A stretch of DNA of 64,000 bases, taken from positions 1-64,000 of the forward strand of contig JANXZX010000050.1 of NCBI GenBank assembly GCA_025355325.1. Direction: 5' to 3'. The notes under the pieces were generated by a model that saw nothing but the letters and a program-made list of their open reading frames with translations, was not told the origin of the DNA and did not search any database. Source of the DNA: Geobacteraceae bacterium. GTDB taxonomy: Bacteria; Desulfobacterota; Desulfuromonadia; Geobacterales; Pseudopelobacteraceae. A program made the translations under genes and the position numbers. Within the stretch, counting starts at the first letter, position 1; each line of letters starts with the position of its first letter. This document shows, in pieces, positions 1-64,000 of this stretch.

Positions 1-135
1 CTCCCCTCCCCTTGCGGGAGGGGATTGAGGGGTGGGGGAAGCCGATTGTAACACACCGATATTACAACGACTTCACCCACCCCCTAACCCCCTCCCGTCA
101 CCAGAAGTAGGTGCCTCCAGGCAAGGGAGGTGGGA
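1..135. repeat. C/G-rich dispersed inverted-repeat element (variant copy, truncated by window edge)
   Basis: CTCCCCTCCCCTTGCGGGAGGGGATTGAGGGGTGGGGG ... CACCCACCCCCTAACCCCCTCCCGTCA; resembles the elements at 3244-3316 and 6646-6719. Confidence 0.55.
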
Positions 136-231
136 TATAAATACATCAAGGCGGTGGTGACCTACAAATTTGTCGTGGATCCGTTGTACCTGGAGGCTGT
201 TTTTTTAAAAATTATATGGTATACAGTTTGA

Positions 232-1578
<1,347 letters not shown>

Positions 1579-1597
1579 TCCATATGTAATGCAGAAC

Positions 1598-1624
1598 AAA
1601 GGCGGAGGAAACTCCGCCTTTTGT
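1598..1624 (+). terminator. Intrinsic terminator after eno
   Basis: GGCGGAG GAAA CTCCGCC hairpin followed by TTTTG. Confidence 0.8.
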
Positions 1625-1652
1625 GTATCTATTGCACGGGAGGAACGAATGA

Positions 1653-3245
1653 ATGCCAACTGACACCACTTTGTGGAAACGTTTTCAAAAATATCTCTGC
1701 AACTGCCACGAGATCGGTCTCTCGCTTGATATCAGTCGGATGAAATTTGCTGACGATTTTTTTGAAGAGATGGAACCGGCTATCCAAAGCGCATTCCTGG
1801 AAATGTATGAATTGGAAAAGGGGTATATTGTCAACCGTGATGAAGAGCGCATGGTCGGACACTACTGGCTGAGAAATCCGACTCTTTCCCCTTCACGCAG
1901 CATTCGGAATGAGATCGAAACAACTCAGGAAGAGATTCTGTCGTTCAGCAGCAAAATCCACAACGGCACGATAAAGGCGCAAAACGGCGAGAAGTTCGCA
2001 AACATACTCATAATTGGCATTGGTGGTTCGGCGCTGGGACCGCAGTTTGTCGCCGACGCGCTGGCATCCTCCTCCGACCGGATGAAAGCGTATTTTCTCG
2101 ACAACACCGACCCGGACGGCATCGATAAGGTTTTTGCTGAATTGGGTACGACGATTTCACGTACTCTGGCGATGGTCATTTCGAAAAGCGGCTCAACAAA
2201 AGAGACCCGCAATGGCATGCTGGAGGCCAAAGCCGTTTACGAGCGGGCCGGGCTGGATTTTTCACGGCACGCCGTAGCGGTAACCGGCGTCAACAGCGAA
2301 CTGGACAAACTGGCGAAAAGTGAAGGATGGCTGGAACGGTTCCCGATGTGGGACTGGGTCGGCGGACGTACATCCGTCACCTCAGCGGTCGGGCTTCTCC
2401 CGGCGGCTCTGCAGGGGATCGATATCAAGGCTCTGATCGACGGTGCCAAGGATTGCGACAACATCACCAGCAGGCTGGATACGACCGGGAACCCTGCGGC
2501 AATTATGGCGCTGATGTGGCACTACGCCACCGGTGGCCGCGGTACGAAAGATCTGGTCATGCTCCCGTACAAGGATCGCCTGCTGCTCTTCTCCCGCTAT
2601 TTGCAGCAGTTGATTATGGAATCAATCGGCAAGGAATTCAACCGCGACGGCAAGACTGTTAATCAGGGGTTGACCGTGTACGGCAACAAAGGCTCCACCG
2701 ATCAGCACGCCTATGTGCAGCAATTACGGGAAGGGGTGGCAAACTTTTTTGTAACCTTTATCGAAGTATTGAAAGATCGGGATGGCAAAACGCTGCTCGT
2801 TGAAGATGGAATTTCCAGCGGAGATTTCCTGTTCGGATTTTTCCAGGGGACACGCACGGCGCTGTATGAAAATGGCCGCGAATCAATGACACTCACCATC
2901 AACCAGGTCAATGCCTATACGGTCGGCGTCCTGATTGCGCTGTTTGAACGGGCTGTGGGACTGTACGCCAGCCTGGTCAATATCAACGCATATCACCAGC
3001 CGGGCGTGGAAGCCGGCAAGAAAGCTGCGGGCACCGTCATTGCGCTTCAGAAATCAGTCGTAGAGTTACTGCAAAAAGAGCAGAAAAGTTTGACGGCGGA
3101 GGAAATTGCCGCGAAGTTGGGAAAACCGGAAGCGGCAGAGATGGTTTTTGCAATTTTGAGACATCTGGCAGCCAACCGGGACCGAGGAGTTGTTCAAAGC
3201 AGCGCCGATCAGATTGGCGAAGTGACTTTTCGGATGGCTGGATAA
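1653..3245 (+). CDS. pgi: Glucose-6-phosphate isomerase
   Basis: [33 protein letters not shown], and [35 protein letters not shown] motifs. Confidence 0.96.
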
Positions 3246-3316
3246 CCCCTCCAAACCTCCCCTTATCAGGGGAGACTTTTACTTCCCCCCTGACAAGGGG
3301 GGATTGAGGGGGGTTG
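3244..3316. repeat. Dispersed inverted repeat between convergent pgi and hrpB
   Basis: AACCCCTCCAAACCTCCCCTTATCAGGGGAGA ... TTCCCCCCTGACAAGGGGGGATTGAGGGGGGTT, long imperfect palindrome. Confidence 0.75.
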
Positions 3317-3324
3317 GGGTCAAC

Positions 3325-5841
3325 CTACCCCTTCGGCTTCAATCTCCGCGTCGGCACCGCACTCCAGGGATCATCAGGCCAGGGGTGCTTCGGATAGCGC
3401 CCTTTCATTTCTTTTTTCACCTGTTGATACGAACCATCCCAGAATCCCCGTAAATCCCGTGTCACCTGAATCGGCCTTCCGGCGGGAGAAAGCAGATGCA
3501 GCAATACCGGAACCCTGCCGCTGCACACCGTCGGTCCTACAGCCAAGCCGAATAGTTCTTGAAGCTTCACCGCCAATACCGGAATTTCTCCTGAATAATC
3601 GATTCTGATTCGCGACCCGCTCGGCACGGCCAGATGCGTCGGAGCCATTTCATCCAGCTCGCGCTGCTGCCGATAGTCAAGGCTTTGCCTCAGGATATCC
3701 GCGATATCAAGCTGGGCAATTTTTCTGGCGGTATTGACACCCTTAAGGTGCGGTGCCAGCCATTTCTCAAGCGTTCCAAGCAGTGCGGCATCCGAAACAT
3801 CCGGCCACTCCCGTTCCGGAAAAGAGGAGTGTGTCACCTGCAGGCGTCCCTGCAGCTGGCGAACCGCTTCATTCATCGTCAGCAGCGCCATGCCCGACGC
3901 CCGAACGGCTCCAATCACGGCTGGGACCGCCTGTGCCGCAGATGGAACGACAGTTTCTGCGGAAAGCTGAATACTCCCCAGACTCTCCATCCGCCGGGCA
4001 ATCACGCGCTGTTCACGTTCATCCCAGTTCACCAGGATTTCGCGCCGAATATGACCTGAAAGCTCTTCGCGAATAACGGACTCAGGTATTTCGGCGGCAA
4101 GGTGAATGACCGCTTCAGCCTGGTTTCTGGCATCCAGCGCGGGAGCGACAATATACTCGGCCGCTCTGACTGCGCTCCGCTCCGAAATTCTTGCGCCACG
4201 CCCGCTGGCCAGCAGGTAACCGCCTCCGGATGACCTGCGCCGTGCCAAGCGGTCCGGATAGGCCGCCAGCAGCAACCGGGAGATTCGATCATCGTCGCAG
4301 TCCCATAACTCCTCACCGGCGGGAACAGCCATAAATCGCCGTAACTGATCGGTAACCCGCTGGACATTTTTCAATGCCGCCTGATCCATTCTTTGATCAT
4401 TCCGCCCCGATGTCCGCCAGCTTTTCACGGCCTCCAGACGATCCATAATATCCGAGCTGCTTACCTGGGGCAACGCGCCACCTGCAGATGATCGAAACAG
4501 ATCCCGCTCCGAAAGCAGCGCCGCAACCAGACACCCCACACCTGCACAGCCAAGTTCTCCGGAGCGGAGCAGCAGGCGACCAATACGCGGATGAAGCGGC
4601 ATCCGGACGACGTCACGACCCCGCTTCGTGATCCGGCCTGAATCATCAAACAGATCAAGCTCCTCCAGCAGGCGCCGGGCCGATTCCAGAGCACTGGCGG
4701 GCGGCGCGTCCAACCAGGAAAGCTCCAGCGGATCTGTGACACCCCAGGCTGACAATTCCAGCAGGAGTTGTGACAGATCGGTAACAGTGATTTCCGGCGG
4801 CGTATGCGGTGCCATCGCGTGCAGCGTGTGCTGGGAAAACAGACGGAAGCAGACTCCGGGAGCGGTCCGCCCCGCTCGACCTGCGCGCTGTTCTGCCGAG
4901 GCTCGTGACTCACGCACAGTGATCAACCGGTTCAAACCATTACCCGGATCGTAGTGCAAACGCCGCGACACACCGCAATCGATAACGGTTCGTACTCCGT
5001 CGATGGTCAAACTGGTTTCGGCAATGCTGGTAGCCAGCACTATTTTACGCTGCGCCCCCGGCTGAATGACCTTCTGCTGCTCGGCAATCGGCAAATCGCC
5101 ATACAGCTGGCAAATCATGACATTGCGTTGAACAGCCGATTCCATCAACAGAGCGGCGCATGCGCGGATTTCACCGGAACCGGGCAGAAACGCCAGAATA
5201 TCCCCCTCCGTCTCATTCAACGCCCGCATAACGGTAGAAGCCATCCTCTGGGATAGGCGCATGTGCCCTGTGTCATCAAGGTATTTCATCTCAACGGAAA
5301 ACGCCCGCCCCGACGAACTGATTACCGGAGCGTTGTCAAGCAAACGGGAGAGCGGCTCCAGATCGAGCGTTGCCGACATGACCATGATTTTGAGATCAGC
5401 CCGCAGTTGCTGCACTTCACGACAGAGAGCCAGACCGAGATCAGCATGGATGCTCCGCTCATGAAACTCGTCGAAAATCACCAGCGCAACACCGGCAAGC
5501 CCGGGATCGCTCTGAATCCGGCGGGTCAGTATTCCTTCGGTGACTACTTCAATACGCGTGGTTTTCGAGGTACAGCTGTCAAAGCGAATTGAATAGCCGA
5601 CTGTCTGGCCTGCCTCTTCGCCGAGACAGCGCGCCATCCAGCGGGCTGCCGACACTGCAGCGATCCGGCGAGGCTCCAGCATGATGATCCGACCTACTTC
5701 TGGAGGAATTATGTCAAGGAGAGCCAACGGAACGCGGGTTGTTTTACCCGCGCCGGGGGGAGCATGCAGAATTATGTTCGGATGAGTAGTGAAGGACTCA
5801 AGCAGGACGGGGAGGATTTCGTCAATGGGAAGTTTGGTCAT
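3325..5841 (-). CDS. hrpB: ATP-dependent helicase HrpB (DEAH family)
   Basis: HAPPGAGKTTRVPLAL, DEFHERSIHADLGLAL, SATLD, EQRAGRAGRTAPG motifs; HrpB C-terminal region. Confidence 0.95.
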   Translation of the reverse strand: MTKLPIDEILPVLLESFTTHPNIILHAPPGAGKTTRVPLALLDIIPPEVGRIIMLEPRRIAAVSAARWMARCLGEEAGQTVGYSIRFDSCTSKTTRIEVVTEGILTRRIQSDPGLAGVALVIFDEFHERSIHADLGLALCREVQQLRADLKIMVMSATLDLEPLSRLLDNAPVISSSGRAFSVEMKYLDDTGHMRLSQRMASTVMRALNETEGDILAFLPGSGEIRACAALLMESAVQRNVMICQLYGDLPIAEQQKVIQPGAQRKIVLATSIAETSLTIDGVRTVIDCGVSRRLHYDPGNGLNRLITVRESRASAEQRAGRAGRTAPGVCFRLFSQHTLHAMAPHTPPEITVTDLSQLLLELSAWGVTDPLELSWLDAPPASALESARRLLEELDLFDDSGRITKRGRDVVRMPLHPRIGRLLLRSGELGCAGVGCLVAALLSERDLFRSSAGGALPQVSSSDIMDRLEAVKSWRTSGRNDQRMDQAALKNVQRVTDQLRRFMAVPAGEELWDCDDDRISRLLLAAYPDRLARRRSSGGGYLLASGRGARISERSAVRAAEYIVAPALDARNQAEAVIHLAAEIPESVIREELSGHIRREILVNWDEREQRVIARRMESLGSIQLSAETVVPSAAQAVPAVIGAVRASGMALLTMNEAVRQLQGRLQVTHSSFPEREWPDVSDAALLGTLEKWLAPHLKGVNTARKIAQLDIADILRQSLDYRQQRELDEMAPTHLAVPSGSRIRIDYSGEIPVLAVKLQELFGLAVGPTVCSGRVPVLLHLLSPAGRPIQVTRDLRGFWDGSYQQVKKEMKGRYPKHPWPDDPWSAVPTRRLKPKG

Positions 5842-5883
5842 AGTTTGTCTAATGGAAGAAAAGTGTTATCAACTCGACCGGTG

Positions 5884-6297
5884 CTACTGAACACTTCCCG
5901 CCTGATCAGCAACCCTCTTCAACAACGCCTTGTCAAATGACCGCACCGTATGTCCTTCAATCGAAGTCATCGTAATCAGAAGACAATCAACAGGATCCAG
6001 CATGGTTTCGGCGAAAAGAGTAAGTGCTCTGGTCAGCACCTCCCGGTTGAGATTGACTACCCCCTTGTACAGCAGGATTCCATGAAGGCAATGTGCCGCC
6101 TCGGCACGCGGGACTTTATAATGCTTTGTCAGTACGTACAGACACTCCACCAGAACGGATTCGGCGATCAGAGCAACTTCCTTACCAATACGCACATTTT
6201 CAAAATAAAGTGAGGCTTCCGCAAAGTGAGATTCATTATCACGCAGCAGATACCTTAGGATAAAGTTGGTATCAGGAAGGGTTGCCCGTTTTTTCAT
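5884..6297 (-). CDS. PIN-domain RNase, VapC-like toxin
   Basis: TLPDTNFILRYLLRDN, ...DPVDCLLITMT...VRSFDKALLKR; PIN-domain acidic residues; overlaps upstream AbrB-like gene. Confidence 0.85.
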   Translation of the reverse strand: MKKRATLPDTNFILRYLLRDNESHFAEASLYFENVRIGKEVALIAESVLVECLYVLTKHYKVPRAEAAHCLHGILLYKGVVNLNREVLTRALTLFAETMLDPVDCLLITMTSIEGHTVRSFDKALLKRVADQAGSVQ

Positions 6298-6511
6298 CGG
6301 CAACCTCCTTCCACACGTTATTCCTTATTTCATCGAAGGATTCCGATCTCCGGCTATATGCCGCAAGGGCCCCGCCAACGCTCTGTACGGGACGCAGTAT
6401 CACCAGATTCCCCTGCACCTCTATGTCAACTGTCGAGGAGTTGAGAGCCTTCCGGGCAGCTCTTGGAATCGTTATCTGACCTTTTGACGTTATTGTTGCT
6501 GAGAATGCCAT
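6272..6511 (-). CDS. AbrB/SpoVT-like antitoxin (VapB/MazE-type DNA-binding)
   Basis: MAFSATITSKGQITIPRAARKALN; start at ATG 6511 (annotated 6529 start is TTG). Confidence 0.85.
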   Translation of the reverse strand: MAFSATITSKGQITIPRAARKALNSSTVDIEVQGNLVILRPVQSVGGALAAYSRRSESFDEIRNNVWKEVADEKTGNPS

Positions 6512-6537
6512 AGCATAATCTCCATACAATCGTATAT

Positions 6538-6564
6538 TGCATTACTAATTTGTATTGTAATGCA
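6538..6564. promoter_or_regulatory. Candidate operator of the vapBC-like locus
   Basis: TGCATTAC-N11-GTAATGCA perfect 8-bp inverted repeat just upstream of the antitoxin start. Confidence 0.5.
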
Positions 6565-6645
6565 CTACTTTAATATCAGTCAAGTTTAAATAACCGGCAG
6601 ATTACAAAGGCAAATGGCAAATTACATTGCAACCACTACAGACCA

Positions 6646-6719
6646 AACCCCTCTAAATCTCCCCTTAACAGGGGAGACTTCAAGGCTTCCCCCCTGTTAA
6701 GGGGGGACTGAGGGGGGTT
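6646..6719. repeat. Dispersed inverted repeat overlapping the 3' end of larE
   Basis: AACCCCTCTAAATCTCCCCTTAACAGGGGAGA ... TTCCCCCCTGTTAAGGGGGGACTGAGGGGGGTT. Confidence 0.75.
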
Positions 6720-7558
6720 GATTTTAGGATGTTATTATCTTGCCGTTCGCCCGACGCTTCTTCATTCATCGCGCCGGTCCGATAACCCTGTAGATCAAGT
6801 GCGACGTAGGTAAACCCGGTCGCTTTCACTGATGTGACCACCTCTTGTCGCAGAACTCCGGTTGCACGTTCAAACTCCTGTTCGCCAAGTTCAATCCTGG
6901 CCACACTGCCGTGGTAGCGCACCCGCAGCGTCCGAAAGCCGAGCCCACGCAGAGATTCTTCCGCCAATCCGACCTGACCGACCCGCTCGGGAGTAATGGC
7001 GGTTCCGTACGGAAAACGGCTGGAAAGGCAGGCGAAAGCAGGCTTATCCCAGGTTGAAAGTCCCATTTTCTTCGAAAGATCACGTATATCCTGTTTGGTA
7101 AAACCGGCTTCTTCAAGCGGGCTCCGCACCCGCAGTTCTTCCGCCGCAATCCGGCCCGGGCGATGATCACCGGCATCATCGACATTGGTGCCGTCAAGCA
7201 CGTATCCCAATCCCTCCTGATCGGCAATTGCCCGCAGTTTTCCGAACAGTTCCTTCTTGCAGTAATAGCAGCGGTTACGGGGATTGTCGCGAAACTCGGG
7301 GATGTCAAGTTCCTCTGAAACAATTACCAGATGGCGTCCACCGATTTGCTCTGCCAGCTCGCGCGCTTCATTCAATTCGCGTTCGGGATAGGTCTTTGAA
7401 GTCGCCGTAACCGCCAGCACCCGATTTACCAACACTTCAGCCGCCACCGCAAAAAGCAGTGTCGAATCGACTCCGCCGGAAAAACCGATTACGCAACCGC
7501 CCATATCAGCCAGAATAATGCGAAGTTTTTTTGTTTTATTGTTCAGCTCGGAATCCAT
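6680..7558 (-). CDS. larE: LarE-family ATP-dependent sacrificial sulfur transferase (PP-loop)
   Basis: VIGFSGGVDSTLLFAVA PP-loop, NRCYYCKKELFGKL, DGTNVDDAGDHRPGRIAAEELRVRSPL, CLSSRFPYGT. Confidence 0.9.
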   Translation of the reverse strand: MDSELNNKTKKLRIILADMGGCVIGFSGGVDSTLLFAVAAEVLVNRVLAVTATSKTYPERELNEARELAEQIGGRHLVIVSEELDIPEFRDNPRNRCYYCKKELFGKLRAIADQEGLGYVLDGTNVDDAGDHRPGRIAAEELRVRSPLEEAGFTKQDIRDLSKKMGLSTWDKPAFACLSSRFPYGTAITPERVGQVGLAEESLRGLGFRTLRVRYHGSVARIELGEQEFERATGVLRQEVVTSVKATGFTYVALDLQGYRTGAMNEEASGERQDNNILKSTPLSPPLTGGKP

Positions 7559-7581
7559 AATCAGATACTCCACAATTACAA

Positions 7582-9096
7582 TTACAGCATGTAATCAGTT
7601 GAAAGGAAATGGGATTTCCTCTCACGGACGATGCTGGTGATAATTTCCCGGTTTGCCTCGGTTTCGCGGGCCGCCACGACAATTCTGATGGAAAATATCC
7701 GCAACGCATCGGCAACGGATTGAGTTCCGTCGGCTGAGTTTTTACGGCCGTTGAACGGAAAACTGTCCGGACTTCGCTGGCATTGGCTGTTGATATTGAT
7801 GCGGCAGACCTGATTCACCAGAGCATCAACCAGTTGGGCCAGCAAATCGGAATTTTGCCCGAAGACGCTCGCCTGCTGGCCGTAGTTTGAGGCCACGATG
7901 TAATCAATCGGTTCACAAATATCGTCGAACGGCACAACCGGAATAACCGGCCCGAATTGTTCTTCGTCGTAAATCCGCATTGAAGGAGTGACAGGGTACA
8001 ATAGCGCCGGGTAAAAGAACGACGCACTGCCGTTGCCGCCACCAGGGTTCACAACCTGCGCACCCAATGCCTCAGCATCACGGACCAAACCATCCAGATA
8101 CTCCGGTTTTTCCGGCTCAGGCAGCGGCGTAATGGTGACGCCCGGTTCCCACGGCATGCCGCATTTAAGTGCGCTGATAGCGGCGGACATCCGCTTTAGA
8201 AAGTCCTCAACAATTGTGCGGTGAACAAATATCATTTTCAACGCGGTGCAGCGCTGGCCGTTGAACGTCAAGCTGCCTGAAATACATTCGGCAGCCGCCA
8301 ATTCAAGGTCAGCGTCAGGAAGGATGACCGCCGGATTTTTGGCATCCAGCCCAAGTACACAGCGGAGACGATGAGGACGGGGATGAACTGCCCGCAGGGC
8401 ATCAGCAACCCGGTGAGTTCCGATAAAACCGAGCACATCAACTTTTCCGGATGCCATCAATGGCGGAACAACCGCTTCGCCATCACCGTAGACAGTGTTG
8501 ACGACACCAGCCGGGAACGAGTCGCGCAGCGCCATCAGCAGCGGCTGAAAGATCAGAACGCCGAATCGGGGCGGTTTCAGCAAGATGGTATTACCCATAA
8601 CCAGCGCCGGAATCATGGTGGTAAAAGTTTCGTACAACGGAAAATTATACGGCCCCATGCAGAGAACCACACCCAGCGGAGCACGGCGAATCTGGCCGAT
8701 AATCCCCTGTTGAATGACAAAACGGGATGAGACCCTGTCCAGTTCTTTCAGCGCTTCCAGCGTGTCGCGGATATAGGAGACCGTCCGGTCGAACTCACGT
8801 TCCGCCTCACGAAGCGATTTGCCGATTTCCCACTGTAAAAGATTGACAATCTCCGTACGCTTCAGCAGCATGGCAGCAGTAAAGCGCTGTACGCTCTGGA
8901 TCCGCTCGCCCACCGACATGGTCGGCCAGACACCGCGGCCGTTTGAATAAGCCTGCACCGCGACTTCAAGCGCTTCAAGTGCCGCCGCTTCTGTCAGCAA
9001 GGGCGCTTCACCGATCAATTTCTGCTGATTTCCCTCTGAGGAACGAATCAAGACCGGTGAGCGGACCTCCTGCATAGCCCCGTTCCAACTCCTCAA
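7582..9096 (-). CDS. NADP-dependent aldehyde dehydrogenase, GapN-like glyceraldehyde-3-phosphate dehydrogenase
   Basis: GPYNFPLYETFTTMIPAL, FNGQRCTALKMIFV, INSQCQRSPDSFPFNGRKNSADGTQSV typical of GapN-type ALDH. Confidence 0.88.
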   Translation of the reverse strand: MRSWNGAMQEVRSPVLIRSSEGNQQKLIGEAPLLTEAAALEALEVAVQAYSNGRGVWPTMSVGERIQSVQRFTAAMLLKRTEIVNLLQWEIGKSLREAEREFDRTVSYIRDTLEALKELDRVSSRFVIQQGIIGQIRRAPLGVVLCMGPYNFPLYETFTTMIPALVMGNTILLKPPRFGVLIFQPLLMALRDSFPAGVVNTVYGDGEAVVPPLMASGKVDVLGFIGTHRVADALRAVHPRPHRLRCVLGLDAKNPAVILPDADLELAAAECISGSLTFNGQRCTALKMIFVHRTIVEDFLKRMSAAISALKCGMPWEPGVTITPLPEPEKPEYLDGLVRDAEALGAQVVNPGGGNGSASFFYPALLYPVTPSMRIYDEEQFGPVIPVVPFDDICEPIDYIVASNYGQQASVFGQNSDLLAQLVDALVNQVCRININSQCQRSPDSFPFNGRKNSADGTQSVADALRIFSIRIVVAARETEANREIITSIVRERKSHFLSTDYML

Positions 9097-9215
9097 CTCA
9101 CCCTGTACAAGGTAGTAGTCCTGCCGTAACGGCTCCCGGATCCGGCATTGCTCGGGGACCTGTTCTGCTTTGTACTATTAATAAAGGATTACCCTGAGAT
9201 CTCAGGGTGGACCGA

Positions 9216-9482
9216 TTACAGATTCTTGAGGTTCTTTCCGGCAGAGAATTTACCGCTTTTTGATGCGGGGATATTCAGTTCTGCGCCGGTCTGCGGGTTG
9301 CGGCCTTTACGGGCGGCCCGCTGTGAAACTTCGAAGGTGCCGAAGCCGGGAAAAGTAACTTTGTCTCCCGCTTTCAACAGGTCCGTCGTTACCTTCAAAA
9401 ACGCATCGACAGTTTCAGCTGCAACCGTTTTTGGAACTTCCAATTCCTCTGCTACTTTTGCTACGAATTCTGCTTTAGTCAT
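9216..9482 (-). CDS. HU-family DNA-binding protein
   Basis: MTKAEFVAKVAEELEV...GFGTFEVSQRAARKGRNPQTGAELNIPASKSGKFSAGKNLK. Confidence 0.96.
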   Translation of the reverse strand: MTKAEFVAKVAEELEVPKTVAAETVDAFLKVTTDLLKAGDKVTFPGFGTFEVSQRAARKGRNPQTGAELNIPASKSGKFSAGKNLKNL

Positions 9483-9746
9483 GAATTTCTCCTTGCTGTT
9501 AAGATATGGCGAATGACAGTTGATCACCAGCCTGTATGGGGTAATAGCACATCTTACCGGAAAAGTCAGGTGAGAATGTGCATGTTCAAGCTCCGTTCAT
9601 AATTTGTTTGTTCTTTGCGATGCAGTCTTGTATACCTTTGTTAAATCCATCACATGCATTTTTTCTTTTTCTCCGGAATTCGCTGAAAAATTTATCCGTC
9701 ATTTTAGCGTGTTTCATCATCGATATTCGTAGAGTGGAGAGTATCC

Positions 9747-11018
9747 ATGCAGATTGAAGCCTTCAACGCCATCAGGGAGAATATTCAGACTTTTCTCGGA
9801 GGGGCCAGAGTAGATCTCTTGTCAAGCCAGGAAGGTGAAAACAGAGAAGATGGAATTTGTGAAGCAGTCAACATTGAAGATCAGCCCTATCTGTTTACCG
9901 CTCATCGGGAACATCTCCAGTTTACCCGAGCGGAACGGGCCTTTTGCAAGGAACTGTTGACCGCTTTTGCAGCCCTGTACAGCGGATTCCGCCAGCAGGG
10001 ATATGCAGCCCATTTCAGAACTGCCCTGCTCGCTTCGATCATGGATATTACCGTGGCTCGTTCGCTTCGCGGCGATCACAACAAAGGCTTCTGGCCGATC
10101 CAGGAATTGATTCAGCTCCTGAAAAACCTTTCTTATCAGCGTTATGAGGGGACTCCAGCCACCACCGGCTTTATCGTTTACCGGACGACTCAGCCAAACT
10201 TTTTGCATCTCATGCGGCAGAGAAAACATGCCCTGTTCCCTCTTAAGCCGCCCCAGAGCATATCAGCATCTTTTTTTGCCAACCCTCTGACATACCGTTA
10301 TGTAGATGCGACAAATCTGTTTTTCGTTGCCAATATCCAGATGCAGGTAACCGGAGTCGTAAGGATCGGCAACTACGCAGATCAAACCAATGTTGAACGT
10401 TTGACCCAGCGGGAGCTCTTCTCTATTGTCAATCGCTCGGGTGATGGCGCCTTCGCAGTTACGGTAAACGAAGCATCCGAGATTGAAGTATTAACCAGTC
10501 CTGCCAAGTTGCTGATCCGCCGCAAAGGCGGTTGGGCCATCTTTGATCCTGAAATATTTCGTTCGTTTCTGGCTGACAGTATGGAACGTTCGGCGGCCGA
10601 TGATCTGCTCTGGACAGCTTATGCCCTCTCCAAAGGGCGCCATGGCACTGTTGTGTTAATCTTCAACAAAAGTGCTCGTAAACTGGCATCACTGAAAAAA
10701 GGGTCAGTGGGTGGGGATGATCCTGTCGGCCGCCTTCTTGTGGATGGGGTGAAGGGACGAACTATCACGGAATTAAAGCAGGCCGGAACAATCCACAGAA
10801 TCCTCTCCTCGGACGGTTTGACAGTTTTCAACAGGCGCGGAAAACTGGTCGATACCGGCTTCATAATCGATACGTCCCATGCCCGGGAAATTGTCACCGG
10901 CGGCGGCAGAACCACGGCAGCAAGTGCCGCCTCATTTTTCGGCAAGGTGATCAAGGTCTCACAGGATGGCCCGATCGAGCTGTACCAGGAAGGAAAACTG
11001 ATTTATCGCTTCGGATAA
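9747..11018 (+). CDS. DisA_N/diadenylate cyclase-like protein with N-terminal probable sensor region (DACNV-like)
   Basis: C-terminal DGLTVFNRRGKLVDTGFIID ... GGGRTTAASAASFFGKVIKVSQDGPIELYQEGKL aligns by eye with the DAC DGA ... GTRHRAA ... VVSEE-G-IS pattern. Confidence 0.65.
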   Translation: MQIEAFNAIRENIQTFLGGARVDLLSSQEGENREDGICEAVNIEDQPYLFTAHREHLQFTRAERAFCKELLTAFAALYSGFRQQGYAAHFRTALLASIMDITVARSLRGDHNKGFWPIQELIQLLKNLSYQRYEGTPATTGFIVYRTTQPNFLHLMRQRKHALFPLKPPQSISASFFANPLTYRYVDATNLFFVANIQMQVTGVVRIGNYADQTNVERLTQRELFSIVNRSGDGAFAVTVNEASEIEVLTSPAKLLIRRKGGWAIFDPEIFRSFLADSMERSAADDLLWTAYALSKGRHGTVVLIFNKSARKLASLKKGSVGGDDPVGRLLVDGVKGRTITELKQAGTIHRILSSDGLTVFNRRGKLVDTGFIIDTSHAREIVTGGGRTTAASAASFFGKVIKVSQDGPIELYQEGKLIYRFG

Positions 11019-11130
11019 ATTAAGGGCCGACACCCCTGCGCGAACGCTGACGCCATCCCGCACATTCCAAACAAAAAGAGAGCCTGGCTTACTCGCCGGA
11101 CTCTCAATTAACCTTGAAAATCAGTTCATT

Positions 11131-11258
11131 ACCACGAAGACACGAAGTTCACTAAGAATTCGAAAAGTTATAAAACATCCTGCAATCACCTTTTGGGATG
11201 AGAAGGTATTTAATATATCTTATTGTTTTACTTTGTGTTCTTCGCGTCTTCGTGGTTC
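11131..11258. repeat. Inverted-repeat-bounded intergenic element (CACGAAG type)
   Basis: ACCACGAAGACACGAAGTTCACTAAG ... CTTTGTGTTCTTCGCGTCTTCGTGGTTC. Confidence 0.65.
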
Positions 11259-11279
11259 CAAATGCCGTTTTTGATTAAA

Positions 11280-12110
11280 TCAGCGGGCAACCAGCCATTT
11301 AGAGAGATTAGCCGCCAGCTTTTGGTTATTGCCTTCCAAAAACTTGTTCTGGAATATGGCATCATCACCAAAAATCACGTAACTGCCGGCCCCGAGCGAA
11401 CCACTGACAGCTATGGCAAACGAGCCAACCAGGTCGCCTTTGGAGAGGACAGTATCTTTATTGAGATCCATCCATGCCTTGGGTGACGTCTTGGCAATGG
11501 CAGTGGCCTTCTCCAGAGGATCAATTGCCCAGGCGCCATAAACTGAGAAGGAGTCAATTCCGGCAAAAAGAGGACTCGGCGAAAGATCCGTCACACGGAA
11601 ATTAATATCCTTATCGATCACATTCTCCTGTTCGTGCATGACGGTTACCGATGAACCGAGCCCCAAACGGAAAATCAAACTGTTAAGTGAGGGTGCAATA
11701 TGCATCATTACAGCCAACCTGCCCCCTTTTTGGATGAAACGCACAACTGCCTCAACTTCATCGGTTTTCAGAGGTTCGAACGACCCAGAGATAACCAGGG
11801 CAGAACCCCCCTTAAGCGATTCATCGCTTAGAACTTCTTTGGTTGTACTGACCTGCGCTCCTGAAATACGCATGGTTTCGGCCAGTTTTGACAATTGCAG
11901 GTCACCGGCATTTTCTATGAGAAAGCGCTGCCCATGCCCCTCGTCAAAGATGATGTTCGGAGTGCTGATCACCCCGGCATACGAGATGGCCACACTGAAC
12001 TGCATGGCAGTTATGAAGCAGAATATTGAGATGATTTTGTTCACCGGTTGACTCCTCCGACTAATAGGACTGTTTTTATCTTTTATAGGGATTGTTACGA
12101 CATATTGCAA
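11280..12110 (-). CDS. DUF4350-like exported protein
   Basis: Signal-like N-terminus; IIFDEGHGQRFLIENAGDLQLSKLAETMRISGAQVSTTKE...LVISGSFEPLKTDEVEAVVRFIQKGGRLAVM. Confidence 0.65.
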   Translation of the reverse strand: MQYVVTIPIKDKNSPISRRSQPVNKIISIFCFITAMQFSVAISYAGVISTPNIIFDEGHGQRFLIENAGDLQLSKLAETMRISGAQVSTTKEVLSDESLKGGSALVISGSFEPLKTDEVEAVVRFIQKGGRLAVMMHIAPSLNSLIFRLGLGSSVTVMHEQENVIDKDINFRVTDLSPSPLFAGIDSFSVYGAWAIDPLEKATAIAKTSPKAWMDLNKDTVLSKGDLVGSFAIAVSGSLGAGSYVIFGDDAIFQNKFLEGNNQKLAANLSKWLVAR

Positions 12111-12268
12111 GAATTAATTTTTTCAGGATATTATTTTGCGGTACGGCACAGGCGGGAAACCACTTGAATGTTGTATTTTACCGTGCTGTTAAGTAGTATT
12201 CGAAATCCAGCCGGAAAAAGGGCCCGGATGGCTCATTCCGGCCCCGATTTAATTTACAGGAGAAGTAC

Positions 12269-12757
12269 ATGCGCAAGGCGTTACCGCTGCTTTTATGGCT
12301 GTCATTATCGACCGGTTGGCTTGTATCAATATTTTCAGTGATACAGGATATGTGTCTGGCAACGGCCTGTACTGACGCCGCCGTATATACCATTTTCGGG
12401 TTCAGTATGGGATTTTTTGGAATAGCCTTTTTCAGCATGATTTTGATTCTGCTGTGGCTGCGAAAAAAGGTTTACTGGCTGGATCACGCACTTTCTGCGT
12501 TAGTTTTCGTCGGAGTCGGCGCCGAATTCCGTCTACTCTGGATTCAAAAATATATTATCGGCAGTTGGTGTCCTCTATGTGTCACAATCTGCTGTTCCCT
12601 GTTCATCTCAGCCGTACTGTTGCTCATTGAAGAAGCACAGGCCTCCGGCCCGGCTCAAAACAGGGGGAAACGCCTTATCGGACGGATGGCTTTTTTAACC
12701 ACAATGGCGGCAACAGGCCTGGCTATTGCCATTGTCGGAATAAAAGCTCTCTCGTAG
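12269..12757 (+). CDS. Vitamin K epoxide reductase (VKOR)-family membrane protein
   Basis: Four hydrophobic helices, GSWCPLCVTICC CxxC motif in a helix, additional loop cysteines. Confidence 0.85.
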   Translation: MRKALPLLLWLSLSTGWLVSIFSVIQDMCLATACTDAAVYTIFGFSMGFFGIAFFSMILILLWLRKKVYWLDHALSALVFVGVGAEFRLLWIQKYIIGSWCPLCVTICCSLFISAVLLLIEEAQASGPAQNRGKRLIGRMAFLTTMAATGLAIAIVGIKALS

Positions 12758-12765
12758 TCCCCTAC

Positions 12766-13143
12766 TCATTTCAACAGATCAGCTTTCAGGGCATCATCAA
12801 TAAAGCTTTCTTCAATCGCCTCCCGCACCCACGTTTCCCTACAGGTGGCCAAAACCCGGGCGGCACCCTCGGCAACAGCCGGGATATCGCTCCACAGGGC
12901 ATTCCGGATCGAGCGCAGCTCGACCGGATCAGCTTTCCTGCCGTTAGCCCAATCCCTGCAACGTCCGCACAACAGGGCTAGCGTCTCCATGGCGGGCTCC
13001 ATATCAGGCTTACTATCCCGCACCCGCAGATCATCCTTGCTTTCGCACCACTCGCATTTGAATCCGGCACGCTTGCCGATCACCTTGCCGAAACCGCTTA
13101 TCTCTTCCATACGATCTTTGTTGCCCTGATACCCTTTTGCCAT
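12766..13143 (-). CDS. PhnA/YjdM-like zinc-ribbon protein
   Basis: CEWCESKDDLRVRD...LLCGRCRDWANGRKADPVELRSIRNALWSDIPAV. Confidence 0.6.
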   Translation of the reverse strand: MAKGYQGNKDRMEEISGFGKVIGKRAGFKCEWCESKDDLRVRDSKPDMEPAMETLALLCGRCRDWANGRKADPVELRSIRNALWSDIPAVAEGAARVLATCRETWVREAIEESFIDDALKADLLK

Positions 13144-13162
13144 GGAGGCCTCACTCGTGCGG

Positions 13163-13459
13163 TTACATCTTGCTCTTCACGCTGTCAACTTTCTCTTCCA
13201 TAGTCTGGTTCCTGTCAGTTCGCGAACCGAGCTTTATCGTTGTTGAGATGCGCGGCGCTCCCATTACATGGACTTTTTTATGGCATTTCTTGATGGCGGC
13301 AAAAACCGTATCCCAATCACCTTCAATATTGGTTCCATAGGAATGAAGCGAAATCTTCAGACCGGCTTCCATAAGAATTTTTTCGCATTCGGCAATATAT
13401 GCCGACAGGGAAACGCCGACACCGATCGGAACGATGCATAAATCAACAAGCACTTTCAT
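13163..13459 (-). CDS. MTH1187-family thiamine-binding protein (DUF77)
   Basis: MKVLVDLCIVPIGVGVSLSAYIAECEKILMEAGLKISLHSYGTNIEGDWDTVFAAIKKCH. Confidence 0.9.
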   Translation of the reverse strand: MKVLVDLCIVPIGVGVSLSAYIAECEKILMEAGLKISLHSYGTNIEGDWDTVFAAIKKCHKKVHVMGAPRISTTIKLGSRTDRNQTMEEKVDSVKSKM

Positions 13460-14130
13460 TTTTTGGATTTCCTTTTTGCCCAGAATTCCCGCTCGAAGAC
13501 CCACTGTTCCTGCATATAATCAACAAGGCCGGTCATTCTCGCCTTGAAATCGCTTATAAAAGCATCCTGTTCCGGAAACTTCCGTTTTTTGGCAATGCTC
13601 GTATAGAGTTCCCGCCCCAGATTGCGTGCTGATTCAAACAAATTCTCCTCATCCGGAAAGACCCTGGTCCCGGCCATCGGCGAACCGACACCGCCGACGT
13701 ATTTAGCACCGACAGTATTCACAAAACGCCCCATGTAGGCGAGGACTTCCTCGTCCCCTCCCCCGCCGGATGTCTCCACCAGCGCGGCATACTTCCCTTC
13801 AAGGGCCATGCAGTGAATCAGGCCGTTGCAACGGTCAAACAGCGCTTTCATCTGCGCTGAAACGCTGAAAATGTAATTAGGGCTGGCCAGAATGAAACCG
13901 TCGCACGCAAGCAGCTTGTCCTTGATTTTCTCGTAATCGTCTTTGATGTTGCAAACGCCGGTTTTGTGGCAAGCGTCGCAGGCGACACAGGGCTGAACAT
14001 TCAAGGTTTTCAGTGAAATGACTTCCGTTTCGGCGCCGGCGGCCTCTACCCCGTCCAGAACCTCCTCAAGCAAACTGCCGGTATTCCCGTGAATCCCATG
14101 TGGACTGCCAATTATGGCGATAATCTTCAT
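13456..14130 (-). CDS. NADPH-dependent FMN reductase/flavodoxin-family protein
   Basis: MKIIAIIGSPHGIHGNTGSLLEEVLDG...CVACDACHKTGVCNIKDDYEKIKDKLLACDGFILASPNY. Confidence 0.92.
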   Translation of the reverse strand: MKIIAIIGSPHGIHGNTGSLLEEVLDGVEAAGAETEVISLKTLNVQPCVACDACHKTGVCNIKDDYEKIKDKLLACDGFILASPNYIFSVSAQMKALFDRCNGLIHCMALEGKYAALVETSGGGGDEEVLAYMGRFVNTVGAKYVGGVGSPMAGTRVFPDEENLFESARNLGRELYTSIAKKRKFPEQDAFISDFKARMTGLVDYMQEQWVFEREFWAKRKSKK

Positions 14131-14150
14131 ATAGCTTTCCTCCCGTTCTG

Positions 14151-14393
14151 TTATCGACGAGGAATGATATTCCACGTCTCGGATGTGGCATCGTAAACGA
14201 TTTTGGCACGTTTGTCATGTAGCTGTTGTCGTACCTGCTCAACTTTTTCATCAAGCGAATATTCGGAATCACCCGTTTCGCTCCACTCCCGCGTCACAAA
14301 TTCCTCAATCATCTTCCGCAGAATGTCAGAATCGATCCGATCCAGCGGAATATCAACAGTTTCTTCGCTCGTTATAGCTCTGTCTGTATTCAT
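14151..14393 (-). CDS. YheU-like UPF0270 family protein
   Basis: IPLDRIDSDILRKMIEEFVTREWSETGDSEYSLDEKVEQVRQQLHDKRAKIVYDATSETWNIIPR, pattern as in E. coli YheU. Confidence 0.85.
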   Translation of the reverse strand: MNTDRAITSEETVDIPLDRIDSDILRKMIEEFVTREWSETGDSEYSLDEKVEQVRQQLHDKRAKIVYDATSETWNIIPRR

Positions 14394-14398
14394 ATTCG

Positions 14399-14839
14399 TT
14401 ACGGCAGCACCACCAGCACAATCCCGCCCACCAGCACCGTCAGATTACAGACTGCCGAAACGCCGTGAAGCTTCGAAAATTCCTTCCGGAGCGGGTGATC
14501 CTTGCTGGTAGATTCGAATGAACCAATCTGCCGTTTCAATTCAGCAGCGTGCGGCTCCACATAAAACGCCTGAAAAGACACCATCGCCAGCATGACCACC
14601 AGTACAATCACCGGCAGTTTAAAATCCAGACCACGACCTGCCACACGGCAGATCAGCGCTATCACCCCGCAAGCCAACCCCCATCTAAAATATCCTGGAA
14701 ACAGGTTGCCCACGATCCTGGCAGCAACATCGCGGTTTTCGGTTTTGAAAAGAATAGGCGTCAGCATCAGGGTGAATATTGCGTTGCCGCCAGCCCAAAG
14801 ACTGACTACCAACCGGTACAGCATATCAATGTACTGCAT
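14399..14839 (-). CDS. DUF4149 (TMEM205-like) membrane protein
   Basis: MQYIDMLYRLVVSLWAGGNAIFTLMLTPILF...GNLFPGYFRWGLACGVIALI. Confidence 0.75.
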   Translation of the reverse strand: MQYIDMLYRLVVSLWAGGNAIFTLMLTPILFKTENRDVAARIVGNLFPGYFRWGLACGVIALICRVAGRGLDFKLPVIVLVVMLAMVSFQAFYVEPHAAELKRQIGSFESTSKDHPLRKEFSKLHGVSAVCNLTVLVGGIVLVVLP

Positions 14840-15047
14840 ACTGTTTACTCCCTTGTGTATGACAGGTAACTTTTGGGATTGCGGCGGCATCCTAGCATAA
14901 AGTGATTGTTGACTTGCTATTTTTTTGCGATAATCTTTTCTCATATCCGGATCTGCTCACAACCATGTTTCATGTATCCCCGACACCGGCGCAGTATGTG
15001 TGTTCACGTCACATAAGAGTCTGTAGCAACATCAAACAGGAGGAGCT

Positions 15048-16322
15048 ATGAGAACGTTACCGTGGATTGTGTGCAGTTGTGCTTCACTTTCGCTAGTTGC
15101 AGCAGCTTTTGGAGCGGAAAAGCAGAAACCGTACCCGCATTATTGGCTCAGCATTGCCACAAGCAACCAGAGTATGCCGGGCATGCCGTCCGAGATGGGC
15201 GGAGTTGCTTCGCTGTTTGGTAAAAAGAACATGTTCGGACCGCGAAGAGATCTTCTGCTACAGCTGGAATCTCCCCGTGTCCCGGGCGAGACACCAAAGG
15301 CTGATCACGAAATTCCACCCGGACAGAAAATGGGAGCTTCTCTACCTCTTGTCACTCCGGTGTCTGAGAAATCAGAGTATGTGCCGCAAAAACGTGGAGA
15401 AACCCCTGAAAAAGTCGAAAAGCCGAAAGTACGTATGCTTATTTACTGGGGATGTGGCGAGAAGATCGGCAAAGGGCAACCAAAGGTAATTGATACAGCC
15501 AAGATGGACCTCGTTGCCTTCGGCAAAGCGTTTGCCGGTCGGACGCCAACTCACCATACGCCTCCGTCACCCCATGCAGGCTGGACGTACGGCGAGTGGC
15601 CGAACAAGGATGACCGGACGGAGATTCCGGCTGAAAGTTCTATGATCGGTAGCCATGTGGTCAAAGGCAACTACATCCCGGACATCTCATTTGCCCTCGA
15701 TAAAAAGCGGGATTTTATGGCTCCGGTCCAATTTTCACCTCTACAGAAATCTGCCGAAGGTGCAATGACGGTGGAGTGGAAATCAATCCCGACCGCAATC
15801 GGCTATTTCGCCACCGCAATGGGACATAATCAGGACACCGGTGAATCGATCTTCTGGTCAGCCAGCGAAGTTCAGGATCTCGGTTTTGGCCTGCAGGATT
15901 ATCTGACTCCGGGAGATGTGAGCCGCTTTATCAAGGAAAAAGTTATTCTTGATCCGTCAAAAACCACCTGTACCATCCCTCCCATATTTAAGGACGGGCA
16001 GGCAGGAATGATGCAATTCATTGCGTACGGAGAAGAGCTGAACCTGGTTCAACCGCCAAAACCAAAAGACCCTAAGAAGCGCTGGGATATTGACTGGTCA
16101 GCCAAGGTACGCCTTAAATCAACCGCCATGATGCCGTTAATGATGACAAGCGGCGATGACTCACCCCGCAAGGCACGCTCCAAAAAAAGTAAAAATGTTC
16201 CGTCCGAGCCGAAGGAAGGCTCAAATGAGGAATCCCGGCCGGATGGCGAGAATTCCGGTGCTGGTTCGTCCAAACCGGAAGGCGGGATTAGCGACCGTCT
16301 GCGCGGAATTTTCGGTTTTTAA
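15048..16322 (+). CDS. Exported protein of unknown function
   Basis: Signal peptide MRTLPWIVCSCASLSLVAAAFGA; long ORF with good upstream GGAGGAG; no family recognised. Confidence 0.8.
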   Translation: MRTLPWIVCSCASLSLVAAAFGAEKQKPYPHYWLSIATSNQSMPGMPSEMGGVASLFGKKNMFGPRRDLLLQLESPRVPGETPKADHEIPPGQKMGASLPLVTPVSEKSEYVPQKRGETPEKVEKPKVRMLIYWGCGEKIGKGQPKVIDTAKMDLVAFGKAFAGRTPTHHTPPSPHAGWTYGEWPNKDDRTEIPAESSMIGSHVVKGNYIPDISFALDKKRDFMAPVQFSPLQKSAEGAMTVEWKSIPTAIGYFATAMGHNQDTGESIFWSASEVQDLGFGLQDYLTPGDVSRFIKEKVILDPSKTTCTIPPIFKDGQAGMMQFIAYGEELNLVQPPKPKDPKKRWDIDWSAKVRLKSTAMMPLMMTSGDDSPRKARSKKSKNVPSEPKEGSNEESRPDGENSGAGSSKPEGGISDRLRGIFGF

Positions 16323-16330
16323 CTGACGAA

Positions 16331-16366
16331 AGTGTCACACTGAAAATAAGTGTTGACACTTTTCGT
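16331..16366 (+). terminator. Likely terminator after the 15048-16322 gene
   Basis: AGTGTCACACT-GAAAATA-AGTGTTGACACT inverted repeat followed by TTTCGTTT. Confidence 0.5.
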
Positions 16367-16370
16367 TTGA

Positions 16371-16398
16371 TCATATAGTTTAATATTAAATCATATGA
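16371..16398. promoter_or_regulatory. Near-perfect 28-bp palindrome upstream of marR-family gene, candidate operator
   Basis: TCATATAGTTTAATATTAAATCATATGA, 24 of 28 positions symmetric. Confidence 0.55.
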
Positions 16399-16423
16399 CA
16401 TCGATCTTTATTTGGACACGGCA

Positions 16424-16870
16424 ATGAAAACGGAACACACCACATCATATCTCGCACTGAACAGCTACACGAAACTTATGCGGGCAGCCGAAACCGTGAC
16501 GAGCAGGACCAGTCGCACCATGTCGGCCGCCGGCCTTACCATCAGTCAGTTCGGGGTACTGGAGGCACTTAACCATAAAGGGCCGCTCTGCCAGCGTGAC
16601 ATTGCCGCAAAAATCCTCAAGAGCACCGGCAACATCACCCTCGTCATAGATAATCTGGAAAAGCAGGGACTGGTCAAGAGAGAGCGGATCAACGAAGACC
16701 GACGCTACCTGACCATCAGGCTTACCGAACAGGGTGAGACACTCATCGGCACCACATTTGCCGACGTTGAAACAGCAATCATTGCCGAGATGAGTGCATT
16801 AACTAAAGATGAACAGGAAACTTTGGGACGGTTGTGCAAAAAACTCGGATTACGGGAGGGAACTGCATAA
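16424..16870 (+). CDS. MarR-family transcriptional regulator
   Basis: LTISQFGVLEALNHKGPLCQRDIAAKILKSTGNITLVIDNLEKQGLVKRERINEDRRYLTIRLTEQG. Confidence 0.95.
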   Translation: MKTEHTTSYLALNSYTKLMRAAETVTSRTSRTMSAAGLTISQFGVLEALNHKGPLCQRDIAAKILKSTGNITLVIDNLEKQGLVKRERINEDRRYLTIRLTEQGETLIGTTFADVETAIIAEMSALTKDEQETLGRLCKKLGLREGTA

Positions 16871-16927
16871 AATAAAACAGATCATGGATATAATAAAAAA
16901 TATTTTATCCATAAAACGGCAGCTTAC

Positions 16928-17067
16928 GAACCACAGAGCAACTGAGCAACAGAGAAATCAGATTGTTACATCAGCAGCAGACTTAACCGTAAAGGTTAAT
17001 GATTCTTTTGGTCTTCAACCCGAATTCTTCTTTGTTTTTGCTCAGTTTCTCAGTTGCTCTGTGGTTC
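16928..17067. repeat. MITE-like element with perfect 19-bp inverted ends
   Basis: GAACCACAGAGCAACTGAG (16928-16946) and its exact reverse complement CTCAGTTGCTCTGTGGTTC (17049-17067). Confidence 0.8.
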
Positions 17068-17132
17068 AAATTCTTTTTCCAGGTTTGTTAATTTCACTTT
17101 TAACCCAACAACAAGACAAAAGGAGAAACACC

Positions 17133-17726
17133 ATGAAACGCTTACTCGCATCTTTAACAACCATCATCGCCCTTTTACTCCCCGCATTTGCACTCGCCAC
17201 GACCTGGAATATCGATCCGGACCACTCCAATATCGGCTTCAAGGTCCGCCATCTGATGGTATCCAATGTCAGAGGGAGTTTTGAAAAAAACAGCGGCGTT
17301 GTTGACATCAACGAAAAAGACATCACCAAATCGAAGGTTCAGGTATCCATCGACACCGCTTCCGTCAATACCAATGTCAAGAAACGCGATGAACATCTGC
17401 GCAGCGCCGATTTCTTTGATGTGGCAAAATTTCCGACCATGACGTTTGTTTCCAAAAAAGTGGCGGCAAACGGCAAGGACAAGCTGAAAGTTACCGGCGA
17501 CCTGACACTGCACGGCGTTACCAAAGAGGTAGTTCTTGATGTTGAAGGCCCTTCCGCAGAAAGCAAAGATCCGTGGGGGAACATCAGACGCGGTGCTACT
17601 GCAACCACTAAAATCAATCGCAAGGATTTCGGTCTGGTGTGGAATGCAAACCTTGAAACCGGTGGTGTTGTCGTAGGCGATGAAGTAATAATCACCTTGG
17701 AAATTGAAATGATCAAAGGAAAATAG
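17133..17726 (+). CDS. YceI-family periplasmic protein
   Basis: Signal peptide; TTWNIDPDHSNIGFKVRHLMVSNVRGSFEK...VTGDLTLHGVTKEVVLDVE; start at 17133 rather than the 16809 ORF start. Confidence 0.95.
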   Translation: MKRLLASLTTIIALLLPAFALATTWNIDPDHSNIGFKVRHLMVSNVRGSFEKNSGVVDINEKDITKSKVQVSIDTASVNTNVKKRDEHLRSADFFDVAKFPTMTFVSKKVAANGKDKLKVTGDLTLHGVTKEVVLDVEGPSAESKDPWGNIRRGATATTKINRKDFGLVWNANLETGGVVVGDEVIITLEIEMIKGK

Positions 17727-17808
17727 CGACTTTACCGGTACGGCAATTAACACGAAGAGCCTGTTCATCTTGCCGATGGACAGGCTCTTTCAGCAGAAGG
17801 AGAAAATC

Positions 17809-18585
17809 ATGAGCAACCGATTACCGACCATATTCGTTTCACATGGAGCGCCATCGTTACTATATGAGCCGGGTCCGGCCCGGGATTTCCTGTCTACACT
17901 CGGATCGTCCCTGCCCCGCCCCCGGGCCGTATTGTGCGTATCCGCCCACTGGACTACATCGACGCCACAGATAACCGGCACTCCTTCCCCATCACTCATC
18001 TATGACTTCGGCGGGTTTTCCGATGAGCTCTATTCAGTCACCTACCCCGCCCCCGGCGATCCGGAGTTGGCAAAGCGCGTCATAGAGCTGCTCAACGAGC
18101 ACGGCATGGCCGCAGACACCGACACGGGGCGTGGACTCGATCACGGCGCCTGGGTACCGCTCAAGTTGATGTATCCAAAGGCTGACATCCCGATTATCCA
18201 ACTGTCGGTTCAGCCGCATCAGTCTCCGGCACACCACCTGGTGATCGGACAGGCGCTACGGCATCTGCGCGACGAAGGGGTGCTTATCCTGGCCAGCGGC
18301 TCGGCAACTCACAATCTGAGGGATTTTTTTGGGCGAGCAATTGATGCGGCATCTCCGGAATATGTCACGGCATTTGATGACTGGCTGAATAATGCAATAG
18401 AGTCTAACAACCGGAACGCATTGCTTGACTACCTGCACCTAGGCCCCCATGCAGCCGCCAATCACCCGACTCCCGAGCATTTTTTGCCGCTGTTTGTCGC
18501 TCTGGGAGCCGGCGACACGGGGCGCACACTTCACAGATCCTGCACCTTCGGAGTTATCTCAATGGCGGCCTATGCCTGGGAGTAA
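17809..18585 (+). CDS. 4,5-DOPA-extradiol-dioxygenase-family protein (YgiD-like)
   Basis: LPTIFVSHGAPSLLYEPGPARDFLSTLG...GRGLDHGAWVPL...IPIIQLSVQPHQSPAHH. Confidence 0.93.
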   Translation: MSNRLPTIFVSHGAPSLLYEPGPARDFLSTLGSSLPRPRAVLCVSAHWTTSTPQITGTPSPSLIYDFGGFSDELYSVTYPAPGDPELAKRVIELLNEHGMAADTDTGRGLDHGAWVPLKLMYPKADIPIIQLSVQPHQSPAHHLVIGQALRHLRDEGVLILASGSATHNLRDFFGRAIDAASPEYVTAFDDWLNNAIESNNRNALLDYLHLGPHAAANHPTPEHFLPLFVALGAGDTGRTLHRSCTFGVISMAAYAWE

Positions 18586-18717
18586 AGCAAACAATGTTCA
18601 AACTGTTTACATTGACGATGCTGCAAGTTGAATGGTATATCCATTTAATGTCTGCTGATGCCAGATTGATATAAAACAATTTCGCATCGGCAGATAATTT
18701 AATTCCGGAGGTATCAT

Positions 18718-19716
18718 GTGAAGAAATTTGTGAATGTTGTATTTGCGCTGTTATTGATTGCTCTTGTGCCGGTTTCATCAGTGTTTGCCGCCACTCCACC
18801 TCAGAAAGTCCTCATCGGTATTTCAAAGATTGTTGCCCATCCGGCTCTCGATTCAGTTGAAAAGGGAATTCAGGATGAACTGGCAGCCGCTAAAATCAAC
18901 GCCACTTTTGACTTGCAGAACGCCAACGGTGATATCGGCACAGCCGCCTCAATCGCCAACAAATTCCAATCCGAAAAGGTAACTCTGGCTGTCGGCATTG
19001 CCACACCGACCTCACAGTCACTGGTCAACACGCTGAAGGGAATTCCGATCGTGTTTTCTGCGGTTACCGATCCGGTCAAAGCCGGGCTGGTTTCGTCCCT
19101 GAAAGGGGCCCAAAAGCCGGTTACCGGTGTATCCGACATGACGCCGGTCAAACAGCAGATCGAACTGCTGCTCAAGATCAAGAAGATCAAGCGCCTCGGC
19201 CATATTTACACGAGCTCTGAGGAAAATGCCGTCGTATTGGCCGGTGTCGTCAAACAGGCCTGCAAGGAGTTGGGACTTGAATATGTGGAGACGACCGTTT
19301 CCAAATCTGCCGAAGTGAAGCAGGCGGTTCAGGCGATCATCAAACGGGTTGACGCTCTCTATATCAGCACCGACAACACCGTTGTATCTGCCTTGAGCTC
19401 GATAGCCGAAGTTGCGCTGAAGAACAAGGTGCCAATCATCTCGGCCGACCCGAGTTCAGCAGAAAAATACCCGGTACTGGCCGCCTGGGGCTTTGACTAT
19501 TACAAAATGGGCCGGGCCACCGGAAAACTGATCGTTGAGATTCTCAACGGCAAAAAACCGGAACAGATCCCGACCCGTTTCATGACAAAAACGTCGGATG
19601 TTGACCTGCTGATCAATCTGGATGTTGCCAAAAAACTTGGCGTGACAATCCCGAAAGATGTGGTGAAAACCGCCAACAAGATTGTTGAGAACGGAAAATT
19701 AAATAACAAGCCTTGA
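18718..19716 (+). CDS. ABC transporter substrate-binding protein (ABC_sub_bind/TrpX-like)
   Basis: GTG start; signal peptide; VLIGISKIVAHPALDSVEKGIQDEL...NANGDIGTAASIANKF...GIATPTSQSLVN. Confidence 0.92.
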   Translation: MKKFVNVVFALLLIALVPVSSVFAATPPQKVLIGISKIVAHPALDSVEKGIQDELAAAKINATFDLQNANGDIGTAASIANKFQSEKVTLAVGIATPTSQSLVNTLKGIPIVFSAVTDPVKAGLVSSLKGAQKPVTGVSDMTPVKQQIELLLKIKKIKRLGHIYTSSEENAVVLAGVVKQACKELGLEYVETTVSKSAEVKQAVQAIIKRVDALYISTDNTVVSALSSIAEVALKNKVPIISADPSSAEKYPVLAAWGFDYYKMGRATGKLIVEILNGKKPEQIPTRFMTKTSDVDLLINLDVAKKLGVTIPKDVVKTANKIVENGKLNNKP

Positions 19717-19731
19717 TGTCACATTCTGGTC

Positions 19732-19935
19732 ACCACGAAGGCACGAAGATCACAAAGAAACCGGGGAGTTAAAACAAAAACATCTGTTTGCCTACCCCCA
19801 AGTTTTCTGATTGATCTTCGCGCCCTTCATGTTTTCGTGTGAAGATGTTTTATGACTTTTTATTTGCTTACCCCAAGTTTTCTGATTTTTCTTCGTGCCC
19901 TTCGTGTCTTCGTGTTGAAGATGTTTTATGACTTT
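19732..19935. repeat. CACGAAG-type inverted/direct repeat cluster
   Basis: Left arm CACCACGAAGGCACGAAGATCACAAAG; two ~70-bp direct copies (about 19788-19860 and 19861-19935) ending GAAGATGTTTTATGACTTT. Confidence 0.75.
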
Positions 19936-19961
19936 ACGCAGAAAGTTGAAACGGATTTATT

Positions 19962-20870
19962 ATGATTGAAGGTATTCTGGTTGAAGGTTTGATCTATGGC
20001 ATAATGGTGTTAGGCGTTTTCATCACATTCAGGGTTCTCGATTTCCCCGACCTGACAGTTGACGGCTCGTTCCCGCTCGGCGCGGCACTAATGGTGCAGG
20101 GCATTCTGATGGGCCTCAACGGCTGGCTGGCACTGCTGATTGCCTTTATCGGCGGCGTGATTGCCGGCATCATCACCGCATTAATTCATAACCAGCTCAA
20201 GGTCCCCAACCTTCTGGCCGGCATCCTGACCATGACGATGCTGTATTCGATCAATATCCGCATTCTCGGCAACCGCGCCAATGTACCGGTACTCGATCAA
20301 AAAACCCTTCTGTCGGATATTTCCGGACGCCTGTCAGGCATCGTACCGGATGATTACATTCAGCTGCTTTTTTTCGTCGTGGTCGCTCTCGTCATCAAAC
20401 TGCTGATTGATCTTTTTTTCCGCACCGACCTCGGTATGACCATCGGAGCGATGGGCAATAACGAGCAGATGATCGTTTCCCAGGGGATCAATCCCAAAAC
20501 TCTCAAAACAATCGGCCTCGGACTGTCAAATGGCCTCGTTGCCGTATCCGGTGCCTTTGCCGCCCAGTATCTCGGTTTTGCCGATGTGGGGCTCGGTCAG
20601 GGCATTATCATTTCCGGCCTGGCCTCGGTTATGATCGGCGAGTTCCTGATCATGAAAAGCAATCGCATTGGCGTCCTGACGCTCTGTGCGCTGGCCGGTT
20701 CCATTCTGTTCCATGCCGTCATGTATGTGGGCCGCTATTACGGATACGTCATCCAGATGACCCCCAACGACCTGAATCTGATCAAAGGACTCCTGATTAT
20801 TGTTCTGCTGGTGCTGACCCAGTCGAAAAAGCTTAAAATGGCGACCTTTAAAGCAATGGTGCAAAAATGA
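19962..20870 (+). CDS. ABC transporter permease partnering the ABC_sub_bind protein
   Basis: Polytopic; FRVLDFPDLTVDGSFPLGAAL, LLAGILTMTMLYSINIRI typical of this family. Confidence 0.92.
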   Translation: MIEGILVEGLIYGIMVLGVFITFRVLDFPDLTVDGSFPLGAALMVQGILMGLNGWLALLIAFIGGVIAGIITALIHNQLKVPNLLAGILTMTMLYSINIRILGNRANVPVLDQKTLLSDISGRLSGIVPDDYIQLLFFVVVALVIKLLIDLFFRTDLGMTIGAMGNNEQMIVSQGINPKTLKTIGLGLSNGLVAVSGAFAAQYLGFADVGLGQGIIISGLASVMIGEFLIMKSNRIGVLTLCALAGSILFHAVMYVGRYYGYVIQMTPNDLNLIKGLLIIVLLVLTQSKKLKMATFKAMVQK

Positions 20871-21661
20871 TAGCGATAAAAAATGCCTCCGTTATTTTCA
20901 ATCAGAGTACGATCAATGAAAATCAGGCCTTGCGCGACATCAACCTGAACGTCAAGGAAGGTGACTTCATCACCATCATCGGCAGCAACGGCGCAGGCAA
21001 ATCAACCCTTTTCAACCTGATCGCCGGAACGATAATCCCGACAGTCGGCTCAATCCATGCCAACGGCCGCAACATCACCCGCGAACCCGAATTCAAAAGG
21101 GCCGGTTATATCGGCAGAATTTTCCAGAATCCACTGCTCGGTACCGCATCGAATATGAGTCTGGAAGATAATATGATGATCACCTACCGCAAGGGGTTCA
21201 AGTGGCTGAAGAGAAGCCTGAACAACAAAATGCGGGAGTACTTCCGCTCTGAACTGATCCAGCTGAAGATGGGACTGGAACAGCGTATGAAGGAAAATCT
21301 GGTCATGTTTTCAGGCGGACAACGTCAGGCCCTGACCCTGCTGATGATGGTGCTTTCCAAACCTTCGCTGATTCTGCTTGATGAGCACACAGCCGCGCTT
21401 GATCCGAAAAACGCCGAAATTGTTCTGGAGCTGACAGACAAATTCATCACCGAATACAAACTCACTTCCATGATGATTACCCACAACATGAGCCACGCCA
21501 TCGAGTACGGCAATCGCCTGCTGATGATGGACCAGGGGGAGATTATTTTCGATGTTTCAGGCGACGCCAAGAAGGAACTGACCGTTGAAAAACTCATCGA
21601 AAAGTTCCATGAACTCCGCCATCGCGGTTTTGAAAATGACCGGGCGCTGCTCTCGGAATAA
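20867..21661 (+). CDS. ABC transporter ATP-binding protein
   Basis: IIGSNGAGKSTLFNLIAG Walker A, MFSGGQRQALTLLMM signature, LILLDEHTAALDP Walker B. Confidence 0.96.
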   Translation: MIAIKNASVIFNQSTINENQALRDINLNVKEGDFITIIGSNGAGKSTLFNLIAGTIIPTVGSIHANGRNITREPEFKRAGYIGRIFQNPLLGTASNMSLEDNMMITYRKGFKWLKRSLNNKMREYFRSELIQLKMGLEQRMKENLVMFSGGQRQALTLLMMVLSKPSLILLDEHTAALDPKNAEIVLELTDKFITEYKLTSMMITHNMSHAIEYGNRLLMMDQGEIIFDVSGDAKKELTVEKLIEKFHELRHRGFENDRALLSE

Positions 21662-21747
21662 ATCAAATGAATTGCTCTTGACTGGTCTGACCTTTTCTGA
21701 AATACTCCCACGGCTTTATCAAATATTTGTTTGAGGAGACTAACCTT

Positions 21748-22539
21748 ATGAAAAAACTGCTGGTGCTGATGTCATGTCTGATTGTTTCGCTTTTCGCTGT
21801 AACTGCCTTTGCCGGTGACGGTTCCTGGGACAAAGTCAAGAAAGACGGCAAAATGGCCATCGGCCTTGATGATTCCTTCCCGCCCATGGGTTTCCGCCAA
21901 GCTGACGGCAAACTGGTCGGCTTTGACATCGATGCCGCCGAAGAGGTCGGCAAACGCCTGGGAATCAAAATTGAATGGCAGCCAACCGCATGGGACGGCG
22001 TTATTCACTCTCTGGATGCCAAAAAATTTGACTGCATCTGGAATGGTATGACCATCACTGAAGAGCGGGCCAAACAGGTTGCTTTCAGTAAACCGTATAT
22101 CATGGACGGCCAGATCGCCATCGTCAATTTCACTGAAAAACGCTTCAAAGGTCTCAATGATCTTAAAAATTTCAAGGCAGGCACCCAGAAGGGTTCTTCC
22201 GGTCTTCAGGCAGTCAAGAAACTTGCCAACGCACCTACCGAGCTGAAGGAATATGAAGACTATCCCAAGGCATTGCTTGATCTGGAAGCCGGTCGTATTG
22301 ACGTGGTTGTGGTGGACAATGTTACCGGTCGCGACATGATTGCCAAACGTCCCGGCAAGTACAAGATTATCCCCGGCATGATCAGCAAAGAGCCGTTCGG
22401 CGTTGCCTTCCGCAAAGGTGACACCGACCTGCGTGAGAAAGTACAGCAGACACTGGATAAAATGGTCAAGGACGGCGCCATGGCCAAGATTTCAAAGAAG
22501 TGGTTTGCTGTAGACCTGACCAATCCAAAGAAATTTTAG
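21748..22539 (+). CDS. Polar amino acid ABC transporter substrate-binding protein
   Basis: Signal peptide; MAIGLDDSFPPMGFRQADGKLVGFDIDAAEEVGKRLG (SBP_bac_3). Confidence 0.95.
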   Translation: MKKLLVLMSCLIVSLFAVTAFAGDGSWDKVKKDGKMAIGLDDSFPPMGFRQADGKLVGFDIDAAEEVGKRLGIKIEWQPTAWDGVIHSLDAKKFDCIWNGMTITEERAKQVAFSKPYIMDGQIAIVNFTEKRFKGLNDLKNFKAGTQKGSSGLQAVKKLANAPTELKEYEDYPKALLDLEAGRIDVVVVDNVTGRDMIAKRPGKYKIIPGMISKEPFGVAFRKGDTDLREKVQQTLDKMVKDGAMAKISKKWFAVDLTNPKKF

Positions 22540-22542
22540 TTC

Positions 22543-23565
22543 GTGAAGGTTTCGATGAAATATCTTATCAGCAGGGCCTTTGTGGCCCTGCTTTTTTTGT
22601 GGACAATGACCGGAAGCTGCCTGGGTGCTGAAGATTACGAACAGCTCTTCCGCCAGACCAGCGACTTGATGGCCCAGGGTGATCTTGACGGTGCATTGGC
22701 GCTGCTCAAGCAGGTGCCTGCCCCGAAAGCCGACGAAGAGGCCGGCCCTTTTGTTTCAAGCCGAATGCAGGCTGCCCGTATTTATGCATCTCAAAAGGCT
22801 TCTGACAAGGCAATGACCACCTGTCAGGAGGTCCTGAAACTCTTTCCCGACAACAACGAAGCCCGCAATTTCGCCGCAGCTTTGAAAGATCTGCAGAAAC
22901 CTGGCTGGCACACCGCCTTGTCCGACACCGTACGTTTTCTGCCCGCCCTGGCCAAAGGGGCACTCATGACGCTGCTGCTGGTGTTCTGCACAATGCTGGT
23001 GTCGCCGCTTGGAGGACTGCTGGTCGCGCTTGGTCGCATCAGTACGATCAAGCCGATTTCAGGCTTCTGCTGGTTCATCATCTGGTTCTTTCGCGGCACC
23101 CCGCTCCTGCTGCAGCTGTTCTTTATTTACTATGGCCTGCCGTCACTCGGAATTACGCTGAAACCGCTCACCGCCGCAGTCATCGGCCTTGGCCTGAATT
23201 ATTCGGCATATCTGGGCGAGATCATCCGTGGCGCAATCCAGAGCATCGATCATGGTCAGATGGAAGCGGCCAAAGCCATCGGCATGAGCTACAGCCAGGC
23301 CATGCGCCGGGTTATCATCCCCCAGACCTATAAACGGTTGATGCCTCCGGTCGGCAACGAATTTATCGCCCTGATCAAGGACACCGCCCTCGTTTCAACC
23401 ATCGCCATGGTCGAACTGATGCGCGCTGCAGATCAGCTCTTCAACACCTATTTCAATATCACGGCTCTGGCCCTGGCAGCGGTTATTTACCTGGTGCTGA
23501 CAACCATCTTCACCTTCATTTTTGAAAAGATCGAATATCGGGCAGGGATCTATGAGCACCGTTAG
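22543..23565 (+). CDS. Amino acid ABC transporter permease with N-terminal exported TPR-like extension
   Basis: aa 1-140: signal sequence plus helical repeats (LMAQGDLDGALALLKQVPA..., KASDKAMTTCQEVLKLFPDNNEA); then HisM-type permease GALMTLLLVFCTML...WFFRGTPLLLQLFFIYYGLP. Confidence 0.92.
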   Translation: MKVSMKYLISRAFVALLFLWTMTGSCLGAEDYEQLFRQTSDLMAQGDLDGALALLKQVPAPKADEEAGPFVSSRMQAARIYASQKASDKAMTTCQEVLKLFPDNNEARNFAAALKDLQKPGWHTALSDTVRFLPALAKGALMTLLLVFCTMLVSPLGGLLVALGRISTIKPISGFCWFIIWFFRGTPLLLQLFFIYYGLPSLGITLKPLTAAVIGLGLNYSAYLGEIIRGAIQSIDHGQMEAAKAIGMSYSQAMRRVIIPQTYKRLMPPVGNEFIALIKDTALVSTIAMVELMRAADQLFNTYFNITALALAAVIYLVLTTIFTFIFEKIEYRAGIYEHR

Positions 23566-24328
23566 TCAACCACTCCTTAAGCTGGAAAACATCACCAAGC
23601 GCTTCAAAAATCTGACTGCAGTGAACAGCGTCAACCTGGACGTCGCAGCGGGTGAAAAACTGGTCATCATCGGCCCCTCCGGTTCGGGCAAGTCCACGCT
23701 GCTCCGCTCAATCAACCTGCTGGAAGAGATCGAAGAGGGAACGATCCGTTTTGAAGGTCGCGAGGTCGGCTATGTCATGCGCAACGGCAAGCGCCACCCG
23801 GATCGCCCCCAGGCCATCAGCGCACTGCGGGCCGAGATCGGCATGGTGTTCCAGCATTTCCACCTTTTCCCGCATATGACCGTACTCGGCAACGTTATGG
23901 AAGGCCCATTGACCGTACAACACAAACCGGCCGATGAAGCCCGCTCAATCGCTGTCGAAATACTGGCCAAAGTGGGACTGTCCGACAAGCGTGACGTGTT
24001 TCCGGCCACCCTGTCAGGCGGACAGAAACAACGGGTGGCAATCGCCCGCGCCCTGGCCATGCAACCCAAGCTGATGCTGTTTGACGAGCCGACATCAGCC
24101 CTGGATCCGGAACTGGTCGGGGAAGTATTCGACACCATCCACACCCTGGCAGACGAGGGCATGACAATGATCATTGTTACTCATCACATGGGGTTTGCCC
24201 GGGAACTGGCAGATCGGGTTATCTTTATGGAGTCGGGGAATTTTCTGGCCCAGGGAACGCCGGAAGAGCTCTTCAGTTCGGCCCAGGACAATGATCGGAT
24301 CAGAGGTTTTTTAAATCGTCTTCTGTAA
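23552..24328 (+). CDS. Polar amino acid ABC transporter ATP-binding protein (GlnQ-like)
   Basis: IIGPSGSGKSTLLRSINLLE, LSGGQKQRVAIARALAM, LMLFDEPTSALDPELVGEV. Confidence 0.96.
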   Translation: MSTVSQPLLKLENITKRFKNLTAVNSVNLDVAAGEKLVIIGPSGSGKSTLLRSINLLEEIEEGTIRFEGREVGYVMRNGKRHPDRPQAISALRAEIGMVFQHFHLFPHMTVLGNVMEGPLTVQHKPADEARSIAVEILAKVGLSDKRDVFPATLSGGQKQRVAIARALAMQPKLMLFDEPTSALDPELVGEVFDTIHTLADEGMTMIIVTHHMGFARELADRVIFMESGNFLAQGTPEELFSSAQDNDRIRGFLNRLL

Positions 24329-24442
24329 TAAGGCAGCTTCAATATACACGGGCAGACCTATCTCGTATAACCACCCGTATTTTCTCTTAATCCCGTAAAG
24401 CCCACCAACCGGACGCTGATTCTATTTTTGTTTGCCTGAAAC

Positions 24443-24457
24443 TAACATTTTATGTTA
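24443..24457. promoter_or_regulatory. Candidate MqsA operator
   Basis: Perfect palindrome TAACAT-TTT-ATGTTA, 10 bp 5' of the mqsR-like ATG; geometry like the E. coli mqsRA palindrome. Confidence 0.6.
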
Positions 24458-24466
24458 CTTTCACCC

Positions 24467-24772
24467 ATGGAAAAACTGCGTCCACATTATCCATTGCAGG
24501 AATTAATTCAACTTGCTTCTCAACAGGAATCCGTTTTTTTCACGACGGTAGCCCGCAAAGGAGCCGCAGAAGTCGGCATGAGTGTTGACGATATGCTTTA
24601 TGTAGTGGCTAGTCTGACCATGAGTGTTTTCTACAAAAGCATGACAAGTTATGCCGACCATACAAGCTGGCAGGATGTTTACCGTCCTGTCTTTCAGGGA
24701 ATTCCTCTTTACCTGAAGCTGACCATCATACCGGAACACAATCTGCTGGTTGTGTCGTTCAAAAGGAGATAA
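24467..24772 (+). CDS. mqsR: MqsR-like type II toxin (mRNA interferase)
   Basis: SVFYKSMTSYADHTSWQDVYRPVFQGIPLYLKLTIIPEHNLLVVSFKRR, strong match to remembered E. coli MqsR pattern. Confidence 0.9.
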   Translation: MEKLRPHYPLQELIQLASQQESVFFTTVARKGAAEVGMSVDDMLYVVASLTMSVFYKSMTSYADHTSWQDVYRPVFQGIPLYLKLTIIPEHNLLVVSFKRR

Positions 24773-24777
24773 ATACC

Positions 24778-25185
24778 ATGAAATGCCCCTTCTGCCGCCA
24801 GGGAACTCTTGTTTCGGAAGTTCGCGAGGAAACCTGCGAATATCTTGGCAAAATAATCTCCATTGAAATGCCCGGCAAATACTGCATTACCTGCGGGGAA
24901 GGCATATTTTCCGCCAAAGAAACCGAATCCTATCTGGAAACCGTCAAAGCCTTCCGCGCCCAGGTTGATGCCGAACCTTTGCCGCCAACCGAAATCAGAA
25001 AAATTCGTAAACGCCTGAAGTTGACCCAGAAACAGGCCGGAGATATTTTTGGCGGTGGTATTCGTGCTTTTTCCCAATACGAGCGCAACCTTAGCCGACC
25101 GGGCAAGGCCGCCGATACCCTTCTACGCCTGCTGGATCGACATCCTGAATTGCTGGAAGAAATCAGTGGCAAACGCGCGGCCTGA
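24778..25185 (+). CDS. mqsA: MqsA-like antitoxin (zinc ribbon plus HTH)
   Basis: MKCPFCRQGTL...YCITCGEGIF zinc site; LTQKQAGDIFGGGIRAFSQYERNLSRPGKAADTLLRLLDRHPELL. Confidence 0.93.
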   Translation: MKCPFCRQGTLVSEVREETCEYLGKIISIEMPGKYCITCGEGIFSAKETESYLETVKAFRAQVDAEPLPPTEIRKIRKRLKLTQKQAGDIFGGGIRAFSQYERNLSRPGKAADTLLRLLDRHPELLEEISGKRAA

Positions 25186-25270
25186 TTCAGGTGCCGTTTT
25201 CTCACTGAATCACCCGTATTCGCTCTCGATCCAGCTTAATTCCATAACCGGCGTCCGGTTTCTTCCCTGT

Positions 25271-25576
25271 TCAATTCTTCAGCGTAGGAAGCCCGAATTT
25301 AAGCCGGATCTCACGGGCACAGCCATAGCTTCTCACCACATAGTCAGCAGTTTCACAGATTACGGCACACTCCTCGGCAACAGCACTCCTGGCACCTTTA
25401 GCCCCTTCCGTCTTGAGCTGTTGAAGTTCCTCCAACGCCTTGACATTAATTGCTTCAATACGCTGTATCTCCATCAGAAGACTTTCGATGATATGATGAT
25501 TGGTTATTTCAGGGTTGGCCGGAGAGATTGTATCACCCGCGAGCCACTGTTTGGCCATTGCAACTATTCCACTCAT
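25271..25576 (-). CDS. Small hypothetical protein
   Basis: 101-aa ORF with helical, coding-like composition; no family recognised. Confidence 0.4.
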   Translation of the reverse strand: MSGIVAMAKQWLAGDTISPANPEITNHHIIESLLMEIQRIEAINVKALEELQQLKTEGAKGARSAVAEECAVICETADYVVRSYGCAREIRLKFGLPTLKN

Positions 25577-25915
25577 GTATTAACCTCATTTGTAATTGAT
25601 TTCCGGATCGAGCGACAACTGCCTCCGAAGAGATATTCTCCAGCATCTGAACTAAAATGGCATAGTAAAACATCTCAGGATAAAGTATAGTAATCGGTAT
25701 GAAAAAGTCTCTGCTTGAAATGAATCCCTACCTGAAAGATCCCGCTGCTCGAAATATGGCATTGGCTCGCAATGTAGTTACCTCGTCGGCTATCGAAGGG
25801 ATTCGGGTAAAACGTGACGTAAAGAGCGGGTGCTTTGTTTCTAACATCAAGATCGACAAAATTTCTACAAAGTCGTCAGAGACCCCTCGATAACATCTTC
25901 CAAATTTCACACACC

Positions 25916-26332
25916 CTACCCTCCAATAATTTTCACCAGCACCCTCTTGCGCCGCTTGCCGTCGAACTCTCCGTAAAATATCTGTTCCCACGGTCCCAGA
26001 TCGAGCTTACCGCCGGTCACCGCCACAACAACTTCCCGCCCCATTATGGTCCGCTTGAGGTGAGCATCAGCGTTGTCCTCGTAACCGTTGTGATGATACC
26101 GTGAATATGGTTTCTCGGGAGCCAGGCCTTCGAGCCAGGCTTCGAAATCCTGATGCAGCCCCGATTCATCATCATTTATGAAGACGCTGGCCGTAATATG
26201 CATCGCATTGCAGAGGAGGATTCCATCGGTAATACCGCTCTCACGGAGGCATTCGGCAACCTGCATTGTGATGTTGATCAATTCCCGGCGACTACCGGTC
26301 TCAAACCATAATTCCTTGCGATATGACTTCAT
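25916..26332 (-). CDS. YjbQ/UPF0047-family protein (secondary thiamine-phosphate synthase)
   Basis: [54 protein letters not shown]...[40 protein letters not shown]. Confidence 0.95.
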
Positions 26333-28986
26333 GCCGATTTCTCTTCCAGACTCTTGGTCACCACTTCATACACATCACGGGGCAAATCCGGTACCGCCTG
26401 AATCCGCATCAACTGTTGGCGCATCAAGCCGCTCCGCCCCTCATCAAATCGCCGCCAGGTGGTGAGAGGTCCCAACAAACGGGCCGACACCTGCGGATTC
26501 ACCGGAATCAACCGCAGCAGCTGATCGGCCAAAAACCGGTAACCTGCACCACTCGGGTCGTGAAAACGCACCTGGTTTCTCTGGCTGAATGCCGCTACCA
26601 GAGAACGGAACCGGTTGGGATTGGTCAGCTCGAAGGAGGGGTGTCCAAGCAGCGCCTGTACTTCGTCCAGCGTTCCGGGAAGGATCGAAACAGCCTGGAG
26701 CGAAAACCACTTATCGACCACCAGACGATCACCCTGCCAGCGTTGGAAGAAATCGTCCAGAACCTCGCGGCGTTCCGGACAGTCACATGATGCAAGCGGC
26801 GCCAGCGCACCGATGGTATCGGTCATATTATCCGAGCGCCGGTACTGATCGAGACTGAGTGCAATCTCTTCCTGACCGCCGCTGCTCATCAGATACGCCA
26901 GACAGAGGTTGGCAAGGCGACGTGCTCCTGAACGGCCATCATCCGGAGAGTAAGGCAGATCGCTTACGCACGCAGAGCGCACCGCCTGGAAATCATTTCT
27001 GAAACGTGCCGCCAACGTGCGGATAACTAACTGGCGGGCCGCGTGGATAGCTGCCGGATCGACCACCTGCACAAGTTCGGCAAGGTATTTTTCCGACGGC
27101 AGCATGAGTGCTTCAGCCAGAAAAGCCTGGTCCGGGTATCCGCTGACGAGTGTTACGCGGAAAGCATCGGCAAAGGCGGAATCCAGAATCATTTCTCTTC
27201 CCTGCTGCCAATCCGACACGAGTCCGAGAATGACCTGTACCGCCATCAGCTGTCCCGCTTCCCAGCGGCAGAAGGGATCTGTTTCATGAGCCATCAGCAG
27301 AGCCAGTTGGTCGTGACGATAGGGATAATCCAGCTTGACCGGGGCCGAAAAACCGCGCAGCAGAGCCGGTACCGGCTCTTCGTCCAGACCAGTGAAGCAG
27401 AACGACTCATGGGAAGCATGAAGATGAATGATGCGTGAAGTTGACACTCCGGCAGTTTCCCCTGCCAGTGTCAGCGGTAACTCTTTTCCGTTTCGATCAA
27501 GCAGACCGAGTGACAGCGGGATATGCAGCGGTTTTTTATCCGGTTGGCCGGGGGTTGCAGGGCAGCTCTGGCTGACCGTCAACGTAAATGTTCTGTCGGC
27601 TGCGTTGTAGACACCTTCGGCACTAAGCTGCGGCGTACAAGCCTGGCTGTACCAGAGCGAGAACTGGCCAAGATCAAGTGAACCGGCTTCAGCCATTGTC
27701 TGCACAAAATCGTCAACCGTCACCGCCTGACCGTCAAATCGTTCAAAATAGCGGTCCATGCCGCGCCGAAATGTATCCGCACCGAGCATCGTGTGCTGCA
27801 TCCGCACCAGCTCGGCCCCCTTGTTATACACCGTTGCCGTGTAAAAGTTATTGATCTCCATATACGAATCGGGACGCACCGGATGTGCCATCGGCCCGCC
27901 ATCCTCGGGAAACTGGGAGGTTCTCAGAACACGGACATCCTCAATCCGCTTCACCCCGCGCGACTGCATGTCGGACGAAAATTCCTGGTCGCGAAAGACG
28001 GTCAACCCCTCTTTCAGCGAGAGCTGAAACCAGTCACGGCAGGTCACCCGGTTGCCGCTCCAGTTATGGAAGTACTCGTGGCCGATCACCTCTTCGATGG
28101 CATGGTAGTCATCATCAGTGGCGGTGGCCGGACTGGCGAGGACATAACAGGAATTGAAGACATTGAGCCCCTTGTTTTCCATCGCTCCCATATTGAAGTC
28201 ATCAACCGCCACGATCATGTAAATATCCAGGTCATACTCCCGGCCATACACCTGTTCATCCCAGCGCATCGCCTTTTTGAGGGAAAGCATGGCGTGACCG
28301 CACTTGTCACGGTTCTGCTCATGAACGTAAATGCGAAGTGTCACATCTCTGCCGGAACAGGTTGTAAAAGTATCTTCAATACAGACCAGATCCCCCGCCA
28401 CCAGAGCAAACAGGTAGCTCGGTTTTTTGAACGGATCAGCCCAGACAGCAAAATGGCGACCATCCGGCAGTTCGCCCCGCTCCATGAGATTGCCGTTGGA
28501 AAGCAGTACCGGGTATCGTGTGCGTTCAGCGATGATCGTCGTAGTAAAGAGCGTCAGGACATCGGGACGATCCGGGTAATAGGTGATGGCGCGGAACCCT
28601 TCAGCTTCGCACTGGGTACAGAACATCCCGGACGAACGGTAGAGCCCTTCAAGCGAGGTGTTGTCCTGCGGACGGATTTCCGTCGTTATCTCCAGAACAA
28701 AAGCCGCCGGAACTTCGTGGATCGTCAGCAGACCGGCGGTAACGCTGTAGCGTTCCTGATCGAGCGGAGCACCCTCAAGTTTCAGTTTTTTCAACACAAG
28801 ATTCTTGCCGTTGAGGAGAAGCGGGCGTGTGCCACGGTTCCCATGGTAGCCGGCTCGCAGCGCCATTTTGGAAGTGACGGTCGTCGAATCTTCGCCAAGT
28901 TCAAAGCGGAGATCGATGCTGTCAATCTGATAGTCAAATGTTGTGTATTCGTTACGATATACAGTGCTGTGGGCGGTTTCGGTCAT
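26329..28986 (-). CDS. pepN: Aminopeptidase N (M1 family)
   Basis: [53 protein letters not shown] zinc site. Confidence 0.97.
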
Positions 28987-29348
28987 TTTTACATCCGATC
29001 AAATTAATAAGTTGCTGTGAAGGGTGTGAGACAACAACTCATTCAGTCCGGCAGCACATCTCCCGCAATCGGAGAAAGCTTTTTAACAGCATTGAAAATG
29101 CTCAATGTTTTTTCGGGGTTAGTACATGCAGTTGGTATCAAGAACGAGCCTGAATCTCACATCGCATACAATATCACTCGCAACCCCTCCAGGCAACCGG
29201 TATATCCTCTAACAACTTATTACAAAGACATCTATATTATTAAATAGAAACTTATTACATTGACGCCAGCTGGAATCTGAATTATTTTCATATCTATATT
29301 AATTATTTATTTCAAATTTTAATTAAGACCGGTAATTCGGAGGAGCCA

Positions 29349-30731
29349 ATGTTTCGCACACATTTGCAGGCAATCGTGACGTCAAAATCCAAAAAGATCC
29401 ACTTGTTTATTGTAGCTTTCGCAGTTTCCATTGGCCTGTGCGGATGCAGCTCAAATCCGGCATGGCTAAAGCGGTCAGAAAGTGCCGCCTCTGTCCCGGA
29501 CACACATGAACAGGAATTCAGTCAGTATATTCGTTACAACCGTGAAAATATCCAAAAAGTCTTGGATCAGACCTACTTCCAGTCCGGTAAAAGCCCCTTT
29601 CTGGGCGGATATACCAGTCAGGAAACAGCACTTATGCGTGCCCCCTTCCAAATTCCGGAAAATAGCAGCGAAATCTGCGGAGAACCATCAAAAGGGGGAG
29701 GAAAGGGGTTTTTGCTTATACATGGCCTGACCGACTCTCCCTACATTATGCGCAGTGTCAGCGATTCGCTGCACAAGGCATATCCGTGCGCCGTGATTCG
29801 AGCAGTATTGTTGCCGGGGCATGGTACCGTGCCGGGCGATACGCTGAACATGAAGCATCAGGATTGGCTGCGGATCACCGACTATGGAGTCAAAAGCTTT
29901 GAAAATGACAGAAACATCAAGGAAACTTATCTGGTTGGGTTCTCAACCGGCACGGCGCTTGCCATTCGGCACATAAAGGAAGGTCATAGTGGCAGCAAGG
30001 TGAAGGGTTTAGTATTGCTGTCGCCGGCAGTAAAAGCCAAAAGTTCATTAATCTGGGCTACCGGCATTCTCGCTTCAGTCAGCGACTGGGAGAGCATCTA
30101 TGCCGAGAAGGATGCAGCACGATACGAATCGTTTTCATACCATGCAGCAGCGGAATTTTATCAGTTGACTAGAGGATTGGCCGACGCAAGCTACAAGCTG
30201 GATGTCCCGGTGATGATGGCCGTGAGTGCCGACGATGACACGATTGATGCATATGAGGCCAGGAAGTTTTTTTGCGAGTCAACGCCCGACAAACGTCGCG
30301 CACTCATCTGGTATCGATCCCGGTATTCAGAAGACAAAGCGGCTGTGTCATGTGCCGATATTGCTACAGTGGAGCTGAAAAGCGATAAACATGAATATAA
30401 AGGCATTCCGTACCGTGTCGCGAATCTGTCCCACACAGCAATTCCGGTGAATCCGGGTGACAGACATTATGGAGTCAACGGTGTCTACCGCAACTGTAAA
30501 TCTTATGAAGGCACCGGCAAGCAGGACGATTTTATGAATTGTCAGAAAGGCTCTGAAAAAAGCCTCTTTGGCGAAAACAGTATTGGAACCTCTCAGGAAA
30601 AACAAAATCTCGGCTATGATTATTGGCGGCGGGGTACATTTAACCCGGATTACGACCGTCTGGAAAAAAGCATGATCTGTTTTGTCGATAATAACTGTAA
30701 CATGGCAAGTGTGCTGGATTTTGACAAGTGA
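29349..30731 (+). CDS. Lipoprotein with alpha/beta-hydrolase fold
   Basis: Lipobox LCGCSS; FLLIHGLTDSPYIMRSVSDSL...VLLPGHGTVPGD...LVGFSTGTALAI. Confidence 0.8.
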   Translation: MFRTHLQAIVTSKSKKIHLFIVAFAVSIGLCGCSSNPAWLKRSESAASVPDTHEQEFSQYIRYNRENIQKVLDQTYFQSGKSPFLGGYTSQETALMRAPFQIPENSSEICGEPSKGGGKGFLLIHGLTDSPYIMRSVSDSLHKAYPCAVIRAVLLPGHGTVPGDTLNMKHQDWLRITDYGVKSFENDRNIKETYLVGFSTGTALAIRHIKEGHSGSKVKGLVLLSPAVKAKSSLIWATGILASVSDWESIYAEKDAARYESFSYHAAAEFYQLTRGLADASYKLDVPVMMAVSADDDTIDAYEARKFFCESTPDKRRALIWYRSRYSEDKAAVSCADIATVELKSDKHEYKGIPYRVANLSHTAIPVNPGDRHYGVNGVYRNCKSYEGTGKQDDFMNCQKGSEKSLFGENSIGTSQEKQNLGYDYWRRGTFNPDYDRLEKSMICFVDNNCNMASVLDFDK

Positions 30732-30778
30732 AGATATTACTACAGGTAAAACCGTTACACAGAGAGAGGGTTTACGTC

Positions 30779-31663
30779 ATGAATAGGGCAGTTTTTCTTC
30801 TGATTGCGATTGTTCTTGTCCTGCATACGGTCGTTAGTGCAGGCGCAGAAACTATTGAGGTACTCATCAAAGGCATTGATGATGGTGTAAAAACTACTCG
30901 GGAACGTGATTACAAGGAAGCTGTCATGAACGGAAAGTTGCAGGCGATTGAACGAGCAGGAGTGGCTGTTTCATCCCTGACCATTGTCGAAAACTTTGCC
31001 CTCAAATACGATATGGTTGAGAGCAGGGCCAAGGCCGTGCTGCTTCCCGGCTTTCAGGTTATCGACATTGGATATCAGACCGACGGCACATATCAGGTTG
31101 TGATCTCCGGCAAGGTTCAAGTGGGCGAGGAAAAATCGGCAGAAGGCAAGTTATGGGGCAAACTTCGAGCCACACCATATGAGTTTGCCAATTACAAAGA
31201 GGCTTTCGACCTCTGGACGGGTATTAATACCGGCACCGTCACAAATCAGTATGTCAACAACGAAAACGGGACGGTATCTGATCTGAAAACCGGCCTGATG
31301 TGGCTGACATCTTATGAAATAAAGGAAAATATTCTTGAGGTCAGGCAGTATCTGGAGCGGATTAATGGTAAAAGTTTCGCCGGGTATTCAGACTGGAGAA
31401 TCCCGACACTCGAAGAAGTGGCATCCATTATCGAGAGTAAACCAGGGGGGAAACTCGACAGCGGCCGGGCAAGCTACCTGAATCCCGTATTCGATGTGCG
31501 CCCATATTGCTGGTATCTCTGGAGTGTGGACCGTAGTCCGCAAGGCAATATCATGGCCTATATCGGTGAAAAAAAAGGTGGGATCGTCAACCCTGGAGAT
31601 CATTATCAGGCAGACGGCATATGCGTCGCCTGCATCAAGGCGGTCCGAAGCGCCGACCGTTAG
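30779..31663 (+). CDS. Exported DUF1566 (Lcl C-terminal)-domain protein
   Basis: Signal peptide MNRAVFLLIAIVLVLHTVVSAGA; NGTVSDLKTGLMWLTSYEIKENILEVRQYLERINGKSFAGYSDWRIPTLEEVASI. Confidence 0.8.
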   Translation: MNRAVFLLIAIVLVLHTVVSAGAETIEVLIKGIDDGVKTTRERDYKEAVMNGKLQAIERAGVAVSSLTIVENFALKYDMVESRAKAVLLPGFQVIDIGYQTDGTYQVVISGKVQVGEEKSAEGKLWGKLRATPYEFANYKEAFDLWTGINTGTVTNQYVNNENGTVSDLKTGLMWLTSYEIKENILEVRQYLERINGKSFAGYSDWRIPTLEEVASIIESKPGGKLDSGRASYLNPVFDVRPYCWYLWSVDRSPQGNIMAYIGEKKGGIVNPGDHYQADGICVACIKAVRSADR

Positions 31664-31703
31664 AACGTATTGCTTTTAAGAGTGCCCTCTCGAAGGCACA
31701 GTC

Positions 31704-32501
31704 TCAATTATCGATTTTCATCTTGTTTCTGACCGCATTCATCTTCTGTTCGGTAATCTCTTCAAAGTTACCGGCAATCCACCGTTTTTCCGCATCCCAA
31801 TACTCAGGGGTTTTCTTTTCATTGGCCACACTGTTGGCGGCCATAGTCAGCAGGATGGCCTGAGCCTTCTGCGTTTTGAAATATTCCCTGGGCATACCGG
31901 ACCAGTCAATGACGGAATCGAGCGGGCGACCGTCCGCATCTTTTTCGAATGGTTCATAGTAGAGCCGGTCGGATCGATTAAATACCCTGACAGTGCTGCC
32001 ATCGTATTTGTCAATAACCTTGATCGTATCAGTCGGACGATAGATAACGGCAAAAAGGGTGTAACCCTTGCTGTTTGCAGTATCAATGCTGGTCAGAAAA
32101 TAATGACCAGCATCCTTAACACCATAGCGGGACAGAATTTTCCGGAAGTATTCCGATGCATGTTTCATCCTCCGAAATGCCTCTCCCGTATCTCCTGACT
32201 CTTGTACTTGCGCAATTCGCTTACCATAAGCAGATTCGTAGGTGTCATCGAGGGTTACCTTGGCATTGGCCGCTATCATCCCCTTATTGATTTTATCGAG
32301 GCTGGTTGAAAGGTAATAGGGCATGGAAGCAATACCCTCCACAAGTCCGGCTGCGATCTGGAGGGGGGTCAGCACCAGTGTTACGATGCTGGAGAATGCC
32401 TTGCCAAAACCGGTTTTTGTTTTGGTTCCGTCAGGGGCTGAGGTAGCGCAGCCAGTCAAGATCACCAGGCAGACGCAATATATGATTACTTTTTTCATCG
32501 G
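31704..32501 (-). CDS. Lipoprotein of unknown function
   Basis: MKKVIIYCVCLVILTGCATS lipobox; coding-like ORF. Confidence 0.7.
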   Translation of the reverse strand, partial: PMKKVIIYCVCLVILTGCATSAPDGTKTKTGFGKAFSSIVTLVLTPLQIAAGLVEGIASMPYYLSTSLDKINKGMIAANAKVTLDDTYESAYGKRIAQVQESGDTGEAFRRMKHASEYFRKILSRYGVKDAGHYFLTSIDTANSKGYTLFAVIYRPTDTIKVIDKYDGSTVRVFNRSDRLYYEPFEKDADGRPLDSVIDWSGMPREYFKTQKAQAILLTMAANSVANEKKTPEYWDAEKRWIAGNFEEITEQKMNAVRNKMKIDN

Positions 32502-32690
32502 GATACTCCTTAACAATAGATTTTTTTTACAATTTTCACGGCTTGACAGATCAATAACATCTCAAAAGATTACAGTCAACACATTCGTAATGATTAATTT
32601 ATAAATGAGTGGGGATATGATAAGACGGTCGCTTAGTGGGCTTCATTTTAGTCAATTTGTTTAGTGATTTTTTGATATACAAATGGCAGC

Positions 32691-32830
32691 ATGAAGGCGG
32701 TTGCAGAGAAGTCAGGCCTGAATAGAGAAAGTCCATACCGCACGTTATCTCTCCGTGGAAATCCCGAAATTCACACGTTATTCAATCTTCTGCACGGTGT
32801 TGGTTTACGTTTGCGGGTTCCTCGATTATG
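32691..32830 (+). pseudogene. Remnant of HigA-type addiction-module antidote (C-terminal HTH part)
   Basis: MKAVAEKSGLNRESPYRTLSLRGNPEIHTLFNLLHGVGLRLRV matches the C-terminal consensus of this antidote family; N-terminal half absent from the frame. Confidence 0.55.
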
Positions 32831-33524
32831 TTTTCTGCAATTTGGGTCATACGTTGCACAATCAACTTCAAACGCCCCTGACTGGCTTTGTCAGGCAGGA
32901 GGTGCCCACTAATACTCTCCACAAAAGCTGGTGTGGAAAGATAATCACGAAAGGTATCTGCCAGAAATTTCCGCAGGGCAGCAGGAGCTGTTACAATTTC
33001 GCCAAGAAGCTCTTTAAGCCCATCAATCAGGGTTATAATATCTTCCAGATCATGGCTCGCAAGATAATCACCGTTGCCCCTCCCACGGAATGCTTCAATT
33101 TTGGTGGCAAGGAAATAGGGAGCAGTAACCAGGCGGATATTCAATTCGGGAGCTACTGCTCTCGTTTCGGAGTTTTGCAGTGCGGGTCCATACCAGACAT
33201 TTGAAAAGCCGAGAATTTCGCCGCTGATCGGCATGACATCAACAATGACTCCATCAACAAGCCATCGACAGAGTGGTGCGCCTTCGCGGGTGTCCCGGTT
33301 AAAGCCCTTTTCAATAAGTGCCTGTTCCAGACGGTGATACTCTATCCAGGTAGCAGCCTCAACAATTACGTAACATCCTGCGTCATACGAACATCAGGCA
33401 CCGCCGGATCAGTAATCAGCAAACCAGTCGCAGAACCGCCGAGAAATACGACCTTCTCCAACAGGCTGCCGAGTTTTCTGGCGACATGGAGCACCATCTC
33501 CAAGTTATTGAATTTGGCCTTCAT
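32782..33524 (-). pseudogene. Nucleotidyltransferase-like gene with single-base frameshift
   Basis: Starts ATG at 33524 (MKAKFNNLEMVLHVARKLGSLLEKVVFLGGSATGLLITDPAVPDVRMTQDV|); inserting one base near 33371 restores DVIVEAATWIEYHRLEQALIEKGFNRDTREGAPLCRWLVDGVIVDVMPISGEI... Confidence 0.75.
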
Positions 33525-34045
33525 ACCACATCATCCAGACGGCTTTTCAACTCTTTTATTGCCAACTCCCGTTCCCGTGCCCGACCATCACGTATTGCGT
33601 CGAGCAACGCCAGCATAGCATACAGATCCTTGTCCTTCATGGCAGCGGCCGGTGCTGACCTATAAAGCGGTGAGAACTCATATCCACGCACTTCTCCCTC
33701 AGGATGGGGCCATACCGGGGGAACATCGTTTGCGCCAAGAGTAAGTAATTCATTTAAGGGATAGGCGGCATATCCGGTCGGTATTCCCCTGGTCAAAGCT
33801 CCATGCTGTGGAGGATAGGCATATTTCACCCCATGCACCAGAAATTCCTCCAGGTTTTTCCGCACAGGCAATTTGCGAGATTCGTCATACAGTCGGGCCG
33901 CAGTCGCTCGCTTGATTCCGGCATGCACCTCGGATGGGCTCATGAAAAGTTCTTCCGCCAATGAAGCAAAAGACCAGTTCCTGGTTTTTGCTACAATCAA
34001 CTTGAGCAGAACAACTATATCTTGAGGTTTTAGCATCATGGGCAT
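33521..34045 (-). CDS. Predicted winged-helix/HTH regulator coupled to the nucleotidyltransferase gene
   Basis: LKLIVAKTRNWSFASLAEELFMSPSEVHAGIKRATAARLYDE; stop overlaps the next start (ATGA). Confidence 0.7.
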   Translation of the reverse strand: MPMMLKPQDIVVLLKLIVAKTRNWSFASLAEELFMSPSEVHAGIKRATAARLYDESRKLPVRKNLEEFLVHGVKYAYPPQHGALTRGIPTGYAAYPLNELLTLGANDVPPVWPHPEGEVRGYEFSPLYRSAPAAAMKDKDLYAMLALLDAIRDGRARERELAIKELKSRLDDVV

Positions 34046-34253
34046 ATTCTATTCGCGAATAGCGAATGATGCAAGAGGATTCTTCAGCACAACAAAATCA
34101 ATACGACATAGATATTGTCAAATCTTTGAAACAATTTATTGGCAAGCACCATGCGAATCTGGTAACAGTACCCAGGTAATGTCCATTTCATATTCTCTGA
34201 AGGACATTACTTGGGTTTTCTTTTTTGTAACAACGATTAAGGAGGGCATTAAG

Positions 34254-34835
34254 ATGGAAGAGACAATCACATTCTGGCTCGACAACAAAATATGTTCCGG
34301 ATTCAAAATATCTGAGATCGACAATCAGACTCTGGTTTCATATCGCGACAAATATTATATTGTCGTCAAAGGAGCAGCGCTGATGAAGGGTATCAGGCCG
34401 CTGTACTATTCAAAAACATCTATGCCTCTGGTTTGGAAAAAGGCGATGAAAGGTATCCTCCCTCCCCCGACTGCCGCATTCGACCAGAGTGAAGACGAAT
34501 TTCTTCCGGTGTCAACTTCGACTAAAAAGGAGCGAACTGTCATGCAAAAAAGTCCCACTACAACTTTAGAGTTATCTGAAGACCAGCCGCACGCATCCAA
34601 ACCTTCGGCCCCGGCGCCAAAAAAATCAGCGGCGGCAGATATAAAGCCGGTCAAACTCGTCCAGGCATCCGTGACAACAACCTGCCCCTACTGTAGTCAC
34701 AAGCAGGATCTGCCGTTTGAAAAAGGGAAAAACGGCAAACCGTTCTTTGTGGCATGTCCCAGATGTAATTCGGAGTTTGCCGTGCGCTTTGTACCGGTGA
34801 CGATGTATCAGGCACAGGTAGCGGCGTTCAAATAA
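34254..34835 (+). CDS. Zinc-ribbon protein of unknown function
   Basis: C-terminal TCPYCSHKQDLPFEKGKNGKPFFVACPRCNSEFAVRFVPV; GGAGG-type RBS upstream. Confidence 0.7.
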   Translation: MEETITFWLDNKICSGFKISEIDNQTLVSYRDKYYIVVKGAALMKGIRPLYYSKTSMPLVWKKAMKGILPPPTAAFDQSEDEFLPVSTSTKKERTVMQKSPTTTLELSEDQPHASKPSAPAPKKSAAADIKPVKLVQASVTTTCPYCSHKQDLPFEKGKNGKPFFVACPRCNSEFAVRFVPVTMYQAQVAAFK

Positions 34836-34839
34836 CTCA

Positions 34840-34956
34840 AATTCCAGATCGAGGCCCTCTCTTCGTTGGCTCGTATTCGGCTCCTCAACGTACCAGTTGG
34901 TACGTTTTCTGTCGCCTCAATCTTCGCCGCCTTGATATCATCCTCGATTTGAAATT
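34840..34956. repeat. Intergenic inverted-repeat element with central hairpin
   Basis: AATTCCAGATCGAGG ... AACGTACC-AGTT-GGTACGTT ... CCTCGATTTGAAATT. Confidence 0.6.
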
Positions 34957-34994
34957 GAAAAACATCCACGAGTATTTATCAGGAGACAGTACCG

Positions 34995-35483
34995 ATGAAC
35001 AATAATGACATATTACGCCGACTGCGCTACGCACTGGACATCAGCAACACAACCGTGATCGATATTTTCAAGCTGTCAGGCTGCACTATCGAGCAGCCGA
35101 CGTTGATCAAGCTTCTCAAAAAAGAGGAGGAAGAAGATTTTATTTCGTGCAGCAATCCTCTGCTGTGCCTGTTTCTGGATGGCCTGATCGTGCAGAAAAG
35201 GGGCAGGAGGGAAACCGGTTCGGATGAGGCTCCAAAACCGGATGCGTCACTCAACAACAACGCCATCCTGAAGAAACTGCGCATCGCGCTTGATTTAAAA
35301 GAGGATGATATGCTGGCAGTGATGCTTTTGGCAGGCATTACGATCTCAAAGTCTGAACTGAGCGCCCTGTTCAGAAACAAAGGGCATAAACATTACAAAG
35401 AGTGTGGCGATCAATTCCTCAGAAACTTTTTGAATGGGCTGACCGTGCGCTACCGGGGCAGCGTTACCGGGCAGAGCGATTAA
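34995..35483 (+). CDS. DUF1456 (YehS-like) family protein
   Basis: Two tandem repeats NNNDILRRLRYALDISNTTVIDIFKLSG / NNNAILKKLRIALDLKEDDMLAVMLLAG. Confidence 0.85.
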   Translation: MNNNDILRRLRYALDISNTTVIDIFKLSGCTIEQPTLIKLLKKEEEEDFISCSNPLLCLFLDGLIVQKRGRRETGSDEAPKPDASLNNNAILKKLRIALDLKEDDMLAVMLLAGITISKSELSALFRNKGHKHYKECGDQFLRNFLNGLTVRYRGSVTGQSD

Positions 35484-35624
35484 CGACATTTGAGATAAAA
35501 TTGATCTCATTGCTATCATTCCAGTTGACACATCCAACTATCTGTATTAATTTACTAAACCCCGTATATTCTTATCAATTTCGGGTTTAGCCACATCAAA
35601 CAACTTCAATACAAGGACATTCTG

Positions 35625-37286
35625 ATGCGTAGTGACATGATAACTGAAGGGCTTGAGCGGACTCCGCATCGCGCCCTGCTGAAAGGGACAGGTGTCCCGC
35701 ACAACCAGTTAAATAAGCCGTTTATAGGCGTGGCAACCAGCTTCACCGACCTTATTCCCGGACATGTCGGTATGCGCGATCTTGAGCGTTTCATCGAAAA
35801 GGGTGTGCACTCCGGGGGCGGATATGCGTTCTTCTTCGGTATTCCTGGTGTGTGCGACGGCATGGCTATGGGCCATAAAGGGATGCATTACTCCCTGCCG
35901 ACCCGCGAATTGATTGCCGATATGGTAGAGTCAGTGGCTGAGGCACATCGCCTTGATGGCTTGGTACTGCTGACCAATTGTGATAAAATAACCCCCGGCA
36001 TGCTGATGGCCGCAGCCCGCCTCAACATTCCCTGCATCGTGGTTACCGCCGGTCCGATGATGAGCGGCAGGGGCATAGCCGGGCGCAAGTATTCCTTTGT
36101 TTCCGATACGTTCGAAGCAATGGCCCGCTACAAGGCCGGTGTCATCAATGACAAAGAACTGCAGGTCTGCGAAGACAACGCCTGTCCCGGCATGGGTTCC
36201 TGCCAGGGACTGTTCACCGCCAATACCATGGCAATCCTCACCGAAACGATGGGCATGAGTCTGCCGCGCTGCGGGACAGCCCTGGCCGTTTCAGCCCTTA
36301 AACGCCGCATCGCCTTTGCTTCCGGCGAAAAGATTGTTGAACTGGTACTGAACGACGTCAAGCCACGCGACATTCTGACCCGTGAAGCCTTTGAAAACGC
36401 AATCCGCGTCGATCTCGCCCTGGGCGGCTCTTCCAATACCGTGCTGCATCTGCTGGCAATCGCCCATGAAGCCGGTGTTGATCTGCCGCTGGAGTTGTTT
36501 GATGTACTGGCAAAAGATACACCACAACTGGCTTCAATGAACCCGGCCGGCGAACATTTCATGGAAGATCTGGACATCGCCGGCGGCGTTGCCGGTGTGC
36601 TCAAACAGCTTGGAGACAAAATTCACGATACGCCCACTCTGTTCGGCCTGACTACGCATCAACTGGCCGATAGTATTCAGAATGTGGACGAGGAGGTTAT
36701 CCGCCCGCTTGGGAATGCGATAAAGAAAGAAGGTGGCATTGCCATCCTTTCCGGAAACATCGCGCCCAAAGGGGCCGTCGTCAAGCAATCGGGCGTTTCT
36801 GCCGCCATGATGTATTTTGAGGGTACTGCCCGCTGCTTCAATGCTGAGGAGCAGGCAATGGCAGCCATCATGGAAGGAAAAATCAAGTCAGGCGATTGTG
36901 TCGTAATCCGCTACGAAGGACCTAAAGGAGGCCCCGGCATGAGGGAAATGCTTGCTCCGACCGCTGCAATCATGGGCATGGGCCTCGGCGACAGCGTGGC
37001 GCTGATCACCGATGGACGTTTTTCCGGCGGCACACGCGGCCCCTGCATCGGGCATATTTCACCCGAAGCGGCTGAAGGTGGACCGATTGCCCTGGTTGAG
37101 GACGGCGACAAAATTCTACTCGATATCCCGAACCGGCGCCTGGAACTACTGGTAGACGAGGCAACCCTGGCAATCCGCCGGACAAAATGGCAGGCACCGG
37201 AACCCAAGATCAAGGGCGGCTGGCTGGCCCGCTATGCCAAGGTAGTTACATCGGCTCATACCGGTGCGGTTACTACGGCAGACTAA
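35625..37286 (+). CDS. ilvD: Dihydroxy-acid dehydratase
   Basis: [84 protein letters not shown]. Confidence 0.98.
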
Positions 37287-37337
37287 CTAATCTTTCACCT
37301 CACAAGAGGTGCAAATTTCTGTACTCAGAGGTTATGT

Positions 37338-39038
37338 ATGAAAATGAACGGCGCACGTATAATGTTGGAGTGCTTGAAAAAAGAGGGCGTGGATACCATT
37401 TTCGGCTATCCGGGCGGTACCGTCATCAATCTGTATGACGAACTCTTTAGCTTTAAAGATATACATCACATCCTGCCGCGGCATGAGCAAGCCGGCACTC
37501 ACGCAGCTGACGGCTATGCCCGCGCCACCGGAAAAGTCGGCGTTGCCCTTGCGACCTCCGGTCCCGGTGCAACCAACACTGTTACCGGTATCGCTACGGC
37601 ATATATGGATTCGATCCCGATGGTTATCATTACCGGTCAGGTGCCGACAGCACTGATCGGCAACGATGCTTTTCAGGAGGTCGATATTATCGGCATCACC
37701 CGCCCCTGCACAAAGCACAGTTTTCTGATCCGCGATGTCAAGGATATCGCTCTGACCATGAAAAAAGCTTTTTATATCGCACGCAGCGGTCGTCCAGGGC
37801 CGGTTCTGGTCGATTTTCCAAAGGATGTTCAGATGGCGCAGGGTGAATTTCATTATCCTGAATCCGTTGACATTCGCGGCTATAAGCCTAATCTCTCCGG
37901 GCATCCCCGCCAGGTGGAAAAAGCAGTTGCGATGATTCTCGAATCACGGCGCCCGGTTATGTATGTCGGCGGTGGCGCAGTGCTCGGCAATGCTGCCGAG
38001 CCTTTGACAGTACTGGCACGCAAACTGGGAGTACCGGTTACGACAACGCTGATGGGACTTGGCGCATTTCCGGAGAGCGACAAGCTGTCACTCGGCATGC
38101 TCGGAATGCATGGCGCTTATTGCGCCAATATGGCGATGACCAACAGTGACCTGATTATTGCCATCGGCGCTCGTTTTGACGACCGTGTTACCGGAAAGCT
38201 TTCGACCTTTGCACCGCATGCAAAAATTATTCATATTGATGTCGATCCGACGTCGATCAAGAAAAATGTCCGCGTGGATCTGCCGATTGTCGGCGACGTT
38301 GAAGATGTCCTGACAAAAATGCTCAAGCAGGCGGACAAAAGCCAAGGCAAACTGGCCGATTTTATCACTGCCTTGGCTCCCTGGCATAAGGACATTTCCG
38401 ATTGGAAAGAAAAACATCCCATCGGGTACAAGCAGAGCAGCACCATCATCAAACCGCAGTTCGTTATTCAGAAGTTGCGTGAACTGTCTGACGACGACGC
38501 CATCATTTCCACCGATGTTGGACAGCACCAGATGTGGACAGCTCAGTTTTTTCAGTTCAACAAACCGCGCACCCTGCTGACCTCTGGCGGCCTGGGCACT
38601 ATGGGCTTCGGCCTGCCATCCGCAATGGGCGCTCAGGCGGCATTCCCGAATCGTCAGGTCATCACCATCTGCGGTGACGGCGGCATACAGATGAATATCC
38701 AGGAAATGGCGACATTGGTGCAGAACAAACTGCCGGTTAAAATTGTCATTCTGAATAATAATTTCCTCGGCATGGTGCGTCAATGGCAGGAACTGTTTTT
38801 CGACAAGCGCTATTCATCCACCTGCATGGAACTGCCCATCGACTACATCAAGCTGGCGGATGCCTACGGTGCCAAAGGCTTCCTGGCGACCAAACCGGGT
38901 GAAGTCGAATCGGTTATCAAGCAGGGATTCAAGGAGAAGGGGCCGGTCATCATGGAGTTCAAGGTTGCCCGCGAAGAAAAAGTGCTGCCAATGGTCCCGG
39001 CCGGAGCATCACTGAATGAAATGGTTCTGAACGCTTAA
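37338..39038 (+). CDS. ilvB: Acetolactate synthase large subunit
   Basis: FGYPGGTVINLYDEL...HEQAGTHAADGYARATGKVGV; ThDP motif CGDGGIQMNIQEMATLVQNKLPVKIVILNNNFLGMVRQWQE. Confidence 0.97.
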   Translation: MKMNGARIMLECLKKEGVDTIFGYPGGTVINLYDELFSFKDIHHILPRHEQAGTHAADGYARATGKVGVALATSGPGATNTVTGIATAYMDSIPMVIITGQVPTALIGNDAFQEVDIIGITRPCTKHSFLIRDVKDIALTMKKAFYIARSGRPGPVLVDFPKDVQMAQGEFHYPESVDIRGYKPNLSGHPRQVEKAVAMILESRRPVMYVGGGAVLGNAAEPLTVLARKLGVPVTTTLMGLGAFPESDKLSLGMLGMHGAYCANMAMTNSDLIIAIGARFDDRVTGKLSTFAPHAKIIHIDVDPTSIKKNVRVDLPIVGDVEDVLTKMLKQADKSQGKLADFITALAPWHKDISDWKEKHPIGYKQSSTIIKPQFVIQKLRELSDDDAIISTDVGQHQMWTAQFFQFNKPRTLLTSGGLGTMGFGLPSAMGAQAAFPNRQVITICGDGGIQMNIQEMATLVQNKLPVKIVILNNNFLGMVRQWQELFFDKRYSSTCMELPIDYIKLADAYGAKGFLATKPGEVESVIKQGFKEKGPVIMEFKVAREEKVLPMVPAGASLNEMVLNA

Positions 39039-39059
39039 GGCGAAGGAGAGGAAACTGCC

Positions 39060-39551
39060 ATGCAACATACAATTTCAGTTATAGTTGAAAACGACTTCGG
39101 AGTGCTTTCCCGGATCGCTACGCTTTTTTCCGGACGCGGCTTCAATATCGATTCGCTGTCCGTAGCCCCGACCAACGAAGACGGCTTGTCCCGAATGACT
39201 ATTGTCACCCGCGGCGACGAGCAGATTCTTGAACAGATTAACAAGCAGCTGAACAAATTGATCGATGTCATCAAAGTTGTCGATTTCACCGATGGCAGCG
39301 GCATTGAGCGCGAACTGGCCCTGATCAAGGTTGCGGCGGAGGATGATGTTCGTGCCGAGGTACTGCGCATAGTTGATATCTTCCGGGCCAAGATTATTGA
39401 TGTTACTCCGAAATCCTATACCATTGAAGCAACCGGCAATCCGCTCAAGATCGATGCGATTCTGGAACTTCTGAGGCCGCTGGGCCTGAAAGAACTTGTC
39501 CGTACCGGTTCGGTTGCTATCGGACGCGGCGCCAAGGGATGGAACGGGTAG
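39060..39551 (+). CDS. ilvN: Acetolactate synthase small subunit
   Basis: ACT domain ISVIVENDFGVLSRIATLFSGRGFNIDSLSVAPTNEDGLSRMTIV. Confidence 0.96.
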   Translation: MQHTISVIVENDFGVLSRIATLFSGRGFNIDSLSVAPTNEDGLSRMTIVTRGDEQILEQINKQLNKLIDVIKVVDFTDGSGIERELALIKVAAEDDVRAEVLRIVDIFRAKIIDVTPKSYTIEATGNPLKIDAILELLRPLGLKELVRTGSVAIGRGAKGWNG

Positions 39552-39577
39552 AAAACAGTAACAGGTGTATTACTGTC

Positions 39578-39607
39578 AAGCCGCCCGGAAACGGGCGGTT
39601 TTTTTTC
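39578..39607 (+). terminator. Intrinsic terminator between ilvN and ilvC
   Basis: CCGCCCG GAAA CGGGCGG followed by TTTTTTTT. Confidence 0.9.
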
Positions 39608-39739
39608 ATTTACAAACAAAAGAGTAACACCTGCGACCGAGGTCAAAACAGCTATTTACGTTGACAGCCAAGGCCGAATGTAGTATTTGTTTCGTTCTTT
39701 TTATGTATAAAGTTTGACCGGTTTTCCGGATAAAATTAG

Positions 39740-40768
<1,029 letters not shown>

Positions 40769-40812
40769 TTCAACTACGCGAGTCACGACACCCCTCTTCC
40801 GCCCGGAGAGGG

Positions 40813-41496
40813 GTGTCTGCGCTTTCAGGCAGGTACATGAATAATTCAACCCCATTTGCCCGAGAAGGGTATCCATTCATCGCATATGCAGTCGGACTGA
40901 CAACTCTGCTGTCTGTTGCTTCCTGGAGACTCTGCTCGGCAGTTCTGATCATTCCGGCAGTGATATCTCTCCTTTTAACGTTGTTTGTTCTTTATTTTTT
41001 CCGCAATCCGGAAAGAACTTCACCTGCTGACACCTCTACTGTTGTTGCACCGGCAGATGGCGTTGTAATTGTCGCTGAGAGGGTGCCTGAAACTCCTCTT
41101 GGTGCCGAAGCTCTTAAAATCAGCATATTCATGTCCGTCTTCAGTGTTCATGTCAACCGCGTCCCTTTTAACGGCAAGGTTATTGACACATTTCACCATC
41201 AGGGTAAGTTCTTTGATGCCCGCGATGGACGCGCCTCGTGTGAGAATGAACGTAATGGCATCGTACTGGAAATTGCCGGTGGTGTCCGGATAGCCTTTGT
41301 CCAGATTGCCGGACTGGTAGCGCGCCGCATCATCAGTTATCCTCTGGTTGGTGATCTGCTGGTGCGTGGCGAGCGCTACGGCTTGATACGTTTTGGATCA
41401 CGGGTTGATGTCTATCTGCCGCCGGAAGTCGCACCACTGGTAAAACTGGGTGACAAAACTGTGGCCGGCGAAACCGTATTGGCAAGAATCGTTTAA
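40813..41496 (+). CDS. psd: Phosphatidylserine decarboxylase
   Basis: FRNPERTSPADTSTVVAPADGVVI...FMSVFSVHVNRVPFNGKV...LIRFGSRVDVYLP. Confidence 0.95.
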   Translation: MSALSGRYMNNSTPFAREGYPFIAYAVGLTTLLSVASWRLCSAVLIIPAVISLLLTLFVLYFFRNPERTSPADTSTVVAPADGVVIVAERVPETPLGAEALKISIFMSVFSVHVNRVPFNGKVIDTFHHQGKFFDARDGRASCENERNGIVLEIAGGVRIAFVQIAGLVARRIISYPLVGDLLVRGERYGLIRFGSRVDVYLPPEVAPLVKLGDKTVAGETVLARIV

Positions 41497-41512
41497 GCAA
41501 GGATACGATCCC

Positions 41513-42322
41513 ATGGATAGTGAAGCGGTTACTACAGCAACTGATAAGCGGGAAAACATTAAACGGGGAATTTACATTCTCCCCAACCTGATTACAGCAA
41601 GCAGCCTTTTTGCCGGTTTTTACAGCATGGTAGCAACCTTGAACGGCAATTACAGTACCGCTGCAATCTGGATCTTTATCTCGGCAATCTGCGACGGTCT
41701 CGATGGCAAGGTAGCCCGCATGACCGGCTCCACCAGCAAATTCGGGGTCGAGTTTGATTCTTTGGCCGATCTGGTGGCCTTTGGTGTAACCCCGGCCCTC
41801 CTCATGTACGCCTGGGCACTCAAGCCATTCGGCAGACTCGGCTGGGTGGCGGCGTTTCTGTTTCTTGTCTGTGCCGCACTGCGACTTGCCCGCTTTAACG
41901 TTCAGGTTGACACCGTCGAGAGTAAACGTTTTGTCGGTCTCCCTACTCCGGCATCGGCATGCATGGTCGCCTCAACGGTGCTCCTGTTCTACCATTTCAG
42001 CTGGCCAAGCTCCTTTAAAAAGTTTGCCATACTCGGCCTGATCTACCTGCTGGCATTTCTGATGGTCTCGAATTTCAGATTCAATTCGTTCAAAGACCCC
42101 GCCTTGATTAAACGCCAGCCGTTCGGCTTTTTATTGCTTGCAGTTGTTTTGTTGATTGTTATAGCCGCCGAACCGGTAATCATGACCTTCAGCGTATTGT
42201 TGCTGTATATCCTTTCCGGGCCAATAGATTATGTCATCACGTGGCCTCGACGGCGCAGACTGGAAAAGGCGGTACATAAGGGGCGGGAAGCGTTAAACAG
42301 GGATGGTGACGCTAGTATTTGA
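41513..42322 (+). CDS. pssA: CDP-diacylglycerol--serine O-phosphatidyltransferase
   Basis: CDGLDGKVARMTGSTSKFGVEFDSLADLVAFGVTPA CDP-alcohol phosphotransferase motif. Confidence 0.96.
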   Translation: MDSEAVTTATDKRENIKRGIYILPNLITASSLFAGFYSMVATLNGNYSTAAIWIFISAICDGLDGKVARMTGSTSKFGVEFDSLADLVAFGVTPALLMYAWALKPFGRLGWVAAFLFLVCAALRLARFNVQVDTVESKRFVGLPTPASACMVASTVLLFYHFSWPSSFKKFAILGLIYLLAFLMVSNFRFNSFKDPALIKRQPFGFLLLAVVLLIVIAAEPVIMTFSVLLLYILSGPIDYVITWPRRRRLEKAVHKGREALNRDGDASI

Positions 42323-42345
42323 GACGGAAGGTTCTCGTTGAAAAG

Positions 42346-42816
42346 CTAATCAATGTCGTAGTGGCAGGAGGTAATGCCGTCGGTTGTGATGGTCAAAACA
42401 GCGTAGCTGCGATGACAACCATAATTAGCGAGTGAACCGGGGTTCAACAGTTGCAGTCCTGAGAAGTTTTCAACCATGCCCACATGAGTATGACCGAACA
42501 AAACTGCATCAACCCCGACTTCTTTGGCTCTCAGCAACAGCCTGGAAAGTCCTGACTTAACCTGATACGCATCCCCGTGGGTCAGTAAAATCCGCTTTCC
42601 CTCACACTCCCACAGTCGTTCTCGCGGAACATTTGTACGAGGATCACAATTGCCGGCAATGGAAATAACCGGGATGTCAAGAGCAGCACGAAGCATATCC
42701 GCATCGGCGCACCCATCTCCCAGATGAATTATTACGTCAACCGGTTCTGAAAGATTATGAGCTTCAAAAGCACGACGGGTACAGCCATGCGTATCTGATA
42801 TGACAAGAGCTTTCAT
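42346..42816 (-). CDS. YfcE/MJ0936-family metallophosphodiesterase
   Basis: ALVISDTHG...VIHLGDG...SIAGNCD...LLTHGD...LFGHTHVGMV. Confidence 0.93.
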   Translation of the reverse strand: MKALVISDTHGCTRRAFEAHNLSEPVDVIIHLGDGCADADMLRAALDIPVISIAGNCDPRTNVPRERLWECEGKRILLTHGDAYQVKSGLSRLLLRAKEVGVDAVLFGHTHVGMVENFSGLQLLNPGSLANYGCHRSYAVLTITTDGITSCHYDID

Positions 42817-42876
42817 CTCTCGACTTTAGCAGATATGCCACTCTCTCAAAAGACAAATATATACAGGTACCTGAAT

Positions 42877-43767
42877 ATGTCGAAAAAAACTGTCATAATC
42901 GCCGCAGCCGTTGTTGTCTCAATTATCGTCTTGTTTGCCGTTTCCGTTAAAATTGCTTCGGTAATCATCAACAGCGGCGATGCAAACATTACGGGTAAAG
43001 ACGGAATCGGTCTGGTTGAAGTCAAGGGCATGATTCTCGACTCCAAAGAAACGATTCGACAACTGCGCTATTTCCTTAAAAAAGATTCCGTCAAGGTCGT
43101 GGTGCTGCGGGTTGACTCTCCCGGTGGAATTGTCGCTCCGTCTCAGGAAATAAACGCCGAGGTCAGGAAATTTGCCGCCAAAAAGAAGATCATCGTTTCA
43201 ATGGGCAGCCTTGCAGCCTCCGGAGGCTATTACATTTCGGCACCGGCAACCATGATATATGCAAATCCCGGCACTATTACCGCCAGTATCGGGGTCATCC
43301 TCAAACTTTCCAACATAGAGTCATTGATGGATAAGATTGGCATTAAATCGGTTACGCTGAAAACCGGGAAATTCAAGGATTCCGGATCCCCGGTACGCCA
43401 GTTTTCCGCTGAAGATCGTGCCATGCTTCAGTCGGTGATCGACAACACCCATGAACAATTTGTCAGAGCTGTTGCAGAAGGCCGTAAGCTACCGATTGAA
43501 GAGGTACGTAAAATTGCCGATGGACGGATTCTTTCAGGTGAACAGGCCAAGCAATTCAAATTGGTTGATCGTCTGGGAACTATTCAGGATGCGATTGATG
43601 AAGCGGGTAAACTTGCGGGAATTTCCGGAGACCCCGAAGTATTGCAGGCGCCAAAGAAGAAAATTAATTATCTGGATTTGTTGGCTGAAGGAGCAGAGGA
43701 AACGTTTAGCGGTGGTCCATTAGGGCGTGCAGCAGGCGGAATGAAAATGATGTATGAAGCTGAGTAG
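42877..43767 (+). CDS. sppA: Signal peptide peptidase SppA (S49)
   Basis: VVLRVDSPGGIVAPSQEINAEV, SMGSLAASGGYYISAPATMIYANPGTITASIGV. Confidence 0.96.
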   Translation: MSKKTVIIAAAVVVSIIVLFAVSVKIASVIINSGDANITGKDGIGLVEVKGMILDSKETIRQLRYFLKKDSVKVVVLRVDSPGGIVAPSQEINAEVRKFAAKKKIIVSMGSLAASGGYYISAPATMIYANPGTITASIGVILKLSNIESLMDKIGIKSVTLKTGKFKDSGSPVRQFSAEDRAMLQSVIDNTHEQFVRAVAEGRKLPIEEVRKIADGRILSGEQAKQFKLVDRLGTIQDAIDEAGKLAGISGDPEVLQAPKKKINYLDLLAEGAEETFSGGPLGRAAGGMKMMYEAE

Positions 43768-43802
43768 GGGGCGAAAAAGTCCGCCCCCGAAAATGTCAGC
43801 CA

Positions 43803-44855
43803 CTATTTCCTTTTTTTCAACCTGCTGTGGGCATTAAGCAGAATTTTTTCCGTTGTGCCCCAGTCAATACAGGCATCCGTAATTGAAACACCATACTTCA
43901 GCTGGCTGATGTCAGCCGGTATTTTCTGGTTACCCGCTTCAAGGCTGCTTTCAATCATGACGCCCGAAATAGAGCTGTTTCCGGCCAGCATTTGATCGAC
44001 GACACACTCCAGAACTTCGGGCTGTTTCCGGTAGTCCTTGTTGGAATTTCCGTGGCTGCAGTCAACCATTATTGTTGAGAGCAGACCGTTCTTATTGAGT
44101 TGTTCTTCGGTGTAGGCAATATCAGCCGGGTAATAATTAACTTTTTTCGAGCCACCCCGTAAGACGATATGCACGTCAGGGTTGCCGCTGGTCTGAATGA
44201 TGGAAGTCCGGCCCTCTCGATTGATACCAAGAAAGCTGTGTGGATGTTGCGCTGCCTTCATCGCGTCAATAGCAATCTGCAGGTTGCCGTCTGTGCCGTT
44301 TTTGAAACCGACCGGGAACGATAGACCGCTGGACATTTCGCGATGAGTTTGTGATTCGGTGGTGCGGGCGCCGATAGCCCCCCAACTGATGAGGTCGGCA
44401 ACATATTCCGGCGTAATCGGATCAAGCATCTCGTTGGCAACCGGCACTTCGAGTGATGTCATCCGGCTCAGCAGGCCACGGGCAATGCCGAGGCCCTTGG
44501 AAATAAGATGGGTGCCGTTCATGTCGGGATCATTGATCAATCCCTTCCAGCCGACTGTCGTACGGGGTTTTTCAAAATAAACCCGCATGATCAGCAAGAG
44601 CTGATCGTCAACACGACGGGAAAGTTCAGCCAGTTTTTTGGCATATTCAACGGCTGAATCAGTGTCGTGAATTGAGCAGGGGCCGACAACAACCATCAAC
44701 CGCTTGTCCCGACGCTGAATGATTTCTTTTATCTGTTCCCTGCTTCTGCTGACAAAAGCACGGTTCTTATCCGACAACGGAAAAACCTGGCGCAGGTCGG
44801 CAGGGGCAATAATTGGAGTAATACCGGTAATTTTGAGATTATTCGTTTTGATCAC
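43803..44855 (-). CDS. 3-deoxy-7-phosphoheptulonate synthase (class I DAHP synthase)
   Basis: MVVVGPCSIHDTDSAVEYAKKL, VYFEKPRTTVGWKGLINDP, ISWGAIGARTTESQTHREMSSGLSFPVGFKNGTDG. Confidence 0.97.
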   Translation of the reverse strand: MIKTNNLKITGITPIIAPADLRQVFPLSDKNRAFVSRSREQIKEIIQRRDKRLMVVVGPCSIHDTDSAVEYAKKLAELSRRVDDQLLLIMRVYFEKPRTTVGWKGLINDPDMNGTHLISKGLGIARGLLSRMTSLEVPVANEMLDPITPEYVADLISWGAIGARTTESQTHREMSSGLSFPVGFKNGTDGNLQIAIDAMKAAQHPHSFLGINREGRTSIIQTSGNPDVHIVLRGGSKKVNYYPADIAYTEEQLNKNGLLSTIMVDCSHGNSNKDYRKQPEVLECVVDQMLAGNSSISGVMIESSLEAGNQKIPADISQLKYGVSITDACIDWGTTEKILLNAHSRLKKRK

Positions 44856-44987
44856 GTACGCATCTCCCTCACTATTTATTGATGGTGTTATAGATGGTTC
44901 CGTACCCGGTTGTCAATGCTTCTCTCTTTTATTTGTCCACTAAATCAGCAGGTTAAATATTACGAAACAATTGTTACGGGGGAATTA

Positions 44988-45530
44988 ATGAAGCGCGCTG
45001 TTTTTCTGGACCGGGATGGTACTATCAATATCGAAAAGGAGTACCTGTATCGGGTACAGGATTTCGAATTCATTCCGGGTGTGCCGGAAGCTATCAGACT
45101 GCTTAACCAGGCCGGAATAATGGTTGTAGTGGTAACAAACCAGTCCGGCGTCGCACGTGGTTATTACACGGAAGAGGATGTCGAAAATCTGCACCGCCAT
45201 ATTTCAGGAGAGTTGGGACATCACGGCGCTCACGTTGACGTCTGGCTCTACTGTCCGCACCATCCCTCCGGGCGAGGTAGTTATGCCCTCCCCTGTAACT
45301 GTCGAAAACCATTACCGGGGATGCTGCAAGAGGCCGCAGTCACCTATGACATCGACCTGGGAAATTCCGTCATGATCGGAGATAAAACAGCGGATATTGA
45401 AGCGGGAAAAGCCGCAGGGTGTCGAACCATTCTGGTTCGTACCGGATATGGAGCAGATGACGAGCACCGTGTAGGATCAGATACGGAAGTAAGTGACAAT
45501 CTGTTGACGGCAGTGAAACTCTTGGTGTAG
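44988..45530 (+). CDS. gmhB: D-glycero-beta-D-manno-heptose-1,7-bisphosphate 7-phosphatase family (HAD)
   Basis: AVFLDRDGTINIEKEYLYRVQDFEFIPGVPEAI, VVTNQSGVARGYY, CPHHPSGRG...CNCRKPLPGML. Confidence 0.93.
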   Translation: MKRAVFLDRDGTINIEKEYLYRVQDFEFIPGVPEAIRLLNQAGIMVVVVTNQSGVARGYYTEEDVENLHRHISGELGHHGAHVDVWLYCPHHPSGRGSYALPCNCRKPLPGMLQEAAVTYDIDLGNSVMIGDKTADIEAGKAAGCRTILVRTGYGADDEHRVGSDTEVSDNLLTAVKLLV

Positions 45531-45610
45531 CTTAGTAAATTTGATGTCGCTCCAGGCAATGGAGCAATTACAAGTATGAGTAAATATCAAATAAATGCGA
45601 GGTGTTCGTT

Positions 45611-46504
45611 ATGTCAAATGGAATTAAAAAGGGAATTATTCTGGCCGGGGGCGCCGGCAGTCGCCTCTTTCCCCTGACACTGGTTGCCAGCAAGCAACTG
45701 CAGCCGGTCTATGACAAGCCGATGATCTATTATCCTCTGGCGACACTGATGACTGCCGGGATACAAGACATTCTGCTTATTTCGACTCCGCATGACACCC
45801 CTCGTTTCGAGGCGCTGCTCGGCGACGGTTCTCGCTGGGGAATAAAGATTTCATACAAAATCCAGCCTGAACCAAAGGGAATTGCCCAGGCTTTCCTGGT
45901 GGGCGAAGAGTTCATAGACAACAAGTCAGTCTGTCTGATCCTGGGTGACAACATTTTCTACGGCAGGATGAATCTTGACAGGATCGTATCTGATTTTACC
46001 ACAGGAGCACGGGTGTTTGGATATCAGGTTACCGATCCTGAACGCTACGGGGTTGTTGCCTTCGATGCCGACGGCAAGGTTCTCAGCATTGAAGAAAAGC
46101 CGACCCAGCCAAAGTCTCATTATGCGGTGCCAGGTCTGTACCTGTATGACGAAAACATTGTAACTGTCGCAAAATCAATAAAACCATCGCACCGGGGTGA
46201 GTTGGAAATTACCGATGTCAACCTTGAATATCTGCGGCGCGGCGAATTGATGGTCGAGCGTCTTGGTCGCGGCATCGCGTGGCTCGATACCGGCACCCAT
46301 AAAAGCCTGCTGGAAGCCAGCAACTTTATTGAAACAATCGAATCGCGACAGGGATTAAAGATTGCCTGCCTCGAAGAAATAGCGCTCAGACGCGGCTTTA
46401 TCAGCTGCCACCAGATGGAAGAGGTTATCAACGCCACACCCAACTCTTCTTATCGGGACTATCTGCAACGGGTATTCAATGAATCCGAGTTATGCGGGAT
46501 CTGA
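45611..46504 (+). CDS. rfbA: Glucose-1-phosphate thymidylyltransferase
   Basis: [55 protein letters not shown]. Confidence 0.97.
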
Positions 46505-46528
46505 TACGAATAACACGGGATAGATTCC

Positions 46529-47350
46529 ATGGATTTTATAAAAAAATATATATATCCGCTCTTGACCGGCATCGGACTCCTGGCCGCCCTGCTGGTGTTT
46601 TCGCTGAATGTTCCCCGCAATCGCGAGGCAAATTTCATTGAGCGATCAGCTCTTGGAATATTATCGCCACTTCTCCGACCGGTTTCAGCGATCAGTGGTG
46701 CTGTGGAAGGCGTGTGGGACCGCTACATTCGACTTGTCGATACTCATAGCGAAAACGTCCGGTTACGAGAAGACATCCGCAGCCTCAATCAACGCATTAT
46801 AGAAGGAAACGAAGCGGTATTGACAAACAAACGACTTGAACGTTTGCTGGATATGAAAAAAGATGTCAAGGAACCAACCGTTGCGGCGACAATTATTGGC
46901 GAAGATGTCACCTCTTGGTTCAGGACGCTGGTAATCAATCGAGGCAGTTCGAGCGGCATTAGAGAAGGAATGCCGGTAATCTCGGCCGATGGAGTTGTCG
47001 GTCAGACAGTCAAAGTTTCCACCACGACCTCGCGCGTTCTCCTGCTGACGGATCACGCCAGCGGCATTTCAGCCACCATCCAACGTTCCCGCGCCAGGGG
47101 CGTCGTCAAGGGTAAAGGGGAGATGCTTTGTACACTTGAATTTACCACCCGTGAAGAAGACGTTAAAGTTGGCGACACCGTTATTACCTCAGGGATCGGT
47201 GGAGTTTTTGGCAAAGGACTTCCAATTGGCGAAGTCACCATGGTCAAGCGTGGGGAATACGGCATATTCCAGACCATTTCGATCCGACCGGCCGTAAATC
47301 TCCCCCATCTTGAAGAAGTACTTATTGTGCAGCGAGGTGGGTATGAGTAG
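46529..47350 (+). CDS. mreC: Rod shape-determining protein MreC
   Basis: N-terminal TM; TSWFRTLVINRGSSSGIREGMPVISADGVVGQTVKVSTTTSRVLLLTD. Confidence 0.96.
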   Translation: MDFIKKYIYPLLTGIGLLAALLVFSLNVPRNREANFIERSALGILSPLLRPVSAISGAVEGVWDRYIRLVDTHSENVRLREDIRSLNQRIIEGNEAVLTNKRLERLLDMKKDVKEPTVAATIIGEDVTSWFRTLVINRGSSSGIREGMPVISADGVVGQTVKVSTTTSRVLLLTDHASGISATIQRSRARGVVKGKGEMLCTLEFTTREEDVKVGDTVITSGIGGVFGKGLPIGEVTMVKRGEYGIFQTISIRPAVNLPHLEEVLIVQRGGYE

Positions 47351-47837
47351 ACGAGCCGCACTGCTGCTTTTTTGTCTTGTCCTGGCATCAATTGTCATTC
47401 AGGTATCTTTGCTGCCCGTCTTTGTGATGCCTCCTTTCAAACCTGACTTATTGCTGGTTATCATGGTTTTTATCGCCTTGAGGAGCTCATTTGAAACAGG
47501 TGCGCCACTGGCCTGGCTGCTGGGTCTGCTCGATGACGTCTATGGTGGTTTGTACCTTGGCCTGAATGCCGCCTCCTTTCTGATTTCATTTTTTATTATC
47601 AAAAGTGTTTCTGATCGCTTGTATGCAGACAGTGGAATTCTGTTCGTCCTGACCGTTTCCGGTGTTACGCTGGCGGGATTCACTCTCAATCTTCTCCTGA
47701 TCGTTATGTTCACCTCATCCCCCGGCATTGCATACTCAATGCTTTCCGATATTTTCCCGCGCCTTTTGGTTAACGCCTTTGTCGCATCAATTGTTTCATC
47801 TTTTCCCGGATTTGATTGTAAATTGGAAGCATCATGA
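47343..47837 (+). CDS. mreD: Rod shape-determining protein MreD
   Basis: Polytopic small protein between mreC and mrdA; GLLDDVYGGLYLGLNAASFLI. Confidence 0.92.
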   Translation: MSRRAALLLFCLVLASIVIQVSLLPVFVMPPFKPDLLLVIMVFIALRSSFETGAPLAWLLGLLDDVYGGLYLGLNAASFLISFFIIKSVSDRLYADSGILFVLTVSGVTLAGFTLNLLLIVMFTSSPGIAYSMLSDIFPRLLVNAFVASIVSSFPGFDCKLEAS

Positions 47838-49762
47838 AAGAGCGGCGCTTTGTCCGGGAACTACTGGAATCAAAACAGCGCATACTGGTGCTTTCCTTTG
47901 CTGTAGGTATCGTATTCCTGTCACTGATACTGCGATTATGGCATCTCCAGATTTTGAGTGCAGACGATTATCACGCCATGTCCGAGAACAACCGGCTTCG
48001 CTTCGTGCCGGTAGCTGCTTCCCGGGGCGCAATAATGGATCGCACCGGAACAGTACTGGTCAGTAACCGCCCCTCTTTCAGTCTTGCGGTTGTTCCACAG
48101 GAAGTTAAGGACAAGGAAGCGCTTCTCACGCTTCTGTCAACCCTGTTGGGACTTGATCGTGCGGACATGGCTGAACGCTGGGAAAAAAATAAAAAACGGG
48201 CCAAATACTACCCGATTGTACTGGCCTCCAATATCACCCGCGATCACGTCGAAATAATTGAAGAAAACAGGCTGCGACTGCCCGGCATAGAAATCGAGAT
48301 GAAACCGGTGCGGGAATACAGCAGCAACCAGCTCGCTGCTCACCTGCTCGGGTACATTGGCGAAGTCTCTGAAAAAGAACTCAACACAAAAGGGTATGAG
48401 GAATATAACCCCGGAGATTACATCGGTAAAAACGGCATTGAACGTGCTCTGGAAAATGAACTGCACGGCGGAGACGGCGGACGGCAACTGGAAGTTGATG
48501 CACGGGGCAGGGTATTGCGGACCATCTCCGAGAGCAGTCCGACAGTCGGCAACAGTGTAATGCTGACGATCGATGCGAACGTGCAGAAACAGGCCGAACG
48601 CGCCTTCGGCGAACAGGCTGGTGCGGCGGTAGTCATGGATGTCAACAATGGAGAGATAGTGGCATTCGTCAGTAACCCCGGTTTTGACCCGGCACTTTTC
48701 AGCGGAAGATTGCCGGCTGACGTCTGGCAGGAATATCTGGATGACAAGCGCCATCCGCTCGAAAACAAGGCACTCAGCGGCCAATACCCCCCCGGCTCAA
48801 CGTTTAAAATGGTTACTGCTCTCGCCGGATTGAATAATAATATTATTAATGAGTCAACTTCCATCGATTGCACCGGCAGCTACGATCTCGGGACATCTAC
48901 GTTCAAGTGCTGGAACAAAAGAGGGCACGGCTCCACAAATCTTCGTAAATCGTTGCGGGAATCATGTGACGTGTTTTATTACAAGCTTGGTGAAAAACTT
49001 GGCGTGGACAAAATTGCGGCTGCCGCACAAGCCTTCAAGCTTGGGGCGCCGCTCGGGGTTGAGCTTTTGAACGAACGGAGCGGTCTCATTCCGACGTCGG
49101 AGTGGAAGCAAAAGCGCTTTGGTAAGCGATGGTATCATGGTGAAACACTCCCGGTTGCTATTGGACAGGGCGCCGTAATCATGACACCTATCCAGCTGGC
49201 TTCCATGATAGCAACAGTTGCCAATGAAGGGACAATATACCGACCTCATCTGGTAAAACGGGTCGTCGATGCCGACGGCAAAACTCTCAGGGAAACCAAA
49301 CCTGAAATCATCGGAAATGCCCCTTTTTCCAAAGAGTCCTTCCGGCTCGTCAAGCAAGGCCTGCTGGCCGTGGTGAACGAACCGGGCGGCACCGGAGCAA
49401 TGGCCAGATTATACGACGTCAAAGTGGCAGGAAAGACCGGCACGTCACAAGTAGTCAAACTCCGCGACAGCAAACAGGGCACACCCTACCAATACCGCGA
49501 CCACGCCCTGTTTGTGGCATTTGCTCCATATGACAAACCCGAAGTTGCCGTTGCGGTGGTCGTTGAACATGGCGAACATGGTGGATCTGCGGCGGCTCCT
49601 ATTGCAGGGAGAATACTGAGGGCATATTTCGACAGTAAAAAACCTGTTCGCAAAGAGGGGTCAGGCTCGCAAAAAGATGATGAAGAGGAAGAATCTGATG
49701 AAGACGGGGGAGCAGCGGAAGTGAAAGAGCCCCAAATAAAAGGGGACGCAAAAAATGATTGA
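47834..49762 (+). CDS. mrdA: Penicillin-binding protein 2
   Basis: YPPGSTFKM (SxxK), ESCDVFYYKLGEKLG, VAGKTGTSQV (KTG). Confidence 0.97.
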   Translation: MKERRFVRELLESKQRILVLSFAVGIVFLSLILRLWHLQILSADDYHAMSENNRLRFVPVAASRGAIMDRTGTVLVSNRPSFSLAVVPQEVKDKEALLTLLSTLLGLDRADMAERWEKNKKRAKYYPIVLASNITRDHVEIIEENRLRLPGIEIEMKPVREYSSNQLAAHLLGYIGEVSEKELNTKGYEEYNPGDYIGKNGIERALENELHGGDGGRQLEVDARGRVLRTISESSPTVGNSVMLTIDANVQKQAERAFGEQAGAAVVMDVNNGEIVAFVSNPGFDPALFSGRLPADVWQEYLDDKRHPLENKALSGQYPPGSTFKMVTALAGLNNNIINESTSIDCTGSYDLGTSTFKCWNKRGHGSTNLRKSLRESCDVFYYKLGEKLGVDKIAAAAQAFKLGAPLGVELLNERSGLIPTSEWKQKRFGKRWYHGETLPVAIGQGAVIMTPIQLASMIATVANEGTIYRPHLVKRVVDADGKTLRETKPEIIGNAPFSKESFRLVKQGLLAVVNEPGGTGAMARLYDVKVAGKTGTSQVVKLRDSKQGTPYQYRDHALFVAFAPYDKPEVAVAVVVEHGEHGGSAAAPIAGRILRAYFDSKKPVRKEGSGSQKDDEEEESDEDGGAAEVKEPQIKGDAKND

Positions 49763-50855
49763 TCGCCGCCTCCTGACAAATATTGACTGGGTACTGACGG
49801 GACTGGTTCTGACAGTCTGCCTGCTCGGAATAATGAATATCTACAGTGCCACGACACCTTACAAAATTATCGGCACAGCCTACTATATCAAGCAGTTTTA
49901 CTGGTTAATGGTGGGAATGACCCTGTCACTGGTTGTATGCAGCCTCGATTATCACATCCTTGAGGATCTGTCATACTGGTTTTACGGTTTTTTGGTTTTT
50001 TTATTGATTATCGTGCTTGTCATCGGCAGACGGTCCATGGGGGCAACCCGCTGGCTGAACCTTGGATTTATTAATATTCAGCCGTCAGAGCTGATGAAGC
50101 TCGTCATCATTGTGACATTCGCCCGTTTTTTCAATAATTTTCAATCAATCGGCGGCCTGACGGTTAAAGACGTGCTTATTCCATTAAGCCTGCTTGCCCT
50201 TCCTGCCGCACTGATAATGAAGCAGCCGGATTTGGGAACAGCCACCCTTGTCATACTGATTGCGCTTTCCATGATTCTGTACGTCGGCCTGCGCTGGTCA
50301 ACCATCGTGACATTTATCTGCATTACGATACCAATGGCCTGGATCAGCTGGGCGTTTCTTCTGCGTCCATACCAGAAAAACCGTATCCTTGACTTCTTGA
50401 ACCCCGAACGTTCCAGGCTCGGGAGCGGCTATCACATCATCCAAAGTAAGATAGCCGTCGGATCAGGCGGAATAATCGGCAAAGGCTTTGTCAAAGGGAC
50501 TCAATCACAACTCCGCTTTCTTCCCGAGCAGCATACCGATTTCGCATTTTCGGTCTTTGCCGAAGAATGGGGCTTTGTCGGCTGTCTGGTTCTGATTATC
50601 ATTTATCTGTTTCTTGTGTTATGGGGGCTCAACATCGCCCGTCGCTGCAACGACCGTTTTGGCGGATTACTTGCGGTGGGAGTTACCGCCATGCTCTTCT
50701 GGCACATCGTCATAAATATGGGGATGGTGATCGGACTTTTTCCGGTTGTCGGAGTCCCGCTGCCGTTCTTCTCCTATGGCGGCACTTCCATGATCACCTC
50801 CATGGTGGGCATTGGGCTGTTGCAGAATATCAGTATGCGGCGGTTTATGTTCTGA
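49755..50855 (+). CDS. rodA: Rod shape-determining protein RodA (SEDS)
   Basis: GRRSMGATRWLNLGFINIQPSELMKLVII, FLPEQHTDFAFSVFAEEWGFVG, GVPLPFFSYGGTSM. Confidence 0.97.
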   Translation: MIDRRLLTNIDWVLTGLVLTVCLLGIMNIYSATTPYKIIGTAYYIKQFYWLMVGMTLSLVVCSLDYHILEDLSYWFYGFLVFLLIIVLVIGRRSMGATRWLNLGFINIQPSELMKLVIIVTFARFFNNFQSIGGLTVKDVLIPLSLLALPAALIMKQPDLGTATLVILIALSMILYVGLRWSTIVTFICITIPMAWISWAFLLRPYQKNRILDFLNPERSRLGSGYHIIQSKIAVGSGGIIGKGFVKGTQSQLRFLPEQHTDFAFSVFAEEWGFVGCLVLIIIYLFLVLWGLNIARRCNDRFGGLLAVGVTAMLFWHIVINMGMVIGLFPVVGVPLPFFSYGGTSMITSMVGIGLLQNISMRRFMF

Positions 50856-50873
50856 CCGGACAAAAAATCCGGC

Positions 50874-50929
50874 CATTCACCATTCACCATTCACCATTCA
50901 CCATTCACCATTCACCCTTCACCCTTCAC
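50874..50929. repeat. Tandem heptamer array, 6 x CATTCAC + 2 x CCTTCAC
   Basis: Eight consecutive 7-bp units read directly from the sequence. Confidence 0.97.
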
Positions 50930-51774
50930 CCTTTCCCCATCAATCCTCGAATCGCCGCCGGCAAATCTGATGGCAGTATCACCAACTTGGCGTTCGGAGA
51001 AGTTGCAATCTTCTGTAACGTATTTATGTAACGATCTCCCAGCAGAAATACCGCCGGCAAGTCATTGTCTTTGATAGCCTCACTGATGTCGCCGATAGCT
51101 TTGGCCGACGCCTCAGCCAGCCGAATTTGAGCCTCGGCCTCACGTTTCGCCGCTTCCAATCTCCCTTCAGCCTCGCGTATGGTGGCTTCACGTTTCCCTT
51201 CCGCTTCCAGAATGGTAGCCTGTTTGAAGCGGTCGGCACTGGCCTGCTGCTCCATCGCTTTTTGCATCGATTCGGATGGCTTGATATCCTGGATTTCTAC
51301 CGACTGGACGTATATTCCCCATGCGGCAACTTCCTTGGAAATATTTTCCTGCAGGCGGGCCTTGATATGCTCCCGTTCTGAGAGCGCACTGTTCAGGTCC
51401 ATCTGACCAATAATGGCACGCAAGGAAGTCATTACCAGATTCTGAATGGCATACTCATAGTTCTGGATTTCATAAACAGCACGGGTCGGATCAGTGACCT
51501 TTATAAATGCAATGGCGTTGGTAATGATGACGGCATTGTCTTTCGTGATAACTTCCTGTGCACCGACAGAGAGGACATCGCCCTTGGTTGAAACCCGGTA
51601 CGCGACAATGTCAATATAGGGGATTATAAAGTTGAGACCCGGCTTGAGCGTTACATGATACTTACCCAAACGCTCCACCACCCATTCCTGCCCCTGCGGA
51701 ACCGTCTTAACGCCGGCAAACAGCGTTGCTGCAACCACAACAAAAAGTACTCCGAAAATAAAAACACCCGGCAT
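50926..51774 (-). CDS. SPFH/stomatin-like membrane protease-associated protein
   Basis: TVPQGQEWVVERLGKYHVTLKPGLNFIIPYIDIVAYRVSTKGDVL...MQKAMEQQASADRFKQATILEAEGKREATIREAEGRLEAAKREAEAQ. Confidence 0.95.
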   Translation of the reverse strand: MPGVFIFGVLFVVVAATLFAGVKTVPQGQEWVVERLGKYHVTLKPGLNFIIPYIDIVAYRVSTKGDVLSVGAQEVITKDNAVIITNAIAFIKVTDPTRAVYEIQNYEYAIQNLVMTSLRAIIGQMDLNSALSEREHIKARLQENISKEVAAWGIYVQSVEIQDIKPSESMQKAMEQQASADRFKQATILEAEGKREATIREAEGRLEAAKREAEAQIRLAEASAKAIGDISEAIKDNDLPAVFLLGDRYINTLQKIATSPNAKLVILPSDLPAAIRGLMGKG

Positions 51775-51789
51775 GGTCTTTCCCTCCCT

Positions 51790-52242
51790 CTAAATTATTT
51801 CAACTTTTAAAATCTGGCCTTCAATATCGATCACCCGCACCCGGTCCCCCACATGCAGAATCTCGTTGGAATAACATCTCCACTCATCAGCCCCGAGAAC
51901 GGAAATTCGAAATTTTACGATCCCACGACCATAACTGTCATCAGTACCACGGACAATGAGACCGGACTCGCCGACAATCCCCTCCTTCGACATCCCGGCA
52001 TGCGTCCTATCACCCTTTGGCTTCAGATACCTGAACCACAGAACAGTAAAACAGATTGAAGACAACGACCAGAGCGCCACCTGTCCCGCAAGAGGAAATT
52101 TCGGCCACATCCCGCTAAGCGCGCCAACAACAAGTGCGCCAAAACCAAACCAGATGATCGTAAATGAAGGAATAATCAACTCCAACCCGATTAGACAAAA
52201 ACCGGCAATAATCCAGTACCACCATTCTATCTGCATGAGCAC
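51790..52242 (-). CDS. NfeD-family membrane protein
   Basis: N-terminal TM pair, GIVGESGLIVRGTDDSYGRGIVKFRISVLGADEWRCYSNEILHVGDRVRVIDIEGQILKVE OB-like domain; paired with SPFH gene. Confidence 0.92.
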   Translation of the reverse strand: MLMQIEWWYWIIAGFCLIGLELIIPSFTIIWFGFGALVVGALSGMWPKFPLAGQVALWSLSSICFTVLWFRYLKPKGDRTHAGMSKEGIVGESGLIVRGTDDSYGRGIVKFRISVLGADEWRCYSNEILHVGDRVRVIDIEGQILKVEII

Positions 52243-52589
52243 CCTCGCCTGTTGTGATATTTATTTACAATTATACCAGAATTTTTCACGCATGGAATTT
52301 GATACGTACTCGTAATTAACTGCAACTTTACCTTTAGAATACGAGAGAATACTTGACCTTGAAGACTCTCTACGCTAATTATATTTTTTCCCCAAAAAGT
52401 TTCAAATATCGCATGTAACATATTAATCCAGCAGAGTTTGAATCTTCTTATAAAGCTGGCATAAGATTATTTTTTCAGGATGATTATACATCACCTGATA
52501 CGGTTTATAATTTAATGCAACGTGCACTCTTTGAGTAATATGCTTTCGCAATTTCATGATCGAGAACCATACACACTGAGGAATTTTGA

Positions 52590-55500
52590 ATGAGCATACT
52601 TCCGAGACTTTTATTGTCAATACTGCTGGTTCTTTTTCTTTGTCAAATTCCGTCTTATGCCCAAATCAACGAAGCATCCATGCTGGAGCAAGGCAAGCTT
52701 CATCTAGGCACCGGCAAATATTATTATGCAAGCACCTGGCTTGAAAGAATTTTAAGAAACAATCCCGCCACTCAAAACCGGGAAGAAATATTAGTACTGT
52801 TATTGAAATCATATGCCTTGTCGGGACGGGAAGAGAGAGCTGGACAAACGCTGAAAATGCTTCTTAAAGAGTATCCTAAAACAGCTAATACTCTCGACCC
52901 CTCTCTTCTTAAAATAGCAGAAACCAGTTCTCAGGATGAATCAGATCCTCGTGAAAACGATACTCCAACCGCTCCATCGGGAAAAACCCCATCTCTTACT
53001 CCAATTGTCGAACCGAAAAAGGTGGCTGTGGCTGCAACACCAGCTGTTAAAACCGTACCCAAACCGGCAACTTCAGCAGCGGCTACTGTTGCTGCTGCAA
53101 AGAAAATTGCAGAACCGGAAAAGAAAGTTGTAGCTCCTGCTGCTCCGCAGACGCCAGCTGCACCGGTAAAACCAGCTAAACCGGCGGATATTGCCAAGCC
53201 CGCGACCCCAGTTGCTGAACCGGTAAAGGCTGCTACAGCAGCACCAACCACTAAAATTACTCCGAAACCAATTGAAACAGCGCTGTCACCTGTTCCGGTT
53301 ACTGTACTGGCAGTAAAACCAGCGGCATCAGCAGCAGTCGCTGTTGCAACTGCACTGAAAACTGCTGAATCGGAAAAGAAGCCAGCAGCGCCGGAAAAAC
53401 CGGCAAAACCGGTGGAGACTGCAAAGCCCGTTACTCCTGTAACTGAACCTGCAAAGGCGGTTACAGTCACGGCTCCAGCCGCTAAAACTGCTGCAAAGCC
53501 AGTTGAGACAGTTCTGGTTCCTACTCCGGCACCGGTCGTAAAACCGGCAGCATCGCCAGCGGTGGTTGCTGCTGCACAGAAAACTGTAGAAACTGAAAAG
53601 AAAGCAGCAATTCCTGCTGTTCCGCAAGCACCAGCAGCACCGGAAAAACCAGCAAAACCGGTGGAGATTGCCAAACCCGCGACCCCTGTCACAGAACCTG
53701 CAAAGATGGCCACAGCTGCGGCTCCAACCGCTAAAACTGCTGCAAAGCCAGTTGAGACAGCTCCTGTTCCTGTTCCGGCACCGCTCGCAAAACTGACTGC
53801 ATCACCAGCGGTGACAGTTGCTGCTACACAGAAGACTACAGAAACGGAAAAGAAAGCAGCGATTCCTGCTGTTCCGGTAAAACCAGCTAAACAAGTGGAG
53901 GCTGCCAAGCCCGCAACTCCAGTTGTCGAACCTGTAAAAGTAGCCACAGCACCAACCGTAAAACCGACAGCATCGTCGGCAGTGACTGATACTACGGCAC
54001 AGAAACCTGCGGAACCAGAAAAGAAAATAGCAGCCTCTGCTACTCCGCAGTTGCCAGCAAAACCAGTAGAGACTGCCAAGCCAGCACCTCCAGTTGCTGA
54101 ACAGGCAAAGCCCGTTACAGCATCAGTGCCACAAACAGTTAAAACCGCTCAAAAACCAACAGAAACAGTTCTGGTTACTGCTCCGGCACTAGTCGTAAAA
54201 CCGGCGGCAGCGCCAGCGGTAACTGTTGCAACAGTACAGAAAACTAAAGAACCGGAAAAGAAAACAGTTTCTGCCGCTCCACAGACACCTGTAACAACGG
54301 AAAAACCAGCAAAGCCGGTGGAGATTGCCAAGCCCGCAACGCCAGTCACAGAACCTGCAAAGACGGTTACTGCCACGACTCCAGCCGCTAAAACTGCTGC
54401 AAAGCCAGTTGAGACAGTTCTGGTCCCTTCTCCGGCTCCGGTCATAAAACCGGCTGCATCAGCAGCGATGACTGTTGCGGCTGCACAGAAAACTGCGGAG
54501 CCGGCAAAGGTTGCCACAGCTGCGGCTCCAGTCGCTAAAACTGTTCAAAAACCAACAGAGACAGTCCTGATCCCCGCTCCGGCACCGGTCGTAAAATCGG
54601 CAGCATCGCCAGCGGTAACTGTTGCGACCGCACAGAAAACTGCAGAACCGGAAAAGAAAACAGCAGTTCCTGCGACTCTACAGTCACCGGCAACACCGAT
54701 AAAACCAGCTAAACCGGTGGATACTGCCAAGCCTGTTTCTCCTGTTGTAGAACCGGCAAAGGTGGCCACAGCTGTGGTACCAGCCGCTAAGGCTACTCAA
54801 AAGCCAATTGAAACAGCTCTGATTCCTGCTCCGGTCGCAAAACCGACTGCATCACCAACGGTAACTGTTACGGCTGCACAGAAAACTATAGATCAGGAAA
54901 AGAATGCAACAGTTCCTGCTGCTCCGAAGTTGCCAGCAAAACCCGTAGAGACTGCCAAGCCAGCGCCTCCAGTTGCTGAAAAGGCAAAGCCAGTAACAGC
55001 AGCAGTACCACCAACAGTAAAAGCCGTTCAAAAACCAACTGATAAAGTTCTGGTTCCTGCTCCGGCACCAGTCGTAAAACCGGCAGCATCACCAGCGGCA
55101 ACTGTTGCGGCTGCACAGAAAACTATAGATCCGGAAAAGAAAGCAACAATTCCAGTGGCTCCGCAGACAACGGCAACACCGGCAAAACCAGCTAAACTGG
55201 TGGATACAGCCAAGCCCGCGACGCCAGTCACAGAACCTGCAAAAGCGGTTACTGCCACGGTTCCAGCCGCTAAAACTGCTGCAAAGCCAGTTGAGACAGT
55301 CCTGGTCCCTTCTCCGGCTCCGGTCATAAAACCGGCAGCATCGCCAGCGGTAACTGTTGCGGCCACACAGAAAACTGCGGAACCGGAAAAGAAAGTTGTA
55401 GTTCCTGCTGCTCCGCAGACACCTACAGCACCGACAAAACCAGCTAAACCAGTGGATACTGCCAAGCCTGTTACTCCAGTTGCTGAACCGGCAAAGGTGG

Positions 55501-58500
55501 CCACAGCGGTACCAGTCGATAAGACTGTTTCAAAACCAACAGTGACAGATCTGATCCCTGCTCCGGCACCAGCCGTAAAACCGTCAGCATCGCCAGCGGT
55601 GACTGTTGCAACTGCAAAGAAAGCCGCAGAATCGGAAATGAAAACCGAAGTCCCTGTGACTCCGCAAGCACCAACAGCACCTAAAAAACCAGCTAAACCG
55701 GTGGAGACTACAAAGCCTGCGACTCCAGTTGTCGAACCGGCAAAGGCTGCCACGGCTGCGGCTCCAGCCATTAAGACAGCACAAAAGCCAGTTGAAACAG
55801 CTCTGCTTCCTGTTCCGGCACCGGTTGTAAAACCGCCTGCATCGCCAGCGGTAACAGTTGCAACTGCACAGAAAGCCGCAGAACCGGAAAAGAAAGCAGC
55901 AGTGCCTGCTGCTCCGCAAGCACCAGCAGCACCCGAAAAAACTGCAAAACCAGTAGAGACTGCCAAGCCCACGACTCCAGTTACTGAACCTGTAAAGGTA
56001 GCCACAGCACCAACCGTAAAACCGACAGCATCACCGGCAGTGACTGTTGCTAAAGTACAGAAACCTTCGGAACCAGAAAAGAAAACAGCAGCCTCTGCTA
56101 CTCCGCAGTTACCTGCAAAACCAGTAGAGACTGCCAAGCCAGCGACTCCAGTTGCTGAACAGGCAAAGCTCGTTACAGCATCAGTGCCACAAACAGTTAA
56201 AACCGCTCAAAAACCAACAGAAACAGTTCTGGTTCCCGTTCCGGTTCCTGTTCCGGTTGTAAAACCGTCAGCATTGCCAGCGGTGACTGTTACTGCTGCA
56301 CAGAAAACTGCAGAACCGGAAAAGAAAACCGCAGTTCCTGCAACTCCACAGGCGCCTGTAACACCTACAAAACCTGCTAAACCGATGGAGACTGCCAAGC
56401 CCGTTTCTCCTGTAGTCGAACCGGCAAAGGTGGCCACAGCTGTGGTACCAGCCGATAAGGCTACTCAAAAGCCAATTGAAACAGCTCTGATTCCTTCTCC
56501 AGCACCGGCCGTAAAACCGGCAGCATCTCCAACGGTAACTGTTGCGGCTGCACAGAAAACTGCGGAGCCAGAAAAGAAAGCAGCGATTCCTGCTGTTCCT
56601 CAGACACCAGCTGCTCCGGTAAAACCGGTGGAGACTGCCAAGCCCGCGACTCCAGTCACAGTACCTGCAAAGGTGGCCACAGCTGCCGCTCCAACCGCTA
56701 AAACTGCTGCAAAGCCAGTTGAGACAGCTCTGGTTCCTGCTCCGGCACTGGTCATAAAACCGGTAGCATCGCCAGCGGTCACTGTTGCAGCTGCACTGAA
56801 AACTGTAGAACCTGAAAAGAAAGCAGTCCCTGCCGCTCCACAGACACCTGTAACACCGACAAAACCAGCTAAACCGCTGGAGACTGCCAAGCCAGCGCCT
56901 CCAGTTGCTGAACAGGCAAAGCCCGTTACAGCATCAGTGCCACGAACAGTTAAAACCGCTCAAAAACCAACAGAAACAGTTCTGGTTCCTGTTCCGGCAC
57001 CAGTCGTAAAACCGTCAGCATCACCAGCGGTAACTGTTGCAGCTGCACAGAAAATTGTAGAGCCGGAAAAGAAAGTTGTAGTTCCTGCAACTCCACATGC
57101 ACCTGTAGCACCGGCAAAGCCAGCTAAACCGGTGGAGACTGCCAAGCCCGTTACTCCTGTAGTCGAACCGGCAAAGGTGGCCACAGCTGTGGTACCAGCC
57201 ACTAAGGCTACTAAAAAGCCAGCTGAGACAGCACTGGTTCCAACTCCGGCAACGGTCGTAAAACCGGCAGCATCACCTGCGGTAACTGTTGCGGCTCCAC
57301 AGAAAACTGCGGAACCGGAAAAGAAAACCGTCTCTGCCGCTCCACAGACACCTGTAACACCGGAAAAACCAGCAAAGCCGGTGGAGATTGCCAAGCCTGC
57401 GCCTCCAGTTGCTGAACCGGCTAAGGCAGTTACAGCCTCGGCTCCAGCCGCTAAAACTGCTGCAAAGCCAGTTGAGACAGCTCTGGTTCCTGCACCGGCA
57501 CCGGTCGTAAAACCGGCAGCATTACCAGCGGTAACTATTGCGGCTGCACAGAAAATTGCAGAACCGGAAAAGAAAACCGCAGTTCCTGTGACTCTGCAAG
57601 CACCAACAGAACCAACAGAACCAACAGCACCTACAAAACAAGCTAAACCGGTGGAGACTGCCAAGCCCGCAACCTCGGTCACAGCCCCTTCAAAGGCAGT
57701 TACAGCCTCGGCTCCAGCCGCTAAAACTGTTCCAAAACCAACAGAGACAGCTCTGGTTCCTGCTCTGGCACCGGTCGTAAAACCGGCAGCATCGCCAGCA
57801 GCAACTGTTACAGCAGCACAAAAAACTAAAGAACCGGAAAAGAAAACAGCCCCTGCTGCTCCGCAGTTGCCAGCAGCACCCGAAAAACCAGCAAGACCAG
57901 CAGAGATTGCCAAGCTAATGCCTCCAGTTGCTGAAAAGGCAAAACCCGTTACAGCAGCAATTCCACCAACAATTAATACCGCTCAAAAACCAAAAGAGAC
58001 ATTTCTAGTTCCTGCTCCGGCACCAGTCGTAAAAACGTCAGCATCACCAACGGTAACTGTTGCAACTGCACAGAAAGCCGCAGCACCTGAAAAAACAGCA
58101 AAACCGGTGGAGACTGCCAAACCAATGACTCCAGTTGCGGAACCGGCAAAGCCCACCACAGCCGCGGTACCTGCCACTAAGGCTACTGCAAAACCAACTG
58201 AGACAGTTCCGGTTCCTGCTCCGGTACCGGTTGTAAAACCGTCAGCATCACCAGCGGTGACTGTTGTTACTGCACAGAAAATTGCAGAACCGGAAAAGAA
58301 AACCGCAGTTCCTGTGACTCCGCAAGCACCAACAGCACCTACAAAATCAGCTAAAATAGTGGATACTGCCAAGCCTGTTACTCCAGTTCTCGAACTGGCA
58401 AAGGCAACTACAGCAACAACGGCACCAGTCGTTAAGACTGTTCCAAAACCAGCAGAAGCTGTCCAGGTTCCTTCACCAGCACCGGTCGCAAAGCCATCAG

Positions 58501-60329
58501 CATCACCAGAGGTGACCGTTGCTGCTACACAGAAAACTACAGAACCGGAAAAGAAAGCAGCGATTCCTGCTTTTCCTCAGACACCTGTAACACCGACAAA
58601 ACCTGCTAAACAGTTGGAGACTGCCAAGCCCGCGACTCCAGTCACAGAACCGGCAAAGGCTGCCACAGCAACAGCCGTTAAAACAGTTCCAAAACCAACT
58701 GAGACAGCTCTGATCCCTGCTCCGGCACCGGTAATAAATCCGGCAGCATTGCCAGCGGTAACTGTTGCAACTGCACAGAAAGGCGCAGCACCGGAAAAAA
58801 CAGCAAAACCGGTGGAGACTGCCAAGCCAATGACTCCAGTTGCTGAACAGGCAAAGCCCACCACAGCTGCGGTACCTGCCACTAAGGCTACTGCAAAACC
58901 AACTGAGACAGTTCTGGTTCCTGCTCCGGCACCAGTCGTAAAACCGTCAGCATCACCAACGTTAACTGTTGCGGCTGCACAGAAAACTGCAGAACCGGAA
59001 AAGAAAGCAGCCTCTGCCGCTCCACAGACACCTGTAACACCGACAAAACCAGCTAAACCGGTGGAGACTGCCAAGCCCGTTTCTCCTGTTGTCGAACCGG
59101 CTAAGGTGGCCACAGTTGTGGTACCAGCCGCTAAGGCTACTCCAAAACCCATTGAAACAGCTCTGATTCCTGCTCCGGTCGCAAAACCGACTACATCACC
59201 AACGGTTACTGTTGCAGCTGCACAGAAAACTACAGAACCGGATAAGAAAGCAGTAGCCCCTGCTACTCCGAAGTTGCCAGCAAAACCTGTAGAGACTGCC
59301 AAGCCAGCGTCTCCAGTTGCTGAAAAGGCAAAGCCAGTTACAGCAGCAGTGCCACCAACAGTTAAAGCCGCTCAAAAACCAACAGAGACAGTTCTGTTTC
59401 CAACTCCGGCACCGGTTGTAAAACCGGCAGCATCACCGACAGTAACTGTTGCAACTGCACAGAAAACTGCAGAACCGGAAAAGAAAGCAACAGTTCCTGC
59501 AACTCCACAGGCACCTGTAGCACCGGCAAAGCCGACTAAAGCAGTGGATACCGCCAAACCCACGCCTCCAGTTGCTGAGCCGGTAAAGGTGGCAGTTGCG
59601 ACACCAACCGTTAAAGCCGCTACAAAACCAGCAGAAACCGCTCTGATTTCTTCTCCGGCACCAATTGCAATAACAGCGGCAACGCCCATAATAACTGCAT
59701 TGGTTGTACCGAAAATAGCCGAACCGGCAAAACCATCACCCGTTCCTTCTACTTCACAGATTCCTGTTTCATCTCAGGTTAGTGATAAGAAAAAATCCGG
59801 CTCAGAGGTGAAAACAGAGGAATCAGCAAAATTTGTAACGTACACTCTTGATGTTGGAGAATATGTAGAGAAATCGGCTATGATCGATGTTATTAGTAAA
59901 ATCAATAAATCCGGACTTTCTCCAATGCTTGAGCAGGTGCTAAAGACTGAAAAACCAGTTATTCGCTTATTTATCGCTGAATTTTCTGATCAGGAATCGG
60001 CACGGAAACAGCAGCAAAAACTGCGAGCCGCCAATGCAGACAGTTTTATGCTAATAGAGGGGAACAAAAAGGCACATGTTTATGCAGGATCTTACTTCGA
60101 TGAGAGTGAGGCGACAAAAGAACAAAAACGGTTAACCAATCTGGGCATTACCTCGACCCTTAAGAAATCAGAGGTTTCAATACCAACATATCTATTAACT
60201 GCCGGCAACTTTACATCTCGGGAAGCAGCCCAGGAAATGGCAAAGAAATTGTGGATTCAGGGGATAAAAACATCCGTTATCACTCAGCGATCTTTAAGAA
60301 ATCCACTTGCAAAACAACCAGCCAAGTAA
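52590..60329 (+). CDS. Giant exported repeat protein: signal peptide, TPR-like region, ~2200-aa Ala/Pro/Lys/Thr-rich repeats, C-terminal SPOR-like region
   Basis: 2579-aa uninterrupted ORF; MSILPRLLLSILLVLFLCQIPSYAQ signal; YYYASTWLERILRNNP...SGREERAGQTLKMLLKEYPK; C-term IRLFIAEFSDQESARKQQQKLRAANADSFMLIEGNKKAHVYAGSYFDESEATKEQKRL...YLLTAGNFTSREAAQEMAKKL SPOR-type pattern. Confidence 0.9.
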   Translation: MSILPRLLLSILLVLFLCQIPSYAQINEASMLEQGKLHLGTGKYYYASTWLERILRNNPATQNREEILVLLLKSYALSGREERAGQTLKMLLKEYPKTANTLDPSLLKIAETSSQDESDPRENDTPTAPSGKTPSLTPIVEPKKVAVAATPAVKTVPKPATSAAATVAAAKKIAEPEKKVVAPAAPQTPAAPVKPAKPADIAKPATPVAEPVKAATAAPTTKITPKPIETALSPVPVTVLAVKPAASAAVAVATALKTAESEKKPAAPEKPAKPVETAKPVTPVTEPAKAVTVTAPAAKTAAKPVETVLVPTPAPVVKPAASPAVVAAAQKTVETEKKAAIPAVPQAPAAPEKPAKPVEIAKPATPVTEPAKMATAAAPTAKTAAKPVETAPVPVPAPLAKLTASPAVTVAATQKTTETEKKAAIPAVPVKPAKQVEAAKPATPVVEPVKVATAPTVKPTASSAVTDTTAQKPAEPEKKIAASATPQLPAKPVETAKPAPPVAEQAKPVTASVPQTVKTAQKPTETVLVTAPALVVKPAAAPAVTVATVQKTKEPEKKTVSAAPQTPVTTEKPAKPVEIAKPATPVTEPAKTVTATTPAAKTAAKPVETVLVPSPAPVIKPAASAAMTVAAAQKTAEPAKVATAAAPVAKTVQKPTETVLIPAPAPVVKSAASPAVTVATAQKTAEPEKKTAVPATLQSPATPIKPAKPVDTAKPVSPVVEPAKVATAVVPAAKATQKPIETALIPAPVAKPTASPTVTVTAAQKTIDQEKNATVPAAPKLPAKPVETAKPAPPVAEKAKPVTAAVPPTVKAVQKPTDKVLVPAPAPVVKPAASPAATVAAAQKTIDPEKKATIPVAPQTTATPAKPAKLVDTAKPATPVTEPAKAVTATVPAAKTAAKPVETVLVPSPAPVIKPAASPAVTVAATQKTAEPEKKVVVPAAPQTPTAPTKPAKPVDTAKPVTPVAEPAKVATAVPVDKTVSKPTVTDLIPAPAPAVKPSASPAVTVATAKKAAESEMKTEVPVTPQAPTAPKKPAKPVETTKPATPVVEPAKAATAAAPAIKTAQKPVETALLPVPAPVVKPPASPAVTVATAQKAAEPEKKAAVPAAPQAPAAPEKTAKPVETAKPTTPVTEPVKVATAPTVKPTASPAVTVAKVQKPSEPEKKTAASATPQLPAKPVETAKPATPVAEQAKLVTASVPQTVKTAQKPTETVLVPVPVPVPVVKPSALPAVTVTAAQKTAEPEKKTAVPATPQAPVTPTKPAKPMETAKPVSPVVEPAKVATAVVPADKATQKPIETALIPSPAPAVKPAASPTVTVAAAQKTAEPEKKAAIPAVPQTPAAPVKPVETAKPATPVTVPAKVATAAAPTAKTAAKPVETALVPAPALVIKPVASPAVTVAAALKTVEPEKKAVPAAPQTPVTPTKPAKPLETAKPAPPVAEQAKPVTASVPRTVKTAQKPTETVLVPVPAPVVKPSASPAVTVAAAQKIVEPEKKVVVPATPHAPVAPAKPAKPVETAKPVTPVVEPAKVATAVVPATKATKKPAETALVPTPATVVKPAASPAVTVAAPQKTAEPEKKTVSAAPQTPVTPEKPAKPVEIAKPAPPVAEPAKAVTASAPAAKTAAKPVETALVPAPAPVVKPAALPAVTIAAAQKIAEPEKKTAVPVTLQAPTEPTEPTAPTKQAKPVETAKPATSVTAPSKAVTASAPAAKTVPKPTETALVPALAPVVKPAASPAATVTAAQKTKEPEKKTAPAAPQLPAAPEKPARPAEIAKLMPPVAEKAKPVTAAIPPTINTAQKPKETFLVPAPAPVVKTSASPTVTVATAQKAAAPEKTAKPVETAKPMTPVAEPAKPTTAAVPATKATAKPTETVPVPAPVPVVKPSASPAVTVVTAQKIAEPEKKTAVPVTPQAPTAPTKSAKIVDTAKPVTPVLELAKATTATTAPVVKTVPKPAEAVQVPSPAPVAKPSASPEVTVAATQKTTEPEKKAAIPAFPQTPVTPTKPAKQLETAKPATPVTEPAKAATATAVKTVPKPTETALIPAPAPVINPAALPAVTVATAQKGAAPEKTAKPVETAKPMTPVAEQAKPTTAAVPATKATAKPTETVLVPAPAPVVKPSASPTLTVAAAQKTAEPEKKAASAAPQTPVTPTKPAKPVETAKPVSPVVEPAKVATVVVPAAKATPKPIETALIPAPVAKPTTSPTVTVAAAQKTTEPDKKAVAPATPKLPAKPVETAKPASPVAEKAKPVTAAVPPTVKAAQKPTETVLFPTPAPVVKPAASPTVTVATAQKTAEPEKKATVPATPQAPVAPAKPTKAVDTAKPTPPVAEPVKVAVATPTVKAATKPAETALISSPAPIAITAATPIITALVVPKIAEPAKPSPVPSTSQIPVSSQVSDKKKSGSEVKTEESAKFVTYTLDVGEYVEKSAMIDVISKINKSGLSPMLEQVLKTEKPVIRLFIAEFSDQESARKQQQKLRAANADSFMLIEGNKKAHVYAGSYFDESEATKEQKRLTNLGITSTLKKSEVSIPTYLLTAGNFTSREAAQEMAKKLWIQGIKTSVITQRSLRNPLAKQPAK
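53020..59750 (+). repeat. Intragenic degenerate tandem repeat array (about 26 units, mostly ~75-85 aa / 225-255 bp)
   Basis: Unit consensus KPxETALVPAPAPVVKPAASPAVTVAAAQKTAEPEKKxAVPAAPQxPxAPxKPAKPVETAKPxTPVxEPAKVATAxxPAxKTAA; units counted by hand. Confidence 0.92.
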
Positions 60330-60369
60330 CTGCCTGAAGAACAGTACGGCAGGGCTTGAACGCACACTT

Positions 60370-62300
60370 ATCGGGTAGGAGGCGAAATTTCTTTCGCCGT
60401 CCTCCCACACCACCGTGCGTACGGTTCCGTACACGGCGGTTCATGAAGTGTGTTGAAGTCGGTGGTGCTGGCTCATAAGTGATACCAACCCCAGTTTGTC
60501 GAAGTAGGATTTCGGAACAGCTTTATTCATATGCGAGGCCCCTGCATTCCACCAGGGGCCTCGGCCGTTTGTGGCCGACCGCCATGCCGTGGTTTCCGAT
60601 AATCCCCGGCGCATCAAGTTCTTTGCTCGCGTGTAGGAGCGCTTCCACTGCTTCCAGAGTATGCAACGCAGTTTCCGCCTCAGCCATCCGTCCAGTTCAT
60701 CGAAAATTCCTTTTACTTCCGCATAACGGAAATAAATCATCCAACCCCTTAATTTCGGGATGACTTCTTTGATGGTCGTCTGGATGTTCTTACCCCTGCC
60801 CCGCCTGAAGATCATCTTGAGGTTGGCCTTGAGTCTGGCAACCGCTTTCTTCGCCACGGTAAGTCGTGGCTTGTGATGCCAGGTCATGCTGTAGCTCAGA
60901 AACGACCTTTTCCACGGACGGTCTACCGCGCTTTTGGCTTGGTTGACCTTGAGCTTGAGCCGTTCGGACAGGTAGCTGGTGATGGAATCCATAACTCTTT
61001 CGCCGCTTGTCCGGGTTGCAACGTATATGTTGCAGTCGTCGGCGTAGCGACAGAAGCTGTGGCCCCTTCTTTCCAGTTCCTTGTCCAGTTCGTCGAGGAG
61101 GATGTTGGACAGCAATGGCGAGAGCGGCCCGCCTTGCGGCGTCCCCTCTGTTCGTGCTGTGGTTAATCCTCCTTCGAGTATTCCTGCCTTGAGGTAGCTA
61201 TCGATAAGAGACAGCACCTGTTTGTCTCCGACTTTGCGCTTCACCAGTGACATAAGAGTGTCGTGGTGGACGCGGTCAAAGAATTTCTCAAGGTCAATAT
61301 CGACCACCCACCTGAGGCTATTCGCTACATGTTTCTGTGCTGCTTTGACCGCTTGATGGGCACTCCTTCCGGGACGAAACCCGTAGGAGCTTTCCGAGAA
61401 ACCAGGATCGAATAACGGGCTTAAAACCTGCTGCACCGCCTGCTGAATGAGTCGGTCAAGGACAGTTGGGATACCCAGCATCCGTGTGCCACCTCCCGGT
61501 TTGGGAATTTCTACTTTCAGTACCGGTTGCGGGAGGTATTTCCCCGTCAGCAGTTCTTCTTTGATGCGCGCCCATTCTTCCTGTAGGTGGCCTTTCAGGG
61601 CCGTTACCGGCATCTCATCGACACCGGACGCGCCTTTGTTGGATACTACACGAGAGTACGCCGCCATCATGTTGCCGCGACTGACTATCTTCTCCATCAG
61701 TAACGTTGCCGCTTCCGGCCAGTGAGTTGCTTTCCTTCCCGTGACGTTTGCCGCACCGCCCCCATACTCTCGCGATTTCTGACCGCTACCCTCCGGGGTG
61801 GCACCGAGCATCTCAACCCGGTCTTCTGCTGCTCCTGTCGTCATCTAAATTCAAGGCTCCTGTCCGATTACTTCATGTTCAGCCCTTTGTCGGGTGGTTA
61901 ATTCGACTCATATGGCTTCTGCTTACTTCTGAAAACCCATCCCGACGCCTCTCGACGCCGGTAGCACAAAGGCAGGTTTACAGACCTCCCAGGGTAATTC
62001 ACGTGACCTTCATCCCATATACCCGCCGCATCTACAGCCACATCCTCCTGAATGGTTATCGGGCTTTGAAGACATTTGCCTTCTCGCCCGGATATGACTG
62101 CCTCATATGCGATTCCTGTCCGTCGGGCCAGGACTTTGCCTGCGGCTTCCTTCAGATTCCGTCTCACGACGGACACCCTTGCCGTCCGGCTATCGGTTCC
62201 CACCATCAGGGTACGAAGAGGACTTACACCTCCAAGTCACCAATCAGCCACCATAGCTGATTGGATGGCGCTTACGCGCCACGCGCCATGCCTGGCGCAC
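60370..62300 (-). mobile_element. Group II intron, class C-like
   Basis: Minus strand starts GTGCGCCAGGCATGGCG at 62300 directly after a terminator hairpin; ends ...domain V-like GAACCGCCGTGTACGGAACCGTACGCACGGTGGTGTGGGAGGACGG then CTCCTACCCGAT at 60370; encodes RT/maturase. Confidence 0.9.
60441..61844 (-). CDS. ltrA: Group II intron-encoded reverse transcriptase/maturase
   Basis: [12 protein letters not shown] catalytic motif, [32 protein letters not shown] maturase region [38 protein letters not shown]; no evident C-terminal HNH endonuclease. Confidence 0.97.
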
Positions 62301-62306
62301 AAATCG

Positions 62307-62334
62307 AAAGCCCCAAGGTTTCCCTTGGGGCTTT
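62307..62334 (-). terminator. Intrinsic terminator downstream of the OFA transporter gene
   Basis: Minus strand AAAGCCCCAAGG GAAA CCTTGGGGCTTT, perfect 12-bp stem. Confidence 0.9.
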
Positions 62335-62404
62335 CCTGTTAATGGCAGTAAACAGTGCCGATTGGCTTGGTACAGGTTCAGCAGGTTAAAAGGTGATTCT
62401 GTTA

Positions 62405-63766
62405 TTACACAATTTGACGCGGTACGCGAATTTGAGCCTGCTCGAATCCAACGAAAACCCTGGCTCCCAACATGAACTCTGACCAGAATTCTTTCCATTG
62501 AGAAGGTGCAGCTTCAGTATCAGTAACCGGCTTGAGTTCAGCCAGGAAGATGGTCATCGCAGCGCCACCAAGCAGCAGAAGTCCTGACAACATAAATGAT
62601 TTGCCAAGGCCGCCCGGTTGGGCATTGATCATTTCAGATACCTTGCCCATAACAAAGCCGCCTACTCCCCATGCGGTAAAGAGAGCACCATAATTCAGGC
62701 CATAGTTTTTGGTACCCCAGTAATCTTTGGCAAAGGAAGGGAACAGACAGAGATTTGATCCATAGTTAAAGCCGATGAAGGTGGCAAGCAGCACAAGCAA
62801 AACAGCGCTTCCTGAGTTAACAACCGCCATGGCAGCAAACATCATAACGGCCTGCATTGATAACATGATAAACAGAGTAGCACGACGACCAATCTTGTCG
62901 GAAAGAACACCGGCAACAACTCGACCGCCTGCATTGCCAAGCGCCATAATAGCAACAGCCACAAAAGCCATTGGCCCCATACTCTTCTTGGCCAGTCCAG
63001 CCACGCTGCCGATAACCATTAATCCAGCCCCGGATCCGATAAAGAACGCGACCCAAAGAACATAGAACTTATAGTTACGCAGCATTTCGCTGACAGTGGC
63101 GTTCACTACCGGCTTGGCGGCGTTCAGCTTGGCGACCGGGCCTGGATCTGCCGGTTCGGCAGGCACATAGCCCTGGGGCGGATTAACAAGCAGGAAGGAA
63201 AGACCGCAGACGACTATTGTGAAACCGATTCCCAGAAACATCATCGCTTGCGGAATACCAAAAGCGCCGATCAGGTATGATGCAAGCGGTGCGATATAGA
63301 CCGGAGCGATGCCGAAGCCAGCTACAACGATTCCGGCGATCAGACCCGTTTTGGACGGGGAGAACCATTTCAGAGCCGGCGGGGTGGCAGCAGAATAGCC
63401 AAAGCCGAAGCCGGAGCCGGCAAGTATTCCAAAACCGAGTACCCACGCCATGTAAGTGTTTGAAAAACCCATGAGCGTAAAGCCGGCACCTACCAAAACC
63501 CCGCCGATAAGTGCTGTGCGCGCAGGACCGATCTTGTCCTGACACTTTCCTGCCATGATCATGGAGAAGGCGAAGGCCAGACAGCAGACCGCGTATGGGT
63601 CATTGATCGAAGCGATGTCCCACTGAAAAGCATCCGGTCCGCCTTTTTCAATAGAGGCTTTGATAGCCCCTTTAAAAATACTCCATGCATACAACACCCC
63701 GAGAGCGAGGTTGATGGCAAGACCTGCAGATACTACCGTCCAGCCTTTGTTCTTGATATCAGACAT
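62405..63766 (-). CDS. OFA (oxalate/formate antiporter)-family MFS transporter
   Basis: 12-TM pattern; NLALGVLYAWSIFKGAI, AGSGFGFGYSAATPPALKWFSPSKTGLIAGIVVAGFG, GGRVVAGVLSDKIGRR. Confidence 0.93.
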   Translation of the reverse strand: MSDIKNKGWTVVSAGLAINLALGVLYAWSIFKGAIKASIEKGGPDAFQWDIASINDPYAVCCLAFAFSMIMAGKCQDKIGPARTALIGGVLVGAGFTLMGFSNTYMAWVLGFGILAGSGFGFGYSAATPPALKWFSPSKTGLIAGIVVAGFGIAPVYIAPLASYLIGAFGIPQAMMFLGIGFTIVVCGLSFLLVNPPQGYVPAEPADPGPVAKLNAAKPVVNATVSEMLRNYKFYVLWVAFFIGSGAGLMVIGSVAGLAKKSMGPMAFVAVAIMALGNAGGRVVAGVLSDKIGRRATLFIMLSMQAVMMFAAMAVVNSGSAVLLVLLATFIGFNYGSNLCLFPSFAKDYWGTKNYGLNYGALFTAWGVGGFVMGKVSEMINAQPGGLGKSFMLSGLLLLGGAAMTIFLAELKPVTDTEAAPSQWKEFWSEFMLGARVFVGFEQAQIRVPRQIV

Positions 63767-63784
63767 TATTCTCTCCCCTCCGCT

Positions 63785-63991
63785 CTAGAGTTTTTGAGCC
63801 GCTAATTTTTTGTCAGGGCCGTTCATACGAATGGCAGTCGCAAATTCCATCCAGAAGACAAGATAGATCGAGATCATCAGCGAAAGACCAATATTCTGGT
63901 TTTCCGCTCCCAGGGCCTTGGCAAGAATCGGCGAGGCAAAACCTGCTCCCAGAGTGCCGGTCACCCGTTCAAGCAGATAGAACACCGGCAA
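63785..63991 (-). CDS. Small membrane protein upstream of the OFA transporter, possibly truncated by window edge
   Basis: One or two hydrophobic segments; immediately upstream of and co-directional with the transporter; ORF reaches within 10 bp of the window end. Confidence 0.5.
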   Translation of the reverse strand: MPVFYLLERVTGTLGAGFASPILAKALGAENQNIGLSLMISIYLVFWMEFATAIRMNGPDKKLAAQKL

Positions 63992-64000
63992 GGTCAGAAG

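Follow-up and report, generated by a model that had tools for sequence, protein, structure and literature searches.

Diadenylate cyclases (DACs) have been described as enzymes that make mainly c-di-AMP. In the stretch of DNA analysed here (the window, 64,000 nucleotides from a Geobacteraceae bacterium), one gene encodes a protein whose C-terminal part resembles these enzymes and whose counterparts of their active-site motifs are altered. This raises the question of whether the protein is an ordinary c-di-AMP synthase, an enzyme with another product, a nucleotide sensor that has lost catalysis, or not a functional protein at all. The gene and its two parts are as follows:

9747..11018, + strand: gene for the DAC-like protein, 423 aa, starting with ATG (ORF listing; the start Met is kept in relatives, and dN/dS is 0.06)
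9747..10586, + strand: N-terminal region of ~280 residues, family-specific, with no Pfam match and with homology to group II N-termini (see below)
10587..11015, + strand: C-terminal DAC-fold domain, residues 281-423 (AlphaFold2 model and Foldseek)

The ORF at 9747-11018 is a real, conserved gene. Comparison with its nearest relative, which is 90% identical, gave a dN/dS of ~0.06 (0.058/0.916), and the gene is under strong purifying selection. Relatives were detected across Geobacterales, with 77 of the 141 genomes positive (54 among the 103 of good quality); most of them are 65-90% identical to the window protein, and the mean column identity across the 27 aligned family members is 80%. The possibility of a pseudogene or a chance resemblance, in favour of which a merely sub-threshold Pfam score (E 0.039) could be cited, is contradicted by the low dN/dS, the conservation of the family and the fold search described below, and we regard it as negligible. 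One relative (G379:C6:142882-144159) contains seven in-frame TGA codons, so that either its gene has decayed or the assembly is faulty there.

The Pfam DAC model (DisA_N, PF02457) matched residues 294-418 with 14 bits (E 0.039), below its gathering cut-off of 27 bits. No NCBIfam match was found for the window protein, and PDB sequence searches with it returned nothing relevant. AlphaFold2 modelling of residues 268-423 on a shallow alignment of 27 close relatives gave a best model with a pLDDT of 75 and a pTM of 0.76, two of the five models being poor (50 and 47), and the full-length protein with 27 close relatives reached a pLDDT of 42.7. When the domain model was compared with the PDB by Foldseek, all of the 50 best matches were DAC domains (E 1.8e-5 to 4.4e-4, probability 1.00), among them B. 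cereus 2fb5, the DisA proteins of T. maritima and M. tuberculosis, CdaA, CdaM and CdaS. The TM-scores against PDB DACs (0.5-0.63) imply that the domain is a diverged member of the DAC fold. At the profile level, a diverse family alignment (A4) reached the DacZ-like DACs of ~300 aa (hhalign Prob 93%, E 3.6e-7). The profile of the window clade alone was not significant against the CdaA or DacZ sets (hhalign, E 0.05-0.07), so the sequence link to DACs needs diverse relatives or structure. The model and the profile comparison through intermediates thus support a DAC fold for the C-terminal ~145 residues, which bears out what had been recognized by eye in the C-terminal third. No match to the domain model was found in a viral structure library, and scans of viral contigs detected no relatives of the protein.

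Three segments of this domain correspond to the active-site motifs of known DACs:

10812..10820, + strand: DGL motif (canonical DGA), D356-G357-L358, with D356 and G357 invariant in the alignment
10899..10922, + strand: GGGRTTAA motif (canonical GTRHRAA), in which R388 is the first Arg of RHR
10953..10970, + strand: KVSQDG segment (canonical VVSEE), in which K403 and S405 do not vary across the family

Canonical DACs of the same and related genomes (35 sequences) uniformly carry DGA, G-[T/A/S]-RH-[R/A]-AA and a hydrophobic-Ser-Glu segment. In the window clade the corresponding motifs are DG[L/M/I/V], GGRT[T/A]AA and [I/F]KVS[Q/E]DG, and the window protein reads G385-G-G-R388-T389-T390-A-A-S at the RHR site. 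Since D356, G357, G385-G387, R388, T389, A391 and A392 are invariant in the 27 aligned members, and in view of the dN/dS of 0.06, DGL and GGGRTTAA are not the result of chance or decay. Both alterations are present as the first-pass annotation described them, although its wording that RHR has become RTT should be refined: of the three residues, the first Arg persists while His and the second Arg have disappeared. The clade has retained the metal-binding/catalytic Asp, the first Arg and the Ser, whereas the Thr before RHR (now Gly), the His and the second Arg have been replaced. Asp and the first Arg are 32 residues apart, as are D171 and R203 of B. subtilis CdaA, and both are present in every member except for one outgroup relative that has Lys for Arg. 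Every family member has a Lys two residues ahead of the conserved Ser (K403), which none of the canonical DACs compared contains; if this segment is a beta strand, the Lys would point to the Ser side and may replace a lost positive charge. Of the DGA motif that defines DACs, Asp and Gly are present and Ala is not, and of GTRHR(A) the first Arg alone is retained (GGRTTAA); the protein should therefore not be classed among the diadenylate cyclases, even though it has the fold.

Mutational studies help to judge these changes. In Leptospira CdaA, D172A and R203A are reported to abolish activity and S222A to lower it (PMC12974146); from its spacing to D172, we take R203 to be the first Arg of RHR. 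Changing RHR to AAA abolished both ATP binding and activity of M. tuberculosis DisA, in which the glycine of DGA was dispensable (PMC3328451), and in S. aureus DacA the Thr before RHR contacts phosphate (PMC6368335). One explanation is a catalytically dead DAC-fold sensor, which would bind ATP, c-di-AMP or another nucleotide and relay its state to the N-terminus or to a partner. The loss of His, the second Arg and the preceding Thr agrees with it, as do the effect of RHR to AAA on DisA and the restriction of the DGA to DG[LMIV] change to the window clade, and there is precedent in degenerate second-messenger domains of the GGDEF and EAL types, which act as receptors (PMC7288161). However, a pure sensor would need neither the metal-binding Asp nor the essential first Arg, which are both invariant in the window clade, and an invariant Lys that shares its segment with the conserved Ser also argues against it. 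We consider such a sensor a realistic candidate at clearly less than even odds. The conserved essential Asp and Arg lean towards retained nucleotide handling; of the two candidates, an enzyme with another product is favoured over a dead-enzyme sensor.

The genome itself bears on a further explanation, that the protein is an ordinary c-di-AMP synthase which tolerates an altered motif. Two canonical DACs are encoded, one a CdaA beside folP and glmM and the other a CdaA-like protein of 471 aa whose long C-terminal extension is YbbR-like by eye. Two 7TMR-HD (PgpH-like) phosphodiesterase genes and a c-di-AMP riboswitch were also found. c-di-AMP signalling is complete without the window protein, which is thus not needed for c-di-AMP synthesis. 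The retained Asp, first Arg and Ser are compatible with an ordinary synthase, and the second Arg varies naturally in the canonical sets (some DacZ-like DACs read GARHAAA); however, His is absent from every member of the family, and with two canonical DACs already in the genome we find this explanation unlikely.

Two conserved elements were recognized ahead of the DAC-like domain:

10143..10151, + strand: Y-E-G motif, E134 being invariant in 18 diverse members (alignment A6)
10518..10547, + strand: RRKGGWAIFD segment ahead of the DAC-like domain, with W263 invariant and G261 nearly so (alignment A6)

The N-terminal ~280 residues are probably sensory or regulatory. A Pfam scan of the window protein and 17 relatives detected no N-terminal domain, DACNV (PF21751) included; PF21751 had no match in the window protein to E 10 and none anywhere in the genome. 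The same model detects 16 of 58 members of the order and so is functional in sister genomes. The proposal that this region might be DACNV was rejected, as PF21751 is silent in the 18 diverse family members and in the genome. Also rejected were a CdaA-type N-terminus (hhalign against the CdaA set, Prob 0.5%) and a DisA architecture, as the DAC-like domain ends the protein and Pfam gave no HhH match; the region is indeed unlike CdaA or DisA, as had been supposed. The window gene is missing from most genomes that encode a DACNV-DAC protein (such proteins occur in 2 of 30 genomes with the window gene and in 14 of 28 without it; Fisher p 0.0003), an anticorrelation that is not independent of phylogeny, one genus giving 11 of the 14 genomes.

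The phylogenetic tree splits the family into three groups, whose deeper order is unsure because of long branches. Group I comprises Geobacterales and a sister family and combines DG[LMIV] with GGGRTTAA. Group II, from other Desulfobacterota and plasmids, has DGA with [G/S]GGR[T/R/K/Q]AA, and group III (L061 and L155) reads GARSTAA and GKKSKAA; the change from DGA to DG[LMIV] is confined to the window clade. The plasmid members of group II, hosted by Agrobacterium vitis, Paracoccus and Vescimonas, are annotated as hypothetical proteins. Profiles of groups I and II matched over their full length (hhalign Prob 99.6%, E 1.2e-23), and so did the N-termini taken by themselves (Prob 98%, E 3e-13), with controls at 0.5%. 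Judged by these profiles the two groups are homologous end to end, and the N-terminus belongs to an undescribed architecture, common end to end to hypothetical proteins of Desulfobacterota and of plasmids.

The gene next to the window gene is the following:

9216..9527, - strand: HU-family gene, divergent from the window gene (Pfam Bac_DNA_binding, 1.5e-30)

This HU gene had been noted at first sight and is present as described. In none of the relatives' loci compared does an HU gene adjoin, so that the neighbour is incidental; HU was rejected as a functional partner, as it adjoins the gene in the window alone. No conserved operon partner of the window orthologs was found in 26 loci compared, and Rfam detected no RNA families near the window gene. 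Elsewhere in the window, a group II intron is present at 60370-62173 (- strand; Rfam group II intron matches), and a small gene pair at 5884-6529 (- strand) looks, by eye, VapBC-like, with an antitoxin of the AbrB type and a toxin of the PIN-domain type.

Other branches of the family have distinct neighbours. One Geobacterales clade is paralogous; there the gene is flanked by genes for a histidine kinase and a diguanylate cyclase of the REC-GGDEF type, with overlapping reading frames in L160-L162 (in L160 the downstream REC gene is cut short by the end of the contig). In another family, represented by four genomes (L151-L154), the DAC-like gene follows a SpoIIE-HATPase membrane phosphatase gene, which is preceded by a STAS gene in three of the four, and this conserved cluster is located just upstream of rpoB. 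Single cases include a DAC-like gene between hsdM and a second hsdM-like gene in a type I restriction operon, one beside a type II CBASS, one that is one gene away from a TIR gene, one near an integrase gene and one directly ahead of a VWA gene; these neighbourhoods could be defence-island hitch-hiking. In L061, a 404-aa gene at 4216-5430 with no Pfam match overlaps the DAC-like gene, follows a TIR gene and ends in RHAVGHG, suggestive of a HEPN-like motif.

Such contexts bring up the idea of a phage-defence component that makes or senses a nucleotide alarm signal. The distant relatives in the restriction operon, beside CBASS, one gene from TIR and near the integrase gene point in this direction. 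On the other hand, about half of Geobacterales have a window ortholog, which is chromosomal, no fixed partner emerged from the 26 loci, and PADLOC models gave no match to the window protein to E 10, nor to the relatives in L061, L150, L090 and L156. A defence role is very improbable for the window protein; what the first-pass annotation said on conflict systems applies to some distant relatives (restriction, CBASS, TIR) and not to the window clade, which has no fixed partner. We found no report of DACNV or divergent DACs in conflict systems in the open-access literature.

Our preferred reading, with a probability of about 0.5, is a stand-alone, nucleotide-binding signalling protein of the DAC fold, controlled by its N-terminus and likely catalytic, with a product other than standard c-di-AMP. 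The analysis shows a DAC fold, a conserved family with a consistent motif pattern, an architecture common to its members and signalling neighbourhoods of relatives; that the protein binds a nucleotide, catalyses a reaction, makes a particular product and is regulated by its N-terminus is inferred. The family-specific N-terminal ~280 residues would control the C-terminal domain, which would bind nucleotide through a partly rebuilt active site: Asp, the first Arg and the phosphate-side Ser are kept, a glycine-rich GGGR-T-T loop stands in place of Thr, His and the second Arg, and an extra invariant Lys is present. The domain most probably still carries out metal-dependent chemistry on nucleotides as DACs do, with a substrate or product different from that of standard c-di-AMP synthesis. 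In favour of this reading are the fold search, the profile link to DacZ-like DACs, the retained Asp and Arg, the purifying selection, the c-di-AMP system that the genome has besides, the paralogous clade beside histidine kinase and REC-GGDEF genes and the clade behind STAS and SpoIIE genes; against it are the lost His, second Arg and Thr, given that RHR to AAA kills M. tuberculosis DisA. No conserved partner gene pointing to a substrate, product or effector of the window protein was found. A wider proposal, which we put forward as tentative and doubtful, is that an undescribed and widespread family of DAC-fold enzymes (DG[A/L]...GGGRxxAA...IKVSxDG) makes a second messenger other than c-di-AMP and has been wired into two-component, partner-switching or defence modules depending on the lineage, while standing alone in Geobacterales.

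A conserved DAC-fold family with a consistently rebuilt active site, existing beside canonical DACs in one genome, is a candidate for a new nucleotide signal or receptor, and in relatives the DAC-like gene shares operons with genes for histidine kinases and diguanylate cyclases, for SpoIIE phosphatases or for restriction. Compared with canonical DACs (CdaA, DisA, CdaS and CdaM), the window protein has the same fold and retains Asp-Gly, Ser and the first of the two Arg in RHR, but it falls under the Pfam cut-off, reads DGL, has lost the Thr, His and second Arg of GTRHR, and carries an extra invariant Lys and an unrelated N-terminus of ~280 aa. The DacZ-like DACs of ~300 aa (L139-L149) are the closest canonical DACs by profile (Prob 93%); they share the C-terminal placement of the DAC domain, and some also lack the second Arg (GARHAAA), whereas they keep DGA and RH and have an N-terminus not common to the window protein. 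The DACNV-DAC proteins of sister Geobacterales are similar in length (441-456 aa), have a C-terminal DAC domain and contain an S[QH]D segment; however, they carry DACNV together with canonical DGA and GTRHRAA, and the window protein has neither. In one genome (G095), a PRTase-DAC fusion (L156) adjoins a type II-A retron pair, which consists of a nucleoside deoxyribosyltransferase-like effector and a reverse transcriptase; fusion and retron pair occupy 5428-7182, 7452-8018 and 8021-9502 of the locus. Like the window protein, this fusion has a C-terminal DAC domain with an altered motif (GGSRKETA), but it scores above the Pfam DAC cut-off, has a phosphoribosyltransferase N-terminus and lies beside a type II-A retron.
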